From a virus, in IMG/VR virus record IMGVR_UViG_3300036766_000289, positions 1 through 38,964 of that record: a stretch of 38,964 nt of DNA, one strand, 5' to 3'. Position 1 is the first letter of the stretch. The number at the start of each line of letters is the position of its first letter. This document shows, piece by piece, positions 1-38,964 of this stretch. The notes under the pieces were generated by a model. That model saw nothing but the letters and a program-made list of their open reading frames with translations, did no database searches and was not told the origin of the DNA. Position numbers and translations under genes: made by a program.

Positions 1-732
1 GGGGGCGGAGGATTGGTTTGGTTTTTTCCCGCTTCATATTTTGGCGCAACTACTACAATCACTATAGGAAATGGTGGAGCTGGTGGTGTTGCTCAAACAG
101 TCAACGCAACAGATGGTAATGCTGGAAGTATTGGAGGACTTTCGATTGTAGGAAATATATCTCCACTTGCTAGTACGGGGGTTGTAGACGTAGGCGGTAC
201 GACCACAACAGCTGCAGGAGGAACGGGTACTTCTTGGAACACATTTTCTGTAAATGCTCCTTATAATTATAGTGTTAATGCTTCTGTAGGAGGATCTCTC
301 GGATCAAATACTACAGGAACTGATGGAGCTAACCTACAGATTTTTGTAAATAGCGCTAACTCTATCCAATATGCTCCTACTGGTGGGGGCGGAGGATCTG
401 GTGCAGATACTGGAACAGCAAGACAGGCAGGGGTAGGTGGTAATATTCTGAACGGTAACCTTACTACACTAGTTGCAGGTGGCGCAGGTGGGATTAGGAC
501 CGGTACTATAGCTGGTCAACCAGGGGCTGTTGGTCTTGTAACTGGTGGTACGATTACCGGAGGCGCTGGTGGTGGTGGAGGGGGCGGAGGCTCTACTGTC
601 GGAGGTATTGGTGGAGTTGGAGGCGTTCCTGGAGGTGGGGGCGGAGGTGGCGGAGGTGGAATCACCAACAACAACTCAGGAGCTGGCGGCGCAGGTGGAA
701 AAGGCATGGTTATTATCATTGAATACACATAG
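1..732 (+). CDS. Glycine-rich tail fibre/adhesin, C-terminal part (gene crosses the contig join)
   Basis: This is the 3' part of the gene that begins at 38472. Base 1 is in frame with it because 38472 to 38837 is exactly 122 codons, and the joined protein is 365 residues. This part encodes Gly-rich stretches, including runs of eight or more glycines near the C terminus, mixed with Thr and Asn. A stretch of the form SGTWTKAAGV followed by a hydrophobic strand and Gly runs is typical of glycine-rich domains in phage fibre tips, where poly-Gly helices carry receptor-binding loops. Role inferred: host recognition at the fibre tip. An antiparallel Pro-rich open frame over 516-833 is a shadow of the GGN codons. 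Confidence 0.75.
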   Translation, partial: GGGGLVWFFPASYFGATTTITIGNGGAGGVAQTVNATDGNAGSIGGLSIVGNISPLASTGVVDVGGTTTTAAGGTGTSWNTFSVNAPYNYSVNASVGGSLGSNTTGTDGANLQIFVNSANSIQYAPTGGGGGSGADTGTARQAGVGGNILNGNLTTLVAGGAGGIRTGTIAGQPGAVGLVTGGTITGGAGGGGGGGGSTVGGIGGVGGVPGGGGGGGGGGITNNNSGAGGAGGKGMVIIIEYT

Positions 733-740
733 GAGAATAT

Positions 741-908
741 ATGGCAGACTTTGTAATTGTAAATAACGAGACTAAGAAAGTGGTCAACATCATCGTATGG
801 GAAGGCGCCGAGTGGCTCCCGCCTAGAGATCATCTTGTGATCGAATCAGATGCCCAAATAGGGGATATCTACGATCCTGAGACAAAAACATTTTCAAAAC
901 CCAGGTAA
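741..908 (+). CDS. Small protein following the fibre gene, 55 aa
   Basis: A 55-residue frame with an AGGAG ribosome site at 731-735 and the ATG five bases later, directly after the glycine-rich fibre stop. It reads as a V-V-N-I-I-V-W strand, then W-L-P-P, and ends in G-D-I-Y-D-P-E-T-K-T-F. That layout matches short phage proteins encoded just behind fibre genes, some of which relate to fibre-assembly proteins. The exact function is unknown. It could be a fibre chaperone or a small capping protein. Confidence 0.7.
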   Translation: MADFVIVNNETKKVVNIIVWEGAEWLPPRDHLVIESDAQIGDIYDPETKTFSKPR

Positions 909-914
909 ATAAAA

Positions 915-2468
915 ATGCCTACACCTGCCAATAGCATCAACGAAGCAACCACAGGAATCGTAGGATTTACCGGAACTGCATTTACTGCGACTGCTGTAAC
1001 AAATCATGCAGTGATCATTGGGGGTTCAACTTCTAGCACTCTGACTAATCTTGGGCCGACTGCTACGGCGGGGCAGGTCCTACAATCAGGAGGTGCAGCA
1101 GCCGATCCAGCTTTTAGCACTGCAACTTTTCCAGCAACCGCAACCGGAACAGGAACGATCCTAAGAGCAGATGGGACAAACTGGGTAGCGACAACGTCAA
1201 CCTATCCCAATACGAACGCAGTGAGCACGTTACTTTACGCTTCAAGCGCAAACGTTATGGCTGCCCTAGCAACAGGTAACAATGGACTTCTTGTAACCGG
1301 TAACACTGGCATACCTTCCATACTTGCCGGTCCAGGAACGACAGGCCAAGTCCTCCAGGCTAATGCCGCAGCTGCACCGAGTTACTCTACAGCTACCTAT
1401 CCCAGCGTTGGAACAGGAACTGGAACCATTTTGCGCGCAGATGGCACGAATTGGGTGGCTACTACTGCAACCTATCCCGCTACAACAACTGCTAGTCAGC
1501 TCCTATATTCTAGCGCAACAAGTGTAGTTGGTGGATTAACAACGGCAAACAACGGGATGTTGGTTACCAGCTCTGCCGGCGTCCCTTCGATTTTGGCAGG
1601 TCCAGGGACGACAGGAAACATCTTACAATCCAACGCGGCAGCCGCTCCCTCCTTCTCAACGGCCACTTATCCCGCTATTGCTACAGGAACAGGAACTCTG
1701 CTAAGAGCAGATGGGACTAATTGGGTAGCCACAACAAGCACTTATCCTAACACTAATGCTGTAAGCACATTACTTTATGCCTCTGCCTCGAACGTCATGA
1801 GTGCTTTAGCGACAGCAAACAATGGCCTTTATGTTACTGGAAATACTGGAATCCCTTCTATATTGGCTGGGCCTGGCACGACAGGGAATATGTTACAGGC
1901 TAACGCTGCGGCGGCTCCAAGTTATTCTACATCTACATATCCTGCAACTAATGCCGTAAGCACCTTATTATATGCTTCCTCATCTAACGTTATGGCCGCT
2001 CTCGCAACAGGTAACGATGGAGTATTGATTACTTCTCATACCGGTGTTCCTTCCTGGCTTGCTGGAGGAACTACAGGTCAAATTTTAACAGCTACAACAA
2101 ACTCCCCACCAACATGGGCTGCCGCAGCTGCTAGTCTAACATGGACTGTCATTACAGCGAATCAATCGGCAGTAGCAGCTAATGGCTATATCTGCAACAA
2201 GGCTGGCTTATTGGCTCTAACACTACCTGCCTCAGGAGCTATAGGAGACATTATCGAAGTCACCGGAATCAATACAGCGCTTGGATGGAGTATAGCTCAG
2301 AATGCTAACCAACAGATCTTCTTCGGCACATCTTCAACAACGGTAGGTGTTACAGGATCGATTGCAAGCGTAAATATTCGTGATTCCATAAAAATAGTCT
2401 GTGTAGTATCTGGGGCTAGCACAGTTTGGAACGTAACAAGTGCAATTGGTAACGTTACGGTAACATAA
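915..2468 (+). CDS. Repetitive tail fibre protein, 517 aa
   Basis: A Thr/Ala/Ser-rich protein made of long internal repeats. Units of roughly 90 residues contain RADGTNWVATT, then a LLYAS-NVM-AL segment, then GIPSILAGPGTTG and AAAAPSYST; about three full copies and one shorter copy occupy residues 70-390. Residues 1-60 (ANSIN...TTGIVG-TGTAFT...GGSTSST) match the N terminus of the glycine-rich fibre beginning at 38472. The last 110 residues (LTLPASGAIGD...) resemble the C-terminal domain of the fibre at 37523-38461. The TAA stop overlaps the ATG of the next gene (TAATG). Inferred role: receptor-binding fibre with a shared anchoring domain. Confidence 0.8.
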   Translation: MPTPANSINEATTGIVGFTGTAFTATAVTNHAVIIGGSTSSTLTNLGPTATAGQVLQSGGAAADPAFSTATFPATATGTGTILRADGTNWVATTSTYPNTNAVSTLLYASSANVMAALATGNNGLLVTGNTGIPSILAGPGTTGQVLQANAAAAPSYSTATYPSVGTGTGTILRADGTNWVATTATYPATTTASQLLYSSATSVVGGLTTANNGMLVTSSAGVPSILAGPGTTGNILQSNAAAAPSFSTATYPAIATGTGTLLRADGTNWVATTSTYPNTNAVSTLLYASASNVMSALATANNGLYVTGNTGIPSILAGPGTTGNMLQANAAAAPSYSTSTYPATNAVSTLLYASSSNVMAALATGNDGVLITSHTGVPSWLAGGTTGQILTATTNSPPTWAAAAASLTWTVITANQSAVAANGYICNKAGLLALTLPASGAIGDIIEVTGINTALGWSIAQNANQQIFFGTSSTTVGVTGSIASVNIRDSIKIVCVVSGASTVWNVTSAIGNVTVT

Positions 2469-2944
2469 TGGCTCTACAAAATACAACGAACTCAAAAAAT
2501 TCTTTCCTACAATTTGTTAGCGCTTCTACGGCTACGGTGGCTACTTGCTCTACAGCTATGCCAGCCGATGATACGATACCACAAAAAACAGAAGGGGATG
2601 AAATTGTTACGGTAAGTATAACACCAAAATCAGCTACTTCTGTATTGCAAATTCAATATACTGGATTTGTGACAAAAGATTCTACTACCGGAACAATTCA
2701 AGTTGGTCTTTTCCAAGACACCACAGCCAACGCCTTAACTGCTAAATCTTTTGCAATTACAACCTTACAAGATAGGTCTGTTAATATTTTGTATACAATG
2801 ACTTCAGGGACAACCAGCTCAACCACATTTAAGATTAGGATAGGACCAGGAGCAAATAGTGCTTATACAAACGCAAATGATGCTGGGACAAGATTATATG
2901 GTGGTGTAGCTTTTTCATTAATAACCATAATTGAGCACTTATGA
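2468..2944 (+). CDS. Virion-type paralogue A of a tandem triplet, 158 aa
   Basis: First of three tandem, related proteins. Shared blocks are S-x-S-T-A near residue 20, P-A-D-D-T-I-P-Q, S-I-T-P-K-S, L-F-Q-D-T-T-A-N-A-L, M-T-S-G-T-T-S-S-T-T-F-K and a C-terminal G-G-V...I-I-E. The pattern suggests a compact all-beta (jelly-roll-like) domain as found in phage host-binding tips. Its start overlaps the previous stop, and its own TGA overlaps the next ATG (ATGA), so the triplet is probably translationally coupled. No enzyme motif is visible. Confidence 0.75.
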   Translation: MALQNTTNSKNSFLQFVSASTATVATCSTAMPADDTIPQKTEGDEIVTVSITPKSATSVLQIQYTGFVTKDSTTGTIQVGLFQDTTANALTAKSFAITTLQDRSVNILYTMTSGTTSSTTFKIRIGPGANSAYTNANDAGTRLYGGVAFSLITIIEHL

Positions 2945-3420
2945 CGCAAAATTCTATAAATACATCAAATGTCTTGCTTCAGAGTGTTTCGACATCCACA
3001 GCTGCTGTAATCAATTGTAGTACAACAATACCAGACGATAACACAATTCCTCAGCAATCTACGGAGGGAACTGCTGTTTTAAGCCTTAGTATAACACCAA
3101 ATTCAACGACAACGATACTTGAAATCTTATTTTCAAGTATCGGAACAAAAGATGGAACTGGAGATGCTTCACAGACTGCTCTATTCCAAGATTCAACAGA
3201 AAATGCAATTGCAGCAACAGATTATGATGTTAATGCGGCTAGATCAAACACATGCTACCTAAGGCATATTATAACCTCAGGGACAACGAGCTCAACAACA
3301 TTTAAAATAAAAGTAGGATGTGGCGTTGGCACTTTTTATATAAATGGCGACACTTCAGGAGGTAGATTAATGGGTGGTGTATCTAATACATGTCTCGTAA
3401 TAAATGAGTATTTAGTATGA
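2941..3420 (+). CDS. Virion-type paralogue B of a tandem triplet, 159 aa
   Basis: Second member of the triplet. It keeps the P-D-D-N-T-I-P-Q, S-I-T-P-N-S, A-L-F-Q-D-S-T, I-T-S-G-T-T-S-S-T-T-F-K-I-K-V-G and G-G-R-L-M-G-G-V blocks, with divergent residues between them. It starts at the ATGA overlap with paralogue A and ends at an ATGA overlap with paralogue C. Duplication followed by divergence of surface segments is the simplest explanation. Probably a beta-sandwich fibre tip or decoration protein. Confidence 0.75.
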   Translation: MTQNSINTSNVLLQSVSTSTAAVINCSTTIPDDNTIPQQSTEGTAVLSLSITPNSTTTILEILFSSIGTKDGTGDASQTALFQDSTENAIAATDYDVNAARSNTCYLRHIITSGTTSSTTFKIKVGCGVGTFYINGDTSGGRLMGGVSNTCLVINEYLV

Positions 3421-3881
3421 CACAAAACAATATAAATACAGGATCTAGAATCCTTCAAAGACTTTCTGTTTCTACAGCATCTATTATCACAGGAAATGTA
3501 ACAACTCCTGCTGATGATACGATCCCTCAACTCTCAGAATCTGTTTCAATTGTAACATTAGCAATAACTCCAAAATCGGCAGTATCGACACTTTTGATAG
3601 AGTTAACTTGTAAGACTTCAGTTCATGCAACTACTACTTCTGGGACAGTGGCACTTTTCCAAGACTCTACAGCTAACGCTTTAACTGCTATGTATCGCAG
3701 AGGATTTGGTGACAATATCTTACGATACGTAATGACTTCAGGGACAATCAGCTCAACCACATTTAAGGCGCAGGTTGGACGTGTTGGAGGAACTGCATGT
3801 TATATAAACTCTGATACAGTAGGAGGAGGTCTAATGGGTGGCGTGATGTATGCGTGGTTAACGATTATTGAAATCTTATAA
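3417..3881 (+). CDS. Virion-type paralogue C of a tandem triplet, 154 aa
   Basis: Third member of the triplet. It has P-A-D-D-T-I-P-Q, A-I-T-P-K-S, A-L-F-Q-D-S-T-A-N-A-L, M-T-S-G-T-I-S-S-T-T-F-K and G-G-G-L-M-G-G-V. It is closer to paralogue B at both termini (MTQN-INT start, LMGGV end). The stop is followed immediately by an AGGAG site for the next small gene. Function inferred only from position among fibres. Confidence 0.75.
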   Translation: MTQNNINTGSRILQRLSVSTASIITGNVTTPADDTIPQLSESVSIVTLAITPKSAVSTLLIELTCKTSVHATTTSGTVALFQDSTANALTAMYRRGFGDNILRYVMTSGTISSTTFKAQVGRVGGTACYINSDTVGGGLMGGVMYAWLTIIEIL

Positions 3882-3890
3882 GGAGACTAT

Positions 3891-4031
3891 ATGCCGCTAG
3901 ATAAATCTAAGTCAAAAGCTGCTGTCAGCAAAAACATCAAGACAGAAATGGAACATGGGAAACCTCAGAAACAGGCTATTGCCATAGCCATGAGCGTTGC
4001 CGGCAAATCAAAGAAGAAAAAGGGCCGCTAA
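3891..4031 (+). CDS. Small basic phage protein, 46 aa
   Basis: A 46-residue, Lys-rich frame with an AGGAG site five bases before the ATG. The core ([17 protein letters not shown]) matches short conserved phage proteins with an E-M-x-x-G-K-P-x-K-Q-A-x-A-I-A signature, of the DUF6496 type. The function of that family is not known. The final codons and stop form the left arm of the terminator hairpin, so the gene closes the fibre operon. Confidence 0.75.
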
Positions 4032-4051
4032 TCACTTAGCAGCCCTTTTTT
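4022..4051. terminator. Bidirectional rho-independent terminator
   Basis: GGGCCGCTAA and TTAGCAGCCC pair around a TCAC loop, with one mismatch, and are followed by six T. Read on the minus strand, the same hairpin is followed by TTTTTCTTCTTT. It lies between convergent genes (plus fibre operon, minus 4051-4329), so it probably stops transcription from both sides. Confidence 0.85.
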
Positions 4052-4329
4052 CAAGGCGACGTGCGATAAGGGTCATATTGTATATATCGATCTTCCCTAG
4101 TTTCTAGGAAGTCGAAAAATGTTTTGGCAAGCTCCCAGTCTAACGTGTGAATGACATAGTAGCTACTTTCGTCATCCTCATGATCATTCCTCAAGATCTG
4201 CGCTGTATAGTACCCATTGCTTGAGCCATAGAGTACTATTCGAACATTGCTTGAGACGATCTTTTTCTCATCACACAGAGTAAGCTCCTCATCATAATTG
4301 AATCGGAACTCCTCTGGGATATCACTCAT
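4051..4329 (-). CDS. Hypothetical acidic protein, 92 aa
   Basis: I take the start at MSDIPEEF because that ATG overlaps the TGA of the upstream gene (ATGAGTGA), which implies coupling. A longer frame upstream would lie wholly inside the neighbour. The protein is acidic, with a central Y-G-S-S-N-G-Y-Y-T-A segment and an amphipathic L-A-K-T-F-F-D-F-L-E helix. I recognise no family. It is probably co-expressed with the secreted protein at 4322-4759. Confidence 0.6.
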   Translation of the reverse strand: MSDIPEEFRFNYDEELTLCDEKKIVSSNVRIVLYGSSNGYYTAQILRNDHEDDESSYYVIHTLDWELAKTFFDFLETREDRYIQYDPYRTSP

Positions 4330-4759
4330 CAATATCGGGCTCAGGCTGACCATCGACGTTATCAACACAGGGACTGCTATCATCTAAAACCTCTGGTATT
4401 TCTTTGACCTCTACGGTCTTTTTTTCTTTAGGGATTTTGAACTTATACCCCTTCAGTGGCTCCAAGTATGCTTTTTTGTGCCATTTAATCCAAGGGAAAT
4501 ATTTCTTTGTGAAATCATATTTCAGATGGATATAGCTCAAAACATGCTCCCCATCAGCGCTTAAACGGGCTTTGTAGGCCACATAATGCTGCGAGGGGAA
4601 TAGCAGACACAAAACGATTCTCCGATTGGGATGGATCATTACCTGCTCAACGATTGCATGCTCGGCGTCAATCACCTTGGCTAGGTCAGTCCTCCAACCT
4701 TCCCCTCCGTGGGCTTGTAGGGTGCACAATAGGGCTAGAGCGAAGAAAAATGTTCTCAT
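4322..4759 (-). CDS. Secreted hypothetical protein, 145 aa
   Basis: The ATG at 4759 is preceded by a perfect AGGAGG, which decides this start over an in-frame ATG seven codons upstream. The first 16 residues (MRTFFFALALLCTLQA) form a signal peptide. The mature part has a Y-V-A-Y-K-A-R-L strand and a basic W-I-K-W-H-K-K region, with a C-terminal acidic tail. No catalytic motif is visible. A role in the envelope during infection or lysis is possible but not shown. Confidence 0.65.
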   Translation of the reverse strand: MRTFFFALALLCTLQAHGGEGWRTDLAKVIDAEHAIVEQVMIHPNRRIVLCLLFPSQHYVAYKARLSADGEHVLSYIHLKYDFTKKYFPWIKWHKKAYLEPLKGYKFKIPKEKKTVEVKEIPEVLDDSSPCVDNVDGQPEPDIDE

Positions 4760-4850
4760 AGGTCCTCCTTTTTTCCTCACAATCTAGAACACAGAGAATT
4801 TTTACACAAGAAAAACCTCGGTCTGCTACAGTCGATCTATGAGGTATCAA

Positions 4851-5111
4851 ATGGATAAAGTCTATTTCGCCATTCGTCTAATTGCCCTTACAATGGGCCT
4901 TGCGGCCTGTTCCGGGCTCAATCAAGAAAGCATAGCCCAAGACGTCGAGCTCCTCGAAGAGATCAGCGAGGATGTCGTGGAATTCATGCATAGCGAGCCT
5001 GTAGAGCCGAAACCGGTCAAAGATCGATTGCTGAAAAACCCCCGGATGCACGACAAGGTCATAAACTTAAATTACGAGGTCGGTAAAAAATCTTCCGTGT
5101 GCCTCGCATAG
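4851..5111 (+). CDS. Small lipoprotein, 86 aa
   Basis: A single plus-strand gene divergent from the secreted-protein pair. A charged start, a hydrophobic stretch (residues 6-19) and a lipobox LAAC at 17-20 predict a lipoprotein anchored through Cys20. The mature part is acidic and helical (V-E-L-L-E-E-I-S-E-D-V-V-E-F), then basic. I choose the ATG at 4851 because GAGGT lies six bases upstream; the in-frame ATG at 4839 would be nearly leaderless. It could be an outer-membrane spanin subunit, but no inner partner is certain. Confidence 0.65.
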   Translation: MDKVYFAIRLIALTMGLAACSGLNQESIAQDVELLEEISEDVVEFMHSEPVEPKPVKDRLLKNPRMHDKVINLNYEVGKKSSVCLA

Positions 5112-5250
5112 AGAGAGCGCAATCCTTGCAAATTAGAATGTCAATAGCGATGCTATGAGTTTTCCGGTATGCTTTGCAAAATTCTTTTATGACAAGATCA
5201 TGCTCGAAGTAAAAATCGAATATTTGGTCACAAATATGGCATCCTATCAT
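5059..5250 (-). CDS. Small putative zinc-ribbon protein, 63 aa
   Basis: A minus-strand frame with AAAGGA about five bases before its ATG, last in the recombination operon. Two C-x2-C pairs (C-H-I-C at 4-7 and C-K-D-C at 41-44) would fit one zinc site. The 3' end overlaps the lipoprotein gene by 53 bases on the opposite strand, which lowers confidence. No family is recognised. Confidence 0.45.
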   Translation of the reverse strand: MIGCHICDQIFDFYFEHDLVIKEFCKAYRKTHSIAIDILICKDCALSMRGTRKIFYRPRNLSL

Positions 5251-5302
5251 CAGAATCCTTTCATGGCTTTATGGATACGGACCACTCTAAAATCTTTTAT
5301 GC

Positions 5303-5518
5303 TCATGATAATGCAAACTCCATTTTTCCTTGACACATAGCCTGTTTCAACATAAACAGCTCGTGACGCACTTCATCGACCTCTTTTTTAACCTCGCCCA
5401 CCTTAGCAAAAACGGCTCTTCGGCTTTTTGCCTGTTCCTCTTTATAAGGAGTCATGGCGGTGTTTATCCTGTAATTTAGATCTTCCATAAATGGAAGTTC
5501 AAGCTGGATTGCTGTCAT
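5303..5518 (-). CDS. Hypothetical coiled-coil protein, 71 aa
   Basis: The start follows the TAA of the upstream gene without a gap, with AAGGTGG as a ribosome site inside that gene's end. The middle (V-G-E-V-K-K-E-V-D-E-V-R-H-E-L) has heptad-like spacing of Val/Leu and probably forms a helix. There is no membrane segment. It may partner with the TM/coiled-coil protein encoded directly upstream. Confidence 0.6.
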   Translation of the reverse strand: MTAIQLELPFMEDLNYRINTAMTPYKEEQAKSRRAVFAKVGEVKKEVDEVRHELFMLKQAMCQGKMEFALS

Positions 5519-5752
5519 TTAAGCCACCTTCTTATGATTTCTTTCTTCTTGAAGCATGCAACATTCTTTCATGTGCAAAATAGTCTCTACAGATACGAGT
5601 CGTTTATCAAGGCTGTCGATCTTGTTTTCTACCTTATCAAGACGTTTTCCTAAATTGTTCCAAATAAATCCTAATGAAGAGATTATGAGCGTGGTTTGAA
5701 TTCCCATTGCCCACATAATCACCTGTACGATTCTCCAAGTATTTTCATCCAT
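5519..5752 (-). CDS. Single-TM coiled-coil protein, 77 aa
   Basis: Residues about 10-32 are a transmembrane segment, followed by a coiled coil (L-D-K-V-E-N-K-I-D-S-L-D-K-R-L) and a Cys pair near the end. This architecture recalls XhlA/hemolysin-type small membrane proteins, some of which act in phage lysis. AGGAGA lies four to five bases before the ATG. It is a holin candidate by shape only; similar short TM proteins are encoded at 12442, 22425 and 22910. Confidence 0.6.
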   Translation of the reverse strand: MDENTWRIVQVIMWAMGIQTTLIISSLGFIWNNLGKRLDKVENKIDSLDKRLVSVETILHMKECCMLQEERNHKKVA

Positions 5753-5760
5753 ATCTTCTC

Positions 5761-6612
5761 CTAAGTTTTCGATACTCTATAAAATTTCACGGCATCTTTC
5801 CTGAACTCTTCGAGATTCCTACCTCTAAGCTCTGGAATAGCCTTATAATCGATGCTTCCGGCTCTACCGGTAACGACGATCTTTACCCCACCACCGACCG
5901 TGTTTCTCTCTCCCGCGTCTATAATCAACTTCTCTCTAGCTTCTTTTTCTTTTCGGTCCCAATAATCCGATTGATCCTTAGCCTCTCGCCATTCCTTGCC
6001 TAGACGAATACGCTCCGCGGTTTCATGAGGCTCTATCTCTTTCTCGAGAAGGGGAGGGGCTTCGAACTTTAAAAGTCTCTCCCAAAAGCTCTCTTCAGCC
6101 TCGTTAAGCTGATTAATATAGCGGGTATCTCTTTTTACGTCAATAGGATAACCATTTTCTCCGTCATAGAAAAAATAGACGCATCGATCAAGTCCCGATA
6201 CTTCTAGCTGATGTTGAATCTGGCAATAGTGATAGTCCGGGATTACCCCTTTCTTGGCCCTTTCCAGGGCCGCTGCACCTCCCGTTTTGATTTCGAGTAT
6301 GAATGTATGCTGCGGATCAATTCCGTCCAGAGAGGCCGATTGCCAGGGCCTTTTGTCATGCTCGATGCAAAGGGGGCTGAATTTACATTGTAGCATCTCC
6401 ATAGCTAGGCTTCTAGCGGCCCCCTCCAATTCGTGTCCGCGATTCATTCTGGCCGTAACGAAAGGTTCCCATAAACCCAACTTATTCATGAAGAGTTGAT
6501 TTGGGGTCATGAAGCCAATCCCCTGGACCGATGGCGCGTCGGATCCTCCGATATGGTGCCTACGATAGGTCAACCATTCGGGGGTATTCTGTTCAAGCGT
6601 GATCACTTTCAT
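5761..6612 (-). CDS. YqaJ/lambda-exonuclease-type recombination nuclease, 283 aa
   Basis: Residues 21-27 (IGGSDAP), the R-G-H-E-L-E segment at 58-63, and the catalytic pattern D96 then E107-x-K109 (LDGID...LEIKTGG) match YqaJ-family viral recombinases of the PD-(D/E)XK fold. These degrade one strand from double-strand ends so an annealing protein can load. I use the second of two adjacent ATGs (6612), which overlaps the upstream TGA and is better spaced from AGGT. The ERF-type gene lies one gene upstream, so the pair forms a Red-like system. The C terminus (V-T-G-R-A-G-S-I-D-Y-K) is also typical of the family. Confidence 0.9.
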   Translation of the reverse strand: MKVITLEQNTPEWLTYRRHHIGGSDAPSVQGIGFMTPNQLFMNKLGLWEPFVTARMNRGHELEGAARSLAMEMLQCKFSPLCIEHDKRPWQSASLDGIDPQHTFILEIKTGGAAALERAKKGVIPDYHYCQIQHQLEVSGLDRCVYFFYDGENGYPIDVKRDTRYINQLNEAEESFWERLLKFEAPPLLEKEIEPHETAERIRLGKEWREAKDQSDYWDRKEKEAREKLIIDAGERNTVGGGVKIVVTGRAGSIDYKAIPELRGRNLEEFRKDAVKFYRVSKT

Positions 6613-6794
6613 CATTTACCTATCTCACACCGTTTGAGGGCCATTTTATAGCTTTCCGCTTTCTCACGTTCTTGAACCGCTATGACGGCTAATGCGTGCA
6701 TCGTAAGATTAATGGCGTCGCGCTCAGACAACATCTCGAGCCATTCGCTTAACCTGCTAATAGTATCTGCGACCAATTCATCGGCCCTATCCAT
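6612..6794 (-). CDS. Hypothetical helical protein, 60 aa
   Basis: A short acidic helical protein between the ERF and exonuclease genes. It has a perfect AGGAGGT five bases before the ATG, and its start lies inside the end of the ERF gene. The stop overlaps the exonuclease start. No known motif; possibly an accessory factor of the recombination pair. Confidence 0.7.
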   Translation of the reverse strand: MDRADELVADTISRLSEWLEMLSERDAINLTMHALAVIAVQEREKAESYKMALKRCEIGK

Positions 6795-7470
6795 TTGCTA
6801 CCTCCTGTTTTTTCTCCGATATAGCAGAAGGTTGTTTTAGAGACGCTATTTTTGCATTCAATCGCGATTTTACCTCTTCGTAAAACGTGGTAGTGATGTC
6901 GCTCATCAAAGAGAATCCTCTTTGTTTTATCCAATCCATGCAGCCTTTTACCGTTTCAGGAGGTACCTGGGCCAGTAAAGCCTCGATGTCTAGCGCCTGT
7001 TCAACCGAGATCTTTTTATCGGTGTCAAGCCGCTTTACAGGCTGGGCTGATCGTTGAGTCGAAGGTTTTCCCCGCCCGTGAGCCGCTTCGCCATCGTCAT
7101 CTTCCTCTTCATCGGAAACGATTCCTAGCATAGCTGAGAGGCTATATCTTTTAGCATATGTCATGGCTGATCCTATTGACTGGCTGTCCATTTTCATAGG
7201 GTTGAGAGGGAATTGTGACTTAATCCATTGTCCGGAAATATGGGCTAGCATTGTCACTAGGGTTAGCCTATCGCTTACAGTCTCGCAATATTGTAGCACT
7301 GAAAGTCCATTATCGGAAAGGGGAATACGGCAAGCGTCCATGCAGCTCGTGAAGTCCGCGTAACGGTTCTTGAAGTGGGGATTAACCCGGTTGAACGTGG
7401 CAGGCTTCATTTTACTCTGGGCTTTCGATAGGGCAGAAACGAGCTCATTTATGTTTTCGGTCTGGTTCAT
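6787..7470 (-). CDS. erf: ERF-family single-strand annealing protein, 227 aa
   Basis: N-P-H-F-K-N-R-Y-A-D-F at residues 30-40 and Q-S-I-G-S-A-M-T-Y-A-K-R-Y-S-L at 97-111, followed by M-L-G-I and an acidic run, are hallmarks of the ERF family (P22 Erf and relatives). These bind single-stranded DNA and promote annealing for phage recombination and circularisation. Three ATGs crowd the 5' end. GGAGG at 7476-7480 lies five bases before 7470, so MNQTENINEL is the likely start. The linker after residue 125 is basic and low complexity. First gene of the leftward recombination operon. Confidence 0.92.
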   Translation of the reverse strand: MNQTENINELVSALSKAQSKMKPATFNRVNPHFKNRYADFTSCMDACRIPLSDNGLSVLQYCETVSDRLTLVTMLAHISGQWIKSQFPLNPMKMDSQSIGSAMTYAKRYSLSAMLGIVSDEEEDDDGEAAHGRGKPSTQRSAQPVKRLDTDKKISVEQALDIEALLAQVPPETVKGCMDWIKQRGFSLMSDITTTFYEEVKSRLNAKIASLKQPSAISEKKQEVANG

Positions 7471-7499
7471 CATATCCTCCATGGTTGATGTTTGAGCCC

Positions 7500-7529
7500 A
7501 TTATAGCACAATAGCAGGATGAGATGCAA
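7500..7529 (-). promoter_or_regulatory. Leftward promoter of the recombination operon
   Basis: On the minus strand a perfect TATAAT (7505-7500) follows TTGCAT (7529-7524) with an 18-base spacer. The predicted start lies about 30 bases before the ERF ribosome site. The -35 hexamer is weak but lies within one of several repeated TTGCA/TGCAA sites, consistent with control by the neighbouring Cro-like protein. Confidence 0.65.
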
Positions 7530-7560
7530 TCTTTTTCTCTTGCATAGCATTGCAAAATGC
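7524..7560. promoter_or_regulatory. Operator candidates between divergent promoters
   Basis: The hexamer TTGCAT or its complement occurs at 7524-7529 and 7540-7545. The interval 7540-7555 is an interrupted inverted repeat (TTGCA and TGCAA arms), and 7547-7560 is another (GCATT, GCAA, AATGC). The overlapping arms lie between or on both promoters, as in lambdoid control regions. Binding by the Cro-like product is inferred. Confidence 0.5.
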
Positions 7561-7575
7561 TGTATTATAATGTAA
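7550..7575 (+). promoter_or_regulatory. Rightward promoter of the Cro-like operon
   Basis: A perfect TATAAT at 7566-7571 lies 16 bases before the ATG at 7588, which has a strong AAGGAGG. No good -35 is present at 17 bases; TTGCAT at 7540-7545 is 20 bases away. The promoter may depend on an activator or be weak. Confidence 0.5.
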
Positions 7576-7587
7576 AAAGGAGGGAAT

Positions 7588-7764
7588 ATGACTCCCAATC
7601 TACGTATGGACCAATATTGCCCTATACAGCATTGCCGTATCCATACGGCTGAGGGCAAAAAAATGCTTGCTATGCAGCGAATAATGGAAAAAAATCGAAC
7701 GAACTTTAAATTTGCAGAGGAGGCACTCGAATATGGATTTGAAAGAGTATTGTGCGAAAAATAA
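7588..7764 (+). CDS. Small early protein, 58 aa
   Basis: First plus-strand gene after the divergent promoter, with AAGGAGG seven bases before its ATG. Three cysteines (Y-C-P-I-Q-H-C near residue 11, another near 56) and a basic helix (Q-R-I-M-E-K-N-R) are visible. It overlaps the Cro-like gene by 32 bases in another frame. Unknown function; likely early regulatory because of its position. Confidence 0.6.
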   Translation: MTPNLRMDQYCPIQHCRIHTAEGKKMLAMQRIMEKNRTNFKFAEEALEYGFERVLCEK

Positions 7765-7969
7765 AATCAGGCTCACCACCGTAGCTAAACATCTAAAGAT
7801 GGTCTACAACCATCTCTTGATGCAAGTACACGGGAAGAGAAATTTTACCTGGCAAACAGCTAAAGAGATAAGCATATTTACCGGGGGACAGGTTACTGTG
7901 GACGAACTCATGACATTTCGAATGCCTACACATTGCTCAAAATGCAAACAGCCATTGCCAAAAGTTTGA
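7733..7969 (+). CDS. Cro/CI-like helix-turn-helix regulator, 78 aa
   Basis: Starts at MDLKEYC with GAGGAGG upstream (spacing nine). Residues 10-55 (I-R-L-T-T-V-A-K-H-L, then W-Q-T-A-K-E-I-S and V-T-V-D-E-L) fit a short helix-turn-helix of the Cro type, followed by C-S-K-C near the C terminus that may bind zinc or form a tail. It is divergent from the recombination operon, so it is the obvious candidate to bind the repeated TTGCA sites. No partner CI-type repressor was found. Confidence 0.7.
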   Translation: MDLKEYCAKNKIRLTTVAKHLKMVYNHLLMQVHGKRNFTWQTAKEISIFTGGQVTVDELMTFRMPTHCSKCKQPLPKV

Positions 7970-7997
7970 GTTACGCTGCTCACAATTTGTCGCACTT

Positions 7998-8216
7998 TTA
8001 GGGGATCAACGGCACGGAAATGTCCGGGCTTACATCCGCCTTCGTGCTCGGGTTCGAATCGACGACATCGGTAGCGCTTCCCTCCGTGTGGGTCATGATC
8101 ACGTTGAGGGTGCATGATGATGTCATGACGAGGGCAGCGACAAGAAACATAAACGCGACGATCAGGACGATGACAGGCGTTATCAGGGCTCTAGCATCAT
8201 CTAGGTCTTGGTTCAT
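7998..8216 (-). CDS. Small membrane protein, 72 aa
   Basis: Residues 12-33 form a transmembrane segment ending in S-S-C, followed by an exposed tail (T-H-T-E-G-S-A-T-D-V-V-D). The tail pattern is familiar from small phage-encoded membrane or lipoproteins, but the function is unknown to me. The lipobox is not canonical. The ATG overlaps the upstream TGA (ATGA). Last gene of the replication operon. Confidence 0.6.
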   Translation of the reverse strand: MNQDLDDARALITPVIVLIVAFMFLVAALVMTSSCTLNVIMTHTEGSATDVVDSNPSTKADVSPDISVPLIP

Positions 8217-8593
8217 AGTCGTTCAAACTCATTTAGTATCTGCATAAGCCCCTCATACAGAAAATGCAATTTCTCGAAAAGCTCTTCGTGCGATATTTCC
8301 GAAATTTCATCTTCAGTGTAGGAAAAGATCGGATCGCCCACGACCTTCAGAAACAGCCCTTCTATGCGTCCGATGGCCCTAGCCCTATCAAATGCCGCCT
8401 CGTGATCGATGTCGTCTCTGAGGGGCAGCTCACCCTCTTCTGAGTAGCATCTCTTCTCTTCTTGCCGTTCGGACTTGAGAAACTTGCTCTTAATTTTATT
8501 CGAGATGGACCTTAAAACATCGAACATGTCCACCATTTTCTCTTTTTCGTAATCCAGCGAGCTGATCAATTCGTCTAATTCATCTTTTAACAT
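8213..8593 (-). CDS. Hypothetical acidic helical protein, 126 aa
   Basis: Almost entirely helical, rich in Glu, Asp and Lys. The start lies within the last codons of the RusA-like gene, so translation is probably coupled; no good ribosome site is seen. The central segment D-H-E-A-A-F-D-R-A-R-A-I-G-R-I-E-G is the only distinctive part. No family recognised. Confidence 0.6.
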   Translation of the reverse strand: MLKDELDELISSLDYEKEKMVDMFDVLRSISNKIKSKFLKSERQEEKRCYSEEGELPLRDDIDHEAAFDRARAIGRIEGLFLKVVGDPIFSYTEDEISEISHEELFEKLHFLYEGLMQILNEFERL

Positions 8594-9021
8594 AATGTTT
8601 TTCCATCTCTGTATGAGGGTTCATCAAATTCTATCTCTATCCTAATGCCATAAAAGCCAGTTTCCTGGACATATTCCCAGGTGATTCTTTTGTCTCCATC
8701 CGCTCTACCCCTGGCCAGCCCGGGAATCAGGAGGTCGGCTACTTCGTCTCTGACGTACTTGAAGGAGTAGATGAAAGAGTCTTCATCGAGCTTCCTAGGG
8801 CCAATTCTCGTGAGACGGACTCGACAAGGGAAGACCACATTTCGTTCCTCGTCTGCCCAAATCGAGCGAATGGCGGCGTTTGTGGCTCGTTTGTCGAAGC
8901 GTTTTTGGAATGGGTTGTTTGCGCAAATTGCATATTGTCTGCCTTTTTTTGTTGTTCTCATGACCTTTTCGCTCGACTGCGGGGAGAAGAGCTTGGTGCG
9001 TACAAATATCGTGTGTTTCAT
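8587..9021 (-). CDS. RusA-like Holliday-junction resolvase family protein, 144 aa
   Basis: The core reads R-V-R-L-T-R-I-G-P-R-K-L-D-E-D-S-F, then K-Y-V-R-D-E-V-A-D, then D-K-R-I-T-W-E-Y-V-Q and a final G-I-R-I-E-I-E strand. This matches phage RusA-type proteins, whose acidic residues (the D-x-D pair and a later Asp) coordinate magnesium to cut branched DNA. The ATG at 9021 follows GAGGG and overlaps the upstream TGA; an upstream in-frame start would replace the whole neighbouring gene. Likely role: resolving recombination or replication intermediates before packaging. Confidence 0.75.
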   Translation of the reverse strand: MKHTIFVRTKLFSPQSSEKVMRTTKKGRQYAICANNPFQKRFDKRATNAAIRSIWADEERNVVFPCRVRLTRIGPRKLDEDSFIYSFKYVRDEVADLLIPGLARGRADGDKRITWEYVQETGFYGIRIEIEFDEPSYRDGKTLC

Positions 9022-9188
9022 TTTTTTGCCCTCAGGAGCTCCTCTCGGACGTCCTCTTTCAATTGCGCTAGAATGCGCACAAGGCATATTTCCGTCAAGA
9101 GGGGAAGTCGCGATTTATCGCTTTCCATGCTGAAGAGGTAGCCAAAATGCAGAAGGACTTCTTTGATGGTGCGGCAGTGCTCAAACAT
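9018..9188 (-). CDS. Short coupled protein, 56 aa
   Basis: Not obvious at first because it is under 60 codons. Its ATG overlaps the upstream TAA (TAATG) and its TGA overlaps the next ATG (ATGA), so it fills the space exactly between two genes. The sequence is a helical chain (L-T-E-I-C-L-V-R-I-L-A-Q-L-K-E-D-V-R-E-E-L-L). No family recognised. Confidence 0.65.
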   Translation of the reverse strand: MFEHCRTIKEVLLHFGYLFSMESDKSRLPLLTEICLVRILAQLKEDVREELLRAKK

Positions 9189-9442
9189 TATTCTATTTTT
9201 TTCTCCAAGACATCCACAAATCGTTTAAGAGTAAGCTTATCGAGCTCCTTTCTTCCTTCCATTAGTTCCTTTTCCAGTTCTTCCGGTTTCATAGAACAAA
9301 GAGCTTGTAGGTGAGCGTCGATCACATTTATGATCAGCTTCTCTATAAGACCATGTAATTCTTTTTTGCTATTTCTTGCACCATAAAAATCTTCAATCAT
9401 GAACGAAGATATTTCCTTGATCTCTTTTTTGCTAAATTGCAT
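9188..9442 (-). CDS. Hypothetical helical protein, 84 aa
   Basis: Starts inside the end of the replication gene, with GAGGAAG as ribosome site. Mostly amphipathic helix with Lys/Glu repeats (M-K-P-E-E-L-E-K-E-L-M-E-G-R-K-E-L). No recognisable domain. Part of the tightly overlapping replication operon. Confidence 0.65.
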   Translation of the reverse strand: MQFSKKEIKEISSFMIEDFYGARNSKKELHGLIEKLIINVIDAHLQALCSMKPEELEKELMEGRKELDKLTLKRFVDVLEKKIE

Positions 9443-10121
9443 AGACTTCCTCTTGTTTTTCTTGTTTAAATATCCACTTTTTCATCTTCCAGGTGAAGAT
9501 CTTACACCATGTGACCATATCTTTGATAGGTTTTCCTTGTTTTGCCTGCTCTAGAGCATACCAGCGCAGGTCTTCGATGATTTCCTGTTGGCCGACTTCA
9601 GGCAAAAGTTTGAGCTGCCAGCCATAATTATCGTAATCAAAAACCTGCATGAAGGGCTGCTTGAGCATATGCGGAAGATCTTCGAAACTCAATGGCTGTT
9701 CTTGTTTTCTTTTTTCTGTAGATTTAGGTACATCCGACGTAGTCGGCTTATGTACATGTATATCAATATCAGGAACTCCATTAGCTAGTCGGCAATTTGA
9801 TCGGCAATTTCCCTCTATGGGACGTTTTGCCTGGTAGATCTTTTTCAAATCGATATTACGCATTTCTTCGTCGAAAAAGTATACGTTTGATTTGCTTCCG
9901 CGATTCATCCATCCAATTAGACCGAGCGTCCGAAAACAGGTGAGGGCATTATGAACTTGTCTAACAGAGCATTTTGCATTGAAGGCTATTCGATCTTTGG
10001 ACGGAAAAACCTTATCGCAGCTCCGAAACATCCATATTAGATATTCATAAACTCGTCGGTAGATTTTTGAGAAATTCCACCAAGCATCTTGTAGGATATG
10101 TAGGAAGGGGATTTTTATCAC
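9432..10121 (-). CDS. Winged-helix replication protein, 229 aa
   Basis: The first 80 residues form a winged helix: Y-E-Y-L-I-W-M-F then F-P-S-K-D-R-I-A-F-N-A-K-C-S-V-R-Q-V-H-N-A-L and L-G-L-I-G-W-M-N-R-G-S-K-S-N-V-Y-F, typical of phage replication initiators that bind the origin. A variable linker (residues 95-140) leads to a helical C-terminal part that may bind the helicase. The start is GTG at 10121; an in-frame stop lies seven codons upstream and the next ATG is inside the domain. An out-of-frame ATG (25 codons) overlaps the start. This is the only replication gene I can identify. Confidence 0.65.
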   Translation of the reverse strand: MIKIPFLHILQDAWWNFSKIYRRVYEYLIWMFRSCDKVFPSKDRIAFNAKCSVRQVHNALTCFRTLGLIGWMNRGSKSNVYFFDEEMRNIDLKKIYQAKRPIEGNCRSNCRLANGVPDIDIHVHKPTTSDVPKSTEKRKQEQPLSFEDLPHMLKQPFMQVFDYDNYGWQLKLLPEVGQQEIIEDLRWYALEQAKQGKPIKDMVTWCKIFTWKMKKWIFKQEKQEEVYAI

Positions 10122-10145
10122 GCATATACTTCTTTCGGGTCAAGC

Positions 10146-10174
10146 TTGATTTTTTCTTGCGGAGAATGTACGAT
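10146..10174 (+). promoter_or_regulatory. Plus-strand promoter candidate in the replication leader
   Basis: TTGATT at 10146-10151 and TACGAT at 10169-10174 are separated by exactly 17 bases, each matching four of six consensus positions. The motif TTGCGGAGAAT lies in the spacer and recurs at two other early control regions. It faces away from the replication gene and towards the stem-loops and terminator described next. Confidence 0.45.
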
Positions 10175-10180
10175 TAAGAT

Positions 10181-10316
10181 AAGCTCTTTCTCATAGCGCT
10201 TCTCGCGCTCCTGACTTTGTCAAGCTTTGGTCGGTTTATCCAAAGTCAGAATGTCCCTAATGTGACAGTCTAACTGTTAAAGGTCAACCGAAAGGTTGGC
10301 CTTTACCTTTTTATAC
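10181..10316 (+). ncRNA. Candidate structured small RNA antisense to the replication leader
   Basis: About 135 bases with four stem-loops: AGCGC/GCGCT (10195-10209), a perfect nine-pair stem CTGACTTTG/CAAAGTCAG (10211-10249, 21-base loop), ACAGT/ACTGT (10265-10277) and a 12-pair hairpin with GAAA loop (10278-10305). The last is followed by CCTTTTT. The promoter at 10146 would start it. It lies opposite the 5' leader of the winged-helix replication gene, like antisense regulators of replication. The same folds could form in the minus-strand leader or mark an origin. Confidence 0.5.
10278..10312 (+). terminator. Strong hairpin terminator with GAAA tetraloop
   Basis: TAAAGGTCAACC pairs with GGTTGGCCTTTA over 12 positions (one G-T) around GAAA, followed by CCTTTTT on the plus strand. 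On the minus strand it is not followed by a T run, so it points to a plus-strand transcript. Confidence 0.7.
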
Positions 10317-10338
10317 TAAGCTACTTAGGAACCTAAGT
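10316..10338. repeat. Palindromic CTAAG/CTTAG half-sites
   Basis: ACTTAGG and CCTAAGT form an inverted repeat around AA at 10323-10338, and a further CTAAG lies at 10316-10320. Three half-sites at 8-9 base spacing upstream of a replication gene suggest a protein-binding site, either origin iterons or an operator. Confidence 0.45.
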
Positions 10339-10432
10339 CTTTACCGCTCAAACTCTTGAACCCAAGAAAAAAAGTTTTCCCTTGCATCAATGTTTCCTCC
10401 CTGATAAGGTCCGAATTGAGTAATTTTTTCAT
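10325..10432 (-). CDS. Possible 35-aa leader peptide
   Basis: An ATG with AAGGA five bases upstream opens a 35-codon frame beginning M-K-K-L-L-N-S-D-L and ending in the palindrome at 10323-10338. It lies in the otherwise gene-free leader before the replication gene. A second internal ATG has its own GGGAGG. It may be a leader peptide or chance; no homologue is known to me. Confidence 0.3.
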   Translation of the reverse strand: MKKLLNSDLIREETLMQGKTFFLGFKSLSGKDLGS

Positions 10433-10455
10433 GAACATCCTTGGTTTATCGGGTA

Positions 10456-10488
10456 AGGGGAGGACTAAAAATCCTCCCCTCACTTTTT
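10456..10488. terminator. Nine-pair hairpin, terminator-like on plus
   Basis: AGGGGAGGA and TCCTCCCCT pair around CTAAAAA and are followed on plus by CACTTTTT. It sits eight bases after the stop of the minus gene 10488-10715, so it may also end that part of the minus operon, though no T run follows on minus. Confidence 0.55.
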
Positions 10489-10715
10489 CAGTAGTCGTAA
10501 CGACTATGAAACCAATCCCTCATATAGTCTAGGAGGCGTTTTTTCTCTTCAGGACAAAGCCTTGTTGAGTCCTTATCGAGAATATCCTTTTCCCAGCTCT
10601 CATAGTCATGTGGGTGCTTTTCGTAGTCCTCGATAATCTGCTCGAAGAGTACGTCACGACCCGAAACATAGGGTTCACACCAATTATCACCTGTTGCCAA
10701 TGCGTCGATACCCAT
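10488..10715 (-). CDS. Hypothetical protein, 75 aa
   Basis: I take the start at MGIDALATGDNW, with GGAGG nine bases upstream. An alternative ATG seven codons earlier (10736) is preceded by GAGGAG, but its extra residues are encoded by a stretch that already codes acidic residues in the upstream gene. The product is acidic with W-C-E-P and a C-terminal M-R-D-W-F-H-S-R-Y. It overlaps the upstream gene by 29 bases. No family recognised. Confidence 0.6.
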   Translation of the reverse strand: MGIDALATGDNWCEPYVSGRDVLFEQIIEDYEKHPHDYESWEKDILDKDSTRLCPEEKKRLLDYMRDWFHSRYDY

Positions 10716-10851
10716 TTTCTTCTTCCTCCAAATCATACATACGCTCCTCGGCCATATAAATCGCGTTGTTTGTCTCTGTCAATGCAGCCTCAAGCGCATT
10801 TTGTATGCGCTTGAGGTCTTGAACCTGGTTGTAAAGCATTCCAGGAGTCAT
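10687..10851 (-). CDS. Small coiled-coil protein, 54 aa
   Basis: Under 60 codons, but it has a perfect AGGAGGT five to six bases before the ATG, and that ATG overlaps the upstream TGA (ATGA). Helical, with V-Q-D-L-K-R-I-Q-N-A-L-E-A-A-L heptad spacing and an acidic E-E-E-E run. Function unknown. Confidence 0.65.
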   Translation of the reverse strand: MTPGMLYNQVQDLKRIQNALEAALTETNNAIYMAEERMYDLEEEENGYRRIGNR

Positions 10852-11018
10852 ATCGACACCTCCTGGTTTATTTTCTGGCCTCTACCTAGTCCTAGGCCCT
10901 TTCCGCTCTCTTTAAAGCATTGCTCGCAGAGAAATGCCCAGCAGCCTAGGGTCGTCTTGCCGTCATACTCGGCAACGTTCTTCTGACACAGGTCGCATAT
11001 GATTTGGTGTTTTTTCAT
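10848..11018 (-). CDS. Phage zinc-ribbon protein, 56 aa
   Basis: Two C-x2-C pairs (C-D-L-C near residue 8 and C-E-Q-C near 31) followed by G-L-G-L-G-R-G-Q-K match a small zinc-finger family common in tailed phages that ends in G-x-G-x-G-x-G-Q. Its role is unknown; DNA or protein binding is inferred. I choose the start MKKHQIIC, which follows the upstream TAG by one base; residues further upstream belong to the neighbour. Confidence 0.75.
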   Translation of the reverse strand: MKKHQIICDLCQKNVAEYDGKTTLGCWAFLCEQCFKESGKGLGLGRGQKINQEVSI

Positions 11019-11019
11019 G

Positions 11020-11220
11020 CTACAACCATCCTTTGCTGCCGCCAGTCCATCCATAAGTGCCCTTATGTTCAACATCTCCTTTTACGCGATTGAACCTATA
11101 GGCCACCGATCGATACTTACCTTCGCCACATTCAATGGCTTGGTATTGTGGCACCGCCATCGGGATGAGAATGTACAACATCACGAACACCACTAGGGCT
11201 TTTAAGATAAATTCTTTCAT
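11020..11220 (-). CDS. Membrane-anchored small protein, 66 aa
   Basis: Residues 3-24 (F-I-L-K-A-L-V-V-F-V-M-L-Y-I-L-I-P-M) are a signal anchor. The rest is basic and Gly-rich with W-T-G-G-S-K-G-W at the end. GGAGG sits five bases before the ATG at 11220, within an ATGGAGG element also found before other genes here. First gene of the minus replication operon. Confidence 0.65.
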   Translation of the reverse strand: MKEFILKALVVFVMLYILIPMAVPQYQAIECGEGKYRSVAYRFNRVKGDVEHKGTYGWTGGSKGWL

Positions 11221-11264
11221 TTGGTCCTCCATGTTTATTTTCGTTCCTAACGCTCCGCTACAAC

Positions 11265-11288
11265 CTGCCGGCCTTGGTGAGCCGGTCA
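11265..11288. repeat. Leader stem-loop of the minus operon
   Basis: CCTTGGTGA and TCACCAGG pair around GCCGG with one bulged T. It lies between the promoter region and the first gene of the minus operon, so it would form in the 5' leader RNA. Purpose unknown; a protein-binding or antitermination site is conceivable. Confidence 0.4.
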
Positions 11289-11304
11289 CCAGGGAGACTG
11301 GCGC

Positions 11305-11345
11305 GTTATAACCATAGCATAGCACGGTGCTATTATATTCCGCAA
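11305..11345 (-). promoter_or_regulatory. Promoter and operator of the minus replication operon
   Basis: On the minus strand TTGCGG (11345-11340) is followed after 18 bases by TATGCT, and TATAAT and TATAAC also occur nearby. A palindrome TAGCAC-G-GTGCTA (11320-11332) lies within the spacer, a good operator position. TATTAT on plus (11331-11336) could serve the divergent gene at 11389. Confidence 0.45.
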
Positions 11346-11388
11346 GAGAAATCTTTCAGACAATGATTTTCTCTCGTAGAATGCGTTT

Positions 11389-11601
11389 ATGGACAGGTTA
11401 TGGACATTTAGGTGCCCTTGGTGCGGGAAGGGCTGGATAACGGCTCTGAAGCGCTTTAATCGCTTCTCAGAGCATGGTGCCGACTACTCCTTCGAGTACA
11501 AGGGGGGATGCTGTTCCTACTACCCAAAAAAGAACAAAATCGTGGATGATGCGAAAAAAAGGGAGAAATCATGTACGTCGACTTTAAAGATTGGCTCTTA
11601 G
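11389..11601 (+). CDS. Small Cys-rich, zinc-ribbon-like protein, 70 aa
   Basis: C-P-W-C-G-K-G-W near residue 9 and G-G-C-C-S-Y-Y near 40 suggest a zinc ribbon. No ribosome site precedes the ATG. TAGAAT ends seven bases upstream and would place the RNA start at the ATG, so a leaderless message is possible. Its last 31 bases overlap the next gene. No family recognised. Confidence 0.5.
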   Translation: MDRLWTFRCPWCGKGWITALKRFNRFSEHGADYSFEYKGGCCSYYPKKNKIVDDAKKREKSCTSTLKIGS

Positions 11602-11774
11602 AGAGCTATGAGGAGGGCTCTTTGACTAAGCAGATGCTCCTGGATGCGGCCAAATGCAGCGTTGACATGAAACGTCTGTGGGAGACCTTCTGCGAGGAAA
11701 GCGACGTCCTGGATGATGCCAAGGCTGAGACGAAAGAGCTCTTAAGGCAGATGGATGCTGTTTATGAGGTGTGA
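11571..11774 (+). CDS. Hypothetical acidic protein, 67 aa
   Basis: GGGAG five bases before the ATG, inside the end of the previous gene. Helical and acidic (W-L-L-E-S-Y-E-E-G, later D-D-A-K-A-E-T-K-E-L-L). No known domain. The only gene between the divergent promoter at 11320 and the structured region that follows. Confidence 0.6.
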   Translation: MYVDFKDWLLESYEEGSLTKQMLLDAAKCSVDMKRLWETFCEESDVLDDAKAETKELLRQMDAVYEV

Positions 11775-11778
11775 GGCC

Positions 11779-11835
11779 GAGTGCTAAGTTTTTTTGGCAG
11801 TATGCCGGAATTTCCGGCTAACTGATTTAGCACTC
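11779..11835. ncRNA. Nested stem-loop, candidate structured RNA
   Basis: A perfect nine-pair outer stem (GAGTGCTAA at 11779-11787 with TTAGCACTC at 11827-11835) encloses a second perfect hairpin, GCCGGAA and TTCCGGC around one T (11804-11818). An alternative GGCA/TGCC pairing is possible. It begins four bases after the stop of 11571-11774. No T run follows, so it is not a standard terminator. Candidate RNA element or a protein-bound cruciform. Confidence 0.5.
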
Positions 11836-11841
11836 TCCTGG

Positions 11842-11890
11842 ATAACGTCTGATAATGGCGCTTATGTCAAGAAACGGGATTATCGGTTAT
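11842..11890. ncRNA. Second long stem-loop downstream of the nested hairpin
   Basis: GATAAT (11851-11856) pairs with ATTATC (11879-11884), and flanking ATAAC (11842-11846) pairs with GTTAT (11886-11890) with a small bulge. The loop is 22 bases. It follows the nested hairpin at a seven-base distance, and together they fill the gap before the minus-strand island. Beyond 11890 I see only an AT-rich stretch to 11943. Confidence 0.4.
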
Positions 11891-11942
11891 TTAACGGCAG
11901 CCTCCAGATATTAAGGAAAGCTTAACAACTGAATGTTTGAAA

Positions 11943-12119
11943 TTACCTATTAATATTTTGGTTTGGCAATATAAGCACTAAAATCCTAGGATCATCCGAA
12001 TCTTGATTTCTAGAGCAATCAAGGATCTTGTCTCCGGTCCCTTTCAACTGCATATGTAGCTTAAAGATGGCTATAATATCCTCATCATCGAACCCTTTTC
12101 TTTCTCTAAATTCGCTCAT
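11943..12119 (-). CDS. Hypothetical protein of the minus island, 58 aa
   Basis: A 58-residue frame whose ATG overlaps the TGA of 12116-12256 (ATGA). It reads as a charged N terminus (S-E-F-R-E-R-K-G-F-D-D-E-D), a helix and a C-terminal hydrophobic strand (R-I-L-V-L-I-L-P). No plus-strand frame here looks genuine. Function unknown. Confidence 0.55.
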   Translation of the reverse strand: MSEFRERKGFDDEDIIAIFKLHMQLKGTGDKILDCSRNQDSDDPRILVLILPNQNINR

Positions 12120-12256
12120 GCTTCTATCCAGCTTTTCACTATGTCAAATCCTCTCTCGGCCTTCTTCTCCTCCAAATACTCACGATAGCCCTCACTATCG
12201 ATCCGCTCGCTCGTCGTCTCACCATCTTCCCAATATATGATTACTTTTATTAGCAT
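12116..12256 (-). CDS. Hypothetical protein of the minus island, 46 aa
   Basis: Begins M-L-I-K-V-I-I-Y-W-E-D-G-E-T, resembling small phage proteins with an I-x-Y-x-E-D-G-S strand-turn. There is no ribosome site; the ATG directly follows a hairpin and seven T on the minus strand (12257-12286), so expression may be controlled by attenuation. Coupled by ATGA to the gene below. Confidence 0.5.
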   Translation of the reverse strand: MLIKVIIYWEDGETTSERIDSEGYREYLEEKKAERGFDIVKSWIEA

Positions 12257-12286
12257 AAAAAAATGAGCGGTTTAACGACACGCTCA
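12257..12286 (-). terminator. Attenuator-like hairpin before the minus island
   Basis: On the minus strand TGAGCG and CGCTCA pair around an 11-base loop and are followed by seven T that abut the ATG at 12256. It has intrinsic-terminator form, but with a gene starting immediately after it. The minus promoter at 12347-12375 would transcribe it, giving a leader of about 84 bases. Confidence 0.5.
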
Positions 12287-12346
12287 GGTCGTCACTAGGA
12301 GCGAGGTAGGACTCTATGCAAACATGTCATGGAGGACATGGCAATC

Positions 12347-12375
12347 ATTATGCGCATCGTGTAGATTTACAGCAA
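12347..12375 (-). promoter_or_regulatory. Minus promoter for the two-gene island
   Basis: On the minus strand TTGCTG (12375-12370) and CATAAT (12352-12347) are 17 bases apart; the -10 matches five of six positions. It faces away from the plus promoter at 12390. Confidence 0.45.
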
Positions 12376-12377
12376 GC

Positions 12378-12404
12378 GGAAATTTTTCGTTGCGGAAAAT
12401 TTCC
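12378..12404. promoter_or_regulatory. Operator-like perfect inverted repeat
   Basis: GGAAATTTT (12378-12386) and AAAATTTCC (12396-12404) form perfect nine-base arms around nine bases. It lies between two divergent promoters and overlaps the plus -35. GCGGAAA also occurs as a direct repeat here. A repressor site is the natural reading. Confidence 0.55.
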
Positions 12405-12418
12405 GGAAATGCTAAAAT
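12390..12418 (+). promoter_or_regulatory. Plus promoter of the accessory operon
   Basis: TTGCGG (12390-12395) and TAAAAT (12413-12418) with exactly 17 bases between them. The predicted start near 12425 is just upstream of GGAGGG and the ATG at 12442. Confidence 0.6.
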
Positions 12419-12441
12419 GGTGCGCAAATGGAGGGCAGGTT

Positions 12442-12615
12442 ATGGAATGGTTCCAAATCCTTACAATCGTAGGGGCCAATTTTGCTATGATCTTATGGTG
12501 TATGCGTGAGAGACGAGCAGATTTTCTGCATATCATGAGACTCATCGAAGAAGTCAAAAACGAGATGAAAGACTTTCACGGTCGCCTTTGTGCACTCGAG
12601 GCGAAGAAAAAATGA
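12442..12615 (+). CDS. Single-TM coiled-coil protein, 57 aa
   Basis: The ATG at 12442 follows GGAGGG at good spacing. An in-frame ATG at 12316 lies upstream of the promoter and its extra residues are unlike a protein. Residues 4-21 span the membrane, and the rest (R-L-I-E-E-V-K-N-E-M-K-D-F-H-G-R-L) forms a coiled coil. Same architecture as the products at 5519, 22425 and 22910. Confidence 0.6.
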   Translation: MEWFQILTIVGANFAMILWCMRERRADFLHIMRLIEEVKNEMKDFHGRLCALEAKKK

Positions 12616-12803
12616 CACCAGACGAAAAGAAACGCATCACGAACATGTCAACGCTGCTGATTAGTCATCTGAAGAATGACTCACCAAATATCGGATCGCT
12701 GGCTATGGCCCATCTTCTAGCATCTCACACGCAAGATACGCGTGAGGTTTGGCTAGAGCAAATGGGGTGGATGTGGGACAATTATCATGAGGAAGAAGAA
12801 TGA
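12612..12803 (+). CDS. Hypothetical protein, 63 aa
   Basis: Starts at the ATGA overlap with the previous gene and ends at an ATGA overlap with the next. Helical, with a Trp/Met-rich acidic end (W-L-E-Q-M-G-W-M-W-D-N-Y-H-E-E-E-E). Unknown family. Confidence 0.65.
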   Translation: MTPDEKKRITNMSTLLISHLKNDSPNIGSLAMAHLLASHTQDTREVWLEQMGWMWDNYHEEEE

Positions 12804-13030
12804 CCTTAAAGATAGGAGATCAAAATCCCAATCCTGCATTTATTTTCTTTAACTTCCATGGGAAAAATATAATTGCCATCTCTGAGAAAAAAGGATTCGA
12901 ATTTAATCGAGAAGGATATCCGGACTTTGAAGCTGAAGACTTCGCAAGAGAGTTCATTAGGATATTGGAACACAATTTTAAGATTACATTTTGCAAGAGA
13001 GATAAGGACGAAAATGAAAAAATGGATTAA
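12800..13030 (+). CDS. Hypothetical protein, 76 aa
   Basis: GAGGAAG before an ATG that overlaps the previous stop. Contains F-I-F-F-N-F-H-G-K-N-I-I-A-I-S and a helix E-D-F-A-R-E-F-I-R-I-L. Mixed alpha/beta, no known domain. Confidence 0.6.
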   Translation: MTLKIGDQNPNPAFIFFNFHGKNIIAISEKKGFEFNREGYPDFEAEDFAREFIRILEHNFKITFCKRDKDENEKMD

Positions 13031-13229
13031 ACACTGGCTTGGAATTTTCGACATTGAATATCATCAAGTTACGCATGCCGGCCTCATAGCAGAATGCCTT
13101 GTAGACAAAAGAGATCTTCGGGATACGGTAGACAAGTTATCGGAGATTGTCGTCACCTATTACAATACATCAATCAATCCTAAGCCTCCGAAGGCTGGGA
13201 AGAAGAAGGATGAAAAAAATGGAAAATGA
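13014..13229 (+). CDS. Hypothetical basic protein, 71 aa
   Basis: AAGGA five bases before M-K-K-W-I-K-H-W-L-G-I-F. The gene overlaps its neighbours at both ends. The middle is an acidic helix (L-V-D-K-R-D-L-R-D-T-V-D-K-L), with a Pro/Lys-rich tail. No family recognised. Confidence 0.6.
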   Translation: MKKWIKHWLGIFDIEYHQVTHAGLIAECLVDKRDLRDTVDKLSEIVVTYYNTSINPKPPKAGKKKDEKNGK

Positions 13230-13413
13230 TATACAGCTCGTAATGGCTAAAAAATGGAAAGATATTTTCATAGATTACTTTATCGAAGCTTACAAAAACT
13301 TTTGTGACAAAGATCCAAGCTCTATTACCATTGCGGATATTGACTTCTGGACAGAGGGATGGATCGAGGCTAATGTGAAATTTACAAAGATGGAGAGAGA
13401 TAATGATTCGTAG
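13219..13413 (+). CDS. Hypothetical protein, 64 aa
   Basis: I choose MENDIQLV at 13219, with AAGGA seven bases upstream, over an ATG three codons earlier that abuts the ribosome site. Rich in aromatic residues (F-I-D-Y-F-I-E-A-Y-K-N-F, D-F-W-T-E-G-W). Unknown function. Confidence 0.6.
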   Translation: MENDIQLVMAKKWKDIFIDYFIEAYKNFCDKDPSSITIADIDFWTEGWIEANVKFTKMERDNDS

Positions 13414-13501
13414 ATTTTTTGCGTGGCTATTTACGCCATGCCGAATTGAGAAAATGGTCCAAGATAACCGTTACAAAATAACCAAGATGAGAGGATTTTA
13501 G
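13403..13501 (+). CDS. Very small basic protein, 32 aa
   Basis: Starts within the end of the previous gene with GGAG at seven bases, and stops directly before the next ATG. M-I-R-R-F-F-A-W-L-F-T-P then a basic tail; possibly membrane-associated. Supported only by position and ribosome site. Confidence 0.45.
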   Translation: MIRRFFAWLFTPCRIEKMVQDNRYKITKMRGF

Positions 13502-13612
13502 ATGAAATATTTACTAGCACTTATGCTTTTGACGACAGCCGTACATGCTTGTGTGACTGGCCCAAAGAAAGATGGAACGTACACCATTGACCGTAGTGGT
13601 TGCGCAGAATAG
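13502..13612 (+). CDS. Small secreted protein, 36 aa
   Basis: A signal peptide (M-K-Y-L-L-A-L-M-L-L-T-T-A-V-H-A) followed by only 20 residues with two Cys. GAGGA lies six bases before the ATG, which follows the previous TAG without a gap. Its stop overlaps the linker of the first array hairpin. Could be a lipoprotein with a non-standard box. Confidence 0.55.
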   Translation: MKYLLALMLLTTAVHACVTGPKKDGTYTIDRSGCAE

Positions 13613-13880
13613 TTTTACCCTGTGCGTAGGAAACCGAGGTACCTATGGTTAGTTAATAGGCCCGATGCGCACAGGGGATTTGAGTTTTCTCTGCGACTAT
13701 GGGACGTTGAAATTCCAAAAGCCATCCTAAGGTGAAGTCGCAGAGAATTTAGTTTTCCTTGCGATTCCATTGGGTTGTGTAATCAGCTATCCATAGTGAG
13801 ATCGCAGGGATTTTGTTTGACCTACGGATATGGCGGAGAGGGTAGTATTCATGTCACAATTTGCGTATCCGTAGGGCTTT
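13611..13880 (+). ncRNA. Array of four tandem stem-loops, candidate novel RNA
   Basis: Four consecutive long stems of unrelated sequence. Unit 1: CCCTGTGCG 13618-13626 with CGCACAGGG 13668-13676. Unit 2: TTCTCTGCGACT 13687-13698 with its exact complement 13736-13747. Unit 3: TCCTTGCGAT 13756-13765 with ATCGCAGGGA 13801-13810 (one G-T). Unit 4: CCTACGGATA 13821-13830 with TATCCGTAGG 13866-13875, then GCTTTTT. Loops are 35-41 bases and stem starts are 64-71 bases apart. Linkers are alike (AGTTTT, GATTTGAGTTTT, AATTTAGTTTT, TTTTGTTTGA). I find no convincing gene inside. The last unit has terminator form. Confidence 0.75.
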
Positions 13881-13893
13881 TTAATGGAGGAAT

Positions 13894-14184
13894 ATGGCAG
13901 CGATTGATAAAACCTATGGAACACATGATGAATGGTTGCAGCTCCGAGCATGGCTCAAGGACCACTATCCCATTGCACTAAAACAACTCTATCCTGAGCC
14001 GCCTAGCGATGGAGAAGAATATTGTTTGAGCAATTTTACGTTCGAGACAGATCGATACCTCATACAGCATTGTGAACTGGAATTTGTGAGAACGGGGCTA
14101 ATTCATCAGGGATATGAGGTACCGGAGAATCCCGTTAAACTCCTGTTAAAAAAAAAGAGGGAAAATGCAAAGTCCCGTTTATGA
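13894..14184 (+). CDS. Conserved phage hypothetical protein, 96 aa
   Basis: TGGAGG three bases before the ATG, directly after the array. D-K-T-Y-G-T-H-D-E-W...A-W-L-K-D-H-Y-P, then L-S-N-F-T-F-E-T-D-R-Y-L-I-Q-H-C, resembles a short protein seen in many phages, of unknown function. A basic tail overlaps the next gene. Confidence 0.65.
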   Translation: MAAIDKTYGTHDEWLQLRAWLKDHYPIALKQLYPEPPSDGEEYCLSNFTFETDRYLIQHCELEFVRTGLIHQGYEVPENPVKLLLKKKRENAKSRL

Positions 14185-14344
14185 ATTCTATGCCGGCGAT
14201 ACATATGCGCACTATCTCCGGACATTGAGCATGCGTGAGCTATCAACCGAGTTTAGGGTAGCCAACCATATGGAGTCGTCAATCGTGAAAACACGTCAGC
14301 TATGGGCCATCCACGTTGAGTTTTGCAATAGGGCACAACGATGA
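14165..14344 (+). CDS. Hypothetical protein, 59 aa
   Basis: GAGGGAAA before the ATG; starts inside the previous gene and ends in an ATGA overlap with the next. Helical, with R-T-L-S-M-R-E-L-S-T-E-F-R-V-A and a later T-R-Q-L-W-A-I-H-V-E. It may be a small DNA-binding or regulatory protein, but no motif is certain. Confidence 0.6.
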   Translation: MQSPVYEFYAGDTYAHYLRTLSMRELSTEFRVANHMESSIVKTRQLWAIHVEFCNRAQR

Positions 14345-14562
14345 CACAATGGATTGCTAGAGTCACACCGCCGAAATATACCGGCATCTTTGAGGTAAAA
14401 TACGGCCACGGAGGACCCGTGAAAGCATTTTACTGTGGACTGACAAGGGGAGCCTGGATTAGGTTTCCGGTGAGAGCTGATGAGCAAGCTGGCGAGCAGC
14501 CTACGCACTGGAGAGTGTGCAATGAATCAATGATAGGATGGGAAAATGGATACAAAGGTTAA
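14341..14562 (+). CDS. Hypothetical protein, 73 aa
   Basis: Begins at the ATGA overlap and stops on the base before the tRNA gene, so the stop codon abuts the tRNA. Beta-rich, with W-I-R-F-P-V-R-A-D-E and H-W-R-V-C-N-E-S. No known domain. Confidence 0.6.
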   Translation: MTQWIARVTPPKYTGIFEVKYGHGGPVKAFYCGLTRGAWIRFPVRADEQAGEQPTHWRVCNESMIGWENGYKG

Positions 14563-14634
14563 GCTGGCATAGCTCAATGGTGGAGCACTCGCCTTGTAAG
14601 CGATAGGTTGTGGGTTCAAGTCCTACTGCCAGCA
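14563..14634 (+). tRNA. tRNA-Thr(UGU)
   Basis: Perfect seven-pair acceptor stem (GCTGGCA/TGCCAGC) with discriminator A, D arm GCTC...GAGC, anticodon loop CTTGTAA giving UGU, five-base variable loop, and T arm GTGGG-TTCAAGT-CCTAC. The outermost anticodon-stem pair (C-T) is mismatched. No CCA is encoded. It reads ACA, a frequent codon in the Thr-rich fibre genes of this phage, so a supply role during late expression is plausible. Confidence 0.93.
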
Positions 14635-14635
14635 T

Positions 14636-14839
14636 ATGCGAATAACACTCATCGCTCTCACTGCACTAGCATGTATAGCCCTAGCATATTGGTGGTATCT
14701 TGGAGGAAGCAAACCAGAAATAATCCCTCCAGAACCACCCAGGAGCCCTTCTCCAACATTCATAGATTTTAATGAGATGATGAGAACCACGAAAGAAATT
14801 GATAGACAGATTAGTGTTTACAATAATCCAGGGCTCTAG
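14636..14839 (+). CDS. Membrane-anchored Pro-rich protein, 67 aa
   Basis: The ATG lies one base after the tRNA 3' end with no ribosome site. Processing of the tRNA would leave a leaderless message starting U-AUG. Residues 3-22 are a signal anchor; then comes a Pro-rich segment (P-P-E-P-P-R-S-P-S-P) and a helical end. Function unknown; a possible envelope protein. Confidence 0.6.
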   Translation: MRITLIALTALACIALAYWWYLGGSKPEIIPPEPPRSPSPTFIDFNEMMRTTKEIDRQISVYNNPGL

Positions 14840-14852
14840 CTAAGCTCCGGCC

Positions 14853-16103
14853 ATGTACGAATGGAATGTAGAAACACGCAATATTAGTGAACTTAGGCCA
14901 CACCCCAAAAACCCTCGTTTTCTATCTAGGGAGAGGCATGCTTTATTAAAAGCAAGCCTAGAAAAATATGGAATGGTTGCGAAGCCTGAGGTTAATTTGG
15001 ATGGCCAGATCATCGGCGGCCATATGCGTATCAAGATTTGGGCCAAGCTTGGCAATAAAACAGTTCCTTGTAACTTACCCGACAGAATGCTTACTCCAGA
15101 TGAAATGGATGAGGCATGCATCCAGTTTAATCTAGTCACAGGTGATTGGGATCAGGATATTTTGACCAATCAATGGGATGTAAAAAAATTAATGGAGTAT
15201 GGCTTCACAGCCGAGCAGCTCTATGTTGAGCCTATCAAGCTGCCGGGTGGTGATGAGGATGATGATGGAACGCTTGAGCCCGGTAAAGACTCCGAAGCTC
15301 TCACAAAAATCGGAGACCTATATGAATTAGGCCCTCACAGGATAGTGTGTGGCGATAGTACGATGCCTGATGTCGTTGAGAAATGTCTGGGAGGGAATGA
15401 GCCTATTTTGATGGTCACCGATCCGCCTTATGGGGTTGAGTATGATCCTAACTGGAGAGAAAAAGCGACTAATGATGGAGGAAAAAGAGCTAAAGGTAAA
15501 GTTCAAAATGACGATAAAGTCAATTGGTCTTTAGCATGGCATCTTTTTCCAGGATCAGTCGCCTATATTTGGCATGCTGGTAAATATTGTGGAGAAGTTG
15601 AGAAGAGTTTAACCGATTCAGGTTTTGATATCGTTAGTCAAATTATATGGGTAAAACAACACTTTGCCCTCTCTCGTGGTGATTATCATTGGCAACATGA
15701 ACCTTGCTGGTATGCCGTCAAAAAAGGCCACGCTCACAATTGGCAAGGCTCCAGGAAAGAGGCTACAATCTGGGAGATATCTAATCTCAATGCTTTCGGT
15801 GGTAAAGCGGAAGAAGGCGAAGAGCGTACAGCCCATAGCACTCAAAAACCAATGGAATGTATGGCGAAGCCCATTCGTAACAATACAGCCGAAGGCGAAG
15901 GGGTTTACGACCCGTTCCTTGGCTCCGGGACTACCTTGATAGCTGCCGAGCAAAACGATCGTGTTTGTTATGGCATAGAGCTTTCCCCTGCCTATTGCGA
16001 TATCATCGTCAAGCGATGGGTAAAGTATGTGACAAAAAACGGTAAAGATGCTATAGTTAAGTTAAATGGTGAATTGATAAATTTTGATAAAAAAATGGAG
16101 TGA
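14853..16103 (+). CDS. ParB-like/DNA methyltransferase fusion, 416 aa
   Basis: N-terminal ParB/Srx-type domain with G-G-H-M-R at residues 55-59 (about residues 1-110). After an acidic linker (D-E-D-D-D) comes a beta-class DNA methyltransferase: catalytic D-P-P-Y at 190-193, then the AdoMet-binding D-P-F-L-G-S-G at 353-359. D-P-P-Y enzymes methylate the amino group of adenine or cytosine. The ParB domain probably helps bind DNA. It sits directly before the terminase genes, so DNA protection or marking at packaging is possible. The start lacks a clear ribosome site. Confidence 0.9.
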   Translation: MYEWNVETRNISELRPHPKNPRFLSRERHALLKASLEKYGMVAKPEVNLDGQIIGGHMRIKIWAKLGNKTVPCNLPDRMLTPDEMDEACIQFNLVTGDWDQDILTNQWDVKKLMEYGFTAEQLYVEPIKLPGGDEDDDGTLEPGKDSEALTKIGDLYELGPHRIVCGDSTMPDVVEKCLGGNEPILMVTDPPYGVEYDPNWREKATNDGGKRAKGKVQNDDKVNWSLAWHLFPGSVAYIWHAGKYCGEVEKSLTDSGFDIVSQIIWVKQHFALSRGDYHWQHEPCWYAVKKGHAHNWQGSRKEATIWEISNLNAFGGKAEEGEERTAHSTQKPMECMAKPIRNNTAEGEGVYDPFLGSGTTLIAAEQNDRVCYGIELSPAYCDIIVKRWVKYVTKNGKDAIVKLNGELINFDKKME

Positions 16104-16106
16104 GTT

Positions 16107-16223
16107 ATGGATTTGAAAATTAAGAAGATCGAGAAAGAGATGAAAGGTCTCGAGAAGATGGATAAAAAGCGCGATAAGAAGTGCGATTATGGCGAGAAAA
16201 TGATGAAGAAAAAGAAGAAATAG
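16107..16223 (+). CDS. Small highly basic protein, 38 aa
   Basis: GGAG about six bases before the ATG. Nearly half Lys, with K-M-D-K-K-R-D-K-K-C-D-Y-G, like tiny Lys-rich proteins found beside terminase genes in related phages. May bind nucleic acid. No further motif. Confidence 0.6.
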   Translation: MDLKIKKIEKEMKGLEKMDKKRDKKCDYGEKMMKKKKK

Positions 16224-16237
16224 GCTCGAGGTCATGA

Positions 16238-16693
16238 ATGACAGAGGTGAAAAATACACACGGTGGATTTAGAGAGGGATCAGGTCGTCCTATCAAACCT
16301 ATTGATTGGGCTCGTGTAGATTTTAATCTGATGGCAGGCTCTACTCAAGAAGAAGTAGCGGCCGAATTAGGAATTCATAGACACACATTAAGTGCAAGAT
16401 TCTATGAAGAATTTGATCTTGATTATTCGACTTATTCGACACAAAAAGCACAGGCAGGCGAGCTGCATATTCGGGTAGCACAGTTCCAAAAAGCTTTGAA
16501 CAATAATGCCAAGGGAAATACCCAAATGCTGATTTGGTTGGGCAAGGTTCGTCTTGGTCAAAAAGAACCAGAAGCTATGTCGGGTGCGGTTCCCGAACAA
16601 GTTAATCTAGACAAAGATCATCGTCTCATGCAACTTGAGCACGAACTTGCTGTATTAAAAGGAATGAATGCCAACAAGCCCGAAACAGAATGA
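16238..16693 (+). CDS. terS: Terminase small subunit, 151 aa
   Basis: N terminus G-G-F-R-E-G-S-G-R-P, then a helix-turn-helix (S-T-Q-E-E-V-A-A-E-L-G-I-H-R-H-T-L at 35-51), a helical middle and a coiled C terminus. This matches small terminases that recognise packaging sites and form a ring. GAGG lies six bases before the ATG. Its 3' end overlaps the large subunit by 26 bases. Confidence 0.85.
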   Translation: MTEVKNTHGGFREGSGRPIKPIDWARVDFNLMAGSTQEEVAAELGIHRHTLSARFYEEFDLDYSTYSTQKAQAGELHIRVAQFQKALNNNAKGNTQMLIWLGKVRLGQKEPEAMSGAVPEQVNLDKDHRLMQLEHELAVLKGMNANKPETE

Positions 16694-17945
16694 ATCGTTC
16701 GTCGAAGCCACTCACCGCTTTAACATATGGGTGGGGGCTGTTAGCTCAGGCAAAACCTACTCAAGTCTCGAGCGTTTCATTCATGATCTAAAAGATGGCC
16801 CTCCAGGCGATGCGATGATTATTGGCGTTAATCGCGGCTCTATCCAACGAAATATCCTCACGCATCTCTATCGTCGATTAGGCTTCCCCACACCTACTGA
16901 GAAGGCACAAAGTGCTAAGCTATATGGAAGAATCGTGTGGTTCGTAGGTGCCCCCGATGTATCAGCTGTAACCACTATACAGGGCTCTACACTGGCTCTA
17001 GCCTATGTTGACGAGGCTACGTGCCTGCCGGAGCCCTTCTGGAAGATGCTAGAGAGCCGTTTACGCGTCCCCGGAGCCAAGCTCCTTGCCACTTGCAACC
17101 CTGACGGCCCCGCCCACTGGCTCAAGAAAAACTATATCGACAATCCACAGCTCGACCTGGCCTGCTGGAGCTTCAACCTCGACGACAATCCATCCCTAGA
17201 CGCTGCCTACAAGCAACAATTGAAAGCCTCATACACAGGTATGTGGTACAAGCGTTACATTCTTGGCGAGTGGGCACTGGCTCATGGAGCTATCTACGAC
17301 TGTTATGACCATGACAACGAGTACACTAAGGAATATCCGGCCCCTAACTATTATATCGTAGGAATTGACTATGGGACTACCAACGCCACGGCGGCGGTGC
17401 TTTGTGCCATCACGCCCAATAAATGGCCTCAAGCGCGCGTCGAGGCGGAATACTATTACGATTCAGCCAAGAAAGGACGATCCAAGACTGATGCGGAACT
17501 GGTCCGTGATATCAAAGAGTTCATCGGTTACAAAAACGTGTCTGCGGTATATGTGGACCCCGCTGCCGCATCATTCAAGATCGCTCTTCGTCAGGCGGAT
17601 ATCCCTGTGCTCGATGCAAATAATGATGTTCTTCTGGGGATTAAAACAGTGGCGAAATTTATTGCCGGCAAGAACATCATCATCCATCAAGGCTGCACAA
17701 CTCTACGAGAACACATTCAATCCTATGCATGGGACGCAAAAGCCGCCGATAGGGGCGAGGACAAGCCTGTGAAGCACAATGACCATATACTTGATGCGCT
17801 GCGTTATGCTATGTGTAGCGCATTCCCTCAAGGTGAGTTTAATAGCCCCGATGAAATGCTTACCGCCGAGCAGCTTCGTAGGAAGATTAACCAAGACTCT
17901 GATGGCTATGGGTTTATAGGGCCAAATCCTACCGGTTATTTTTAA
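16668..17945 (+). CDS. terL: Terminase large subunit, 425 aa
   Basis: Walker A G-A-V-S-S-G-K-T at 23-30, Walker B L-A-Y-V-D-E-A with D115-E116, coupling motif T-C-N at 142-144, then an RNase H-type nuclease with acidic residues D234 (G-I-D-Y-G), D297 (V-D-P-A) and D372/D376 (N-D-H-I-L-D-A). It pumps DNA into the capsid and cuts it. The ATG at 16668 has AAGGA upstream within terS. The length fits phages with short tails. Confidence 0.95.
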   Translation: MPTSPKQNESFVEATHRFNIWVGAVSSGKTYSSLERFIHDLKDGPPGDAMIIGVNRGSIQRNILTHLYRRLGFPTPTEKAQSAKLYGRIVWFVGAPDVSAVTTIQGSTLALAYVDEATCLPEPFWKMLESRLRVPGAKLLATCNPDGPAHWLKKNYIDNPQLDLACWSFNLDDNPSLDAAYKQQLKASYTGMWYKRYILGEWALAHGAIYDCYDHDNEYTKEYPAPNYYIVGIDYGTTNATAAVLCAITPNKWPQARVEAEYYYDSAKKGRSKTDAELVRDIKEFIGYKNVSAVYVDPAAASFKIALRQADIPVLDANNDVLLGIKTVAKFIAGKNIIIHQGCTTLREHIQSYAWDAKAADRGEDKPVKHNDHILDALRYAMCSAFPQGEFNSPDEMLTAEQLRRKINQDSDGYGFIGPNPTGYF

Positions 17946-17999
17946 TTTGTAAGGAATGTCGGAATGATTTATACAGAATATTTTAGCATAAGGTGATCA

Positions 18000-20045
18000 A
18001 TGCCCAGTTATGAAGGTGGCGGCTACAATCTAAGTGTGGGGTATGTTGATCCCAGTGATGCAAACGCGAAGAACCTTTCGAAGATGCAGGACGACTTCTA
18101 CATGTCGAACTATCCTAGCAATTCATCGTTTTGGATGCAAGGAGCAATCGATAAGCGTTTCAAAGTCGGCGATCAATCTCTCTACTCACAGATGTATGGC
18201 CCCAACAATCAAGCGGCCCAGAGGTTCTTCTTCAACCTGATTCGTCGGCATATCAACATGATATGCGGCTATCAACGTAAGAACCGCAAATCAACTGTCT
18301 GTTTGCCCGTACATGATGATGACGACCCGGTTTCTGATGAATACAACCGCGTTCTTCGTTATTGCGATGACCGGGATGGATTCCAGGAATACCTCTCACA
18401 AGCCTTTGAGGGCAGCTGTGATGTCGGTATGTCATTGCTCTATATGTATCCAGACTATGCCCAAGACCCTATTTCCGGGGATTTATTCACCGATAACGTA
18501 TCTTTCCAAAATTTCCTGATCGATAGCTATTGGCGCAAACAAGATCTTTCCGATTGCAATGGTATCTGGAGGCGTCGTTGGACCAGTAAAGAGGGCGCTA
18601 AGCTACTCCTGCCGGGCTATTCGAAAGAAATCGACAAGATGAAACCAGGAGGAATGAGAGATGGACGTTTTCCATTGCAAGCAGAGCTTCAAAACATTGC
18701 TGTCACGGGTCTATTCACATATGACGAGTTCCTTTATCGCTCTACTCGCGAAGCTACGATCGTTCTAGACCCCTACACGGGTGAGGCTGTCGAGTGGGAA
18801 GAGGAAGATGGCGATGAGAAAGATCTCATGGAGCAGACGCTAGCGCAGCAACCCTGGCTGGTCATTAAAAAATCACAAGTGCCTACTGTAAGGCTATCAA
18901 TATCGCTAGGAGGCAAAGTTGTTTATGACGGAAAAAACCTATTGGGGATTGATACTTACCCTTGTGTTCCTTCTGTATGCTATCACGAGCCGGATATTCA
19001 ATCCTATGCATGGCGTTGCATGGGGGTTATTCGCAACCTTCGCGACCCCCAGTTCCTATATAATATGCGTAAAGTTATTGAACTTCAGATTCTCCAGTCC
19101 CAAGTAAATGCGGGCTGGATCTTCCCTGTGGATGCGGTGACAGACATAAAAGCATTCAGACAATCGAGTGGTGGGGATGGATTCCTAATCCCTCTTAAGT
19201 CGGGCCACTTGCCTAATGAGATACAGCGAATCGAGCCTTCAGCTATACCACAGAGCTTAATGGAGCTCTCAGCTAGTCTGGCAGAAGACATCACAAAGAT
19301 ATCGGGGGTTAATGAAGAACTACTTGGAGCGGCTACGGATGACAAAGCCGGTATACTCTCAATGCTACGTCAGGGAGCGGGACTTACTACTCTCCAGACA
19401 ATATTTGACAAGCTCGACTTTACACAGCGACTCTATGGAAAAATTCGCCTCCAGGCCATACGTAAAAACTTTAGTAAAGGTAAAGTACGCAACATCCTGG
19501 GCCATGATCCTGATCCGCGTTTCTTCATCGCGAACATGCAGAAATATGGGCTTGTCGCCGAAGAGGGTAATTATAGTACCACTCAACGGCATGCTGAACT
19601 ACAGCAGCTACTTCACTTCAAAGAAATCGGTATTCCTATAGCTAATCGATCTATTCTTCGGGCAGCCTTTCTCTCCAACAAGAAGCAAGTCATCCAAGAG
19701 ATGGAAGAGGAGCAGCAAGCACAGGCTCAAGCACAGCAACAGCAAGCCCAACAAGCCGCTCAAGTAGACCAAGCCAAAGTAGCTGGCACCATGGCTAAAG
19801 CGAAGGCTGACATGGCCCGTGAGCAAGATCTATTGGCATCGGCACAAGAGCGCTATGCTAAGATCGACGACATCGAAGCGGGTGCCGAGCATAAAAAAAC
19901 AGAAGCCGATTTGAATTTAGTCAAAATGATGATAGAGTTGGAAGACATGGATCACGCCAACTTTAAAGCCTCGTGGGATATGGCAGAGGCCATAAAAGCC
20001 ACAAACAAACTAGAACAAGAACAAAACAAGACCATACAGGTCTAA
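18000..20045 (+). CDS. Portal protein (P22-like), 681 aa
   Basis: Its position after terL, its size, and motifs such as F-N-L-I-R-R-H-I-N-M-I-C-G-Y-Q-R-K-N-R-K match P22 gp1-type portals. The crown and barrel are seen as a Gln/Ala-rich coiled coil near residues 565-600, then long helices (D-M-A-R-E-Q-D-L-L). The portal dodecamer forms the DNA channel at one vertex. AAGGTGATCA precedes the ATG. Confidence 0.88.
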   Translation: MPSYEGGGYNLSVGYVDPSDANAKNLSKMQDDFYMSNYPSNSSFWMQGAIDKRFKVGDQSLYSQMYGPNNQAAQRFFFNLIRRHINMICGYQRKNRKSTVCLPVHDDDDPVSDEYNRVLRYCDDRDGFQEYLSQAFEGSCDVGMSLLYMYPDYAQDPISGDLFTDNVSFQNFLIDSYWRKQDLSDCNGIWRRRWTSKEGAKLLLPGYSKEIDKMKPGGMRDGRFPLQAELQNIAVTGLFTYDEFLYRSTREATIVLDPYTGEAVEWEEEDGDEKDLMEQTLAQQPWLVIKKSQVPTVRLSISLGGKVVYDGKNLLGIDTYPCVPSVCYHEPDIQSYAWRCMGVIRNLRDPQFLYNMRKVIELQILQSQVNAGWIFPVDAVTDIKAFRQSSGGDGFLIPLKSGHLPNEIQRIEPSAIPQSLMELSASLAEDITKISGVNEELLGAATDDKAGILSMLRQGAGLTTLQTIFDKLDFTQRLYGKIRLQAIRKNFSKGKVRNILGHDPDPRFFIANMQKYGLVAEEGNYSTTQRHAELQQLLHFKEIGIPIANRSILRAAFLSNKKQVIQEMEEEQQAQAQAQQQQAQQAAQVDQAKVAGTMAKAKADMAREQDLLASAQERYAKIDDIEAGAEHKKTEADLNLVKMMIELEDMDHANFKASWDMAEAIKATNKLEQEQNKTIQV

Positions 20046-20054
20046 GGAGTCATT

Positions 20055-20240
20055 ATGAAAGGGAAAGCAAAAGGCCATGGGATGGCAGCACAAGGACCAG
20101 CCCACTGGGAAAAGAAAGTAGAAGACACGAGCGTAGAAAATGGAAAATATTCCAAATCTGAAATGGGTAACCCTGAAGAGCTAAAAGAATCTGTAAACAA
20201 GCTCGCTGGCTATGCCAAGAAACATCAAATGAAGTACTAG
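20055..20240 (+). CDS. Small basic protein after portal, 61 aa
   Basis: AAGGAG seven bases before the ATG. Gly/Lys-rich N terminus (K-G-K-A-K-G-H-G-M-A-A-Q-G), then helical. Unknown; lies with two other small genes between portal and scaffold. Confidence 0.6.
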   Translation: MKGKAKGHGMAAQGPAHWEKKVEDTSVENGKYSKSEMGNPEELKESVNKLAGYAKKHQMKY

Positions 20241-20242
20241 CA

Positions 20243-20425
20243 ATGAAATCAAAAAAAGACCTAAACGTAGGTGTAAAGCTCAACACTAGTTCTAAAGAAC
20301 ACTGGCAGATGACCGTTCCGGCATCCGCTGAAGGATTTGGTAACGATCCTGCCGGTGCCTTCTTACCTAGGCCAGGAAAGGATAGAGCGCAACCTCACCA
20401 GAAAATAAATGAGTGCGATCATTGA
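20243..20425 (+). CDS. Small protein, 60 aa
   Basis: ATG two bases after the previous stop, without a clear ribosome site, so reinitiation is likely. Contains W-Q-M-T-V-P-A-S-A-E-G-F-G-N-D-P-A-G. No family recognised. Confidence 0.5.
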   Translation: MKSKKDLNVGVKLNTSSKEHWQMTVPASAEGFGNDPAGAFLPRPGKDRAQPHQKINECDH

Positions 20426-20613
20426 CTATTTATCGTTTTCCTAGTGGTGAAATTTTAGATTTATCTAAGGTTAAAGGATCATGGAATCATGATAACATTG
20501 CCAATACGTTTGGAGAACAGACGTGCGAAAGGCTTTTTAACGAAGATCCTATGGAATTATGGGATCAACTTATAGGAATACCACTTGATGCACCAGAGAC
20601 AAACGGCCGGTGA
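20413..20613 (+). CDS. Small protein with non-ATG start, 63-66 aa
   Basis: No ATG is available. GTG at 20413 or TTG at 20422, which overlaps the previous TGA, could start it. The reading I-Y-R-F-P-S-G-E-I-L-D-L-S-K-V is protein-like and resembles short phage proteins of the G-E-x-I-D-L-S-K-V type. The start is uncertain. Confidence 0.5.
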   Translation: MRSLTIYRFPSGEILDLSKVKGSWNHDNIANTFGEQTCERLFNEDPMELWDQLIGIPLDAPETNGR

Positions 20614-21196
20614 GCTATCTCAGAAGGCAGCGGCCGACACAACGAAGTATGATGCGCTTGAAGTAGGTCACGCCCTATCTGATGATATTGGCGTGCACCT
20701 ACGTGAATGTATTGAGATACATAAGCCGATCATCAATGAGCCCGAGTTTTGTGTCGTTATGGTGATAGCGAAAGATCCTCTCATCGCGAATCTCATGCGA
20801 CGCAAGTTTTATTGCTGGCCTTATCTTCCCAGCCCACGCCCTAACCAGGCTGTATTTCTATACAACCGAGGGAAAGACGACATCACGAAAAGACTATGGG
20901 TTTTGCCCTCTGATATGGTTATGGCCGAACTTGCTGGTACTAGTATCATCGTCCATAAACGCTATCAGACTATGCAAGCATGGTCCGTAGCGTTCTATAA
21001 GGGCACATTCTGGGAATATATCCGCCATGAGCATGATATAAGAATGCCGTCCGAGCATGAATATTTCCTAGCGAACCGCGAGAAACTCATCGAGGCGGGA
21101 TGTAAGGTCCCTAATGCGGCTATGGCCAATCCCTTTGATTTCAGTAAGGTCTCGATCGAAAAGATCGTAGACACGAAGACAGCCATTGCTAATTAA
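20588..21196 (+). CDS. Conserved head-module protein, 202 aa
   Basis: Lies between portal and scaffold. Sequence blocks F-C-V-V-M-V-I-A-K-D-P-L-I-A-N-L-M-R-R-K-F-Y and L-W-V-L-P-S-D-M-V-M-A-E-L and a final N-P-F-D-F-S-K-V are well ordered but I do not know the function. ATG at 20588; an adjacent TTG is possible. The last 129 bases are overlapped by a minus-strand gene. Confidence 0.65.
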   Translation: MHQRQTAGELSQKAAADTTKYDALEVGHALSDDIGVHLRECIEIHKPIINEPEFCVVMVIAKDPLIANLMRRKFYCWPYLPSPRPNQAVFLYNRGKDDITKRLWVLPSDMVMAELAGTSIIVHKRYQTMQAWSVAFYKGTFWEYIRHEHDIRMPSEHEYFLANREKLIEAGCKVPNAAMANPFDFSKVSIEKIVDTKTAIAN

Positions 21197-21349
21197 AACG
21201 CTCTCTATTACTTTCGGGAGACATAACACACCTATAGGAGCGTCGCCGTACATATATGAAATGGTTTTACGATAGCCTTCGATGCTCTCTAGTAGTCTCT
21301 TGTGTATGTTATGAATCTCTGATTTTAAAATTTCGTCATTATCTTTCAA
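21068..21349 (-). CDS. Helix-hairpin-helix protein resembling RNA polymerase alpha CTD, 93 aa
   Basis: TTG start with a perfect AGGAGG five bases upstream on the minus strand. Residues about 38-92 (I-G-V-L-C-L-P-K-V-I-E-S, then R-V-Y-D-L-F...L-T-E-I-K-G-I-G-H-S-R-I-R-D-L-T-S-R-L-D) follow the helix-hairpin-helix pattern of the polymerase alpha C-terminal domain. It runs against the late operon and overlaps the end of the 20588 gene. DNA or polymerase binding is inferred. It also explains the gap before the scaffold gene. Confidence 0.6.
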   Translation of the reverse strand: MKDNDEILKSEIHNIHKRLLESIEGYRKTISYMYGDAPIGVLCLPKVIESVLISNGCLRVYDLFDRDLTEIKGIGHSRIRDLTSRLDEFLAVR

Positions 21350-21365
21350 AGGAGCCTCCTAGATG
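21350..21365. promoter_or_regulatory. Palindromic ribosome site shared by divergent genes
   Basis: AGGAGCCTCCT reads as AGGAG on plus, before the scaffold ATG at 21363, and as AGGAGG on minus, before the TTG at 21349. One short palindrome thus serves both starts. Confidence 0.55.
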
Positions 21366-22091
21366 AATCCTGAGCCTCAAGTTACCCAAGAAGCGCAAAT
21401 TGCGCCAGCACAAAATGATACAGCCGCAACGGCGGTTGCTACGCCATCCGTAGAAACGGTGGAGACAGATAAAGATATCAACTGGAAAAAATTTCGTGAA
21501 CAACGTGAGCTTGATAGGAAGGCACGAGAGGCTGCGGAGAAGATGGCGGCAGAAGAGAGAGCGAGAAGCGAAGCGACGATCGCTGCGATGAATAGTTTAT
21601 TAAGCAAGAATCAGCCTCCACAACAAGCTTACGAGCAGGTTGACGAGTCACAAGATGAATTTATTTCCAAACGAGTTGATGCGATATTAGCTAAAAAAGA
21701 GGCTCAAGCAGCGCGTGAAAGGGCTGAAAGAGATATAAAAGAACTCCCAGAGCGTCTACAAGCCAATCTTCCCGATTTTCATCAAGTGTGTAAGTCGGAC
21801 AATCTTGACTATCTCGAGTATCATTATCCTGAAGTGGCTGTACCTTTCAAACATATGGTAGAGGGCTATGAGAAGTGGCAAGCCATCTATCGAGCAGTCA
21901 AGCGATTTGTTCCTAATACGGATGTCCAAAAAGAAATACGCAAAGCTGATCTCAACTCTCAGAAGCCTCAATCCATGTCCAGCCCTGGCACCTCACAAGC
22001 CACTAACAACACGCCTGCTGTTAAGCTTGATGAGGGTAAGAGGGCTGCCAACTGGGCTAGGATGCAGAAAGTGATGAATCAATTGACTTAG
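21363..22091 (+). CDS. Scaffolding protein, 242 aa
   Basis: Position between portal and capsid and composition fit: Gln/Ala-rich disordered start, a long charged helix (R-E-Q-R-E-L-D-R-K-A-R-E-A-A-E-K), a second helical part (K-K-E-A-Q-A-A-R-E-R-A-E-R) and a basic C terminus (E-G-K-R-A-A-N-W-A-R-M-Q-K-V) that would bind coat protein. Such proteins guide procapsid assembly and then leave. Confidence 0.75.
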   Translation: MNPEPQVTQEAQIAPAQNDTAATAVATPSVETVETDKDINWKKFREQRELDRKAREAAEKMAAEERARSEATIAAMNSLLSKNQPPQQAYEQVDESQDEFISKRVDAILAKKEAQAARERAERDIKELPERLQANLPDFHQVCKSDNLDYLEYHYPEVAVPFKHMVEGYEKWQAIYRAVKRFVPNTDVQKEIRKADLNSQKPQSMSSPGTSQATNNTPAVKLDEGKRAANWARMQKVMNQLT

Positions 22092-22428
22092 CCTTTGATT
22101 CTCTCATTTCTCTAAAGATTTCGGGACGTGATGGAGCTTCTTCAGAAGGAAGTTCCATTATTTCCCAAATTTGTCTTAACTTCAATTCATGAGCTAAAAT
22201 ATAATCTGAGTGATTTTTGTTATTTAAATCAAATCCCTTTAACCCCTCTATCATTACATCATTCCAATCTTTATACTTAATATTTTGACTAAGGACTATC
22301 TCTGATACAGAATCTATTTTATTACAAATTAATTTAATTCTTGTGTTATCAAGAACGAATCCATAAGTAAAAATCAGGTTTGCGACCAGCTGCAAAGTTA
22401 TGAGTGATCCGATAATAATATTTTTCAT
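22057..22428 (-). CDS. Membrane-anchored protein, 123 aa
   Basis: Residues 4-26 are a signal anchor (I-I-I-G-S-L-I-T-L-Q-L-V-A-N-L-I-F); the rest is polar and helical. GAGGT seven bases upstream, and the ATG overlaps the TGA of 22425-22601. The 3' end runs 35 bases into the scaffold gene on the opposite strand. Last gene of a minus cassette; function unknown. Confidence 0.6.
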   Translation of the reverse strand: MKNIIIGSLITLQLVANLIFTYGFVLDNTRIKLICNKIDSVSEIVLSQNIKYKDWNDVMIEGLKGFDLNNKNHSDYILAHELKLRQIWEIMELPSEEAPSRPEIFREMRESKAKSIDSSLSAS

Positions 22429-22601
22429 TTTCTAACCTCGCGAATCAGGTCGTAAAACATTGTGTAAAGCGTATCGATGCGAGCATTGGCTGCATCGGTC
22501 CTTTCAGCCTGACATTTGATATCAGCCTGCACCTCTCGATGTATGTAGTAAGCACTTCCAAACATCGATCCTATGATCATTAAAACTTGTAACCAGTCCA
22601 T
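22425..22601 (-). CDS. Single-TM protein, 58 aa
   Basis: Perfect AGGAGG five bases before the ATG. Membrane segment at residues 4-20 (L-Q-V-L-M-I-I-G-S-M-F-G-S-A), then an amphipathic helix with A-E-R-T-D-A-A-N-A-R-I-D-T-L. Holin-like in size, but unproven. Confidence 0.6.
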   Translation of the reverse strand: MDWLQVLMIIGSMFGSAYYIHREVQADIKCQAERTDAANARIDTLYTMFYDLIREVRK

Positions 22602-22614
22602 TATATCCTCCTAA

Positions 22615-22671
22615 TCAATCCATAAAATAAATAAAAGCTACAATAAAAAAAGCCAACATAACCATATACAT
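22615..22671 (-). CDS. Possible 18-aa membrane peptide
   Basis: The ATG overlaps the TAA of 22671-22910 (TAATG), and the frame M-Y-M-V-M-L-A-F-F-I-V-A-F-I-Y-F-M-D is entirely hydrophobic up to the final Asp. It ends just before the AGGAGG of the next gene. It may be a genuine micro-protein or chance in AT-rich DNA. Confidence 0.35.
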   Translation of the reverse strand: MYMVMLAFFIVAFIYFMD

Positions 22672-22910
22672 TAGTATCCATACTTATAGTAACGATTCAT
22701 AGTTTGCTGTTGTTGAACTTGCTGTCTTTGCAATTCCAATTGTTGTCTCTGTATCTCCATCTGCTCTTGCTGCATATTGAAATTGTTAACCATCTGTCTT
22801 TCATATGGAGTAGCATTTGCTGGGGCACGATTGACGTATTGAATCGCTGAAACCTCATTGATTTGAGATAAAGCAACCGCTAAAATTATGAATGTAAGTA
22901 ATTTTTTCAT
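22671..22910 (-). CDS. Secreted Gln-rich protein, 79 aa
   Basis: Signal peptide ending V-S-A at residue 22, then a long Gln-rich helix (Q-Q-E-Q-M-E-I-Q-R-Q-Q-L-E-L-Q-R-Q-Q). Start coupled to the previous TAA (TAATG). Probably periplasmic and coiled-coil; a spanin-like or exclusion role is possible. Confidence 0.6.
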   Translation of the reverse strand: MKKLLTFIILAVALSQINEVSAIQYVNRAPANATPYERQMVNNFNMQQEQMEIQRQQLELQRQQVQQQQTMNRYYKYGY

Positions 22911-23089
22911 TATTTTTTAACCTCTTTAACCAGGTTGATGAATTCCTTGTAAAGGTTATCGCTTCGTTGCGATTGTGTCTGTATTTGTGTCTGTATGCTA
23001 ATGAATACGGCGAGTATAGCTACGATCTCACCTATCAAAAGTCCATTCGTAACCCATATGCCTTTAGGGGCTGATTGTTGTTTTTCCAT
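22910..23089 (-). CDS. TM coiled-coil protein, 59 aa
   Basis: GGAGG five bases before the ATG at 23089 decides this start over the ATG 12 bases earlier. Membrane segment at residues 11-32 (W-V-T-N-G-L-L-I-G-E-I-V-A-I-L-A-V-F-I-S-I), then a short helix. First gene of the minus cassette. Confidence 0.6.
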   Translation of the reverse strand: MEKQQSAPKGIWVTNGLLIGEIVAILAVFISIQTQIQTQSQRSDNLYKEFINLVKEVKK

Positions 23090-23131
23090 TATAACCTCCA
23101 TGTTATGCTTTCATCATACCATAACCACTAC

Positions 23132-23137
23132 ATTATA
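23132..23137 (-). promoter_or_regulatory. -10 element for the minus membrane cassette
   Basis: TATAAT on the minus strand, about 30 bases before the first ribosome site. No good -35 is seen at 17 bases. Confidence 0.4.
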
Positions 23138-23200
23138 AGCAAGTTAAATAAAATGTTGCCTAAATCATTGCTATTTGGTAGCTTGCAATTAGCTGATATC

Positions 23201-23275
23201 TGGTTTCGCTAACCACGGGCTGACTAACATACGATTTGCCCCTCGTAGGCTAATGACGTTCACCCTGCCAAGTGA
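23201..23275 (+). promoter_or_regulatory. Capsid-gene leader with three small hairpins
   Basis: TGGTT/AACCA (23201-23215), TACGA/TCGTA (23230-23247) and TCAC/GTGA (23260-23275) lie between the minus cassette and the capsid ribosome site GAGGT. Each is weak alone. A leader controlling abundant capsid expression is possible; no clear promoter was found. Confidence 0.3.
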
Positions 23276-23304
23276 GCAAAATTATTAACTTATGAGGTAC
23301 AATC

Positions 23305-24273
23305 ATGTCATTCCCATCCGGAATAACAAACATCAACAATATGGCCCCAGAATTGCCTGTACAGGCGTCTGAGGACCTATTGTCGACTCCAATGTTTAAC
23401 TTGATCCACTCCTTTGGAGTAGATCTACACCATGCCGAAGCCTATATCGGTAAAACAACTCGTATGTCTCGCTTTGAGCGCCTATCGACAGATGGCGGCC
23501 AACTTGATGGCTCGGGTATCGATCCAGCGTCTGAAGTTCCTGTACGTAGCGATATCGATGCTACAATGGAAATCTACGCTAAATCTATCGTTACCAACGA
23601 ACAAGTAGTCTTGTATGAAAACTCCAAGACACTCACTAAGTTCACAGCTCTTCTTGGGCAGTGGCTCCGTGAAAAAGAAGACTTGCTCATGCGTGACTTG
23701 TTTGCTAGCTCGGTATCCTATATCAACGCCACAGGCGGTTTGAACGGGGATCAGCCAAGCAATATCAGCAGAAATGACGTCAATAACATAGAAAGAATCT
23801 TGCTCGGCAACGATGCTAGAACGATGTTAACTAGTGTAGAAGCGACTAGAATGATTGGTACAGCAGGCGTAAGAGATGCTTTCATAGCTCTTGCCAATAC
23901 GAACCTATCAAGCGATCTGCAAAACGTTCAAGGGGTATTGCTGAAAAATGCTTATCCTACTCAAGAAGGGTTGAGACCAGAAGAGTATTGCTCGATCTCG
24001 CGCTTTAGATTCTTCGTCTCTTCGAAAGGGGCAAAAATCCCTGGCGCTTCGACACTCGGCAATACAGTCTATACGATCCCTATGTATGGTCTAGAAGCCG
24101 CTGCTAAAATAGAGCAGAACAACTATACAGCTGTAATTGGCTATCGCCCACCATGGGTTGTATCGTCGGTTGCACAAAACAGCCAACTCTATGCGAAGTT
24201 CGCGATTGCTCGTGCAATCACTAACCAAAACTGGATATCTGGCTTGAACGTAACAACTGCGCAAGCATCATAA
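23305..24273 (+). CDS. Major capsid protein, 322 aa
   Basis: Follows the scaffold module, has GAGGT six bases before the ATG and a size normal for HK97-fold coats. Blocks such as T-T-R-M-S-R-F-E-R-L, E-N-S-K-T-L-T-K-F-T-A-L-L-G-Q-W-L-R-E-K-E-D and the C-terminal I-A-R-A-I-T-N-Q-N-W resemble the N4 gp56 coat family. The assignment rests on order, length and this pattern. Confidence 0.75.
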   Translation: MSFPSGITNINNMAPELPVQASEDLLSTPMFNLIHSFGVDLHHAEAYIGKTTRMSRFERLSTDGGQLDGSGIDPASEVPVRSDIDATMEIYAKSIVTNEQVVLYENSKTLTKFTALLGQWLREKEDLLMRDLFASSVSYINATGGLNGDQPSNISRNDVNNIERILLGNDARTMLTSVEATRMIGTAGVRDAFIALANTNLSSDLQNVQGVLLKNAYPTQEGLRPEEYCSISRFRFFVSSKGAKIPGASTLGNTVYTIPMYGLEAAAKIEQNNYTAVIGYRPPWVVSSVAQNSQLYAKFAIARAITNQNWISGLNVTTAQAS

Positions 24274-24283
24274 GGAGGAGATC

Positions 24284-25294
24284 ATGCCATTTACTATTGT
24301 GACTCAAGGGTCATTCATATCAGCTGGTGCAGGGGTAAAGATCCCAGTTCCAAGTTCCGCTGATTATTTTGTTACAACTAACCTTACTCAAATGCCATTG
24401 GCTCCAGCTACTGGTGTCGTCATTAGAGGAGAATGGTTCAAAACATATACAGCGGCAAATGATGGTATTCGTTGGAAAAAAACAAATAGCACTAATGCTT
24501 TGTTAATCGATACATTTGCCACATCAACGGCTTCTAACGGCTTTACCTATGTCTCTACGGCTCCAGTAGTCGAAGCGGCTGTAACGGGTACAACCATTTC
24601 ACAAGCAGCTGGTGCAGTTTGTGCAGTTACCAATACATACTCAGATGGCGATAGAGTAAGAATCTACAACGCCGTAGGGATGCATCAAATTGATGGGATG
24701 GATTTCACCATTTCATCCACTTCAGGCTCAGGGTTTACGATCCTAGGTCTTGATTCAAGTGGTTTCGCTGCCGCTGCTACGGCTTTCACCGTTCGCAGAA
24801 TCAGCAAACTTGATGCAGTTGAGCCAAGAGCTATCTTTGTGACAGGAGTCACTAAAGCAACAAGCGCGGTCGTAACAACGTCCACTACTGTTGACTATGT
24901 AATTGGTCAGAAAGTTCACTTCGTCGTTCCTTCTGGAATGGGGATGCCTGAATTGAGCCAATTAACAGGGACTATCACAGCCATTGGTACCTATGCGACG
25001 AATGCGACATACAACATCACTGTTGATATCGACTCGACAAACTTCACCACATTCGCTTTCCCAGCAAACACAGCGACGCCAACATCCCAATTGTTTGCGA
25101 CATTTGCTCCTGCTGGACAGAGCGTCACATTTAACCCTGTTACAGGGGTTCAAACAGGATACAACTTCAACTATGCACCGTTCCATACTGGGGAATTCAC
25201 ACCCTATATGTATCTGGCTGGAGGCGCTCAGTCTCCTGCTGGTGCTAACTTGGACCGTATCATGTGGCAAGCGTACAAGATGGAAAATAGCTAA
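24284..25294 (+). CDS. Virion decoration/vertex protein, 336 aa
   Basis: Strong AAGGAGGAG before the ATG, directly after the capsid gene. Thr-rich beta protein. A central G-D-R-V-R-I-Y-N...G-M-x-x-I-D-G segment recalls the FCCH-like beta domain common in phage tails, and residues about 200-290 (Y-V-I-G-Q-K-V, G-M-P-E-L-S-Q-L-T-G, I-D-S-T-N-F) match the protein at 25343. A terminator follows, consistent with high expression. Confidence 0.7.
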   Translation: MPFTIVTQGSFISAGAGVKIPVPSSADYFVTTNLTQMPLAPATGVVIRGEWFKTYTAANDGIRWKKTNSTNALLIDTFATSTASNGFTYVSTAPVVEAAVTGTTISQAAGAVCAVTNTYSDGDRVRIYNAVGMHQIDGMDFTISSTSGSGFTILGLDSSGFAAAATAFTVRRISKLDAVEPRAIFVTGVTKATSAVVTTSTTVDYVIGQKVHFVVPSGMGMPELSQLTGTITAIGTYATNATYNITVDIDSTNFTTFAFPANTATPTSQLFATFAPAGQSVTFNPVTGVQTGYNFNYAPFHTGEFTPYMYLAGGAQSPAGANLDRIMWQAYKMENS

Positions 25295-25300
25295 GAATCG

Positions 25301-25333
25301 AATCGTGGGGACTAAATATCCCCACGATTTTTT
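25301..25333 (+). terminator. Strong rho-independent terminator after capsid genes
   Basis: AATCGTGGGGA and TCCCCACGATT pair perfectly over 11 bases around CTAAATA, with TTTT immediately after. It would raise capsid transcripts over downstream genes. Confidence 0.9.
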
Positions 25334-25342
25334 AGGAGATGG

Positions 25343-25729
25343 ATGTCAGCAAATACATATCTACCAGGCACCATTGCGATACCCAGCTCTTTGCTGATCG
25401 TCGTCATGACAAATGCTTTTCCTATGGTAGTTACTGTATCTGTTCAGACTGCGAAAGCCTCCGATACCTACATTGTGGGTCAACTTGTGCGCCTGACAGT
25501 TCCGTACAATTACGGGATGTTTCAGGCGGACAACTTGACAGCGCAAATCATAGCCGTAAATGGCTTAACCTTGACTCTTGATATAGATTCTCGAGGCTTT
25601 GATGCCTTTGTGATACCGCCCTCAGGGGAACAACCCGCAAGCTTAGCACCGGCGGGAAGTAGAAATTTGCAGTTAGACAACACAACGACTCAGGTCCCTT
25701 TTCAGTCGTTGAACAACGTAGGAAATTAA
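25343..25729 (+). CDS. Virion protein related to the C-terminal part of 24284, 128 aa
   Basis: AGGAG four bases before the ATG. Y-I-V-G-Q-L-V-R-L-T-V-P, Y-G-M-F-Q-A-D-N-L-T, D-I-D-S-R-G-F and A-S-L-A-P-A-G correspond to segments of the preceding protein, so the two probably arose by duplication. N-terminal Y-L-P-G-T-I is typical of this phage family. Likely structural. Confidence 0.7.
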   Translation: MSANTYLPGTIAIPSSLLIVVMTNAFPMVVTVSVQTAKASDTYIVGQLVRLTVPYNYGMFQADNLTAQIIAVNGLTLTLDIDSRGFDAFVIPPSGEQPASLAPAGSRNLQLDNTTTQVPFQSLNNVGN

Positions 25730-25730
25730 C

Positions 25731-26150
25731 ATGACCGTAGTAATGTGCACCGCCTCGGGCGAGCAACATGGACTTATCAACACATTAGCTAATTCAGTCC
25801 CTTTTGATGATTTCAAAAGCATGAAGCCTGAAGTAAAAGCCAAATGTGAGAAAGCTAAAAAGGAAGATAATCGCATGGTTAAGGCGCGATATATCAATCA
25901 TCGTGGACGTCATGAGCGTCTATCGAAACCCTATTGCCGTTGGTCAGGAGACCCTATCCTACAGTATCATTTGATACCTGGAAATACGTACGATCTTCCT
26001 CTCGGATTCATAAACGAAGTCAATGCGGTTAGGATTCCTAAGCGGAGTGGCCTAGTTAGCGTAGATGGAGATGAACTAAATAACGGAACTCCCCTAGATA
26101 AAGACACTGCTGGGGAAGCGGTTCATGAACTCGTGCCCACAAGTTTTTAA
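25731..26150 (+). CDS. Conserved virion-module protein, 139 aa
   Basis: AGGAAATT before the ATG. Conserved-looking blocks A-R-Y-I-N-H-R-G-R-H-E-R-L-S-K-P-Y-C-R-W-S-G-D-P and Y-D-L-P-L-G-F-I-N-E-V-N. Function unknown; the basic N-terminal helix (E-V-K-A-K-C-E-K-A-K-K-E) may bind DNA. Confidence 0.65.
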   Translation: MTVVMCTASGEQHGLINTLANSVPFDDFKSMKPEVKAKCEKAKKEDNRMVKARYINHRGRHERLSKPYCRWSGDPILQYHLIPGNTYDLPLGFINEVNAVRIPKRSGLVSVDGDELNNGTPLDKDTAGEAVHELVPTSF

Positions 26151-26154
26151 CCCT

Positions 26155-26171
26155 GTAAAGCGGATTTACAT
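26155..26171 (+). repeat. Small hairpin before the adaptor gene
   Basis: TGTAAA and TTTACA pair around GCGGA directly before the ATG at 26172, where no good ribosome site is seen. It may affect initiation. Confidence 0.35.
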
Positions 26172-27266
26172 ATGACGATCTCACCTGCCGACTCGACAGT
26201 CGTAGCCATAAGAAAGAAAGTGCGAAGGCTTACCGCCTCGGCAAGTGAGAACGCTTTGACTACAGCCGATATTGATCAATATATTAACACATTCTACTCT
26301 CAGGATTTTCCCTACGGGATCAAGATAGACCAGATGCGTAACGTCTATACTTTCTTCACAGAGCCCTATAGGGACCGCTATCCGCTCGATGTGAACTATA
26401 ACCAGGGCGTCAGAGCTCCGGTATACGTTGAAGGCATCCAGGGCAGTTTTACGAAGGAAAGACAACAGTTCTTTAACGTCTGGCCTAAATTCCCAACCAA
26501 ATGGCAGCCAATTTCCGGGGATGGTGTAACGACCGCTTTTAGCTTTACAGTGCCAGCCCCCTTTCTCAGCCGCGAGGTAGTCCTTGGAGGAGTAGACATA
26601 AACGGTAATGCCATATCTGTCAACGATGATGGCAATGGCAACCTACAGCTTCAGGTGCCCAATCCTGTCATTTCAGTTCCTATCCAGTATAATCCTCCCG
26701 TCTCTAATGCTCCCATACCTGGTATGAAAAATCTAAATACCGCCAACCCTGGGCTCAACAATGTCAACACTCAGACGAATGATCCCTCTGTTGTTCCTTA
26801 TCCGGGTGGTATCGGTACCGTAGACTATGTTACCGGACTATTTAACATCAATTTCCCTGTGGCTCCAGCAGCAGGCACGCAAATGACGCTGTGGGTATCA
26901 CAATACCAACCCGGAAGACCCTATAGCCTACTTTTCTGGAACAACGAGTTTACCATTCGACCCGTACCTAAAGAGATCCATAAGGTCGAGGTGGAAACAT
27001 TCCTAACGCCAGTCCAATTCATGCAGACTACAGATGTCCCTATCCTCAATCAATGGTGGCAGATAATCGCCATAGGAGCCGCTATAAAGGTCCTAGAAGA
27101 TCGTCAAGATATGGAAGGCGTACAAAATCTTGTCATTCTTTATGATCGTCAAGAGGATCTAGTTTTAGAGCGTCAGGGAGTAGAAGAGATTTTCCAGCCA
27201 AATGTTACAATGTTCAACAGTTCGACGACAGCCTATGGCGGAATCGGCGGGATAGGTTATTGGTAA
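26172..27266 (+). CDS. Head-tail adaptor/tail accessory protein, 364 aa
   Basis: N-terminal helical part (I-R-K-K-V-R-R-L-T-A-S) and C-terminal helices (I-I-A-I-G-A-A-I-K-V-L-E-D-R-Q-D) around a beta insertion of residues about 110-240, directly before the gp10-like tail hub. This position and the helical ends match the P22 gp4-type adaptor. The beta insertion is large for that group. Confidence 0.6.
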   Translation: MTISPADSTVVAIRKKVRRLTASASENALTTADIDQYINTFYSQDFPYGIKIDQMRNVYTFFTEPYRDRYPLDVNYNQGVRAPVYVEGIQGSFTKERQQFFNVWPKFPTKWQPISGDGVTTAFSFTVPAPFLSREVVLGGVDINGNAISVNDDGNGNLQLQVPNPVISVPIQYNPPVSNAPIPGMKNLNTANPGLNNVNTQTNDPSVVPYPGGIGTVDYVTGLFNINFPVAPAAGTQMTLWVSQYQPGRPYSLLFWNNEFTIRPVPKEIHKVEVETFLTPVQFMQTTDVPILNQWWQIIAIGAAIKVLEDRQDMEGVQNLVILYDRQEDLVLERQGVEEIFQPNVTMFNSSTTAYGGIGGIGYW

Positions 27267-29548
27267 TGGCTGGATATACCCCTCTAAAGATAGCAGGCAA
27301 TACCACAGGCTTAGTGAAATACCGTGAGGAATTTCTCTTGCCTGATGATGCTTATCCAGTTTTAGAGAATGCTTTTGTATGGAGGGAGAGGATCAAGCGC
27401 AAGCAGGGATTCGAACTACTAGCTAGATTGCGTCGTGTCCTAACCACTCTTTCGCTCGGAAATACGGTTGGAGCCCAAACGACCTATACGTACGCTGACA
27501 TATTCGCCTCTTTCATTCCACCTGTTGCCGCAGCTCAAACAAATAAAGGCATTGAGCCAGGTTCATTGATAATCACGATAGGTGCCCCTGATGCCGCCAC
27601 ATTCACAGATAATGGCCTAGGAGGCTTTATCGTGACTGGTGTAGGGGTATCGGCTGGCTCTACAATAAATTACTCAACAGGGGCCGTAACGATCAAGGTA
27701 ACAGCGGCCGGTGGTGGTGGAGCTATAACTGCCAACATTAATTATTTTCCTAACCTACCTGTAATGGGCCTCCGATCCCGTGAAATTGCTGCTACCAATA
27801 ATGAAGAGATGGTGGCTTTTGATCAAGTCTATGCCTATAGAATTTCTTCCGGATCATTCGTTGAATTCCTTCCTGGAACCACTTGGACAGGCTCAAACTC
27901 CGATTTCTTTTGGTCGACCAATTATTGGGTCGGCGATGCTAACAGGAAAATATTTTGGGTGACCAATTTCATCGATCCAATCCGTTACACTAACGGAATA
28001 GCCGCCACGAACTGGGTCAACTTCTCCCCTACGATCAATGCGGCAGCCGGAGTGCTAGTAAATGCTCTTGTCATGTTGCCCTTCAGAGGCCGTATGGTGG
28101 TCTTTAACACGAAAGAGTCGGATGGCGATCATCCTAACCGTATTCGATGGGCTGCTATTGGTAACCCATTTACTGTCGTAAGCCCTATTGTGACCGTAGT
28201 TAGTGCTACAGCATGGCGCGATGATATACGCGGAAAGGGGGGCTTCCTAGACATACCTACGAACGAGGATATCATTACCGTAGGATTCGTAAGAGATAAC
28301 CTTGTAATATACTGTGAACGGTCTACCTGGCAACTTCGCTATACTGGCCGTTCCATTGCTCCATTCCAAATCGAGAAAGTTAACTCAGAGCTAGGTGTAG
28401 AGAGTACTTTTAGCGGTATTCAATTTGACACTTCGCTCGTAGGAATAGGTGACAAGGGTGTTGTCGAGTGTGATAGCTATAAAAGCGAAAGGATCGATAT
28501 AAAAATCGTTGACCTAGTTATCGATGACATTAGCAATGCTAATAATGGAACGCAGCGCGTACATGGTATCCGTGACTTCCAACAACGATTGGCCTTCTGG
28601 ATATATCCTTACGCAGCTAGCAACGGAACTTTTCCCGATCGTCGCCTAGTCTATAACTATGAAAATGACTCCTGGGCTATCTTTACAGACTCTTTGACGG
28701 CTTTAGGAACCTTTCAGCCTACGACATCGAGGAAATGGAACGATCAGCCGACATTGCCTTGGAGAGATGCGAATTTTAGCTGGCTGAATAGACCCTCTCT
28801 ATTCCCTTCGATCATGGGTGGCAATCAACAGGGATTTGTCCTCTACCTAGACTCTCAGACCACTAATGAAGAAAGTCTCTACATTCAAAATATCACAGGA
28901 AACACCACGACTTCAACCGTCATTACAAGCCCCGATCACAACCTACAGACTGGGCAAGTCATATCCATCCTAAACATACCTGTAGGTACACCTTTTGCCT
29001 CTTCACTCAATGGTGTAGTTTTTGGTGTAACCGTTACCTCATCGAGCCAATTCTACATTCAGCAATATAATCCAGCTACTGGACAATTTGATCTTGTTCA
29101 ACTAGATGCCCCTGCCACCTATGTAGGAGGGGGGAATATTCGTGTGAGAGACAACTTTAGCATCCAGAGCAAGAAATTCAATCACATGGATGAGGGAAAG
29201 CAATATCAACTCGGATATATAGATATTCTCTTCGCAGATAGCCCTGACGGGGTTATTTCATTGAATATATACAATGATTATACCGAGCAAGTTTCTAACA
29301 CAAACCCTCTAAACAGCAATGACGACACGTTTTTCAATCAGATTGTAGAAACATCCGCTTCTAGCGGTGTTGTAGGTGGTACAAAGAATTGGAAGCGGGT
29401 ATTTTGTCCCACCAACTCAAACTTTGTTACGATAGAGTGGACCTTAAATAATGAGCAAATGTCCAATCAATGCCAAGAGTCCGACGTCCAAATTGACGCA
29501 CAGGTCATTTGGAGTCGAGTAGGCGGAAGATTAGGAATAACCCAATAG
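27266..29548 (+). CDS. Tail hub/packaged DNA stabilisation protein (P22 gp10-like), 760 aa
   Basis: The ATG at 27266 overlaps the previous TAA. The protein has a beta-propeller-like run (V-Y-A-Y-R, F-F-W-S-T-N-Y-W, N-R-I-R-W-A-A-I-G) and, near residue 560, an S-P-D-H-N-L-Q-T-G-Q-V-I-S-I segment of FCCH type. Size and order fit P22 gp10-like tail hubs that close the portal after packaging. Confidence 0.8.
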   Translation: MAGYTPLKIAGNTTGLVKYREEFLLPDDAYPVLENAFVWRERIKRKQGFELLARLRRVLTTLSLGNTVGAQTTYTYADIFASFIPPVAAAQTNKGIEPGSLIITIGAPDAATFTDNGLGGFIVTGVGVSAGSTINYSTGAVTIKVTAAGGGGAITANINYFPNLPVMGLRSREIAATNNEEMVAFDQVYAYRISSGSFVEFLPGTTWTGSNSDFFWSTNYWVGDANRKIFWVTNFIDPIRYTNGIAATNWVNFSPTINAAAGVLVNALVMLPFRGRMVVFNTKESDGDHPNRIRWAAIGNPFTVVSPIVTVVSATAWRDDIRGKGGFLDIPTNEDIITVGFVRDNLVIYCERSTWQLRYTGRSIAPFQIEKVNSELGVESTFSGIQFDTSLVGIGDKGVVECDSYKSERIDIKIVDLVIDDISNANNGTQRVHGIRDFQQRLAFWIYPYAASNGTFPDRRLVYNYENDSWAIFTDSLTALGTFQPTTSRKWNDQPTLPWRDANFSWLNRPSLFPSIMGGNQQGFVLYLDSQTTNEESLYIQNITGNTTTSTVITSPDHNLQTGQVISILNIPVGTPFASSLNGVVFGVTVTSSSQFYIQQYNPATGQFDLVQLDAPATYVGGGNIRVRDNFSIQSKKFNHMDEGKQYQLGYIDILFADSPDGVISLNIYNDYTEQVSNTNPLNSNDDTFFNQIVETSASSGVVGGTKNWKRVFCPTNSNFVTIEWTLNNEQMSNQCQESDVQIDAQVIWSRVGGRLGITQ

Positions 29549-29555
29549 GTAAATT

Positions 29556-30182
29556 ATGGCTTATCAAACGACTAAACCGGCCCCCAACGATAACCTGGAC
29601 GTATCGGTCACCGATATCCAGGGGAATTTTTCAACAGCCAACACTGTCATTGGGATTAATCATTATCCTTTCGATGATCTAACGGCAAATGTAGGTAAGC
29701 ATAAATTTGTTGACATGCCTAAACTTGCTTCTGTACCAACTATTGCATCGGGTGATGGAGGTCTTTACACCAAAACTGCTGGTGAGACAAATATATTTTA
29801 CACACCTGATGCTAGTGGAAAAGAGTTTCAGATCACAAGAACGATTTCTACGGCTACTGAACAGGCAAGATTTGGAACATTTACCGCAATGCCAGGTCCC
29901 CCAGCTGGTCAAACACCAAATTATGGATGGACATTTTTGCCGGGTGGATTGCTTTTTCAATATGGAACGCTCACAGGAACCATTGGGACAACTGGCCTAA
30001 TAACCTTTCCTGTGCCCTTTACAACAGGTTTTTACAGTTTAACTATAAGTGTACAAAGAAATACACCAACCGATTCGAGGGTATCTATCAGCACAGCTAT
30101 TCCACCAACAGCGACAGCTTTTACCTATGTTATCACAACTACTGGTGCCACCTCACTTTACTGGATGGCGATAGGCAAATGA
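29556..30182 (+). CDS. Tail protein with gp53-like C-terminal domain, 208 aa
   Basis: Short N-terminal part, then Y-G-W-T-F-L-P-G-G-L-L-F-Q-Y-G-T near residue 125 and an F-P-V-P-F...Y-W-M-A-I-G-K end, the signature of the gp53-like fibre C-terminal domain. Probably a short tail fibre or tail tip. Its end overlaps the next ATG (ATGA). Confidence 0.7.
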   Translation: MAYQTTKPAPNDNLDVSVTDIQGNFSTANTVIGINHYPFDDLTANVGKHKFVDMPKLASVPTIASGDGGLYTKTAGETNIFYTPDASGKEFQITRTISTATEQARFGTFTAMPGPPAGQTPNYGWTFLPGGLLFQYGTLTGTIGTTGLITFPVPFTTGFYSLTISVQRNTPTDSRVSISTAIPPTATAFTYVITTTGATSLYWMAIGK

Positions 30183-30658
30183 CATCACAAACAAGCCAAG
30201 AATTCGAAAGTTACGTACCGGTATACGATGCAATCCCGGAGAAATGGGAAGATGCTCAGCCCTTCTTAGTCGAAACACTCAAGAAGATCTCGAACGCTGT
30301 CAATACGCGGGAAATAGGTTGGCTCTTGGATGAGGAGCTTTTGAGTGGCAAGGCTTTTATTCCTGTGGCTATTCCAGCCGGTGATGCAAGTCCTCAACAG
30401 TTTAGATCAGTGTTGAGAAAGGTAATCGATTGCAGCCCATTGGTGGCGGGATTGAATGCTGGAGTGGCTCACAATATAACGGTAGATAATCGCTTTACCC
30501 TGATCGATATGTGGGTAGCTGGTACGAATTCTGGCACTTTAACGGCATTAGTGATAAACGGAAATGATGTGGTGCTAAGTGCCACGAACATAACGATAAC
30601 ATCGCCACAAGCCTTTGACAGGGCATTTGCGATAGTAGAATATATACAGGAGATTTGA
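30179..30658 (+). CDS. Conserved tail-module protein, 159 aa
   Basis: I take the ATGA overlap as start (M-T-S-Q-T-S-Q-E-F); a longer frame would lie antiphase inside the previous gene. D-A-I-P-E-K-W-E-D-A-Q-P-F-L-V-E-T-L-K-K-I-S-N and N-A-V-N-T-R-E-I-G-W-L-L-D-E-E lead into a beta domain (V-A-H-N-I-T-V-D). Looks conserved; the role is not known. Confidence 0.65.
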   Translation: MTSQTSQEFESYVPVYDAIPEKWEDAQPFLVETLKKISNAVNTREIGWLLDEELLSGKAFIPVAIPAGDASPQQFRSVLRKVIDCSPLVAGLNAGVAHNITVDNRFTLIDMWVAGTNSGTLTALVINGNDVVLSATNITITSPQAFDRAFAIVEYIQEI

Positions 30659-30659
30659 T

Positions 30660-31268
30660 ATGGGATGGTTAGATGCTTTAGGTGAGTCGGTCTTTGGAAA
30701 AGAAGAGAAGAACTACCAACAGTCTACGCTAAATAAGGGCCAACGTGGCCTCCACAAGCAATATTTACAAGCTCTTCAATCTCCAGGAACTGGCGGGGCT
30801 TTTGGCACAACTGCTGATTATTATCGAGATCTCTTGAGCGATAACCCACAGGATTTACAAGCTTTTGCAGCTCCTCAACAACGACAATTCAATGAAGAGA
30901 CAATCCCAGGTCTGTCGGAGCAATTCGCTGGTATGGGCTCTGGAGGGCTATCCTCAAGTGGTTTTAGAAACGCAGCCGTAAGCGCTGGGACAGATCTTAA
31001 CGAAAGGCTAGGAGCTATGAGAGCTCAGCTTAGGCAATCAGGCGCACAAGGACTTCAGAGCTTAGCTCAGGGGGCATTTAATCCTGTTCAAGAGAATATT
31101 GTTCGGCCTGCTACTGGCGGCTTGCTACAAGGTCTTGCAAGTGGTGCAGGTCAGGGTTTGGCTGCTTATGCCACCGGTGGAATGGGAGGAGGTGGAGTAG
31201 CCAGTTCAGCTCAACAAGGCAATAAGAATATTCAGCTCATGAATCAAGCTAACAACACGAGAGGCTAA
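30660..31268 (+). CDS. Internal virion/DNA ejection protein 1, 202 aa
   Basis: GGAG before the ATG. Gln/Ala/Gly-rich helical protein with G-S-G-G-L-S-S-S-G-F-R-N-A and a C-terminal Gly-rich segment that may be membrane-active (L-A-S-G-A-G-Q-G-L-A-A-Y-A-T-G-G). Position in a series of three matches P22 gp7/gp20/gp16-type ejection proteins. Confidence 0.65.
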   Translation: MGWLDALGESVFGKEEKNYQQSTLNKGQRGLHKQYLQALQSPGTGGAFGTTADYYRDLLSDNPQDLQAFAAPQQRQFNEETIPGLSEQFAGMGSGGLSSSGFRNAAVSAGTDLNERLGAMRAQLRQSGAQGLQSLAQGAFNPVQENIVRPATGGLLQGLASGAGQGLAAYATGGMGGGGVASSAQQGNKNIQLMNQANNTRG

Positions 31269-31270
31269 CC

Positions 31271-32536
31271 ATGGTTCAAGTTATCGAGCAATCCGATAGA
31301 TTCGGGAAAATTGGAAAAGCCTTCGGAGAAGGTCTTGGGGCACAGATTCCTAAAGAGGTAGAGCGTAGCAGGCTATCAAAAGGGCTACAGCAATTTGAGC
31401 AACAGAGTGCTAATTTGACGCCTATACAGCAGCTTACACGTCTTTCTGCTATTCCAGGAATTACCCCTCAGATGATTCAATCATTTGGTGAACTCGGTAG
31501 GCAGCAAGCAAAAGGACAAGCCCTTAAAGATATCCAGCAGCAGGAAAATGCTCCTAGACCTTCACCATTTCCATCCAATCAACCTGGAAAAGCACAAGCA
31601 CCTAGTGAAGTACCTTCTTTAACAAAAGAAGAGCCTTTTGCAGCCGCTCAGGAGGGCTATATACCTCCTACGCAAAAAGAAGTTCTAACAATGGCAGGAC
31701 AGCAATATAATGAGAATCCAGCCTTGTTTAACAACGATCCTCAAAAAGCTATTGATTTCGTTGAACAAGGTGTTAAGCGAGATGCTGATAGAGCCGCTGC
31801 TTTTCAAGCTAAACATGAAAACCTTTCCAATATACAAGATACTGTCATAAGTCGACTTGGCAAACATGCTCAAGGATTAGGCGTGCAAATACCTTCAAAT
31901 ACATACAGTAAGATTGAAGATAAGGCTATTCAAGCAACGAAACCTAAGAGTGAGGGTGGACGTGGTCTTACTGAACAACAGGCTATGAAGGAATATGGAA
32001 AAGAACTTGACTCAGTATCTAGAGACTATAAAGATCTAGAAAACAACATTGGAGATTGGTCAATTGTCACTAGGCCAGCAGAAAGAACTCTTAGAAGCTA
32101 TAATAATCTTCAAGAGAACTTTGAAAAAAGAGGAGATCTTGAAAACTTTGCCGACTCAATTATAGCAAAAAATAAAGTATCTCCTGATTTTGCTTATGCT
32201 GTAGCCTATCCATTAAAAAAACAAAAAGACCTAAATAGTTATTTTTCCAAATTAGCGCCTATACATAAGACACGTAGTGAAGATCCAGTTTCGGAGACCG
32301 AAAGGATAGCACCTGATATTGCATCCAAAATAACTGATTACACTAGTCCTTTAGGATTAGCTTATGAATTAGATAAACGAGGTTATGATGCTGAAACCTT
32401 CCTAAAGTATGTCACAGACAACAGAGAAGAATTGAATCTTAGAGAAAATCAGATAAGACAACTTTCTAAGCCAAGAAACGTTGCGAGAACTCTCAATGAT
32501 TGGTGGCTACAATCCTTTACCGGACTAGGTGAATAA
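31271..32536 (+). CDS. Internal virion/DNA ejection protein 2, 421 aa
   Basis: Entirely helical with Gln-rich parts (F-E-Q-Q-S-A-N-L-T-P-I-Q-Q) and a proline-rich disordered stretch near residues 95-125. No enzyme motif such as a transglycosylase is seen. Probably ejected to form the DNA conduit. GAGG six bases before the ATG. Confidence 0.6.
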   Translation: MVQVIEQSDRFGKIGKAFGEGLGAQIPKEVERSRLSKGLQQFEQQSANLTPIQQLTRLSAIPGITPQMIQSFGELGRQQAKGQALKDIQQQENAPRPSPFPSNQPGKAQAPSEVPSLTKEEPFAAAQEGYIPPTQKEVLTMAGQQYNENPALFNNDPQKAIDFVEQGVKRDADRAAAFQAKHENLSNIQDTVISRLGKHAQGLGVQIPSNTYSKIEDKAIQATKPKSEGGRGLTEQQAMKEYGKELDSVSRDYKDLENNIGDWSIVTRPAERTLRSYNNLQENFEKRGDLENFADSIIAKNKVSPDFAYAVAYPLKKQKDLNSYFSKLAPIHKTRSEDPVSETERIAPDIASKITDYTSPLGLAYELDKRGYDAETFLKYVTDNREELNLRENQIRQLSKPRNVARTLNDWWLQSFTGLGE

Positions 32537-32537
32537 C

Positions 32538-33179
32538 ATGCAACCTTATCAAAGTGCTTCAGAAGAAATTAGAAGACAAGGCGAACTTCCAATAAAGGCT
32601 GCTGGAGCTGTTGGATCTCTAGCAGCATCTACTTATGGAGGAGGGCTGATCTTAAATAAGGTCTTGCCTCTTCTTAGCAAATATATCCCTCAAGATATAG
32701 CCATAAAGGGTTTATCAAAAATCGATACTCGTTTCGGAAAGTTCATCAATAAAGCGATGGCAGCAGGACAAACATTTGATCAGGTGAGAGATTTTATTGG
32801 TCAAAAGTCGGAGGCTGGAACAGAAAAAGAAGAGGCCGCCGCCCAAGATCCTTTCTTAGAGCTCTCTAACTATGACCCTAAATTGGCTGAAGGAGTACGC
32901 GGCATGCTTGAAAAAGGATGGACACCTGATAAATCCAACGAAATTGCTCACCTGAAATATGGCCCCTTCGCCAAACCTATCGCTCAGATGGAGAAGGACA
33001 AAGGCAAAAGCTTCATCAACATACTCAAGGAGCTCTTCGGTAAGGGAAAACAAGGTAAAGCCGCTTTACAGCCTCAGCAAGAACAGATGCAGGCACCACA
33101 GGGGCAAGGTCAACAACAGCCTCAAGGCGGCGGTGATCAAGCCCTCATGGCCGCCTTCCAAAAGATTATGCAAATGTAA
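32538..33179 (+). CDS. Internal virion/DNA ejection protein 3, 213 aa
   Basis: AGGTGA before the ATG at 32538 decides this start over a GTG nine bases earlier. A hydrophobic N-terminal stretch (A-A-G-A-V-G-S-L-A-A-S-T-Y-G-G-G-L-I-L) could insert into a membrane, and the end is Gln/Gly-rich. The stop overlaps the next ATG (TAATG). Confidence 0.6.
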   Translation: MQPYQSASEEIRRQGELPIKAAGAVGSLAASTYGGGLILNKVLPLLSKYIPQDIAIKGLSKIDTRFGKFINKAMAAGQTFDQVRDFIGQKSEAGTEKEEAAAQDPFLELSNYDPKLAEGVRGMLEKGWTPDKSNEIAHLKYGPFAKPIAQMEKDKGKSFINILKELFGKGKQGKAALQPQQEQMQAPQGQGQQQPQGGGDQALMAAFQKIMQM

Positions 33180-33652
33180 TGAACGAACAAGCCATCCAAG
33201 ACCTTAAAGCCGCTCTCCAGGAGATCATGCAGCTGATAACAGCTCGGGGTCAGCTCTCCGAAGAGATGAAAGGAATGCTCGCCCAGGTCATGGAGCATGT
33301 GGCGGGAAGAATACAGGAATTAAGAGCCGAAGGTGTGCCTGCAACCCCTTCAGAGCCCCCTTTGAACAAGGAAGGACCTTCCTCAAACGTTCATTCTTTT
33401 GGCTATGACCCAGAAAATGGAAAGCTGATGGTTAAGTTTCAAGGGAAATATCCTCAGGAAAATGGCCCTGTATACTCATATGGGGGCGTTCCTCAGGTTA
33501 TATTTGAGCTTTTCCGTAAGGGAGCCGTGCCGGCGAGGACCGATGGGCAAAATAAATGGGGCAAGTGGTGGAAGGGTAAAGTGCCCTCCCTTGGTGCTTC
33601 GCTTTACACGTTAATTAAAAATGGTGGATATCCTTACCAGAGAGTGGGATAA
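33179..33652 (+). CDS. KTSC-domain protein, 157 aa
   Basis: N-terminal helices, then from residue about 68: S-S-N-V-H-S-F-G-Y-D-P-E-N-G-K-L-M-V-K-F, P-V-Y-S-Y-G-G-V-P and a final G-A-S-L-Y-T-L-I-K, the order of the KTSC domain. The domain's role is unknown; it may bind nucleic acid. Ends the ejection gene group. Confidence 0.65.
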   Translation: MNEQAIQDLKAALQEIMQLITARGQLSEEMKGMLAQVMEHVAGRIQELRAEGVPATPSEPPLNKEGPSSNVHSFGYDPENGKLMVKFQGKYPQENGPVYSYGGVPQVIFELFRKGAVPARTDGQNKWGKWWKGKVPSLGASLYTLIKNGGYPYQRVG

Positions 33653-33686
33653 AAAACTTTCATTTTTTTAGTGCATTAAATGAAAG
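33651..33686 (-). terminator. Hairpin with T run on the minus strand
   Basis: CTTTCATTT (33657-33665) and AAATGAAAG (33678-33686) pair over nine bases, and the minus strand continues with six T. No minus gene ends here, so it may block antisense transcription or be a boundary between two operons. Confidence 0.45.
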
Positions 33687-33722
33687 AAAAAATTAGATTC
33701 AAAATTTAAATAGGAGCAATAT

Positions 33723-36386
33723 ATGCCATACAATTCAAATGACCCTCTAGGGTACCTGGGGATCAATGAATCCCAACAACCAGACTTTTTAGTCGCTCAA
33801 AGAGCGCCTACAACTAACGATCTTCAACCTCCAGGAACTCGTTGGCAAGATGCTAGCGCTTCAGGAAAGCCGATTTATGAAACGGTTGGAGCGGGTGTAT
33901 GGGATCTTGGCGGAAACGTGGCTGCTACTACTACCACAGCTGGTATTATTCGTATAGCTACTGTCGCGGAAGCGGCCGCAGGTATTCTGACAACGGTTGC
34001 AGTTAACCCAGCTGCTTTAGCTGCTCTCACACTAGCTGGAGCCGTAGAAACCTCCACAACAAATGAAGGTATCGTAAAGCTCTCTACCAACGCACAAGCG
34101 GTTGCAGGAACGGCTGGTGTGGCCGGTGGTAATCAATTAGCTGTTCAGCCATCGAACTTAGCCTCAGTATTTGCTGCTGCTCCAGCAATTGGAGGCACAA
34201 CCCCAGCGGCAGCCGTGTTTACAACACTAGGCTTTACTACCGCTACAGGTACAGCTGGGGGCACATGGGCCTCAGGTGGTACAGCAATCAGTATTGGTGC
34301 CGATGCTACAACAGACACGATTAACATCGGTACGGGAGCTGCCGCTAGAACGATTCATATTGGCGATTCGACACAAGCTAATCTCGTTACGGTTGGATCT
34401 GCTACAGGAGCTGCTGCGTTGACACTTAAAGCCGGGACAGGAAACTTTGTTTTCACTACAGGTACCTCGACAACATTTACTGTTGGCGCTGCTACCACGA
34501 CGGGAACATGGGCATTAGGCGGAACAGCTCAAACAGGCACGATCACCCTAGGTAGCTCGTCAGGGACGAATATCATTGCGATTGGTGATGGTGCAGGTCA
34601 AACGACCGTCAATATCTCTAACAGCAATACAGCCGGTGCCGTCAATGTAGGTGCTGCTTTAACGGGCGGTACGATCACAATCGGCGGTACAGCACAGACG
34701 GGAACTATGACTCTAGGTAGTTCGTCAGGCACTAATACGATGATTATCGCTGGTGGTGCCGGTATCACGACACTTCAGATTGCTAATGCTCAAGTAGGTG
34801 GTAGCGTCGCAGTAGGCGCAGGCATGACTACGGGAACGATCACAATCGGTGGTACCGCTCACAATAGTGCTACAGCCATTACACTCGGTTCATCTTCAGC
34901 TGCTTCGACTGTGATTATCCAAGGTGGGGCCGGTGCCTCAACTACCCTAATTGCCGGTGGAACCGCTGGAGCTAACGTTACCAGCATAAACAACGGTGCG
35001 ACAGCTGCTAACTCAACTGTAAACGTTCTCTCAGGTGCAGCATCAGCCGGAACACATGCCGTTAATATCTTCACTGGTAATGCTTCAGGCGGTACACAGA
35101 CGTTTAACCTAGCCACAGGCACTAATGCTGTAGCTATCAACATCGGTACGGGTACTACAGGGGTTAAGACGATTGCAATCGGCGGTACAGCCGCTAACGT
35201 CATCACTATCGGTAACACCCAGACAACAGGGTCCGTAGCTGTAGGTAATGCTCTTACCTCGGGAACGATCACCTTAGGCGGTACAGCAGGTACAGGATTG
35301 ATCACAATCGGGGGTGCTACTAACGCCACTGGTCAGACAGTCAGCATCAATAGCGGTGCTTCCATTGCCGGAACAAACATTGTTTCGATCCTTGCTGGAG
35401 CTACTCCTGCTGCAAGTCAGACGTTCAACCTGATGACAGGTGTCGGATCTGCTGGTACATACGCTGTCAATATCTTGACAGGTGCTTCGACAGGTACCAC
35501 ACAGACAGTTGCAGTTGGTACAGGATCAGCTAGAACCGACATTACACTAGGTGGTACCGGTGCTAACGTATTTGCAATCAACAACACGACCACAACGGGA
35601 ACTGTTGCTGTTGGTAACGCAATGACGACGGGTACGATCGCCTTAGGTGGAGCTTCTCAAACTGGTCTGATTACGATTGGTAAGTCGACTCTCGGTCAAA
35701 CGATTGGGATTAACAACGCTGCCTCAAACACCGTGGCAAACATTGTTTCTATCCTCAATGGTGCGACACCTGGCGCTGATAACACCCTGAATATCATGAA
35801 TGGTGCAGGTACAGCCGGTACACAAACGATCAATATGTTGGCTTCAGGTGCTACTAGAGCCGGTGCAGTCAATATCGCTACAGGTATCGCAGCTCATGCT
35901 GTGACGATCGGTCAGGTTACAACAACAGTAGCTGTCAACGGTCCTACAACCCTCACGCTGGCCTCTGGTGCAGCTACAGGCTTGACCGTTACTACAGCAG
36001 CCGGATCTGGAACCGCTTCATCGTTCACCTCAAGCGCTGTAACGGTCCCAGACATACTCTCAGCAGTGGGCGGTATCAAAGTAACGCCTACAGCAGTAGC
36101 AGCAGGAGCCACTCCTCAGACATGCAACAACAGACATGGTCAAGTGATCTTTAATACCGTTAGCATAGCTGCGGGGGCTGTTCAGGCGTTTGTAATCGCT
36201 AACAGCACAATCACAGGGGTAAACACTCAGATCATGTACTCTATGTATGGTGCTACAACAGGATCTGCGCCCGTTATCCAATCTGTTGCGAATGCCGCAG
36301 GACAATCAACGATCACTGTGATGAACGGCACAGGATTGACGACAACCACAGCAAACATCACATTTGTTTACTGGGTGATGAATTAA
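33723..36386 (+). CDS. Long repetitive tail fibre, 887 aa
   Basis: The largest gene. N terminus D-P-L-G-Y-L-G-I-N, then W-D-L-G-G-N-V-A and fibre-type blocks, then over 600 residues of Gly/Thr/Ala repeats with the core T-I-T-I-G-G-T-A-x-T-G and L-G-S-S-S-G-T-N, probably a triple beta-helix shaft. The last 100 residues (C-N-N-R-H-G-Q-V-I-F) form a distinct beta domain. AGGAGCAAT precedes the ATG. Likely the main fibre or tailspike shaft. Confidence 0.8.
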   Translation: MPYNSNDPLGYLGINESQQPDFLVAQRAPTTNDLQPPGTRWQDASASGKPIYETVGAGVWDLGGNVAATTTTAGIIRIATVAEAAAGILTTVAVNPAALAALTLAGAVETSTTNEGIVKLSTNAQAVAGTAGVAGGNQLAVQPSNLASVFAAAPAIGGTTPAAAVFTTLGFTTATGTAGGTWASGGTAISIGADATTDTINIGTGAAARTIHIGDSTQANLVTVGSATGAAALTLKAGTGNFVFTTGTSTTFTVGAATTTGTWALGGTAQTGTITLGSSSGTNIIAIGDGAGQTTVNISNSNTAGAVNVGAALTGGTITIGGTAQTGTMTLGSSSGTNTMIIAGGAGITTLQIANAQVGGSVAVGAGMTTGTITIGGTAHNSATAITLGSSSAASTVIIQGGAGASTTLIAGGTAGANVTSINNGATAANSTVNVLSGAASAGTHAVNIFTGNASGGTQTFNLATGTNAVAINIGTGTTGVKTIAIGGTAANVITIGNTQTTGSVAVGNALTSGTITLGGTAGTGLITIGGATNATGQTVSINSGASIAGTNIVSILAGATPAASQTFNLMTGVGSAGTYAVNILTGASTGTTQTVAVGTGSARTDITLGGTGANVFAINNTTTTGTVAVGNAMTTGTIALGGASQTGLITIGKSTLGQTIGINNAASNTVANIVSILNGATPGADNTLNIMNGAGTAGTQTINMLASGATRAGAVNIATGIAAHAVTIGQVTTTVAVNGPTTLTLASGAATGLTVTTAAGSGTASSFTSSAVTVPDILSAVGGIKVTPTAVAAGATPQTCNNRHGQVIFNTVSIAAGAVQAFVIANSTITGVNTQIMYSMYGATTGSAPVIQSVANAAGQSTITVMNGTGLTTTTANITFVYWVMN

Positions 36387-36397
36387 TCATTGACTGG

Positions 36398-36433
36398 AAA
36401 AAAAATGGGGTGTATTCCTACGAGGAAAACCCC
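36398..36433 (-). terminator. Minus-oriented terminator hairpin
   Basis: GGGGT and ACCCC (outer) and TTCC and GGAA (inner) pair around TACGA at 36407-36433; on the minus strand eight T follow after one A. It also lies just before the ribosome site of 36444. A second example of a T run facing against the late operon. Confidence 0.5.
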
Positions 36434-36443
36434 GGAGATATAT

Positions 36444-36647
36444 ATGTTGAAGCAAGTGATAGTTTTGGAAGTGGTAAAATCGGAGAAAGTTTTTAAGCTT
36501 GAACTCCCTACCACAACATATGGTGAACTTTATGATGTCTTGACAGAGATGAGACAATTTGTGATCAACAAGATCAACGAAGAAAATGAAGCCAAGAAAG
36601 AACAACCGAAAGAGGAACCGCCTGTAGAGGCAGTTAAGGAGACATAG
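36444..36647 (+). CDS. Small acidic-tailed protein, 67 aa
   Basis: GGAG six bases before the ATG; a TTG start earlier is less likely. A beta strand (V-I-V-L-E-V-V-K) then a helix and a Glu/Lys/Pro tail. Unknown; perhaps an assembly factor for the neighbouring fibres. Confidence 0.6.
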   Translation: MLKQVIVLEVVKSEKVFKLELPTTTYGELYDVLTEMRQFVINKINEENEAKKEQPKEEPPVEAVKET

Positions 36648-36985
36648 TGTCAGAACCTATTTCCAGTATGCAGTTAACATTCGGTACCGAGCTTTCATTA
36701 GCCGGTACCTCTTTAACGGGAGCAGCAGTTCTTGTTGGAACTCTTGTGGAGACTCCCTCGATCATCACCTTTATCAATGATACTGATCAGACTGTCTTTA
36801 TAGCCGACAACACCGGATCTACAAAGGGTTGGACTCTTGTGACAGGTAAGTCAGTTATCGTCGATTGTGTGACTAATAAAGGGGTTCAAGCAGCTTTTCT
36901 TGGATTTAGGAAAGGTACAAAGTTTTATGCCACAGGTCCTGTAGGAACTGGAACTTTTAGAATAGGAGTTCTAACCGCAGAATGA
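36647..36985 (+). CDS. Small beta-rich virion protein, 112 aa
   Basis: GTG start overlapping the previous TAG (TAGTG). Beta strands with F-I-N-D-T-D-Q-T-V-F-I-A and W-T-L-V-T-G-K-S-V. No family recognised; a structural role is inferred from the neighbours. Confidence 0.6.
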   Translation: MSEPISSMQLTFGTELSLAGTSLTGAAVLVGTLVETPSIITFINDTDQTVFIADNTGSTKGWTLVTGKSVIVDCVTNKGVQAAFLGFRKGTKFYATGPVGTGTFRIGVLTAE

Positions 36986-37521
36986 GCCAAATATTCGTCC
37001 CATCAACTAGCATGCCACCTCCTCCACAAGTTCCTACGACATTTGTTACGGATAGTGGAAGCGCAACACCGGCAGCAAACACCTTAAGTGTTCTAGGAAT
37101 AGATGCAACCACCAATATAGATAATGGTATAAGAACAACTGGTTCTGGATCTGCTGTAAACGTGGTTTTGACAAATAGAACCACGGGAACTGTGGCTACG
37201 GCTAATGCAGCATTGACAACTATCATAACATTTCCATTAGGTGCGGTACCTGGTGCATATTATATTTCTGGAAATGTTCAGGCATTTGATCCAGTAACAC
37301 CAGGAGGTTCTACTTTTGGATTTTCAGGAGGATTTATTACAAACGGTATATCTTCTACAGAATTGGGTTCAGATTATCACGATGAATTTGAATCAGCAGG
37401 ACTTGCTACATCTGATATATTTTTAACTGCAAGCGGAAACAATGTACTTCTTCAGGTTCAGGGTGTTGTAGGACTTACAATAAATTGGTCAGCATTATTA
37501 ACATACAGGTTGGTGAACTAA
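36982..37521 (+). CDS. Fibre or tip protein, 179 aa
   Basis: ATGA overlap with the previous gene. Pro-rich start (M-P-P-P-P-Q-V-P-T-T-F-V-T-D), a Thr-rich part, then a C-terminal beta domain with Y-Y-I-S-G-N-V-Q-A-F. Probably receptor-binding or a fibre connector. Confidence 0.65.
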   Translation: MSQIFVPSTSMPPPPQVPTTFVTDSGSATPAANTLSVLGIDATTNIDNGIRTTGSGSAVNVVLTNRTTGTVATANAALTTIITFPLGAVPGAYYISGNVQAFDPVTPGGSTFGFSGGFITNGISSTELGSDYHDEFESAGLATSDIFLTASGNNVLLQVQGVVGLTINWSALLTYRLVN

Positions 37522-37522
37522 T

Positions 37523-38461
37523 ATGGGTGGAACTAACACTATAACCGGCGACGAGTCAATAGTATTTACAGACAATATGAGTTTTGATGGAACAGCTCGT
37601 GGTGGAAAAATGATCGCCGATGGGCAGCTTTGGATTGGTGCTACAGCGTCTAATCGAGCTAATAATGGTGGTCATGTTCGTCTAGGCACGCTTACAGCTG
37701 GCACAGGTATCGTTGTCACAAACTCAGCCGGTGGAATCAGTATAGCCACAAATGGAGCTGTTGTCCCAAATACCATTACTGGTAATTCTGGAGGACCTTT
37801 AAGTCCTACGGCTGGTAATTGGAACATTCTAGGTGCTTCGACAGCAGCAGGAACATCCCCAGTTGTCACATCTGGAGCATTGAGCACCTTAACCATAAAC
37901 GTACAAAAGTCCCAAGCTATCGCCGCTACTGATGCGACTAAAATTGGCTTGAGCAACTTCGATTCGGCTTCTTTCGCTGTAGATGCTAATGGATTTGTGA
38001 CCGCCTCCACGACAGGGATTGGCAAGACTATCACAGGCGATAGTGGAGGGGCTCTATCTCCAAGCTCCAACAACTGGAATATTCTAGGAAGATCGGGAAG
38101 CAAAACAGTAGGATCAGGAGCCACTCTAACGATCAAATCGCCTGTTTATGCTGATGCTGGCGGTAGCGCGACTTCAACCTTGAATAGCGGCTCTTTTGTC
38201 ACTGGCGCCTTTACACTCACATTACCTGCATCCGCTGGCCTGGTCGACGGGGATCTTTTCGAATATGTTTGCACATCAGCTGCCGTTTATGTTATTCAAT
38301 CGGTAGGAGCGCAAAAGATCAGAATAGGGAACGCCTTATCATCCGCAGCAGGAACTGCAACATCGAGTGGATTGGCAGGGGATGCATTAGTATTGAGATT
38401 TAGATCGTCCGATGGATTCTTTTATGCAACATCAGTAATCGGAGTATTTGTAACAGCTTAA
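37523..38461 (+). CDS. Tail fibre protein, 312 aa
   Basis: Two internal repeats of T-I-T-G-x-S-G-G-x-L-S-P-x-x-x-N-W-N-I-L-G. The last about 110 residues (F-T-L-T-L-P-A-S-A-G-L-V-D-G-D) resemble the C terminus of the fibre at 915-2468, so the modules are shared. It lies between two other fibre genes. Confidence 0.75.
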   Translation: MGGTNTITGDESIVFTDNMSFDGTARGGKMIADGQLWIGATASNRANNGGHVRLGTLTAGTGIVVTNSAGGISIATNGAVVPNTITGNSGGPLSPTAGNWNILGASTAAGTSPVVTSGALSTLTINVQKSQAIAATDATKIGLSNFDSASFAVDANGFVTASTTGIGKTITGDSGGALSPSSNNWNILGRSGSKTVGSGATLTIKSPVYADAGGSATSTLNSGSFVTGAFTLTLPASAGLVDGDLFEYVCTSAAVYVIQSVGAQKIRIGNALSSAAGTATSSGLAGDALVLRFRSSDGFFYATSVIGVFVTA

Positions 38462-38471
38462 AGGATTAATT

Positions 38472-38964
38472 ATGACAGAAGCCAATAGTATAAATGCACA
38501 AACCACAGGGATAGTCGGAAATACAGGTACTGCATTTACAGGATCTACAACCATTCAATATGATGTCCTTATTGGTGGCTCTACCTCTAGCACCATCGAT
38601 AATGTTACAAATGGAACTACTGGACAAGTTTTAACGGCCAATACCGGTGCAGCTCCTACGTGGCAAGCGGCATCATCTGGAGGAACTATTACACAAACAA
38701 CATTTACATCAAGTGGTACTTGGACCAAAGCCGCAGGGGTAACTCAAGTAGAAATTATTATCTGGTGCGGTGGTATGGGTGGAGCCTCAGGCAGACGTGA
38801 TTCCAGCACTAATGCCGGTGGTGGAGGGGGCGGAGGCGGGGGCGGAGGATTGGTTTGGTTTTTTCCCGCTTCATATTTTGGCGCAACTACTACAATCACT
38901 ATAGGAAATGGTGGAGCTGGTGGTGTTGCTCAAACAGTCAACGCAACAGATGGTAATGCTGGAA
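38472..38964 (+). CDS. Glycine-rich tail fibre/adhesin, N-terminal part (continues at base 1)
   Basis: AGGATTAAT before the ATG. The first 60 residues (A-N-S-I-N-A-Q-T-T-G-I-V-G-N-T-G-T-A-F-T) are paralogous to the N terminus of the 915-2468 fibre. F-T-S-S-G-T-W-T-K then leads into Gly runs. The reading frame is open to the end of the window and continues in frame at base 1, giving 365 residues. Bases 38838-38964 duplicate 1-127. Confidence 0.78.
   Translation, partial: MTEANSINAQTTGIVGNTGTAFTGSTTIQYDVLIGGSTSSTIDNVTNGTTGQVLTANTGAAPTWQAASSGGTITQTTFTSSGTWTKAAGVTQVEIIIWCGGMGGASGRRDSSTNAGGGGGGGGGGGLVWFFPASYFGATTTITIGNGGAGGVAQTVNATDGNAG
38838..38964. repeat. Exact 127-bp copy of the window start
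   Basis: Identical to bases 1-127. The length 127 equals a common largest assembler k-mer, which points to an overlap left when a circular contig was written out linearly, rather than a physical terminal repeat. It implies a circular map of 38,837 bp. Confidence 0.9.

Follow-up and report, generated by a model that had tools for sequence, protein, structure and literature searches.

In a gap beside its probable replication initiator gene, on the opposite strand, a phage known only from metagenomes appears to carry two predicted small RNA genes, the first well supported and the second likely. They are kept in a related phage whose initiator gene is unrelated. We analysed the complete 38,964-base IMG/VR virus record IMGVR_UViG_3300036766_000289 (the window), and our preferred reading, to which we assign a probability of about 0.55, is that this gap contains one, and probably two, convergent antisense units that would reduce the early leftward transcription reaching the initiator gene and the origin.

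Between about 4,050 and 11,325 the genes lie mostly on the minus strand, RecE-like and Erf-like genes for recombination among them; outside this block they are mostly on the plus strand, including those for the methyltransferase and terminase. The gap (10122-10487, 366 nt) falls inside the minus block, between two minus-strand genes. No open reading frame of at least 60 amino acids lies wholly inside it, and its distal part has short ones, for example MKKLL.... The first-pass annotation had described a gap of this size and position, with hairpins and two plus-oriented terminators, and all of these were found, the second terminator at 10456-10480. The features on which the argument turns are as follows.

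9432..10121, minus: downstream gene, probable lambda-O-like replication initiator (weak profile matches)
9743..9810, plus: three iteron-like copies of TCGGCwwwT inside the initiator gene, a possible ori
10146..10174, plus: alternative RNA1 promoter, that of the first-pass annotation, TTGATT-N17-TACGAT, 8/12 consensus matches
10157..10185, plus: P1, proposed RNA1 promoter, -35 TTGCGG (10157-10162), N17, -10 TAAGCT (10180-10185)
~10192..10312, plus: RNA1 (proposed, ~121 nt), comprising hairpin 1, hairpin 2, linker and terminator
10278..10312, plus: RNA1 terminator, 12-pair stem at 10278-10305 (one pair U.G), GAAA loop, T5 at 10308-10312
10382..10410, plus: P2, proposed promoter ahead of the second terminator, TTGCAT-N17-TAAGGT
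10417..10488, plus: RNA2 (proposed, ~70 nt), closed by the second terminator (10456-10480), fold z -1.9
10488..10736, minus: upstream gene, in the same operon as the initiator; a 69% identical protein lies on the same side of the gap in the relative G001
11316..11345, minus: proposed promoter of the opposing leftward operon, TTGCGG-N18-TATGCT, overlapping an alternative, CTGAAA-N16-TATAAT

Structure, conservation and strand of the proposed RNA1

Two plus-strand hairpins, of five pairs (10195-10209) and of nine perfect pairs (10211-10249), precede the terminator of RNA1. Folded as RNA, the segment 10180-10316 reaches -41.8 kcal/mol, against -26.3 for shuffled sequences (z -4.7, 0/200 shuffles as good); when it is trimmed to 10192-10312 the z score is -5.1, again with none of 200 shuffles as good. 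No open reading frame of at least 20 amino acids occurs within 10192-10312 on either strand. Both terminators of the gap are among the strongest compact ones in the window, and both are specific to the plus strand, the minus strand having no T-run. Across six records, antisense terminators this stable in gaps between same-strand genes were seen four times, compared with about 0.1 expected. Rfam gave no match to RNA1 at the gathering score, and a permissive scan brought up nothing close to that score; blastn against phage records returned only short, terminator-like matches (E>=0.2). The 5' segment of RNA1 resembles 11202-11218, which lies where a gene begins whose G001 counterpart is unrelated.

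An exact search with a 24-mer from the terminator found a single relative, IMGVR_UViG_3300036766_001072 (G001), which is co-linear with the window over much of its genome. The gap aligns at 78% over 10150-10471 and includes two identical runs, of 42/42 nt (10157-10198) and, in the terminator, of 29/29 nt, with variable loops between them. In 20000 column shuffles, a test that assumes independent columns, the 42-nt run was reached 8 times and both runs never. The two phages share one RNA1 fold, with a z score of -5.2 in G001. The first-pass annotation had tied its reading to hairpins kept in relatives; the single relative available retains both main hairpins (1 and 2) as well as the terminator but does not preserve a small hairpin near 10263-10276. 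Its interpretation is supported in part, namely as to a self-contained plus-strand RNA gene lying antisense to the probable initiator's leader.

We tallied base pairs between the two sequences. Of 26 pairs, 25 are invariant and one, in hairpin 1, changes from C-G to U-G; no pair is altered on both sides, so that the comparison, being of only two genomes, shows no covariation. This change and the kept U.G pair of the terminator favour the plus strand, because on the minus strand both would be A-C mismatches. The same evidence bears on the idea that the hairpins work in the minus-strand initiator leader mRNA, as an attenuator or other leader structure. The minus strand of the window does fold well (z -4.2), but its fold differs between the phages (z -2.6 in G001) whereas the plus fold is the same; moreover, the missing T-run and the plus orientation of the promoter-like motifs argue against a minus-strand role, which we judge very unlikely. 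Still harder to credit is that the conservation reflects a minus-strand coding remnant or a short protein. G001 does have a stop-free stretch beside the initiator start, and the short distal frames could be counted in its favour, but the corresponding window frame has no start codon and is closed by stops on both sides, the 42 nt contain not one synonymous change, and there is no clear codon periodicity.

Proposed promoters and a probable second unit

The first-pass annotation had proposed a -35/-10 pair with 17-base spacing. That pair is present, at 10146-10174, and outscores P1 by consensus (8/12 versus 6/12), yet its -35, TTGATT, is not kept in G001, so it is probably the wrong promoter. 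P1, by contrast, is fully kept (TTGCGG-17-TAAGCT), the identical 42-nt block beginning at its TTGCGG, and from sequence it is probably the better candidate. Judged against the sigma-70 consensus the proposed promoters are weak matches, and a promoter scan at its set threshold called no promoter within 10122-10487. Two further -10-like hexamers, TACGAT and TAAGAT, overlap the P1 region and leave the start site uncertain by about 10 nt. Comparable hexamers, TTGCGG/TTGCAG-N18-TATGCT/TATAGT, also occur at the proposed leftward promoter in both phages.

RNA1 might instead be a trans-acting sRNA that regulates other phage or host mRNAs, as its compact stem-loops and Rho-independent terminator are typical of such molecules. 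In G001 its conserved 5' region pairs with the gene start at 34915 (-19.4 kcal/mol, 3/100 shuffles), but that gene's homologue in the window, which starts at 4759, reaches no more than -11.9, and no start region ranks at the top in both phages, nothing being common to the two. The loops and linker, which are the natural seeds, are the variable parts, and if P1 is right the conserved 5' block is mostly promoter rather than RNA. We therefore regard action in trans as unlikely and prefer the antisense reading.

A second unit probably follows the first. The pattern TTGCNN-N17-TAAGNT has two matches in the window, both on the plus strand and both inside the gap, namely P1 and P2; because the motif was defined after both had been seen, this evidence is positional, not statistical (0.4-0.5 matches expected per window; 7/100 shuffles with at least two). 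The P2 hexamers are kept in G001, with 6/17 spacer bases changed, and the 5' arm and loop of the second terminator are similar there, the contig being broken inside the hairpin. These signals suggest that the second terminator probably belongs to a P2 unit of its own, which would make two tandem antisense units. RNA2 overlies the start of a putative 12-35 amino acid frame, in which there is no clear coding signal. Neither RNA1 nor RNA2 overlaps the upstream gene. The contig end of G001 (L006), at 40769, lies in the loop of the second terminator's hairpin, and since both contig ends flank the same gap the genome of G001 is probably circular or circularly permuted.

Possible action on the initiator operon

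The downstream gene of the window probably encodes a lambda-O-like initiator, on the evidence of weak profile matches (PHROG replication initiation, E=0.0014; O-like, 0.006-0.009). Its counterpart in G001, with which it has no detectable similarity, matches initiator profiles clearly (1e-13; O-like 3e-6; range 1e-13 to 1e-5). Both genes carry short repeats, as lambda O carries its iterons; those of the unrelated G001 gene form three copies at 40075-40106, and in both genes the motifs were picked by eye, after looking.

How might the antisense units act? P1-RNA1-terminator and P2-RNA2-terminator would stand just upstream of the initiator gene and both read against the early leftward operon. We infer that polymerases from P1 and P2 would meet those from the leftward promoter, and that less transcription would then pass through the leader into the initiator and the origin, which probably lies within the initiator gene. 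The RNAs would also be fully complementary to the leader and could base-pair with it, which would probably make the leader a substrate for RNase III, with cleavage between the initiator and the genes upstream of it. The terminators would stop antisense transcription short of those upstream genes. The first-pass annotation had proposed control of the replication protein. Since RNA1 would begin some 70 nt upstream of the initiator's start codon, it cannot cover the ribosome-binding site, and direct blocking of that site by RNA1 is excluded; interference or leader cleavage is therefore our best guess. Nor was a minus-strand terminator found between RNA1 and the initiator gene, and attenuation as such therefore fits no better than a block on translation.

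The conserved DNA could, alternatively, be mainly a DNA-level element, an origin or operator, with P1 transcription opening or priming the origin. It adjoins an initiator-like gene with short internal repeats, the GC-skew minimum lies near 10-11 kb (confounded by gene orientation), and oop was once proposed as a primer of lambda replication. However, neither iteron-type repeats nor a conserved DnaA box was seen in the gap, conservation tracks the boundaries of promoter, stem and terminator, and priming by oop has been judged unlikely (PMC3985674). We think this explanation quite unlikely.

On our best reading the locus is a new antisense one that resembles OOP in layout; we do not claim common descent. 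The predicted promoter P1 (10157-10185), like that of OOP, stands beside the initiator start (10121) and reads away from it, against the early operon, and RNA1, like OOP, ends at an intrinsic terminator (10278-10312). The first-pass annotation had likewise seen an OOP-like position and an unrelated sequence, and the topology, together with the want of any Rfam or blastn relation, agrees. A lambda control recovered tO at 38605-38626, between cII and O, with the iterons inside O. In lambda, OOP is further marked by cleavage of its target mRNA that depends on RNase III, and by SOS control. Unlike the OOP RNA of lambda, which is 77 nt long, RNA1 would be about 121 nt with two extra stems, and a second promoter-terminator unit follows it. 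RNA1 also ends near 10312, about 175 nt short of the upstream gene's stop at 10488, and so does not overlap that gene, whereas OOP overlaps the cII 3' end by 52 bases (PMC5869508). In lambda, pO lowers convergent pR transcription and matters for replication; the OOP RNA, for its part, acts on cII and leaves O-P mRNA stability unaltered (PMC3985674). Because the replication effect is thus ascribed to pO activity and the RNA itself acts on cII, the target in our phage may not be the initiator.

Other systems share the arrangement in part. In Bacillus subtilis the antisense RNA ArrA lies over the 5' leader of the replication initiator gene dnaA and lowers dnaA (PMC12112137); unlike that chromosomal case, ours is a phage locus with probably two terminated units, and the likeness is one of layout. 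Plasmid copy-control RNAs of the pT181, pIP501 and pMV158 type are also antisense to a replication-gene leader, but RNA1 misses the initiator ribosome-binding site. As to the general trait of cis-antisense sRNAs, their own promoter and terminator opposite an mRNA, what we observe are predicted sequence signals and conservation in two genomes.

Should the antisense reading be true, the pO/OOP layout of lambda would have either recurred or persisted in distant phages, even though sequence similarity is absent and the initiator has been swapped. This would point to the antisense promoter as the feature under selection, more than to any one pairing of RNA and target, and an uncultivated phage would have a concrete promoter and terminator map. 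The broader proposal of a new family of phage antisense cassettes, in which two tandem units form a module independent of the initiator and act as an adjustable brake on origin transcription, is tentative and, in our estimate, doubtful.

Other phages and other noncoding elements

Further homologues of RNA1 were sought among genome contigs, phages and plasmids, and none was found. The 17-mer at its 5' end had 11 other matches, none with the remainder of RNA1, and a hairpin-2 pattern search gave one match, which was unrelated. Protein searches returned no homologues of the initiator, G001 only for the upstream gene and, apart from G001, distant relatives only for Erf and RecE. A covariance model run on the distant relatives produced weak matches only, the best of them (G004, E 0.066) in a coding frame. 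Three of these genomes each have one early-region antisense terminator, below -15 kcal/mol, in a gap between same-strand genes.

G002 4260-4287, antisense: terminator near Erf
G003 16226-16255, antisense: terminator near Erf
G004 21544-21571, antisense: terminator between a Cro-like gene and the gene run toward an O-like one (labels by eye)

They are at most analogues of the RNA1 terminator, and we do not claim homology; on the broader, tentative reading above, brakes of this sort could be widespread among these phages.

Several other noncoding elements were seen in the window. At 4020-4047, where plus and minus operons converge, there is a bidirectional terminator, and a tRNA-Thr (TGT) gene at 14563-14634 lies directly ahead of the methyltransferase gene. 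Within the 5' leader of the early operon on the minus strand, 46 nt (11257-11302) with short inverted repeats are identical in G001; this could be an antitermination (put/nut-like) leader, although its folds are no more stable than chance would give (z -0.7 and -1.9). Finally, a long hairpin, GAGTGCTAA...TTAGCACTC, occupies the conserved noncoding stretch 11779-11835 and has GCCGG as an inner stem (z -6.1; -3.2 in G001); more conserved blocks come after it, to about 11952.
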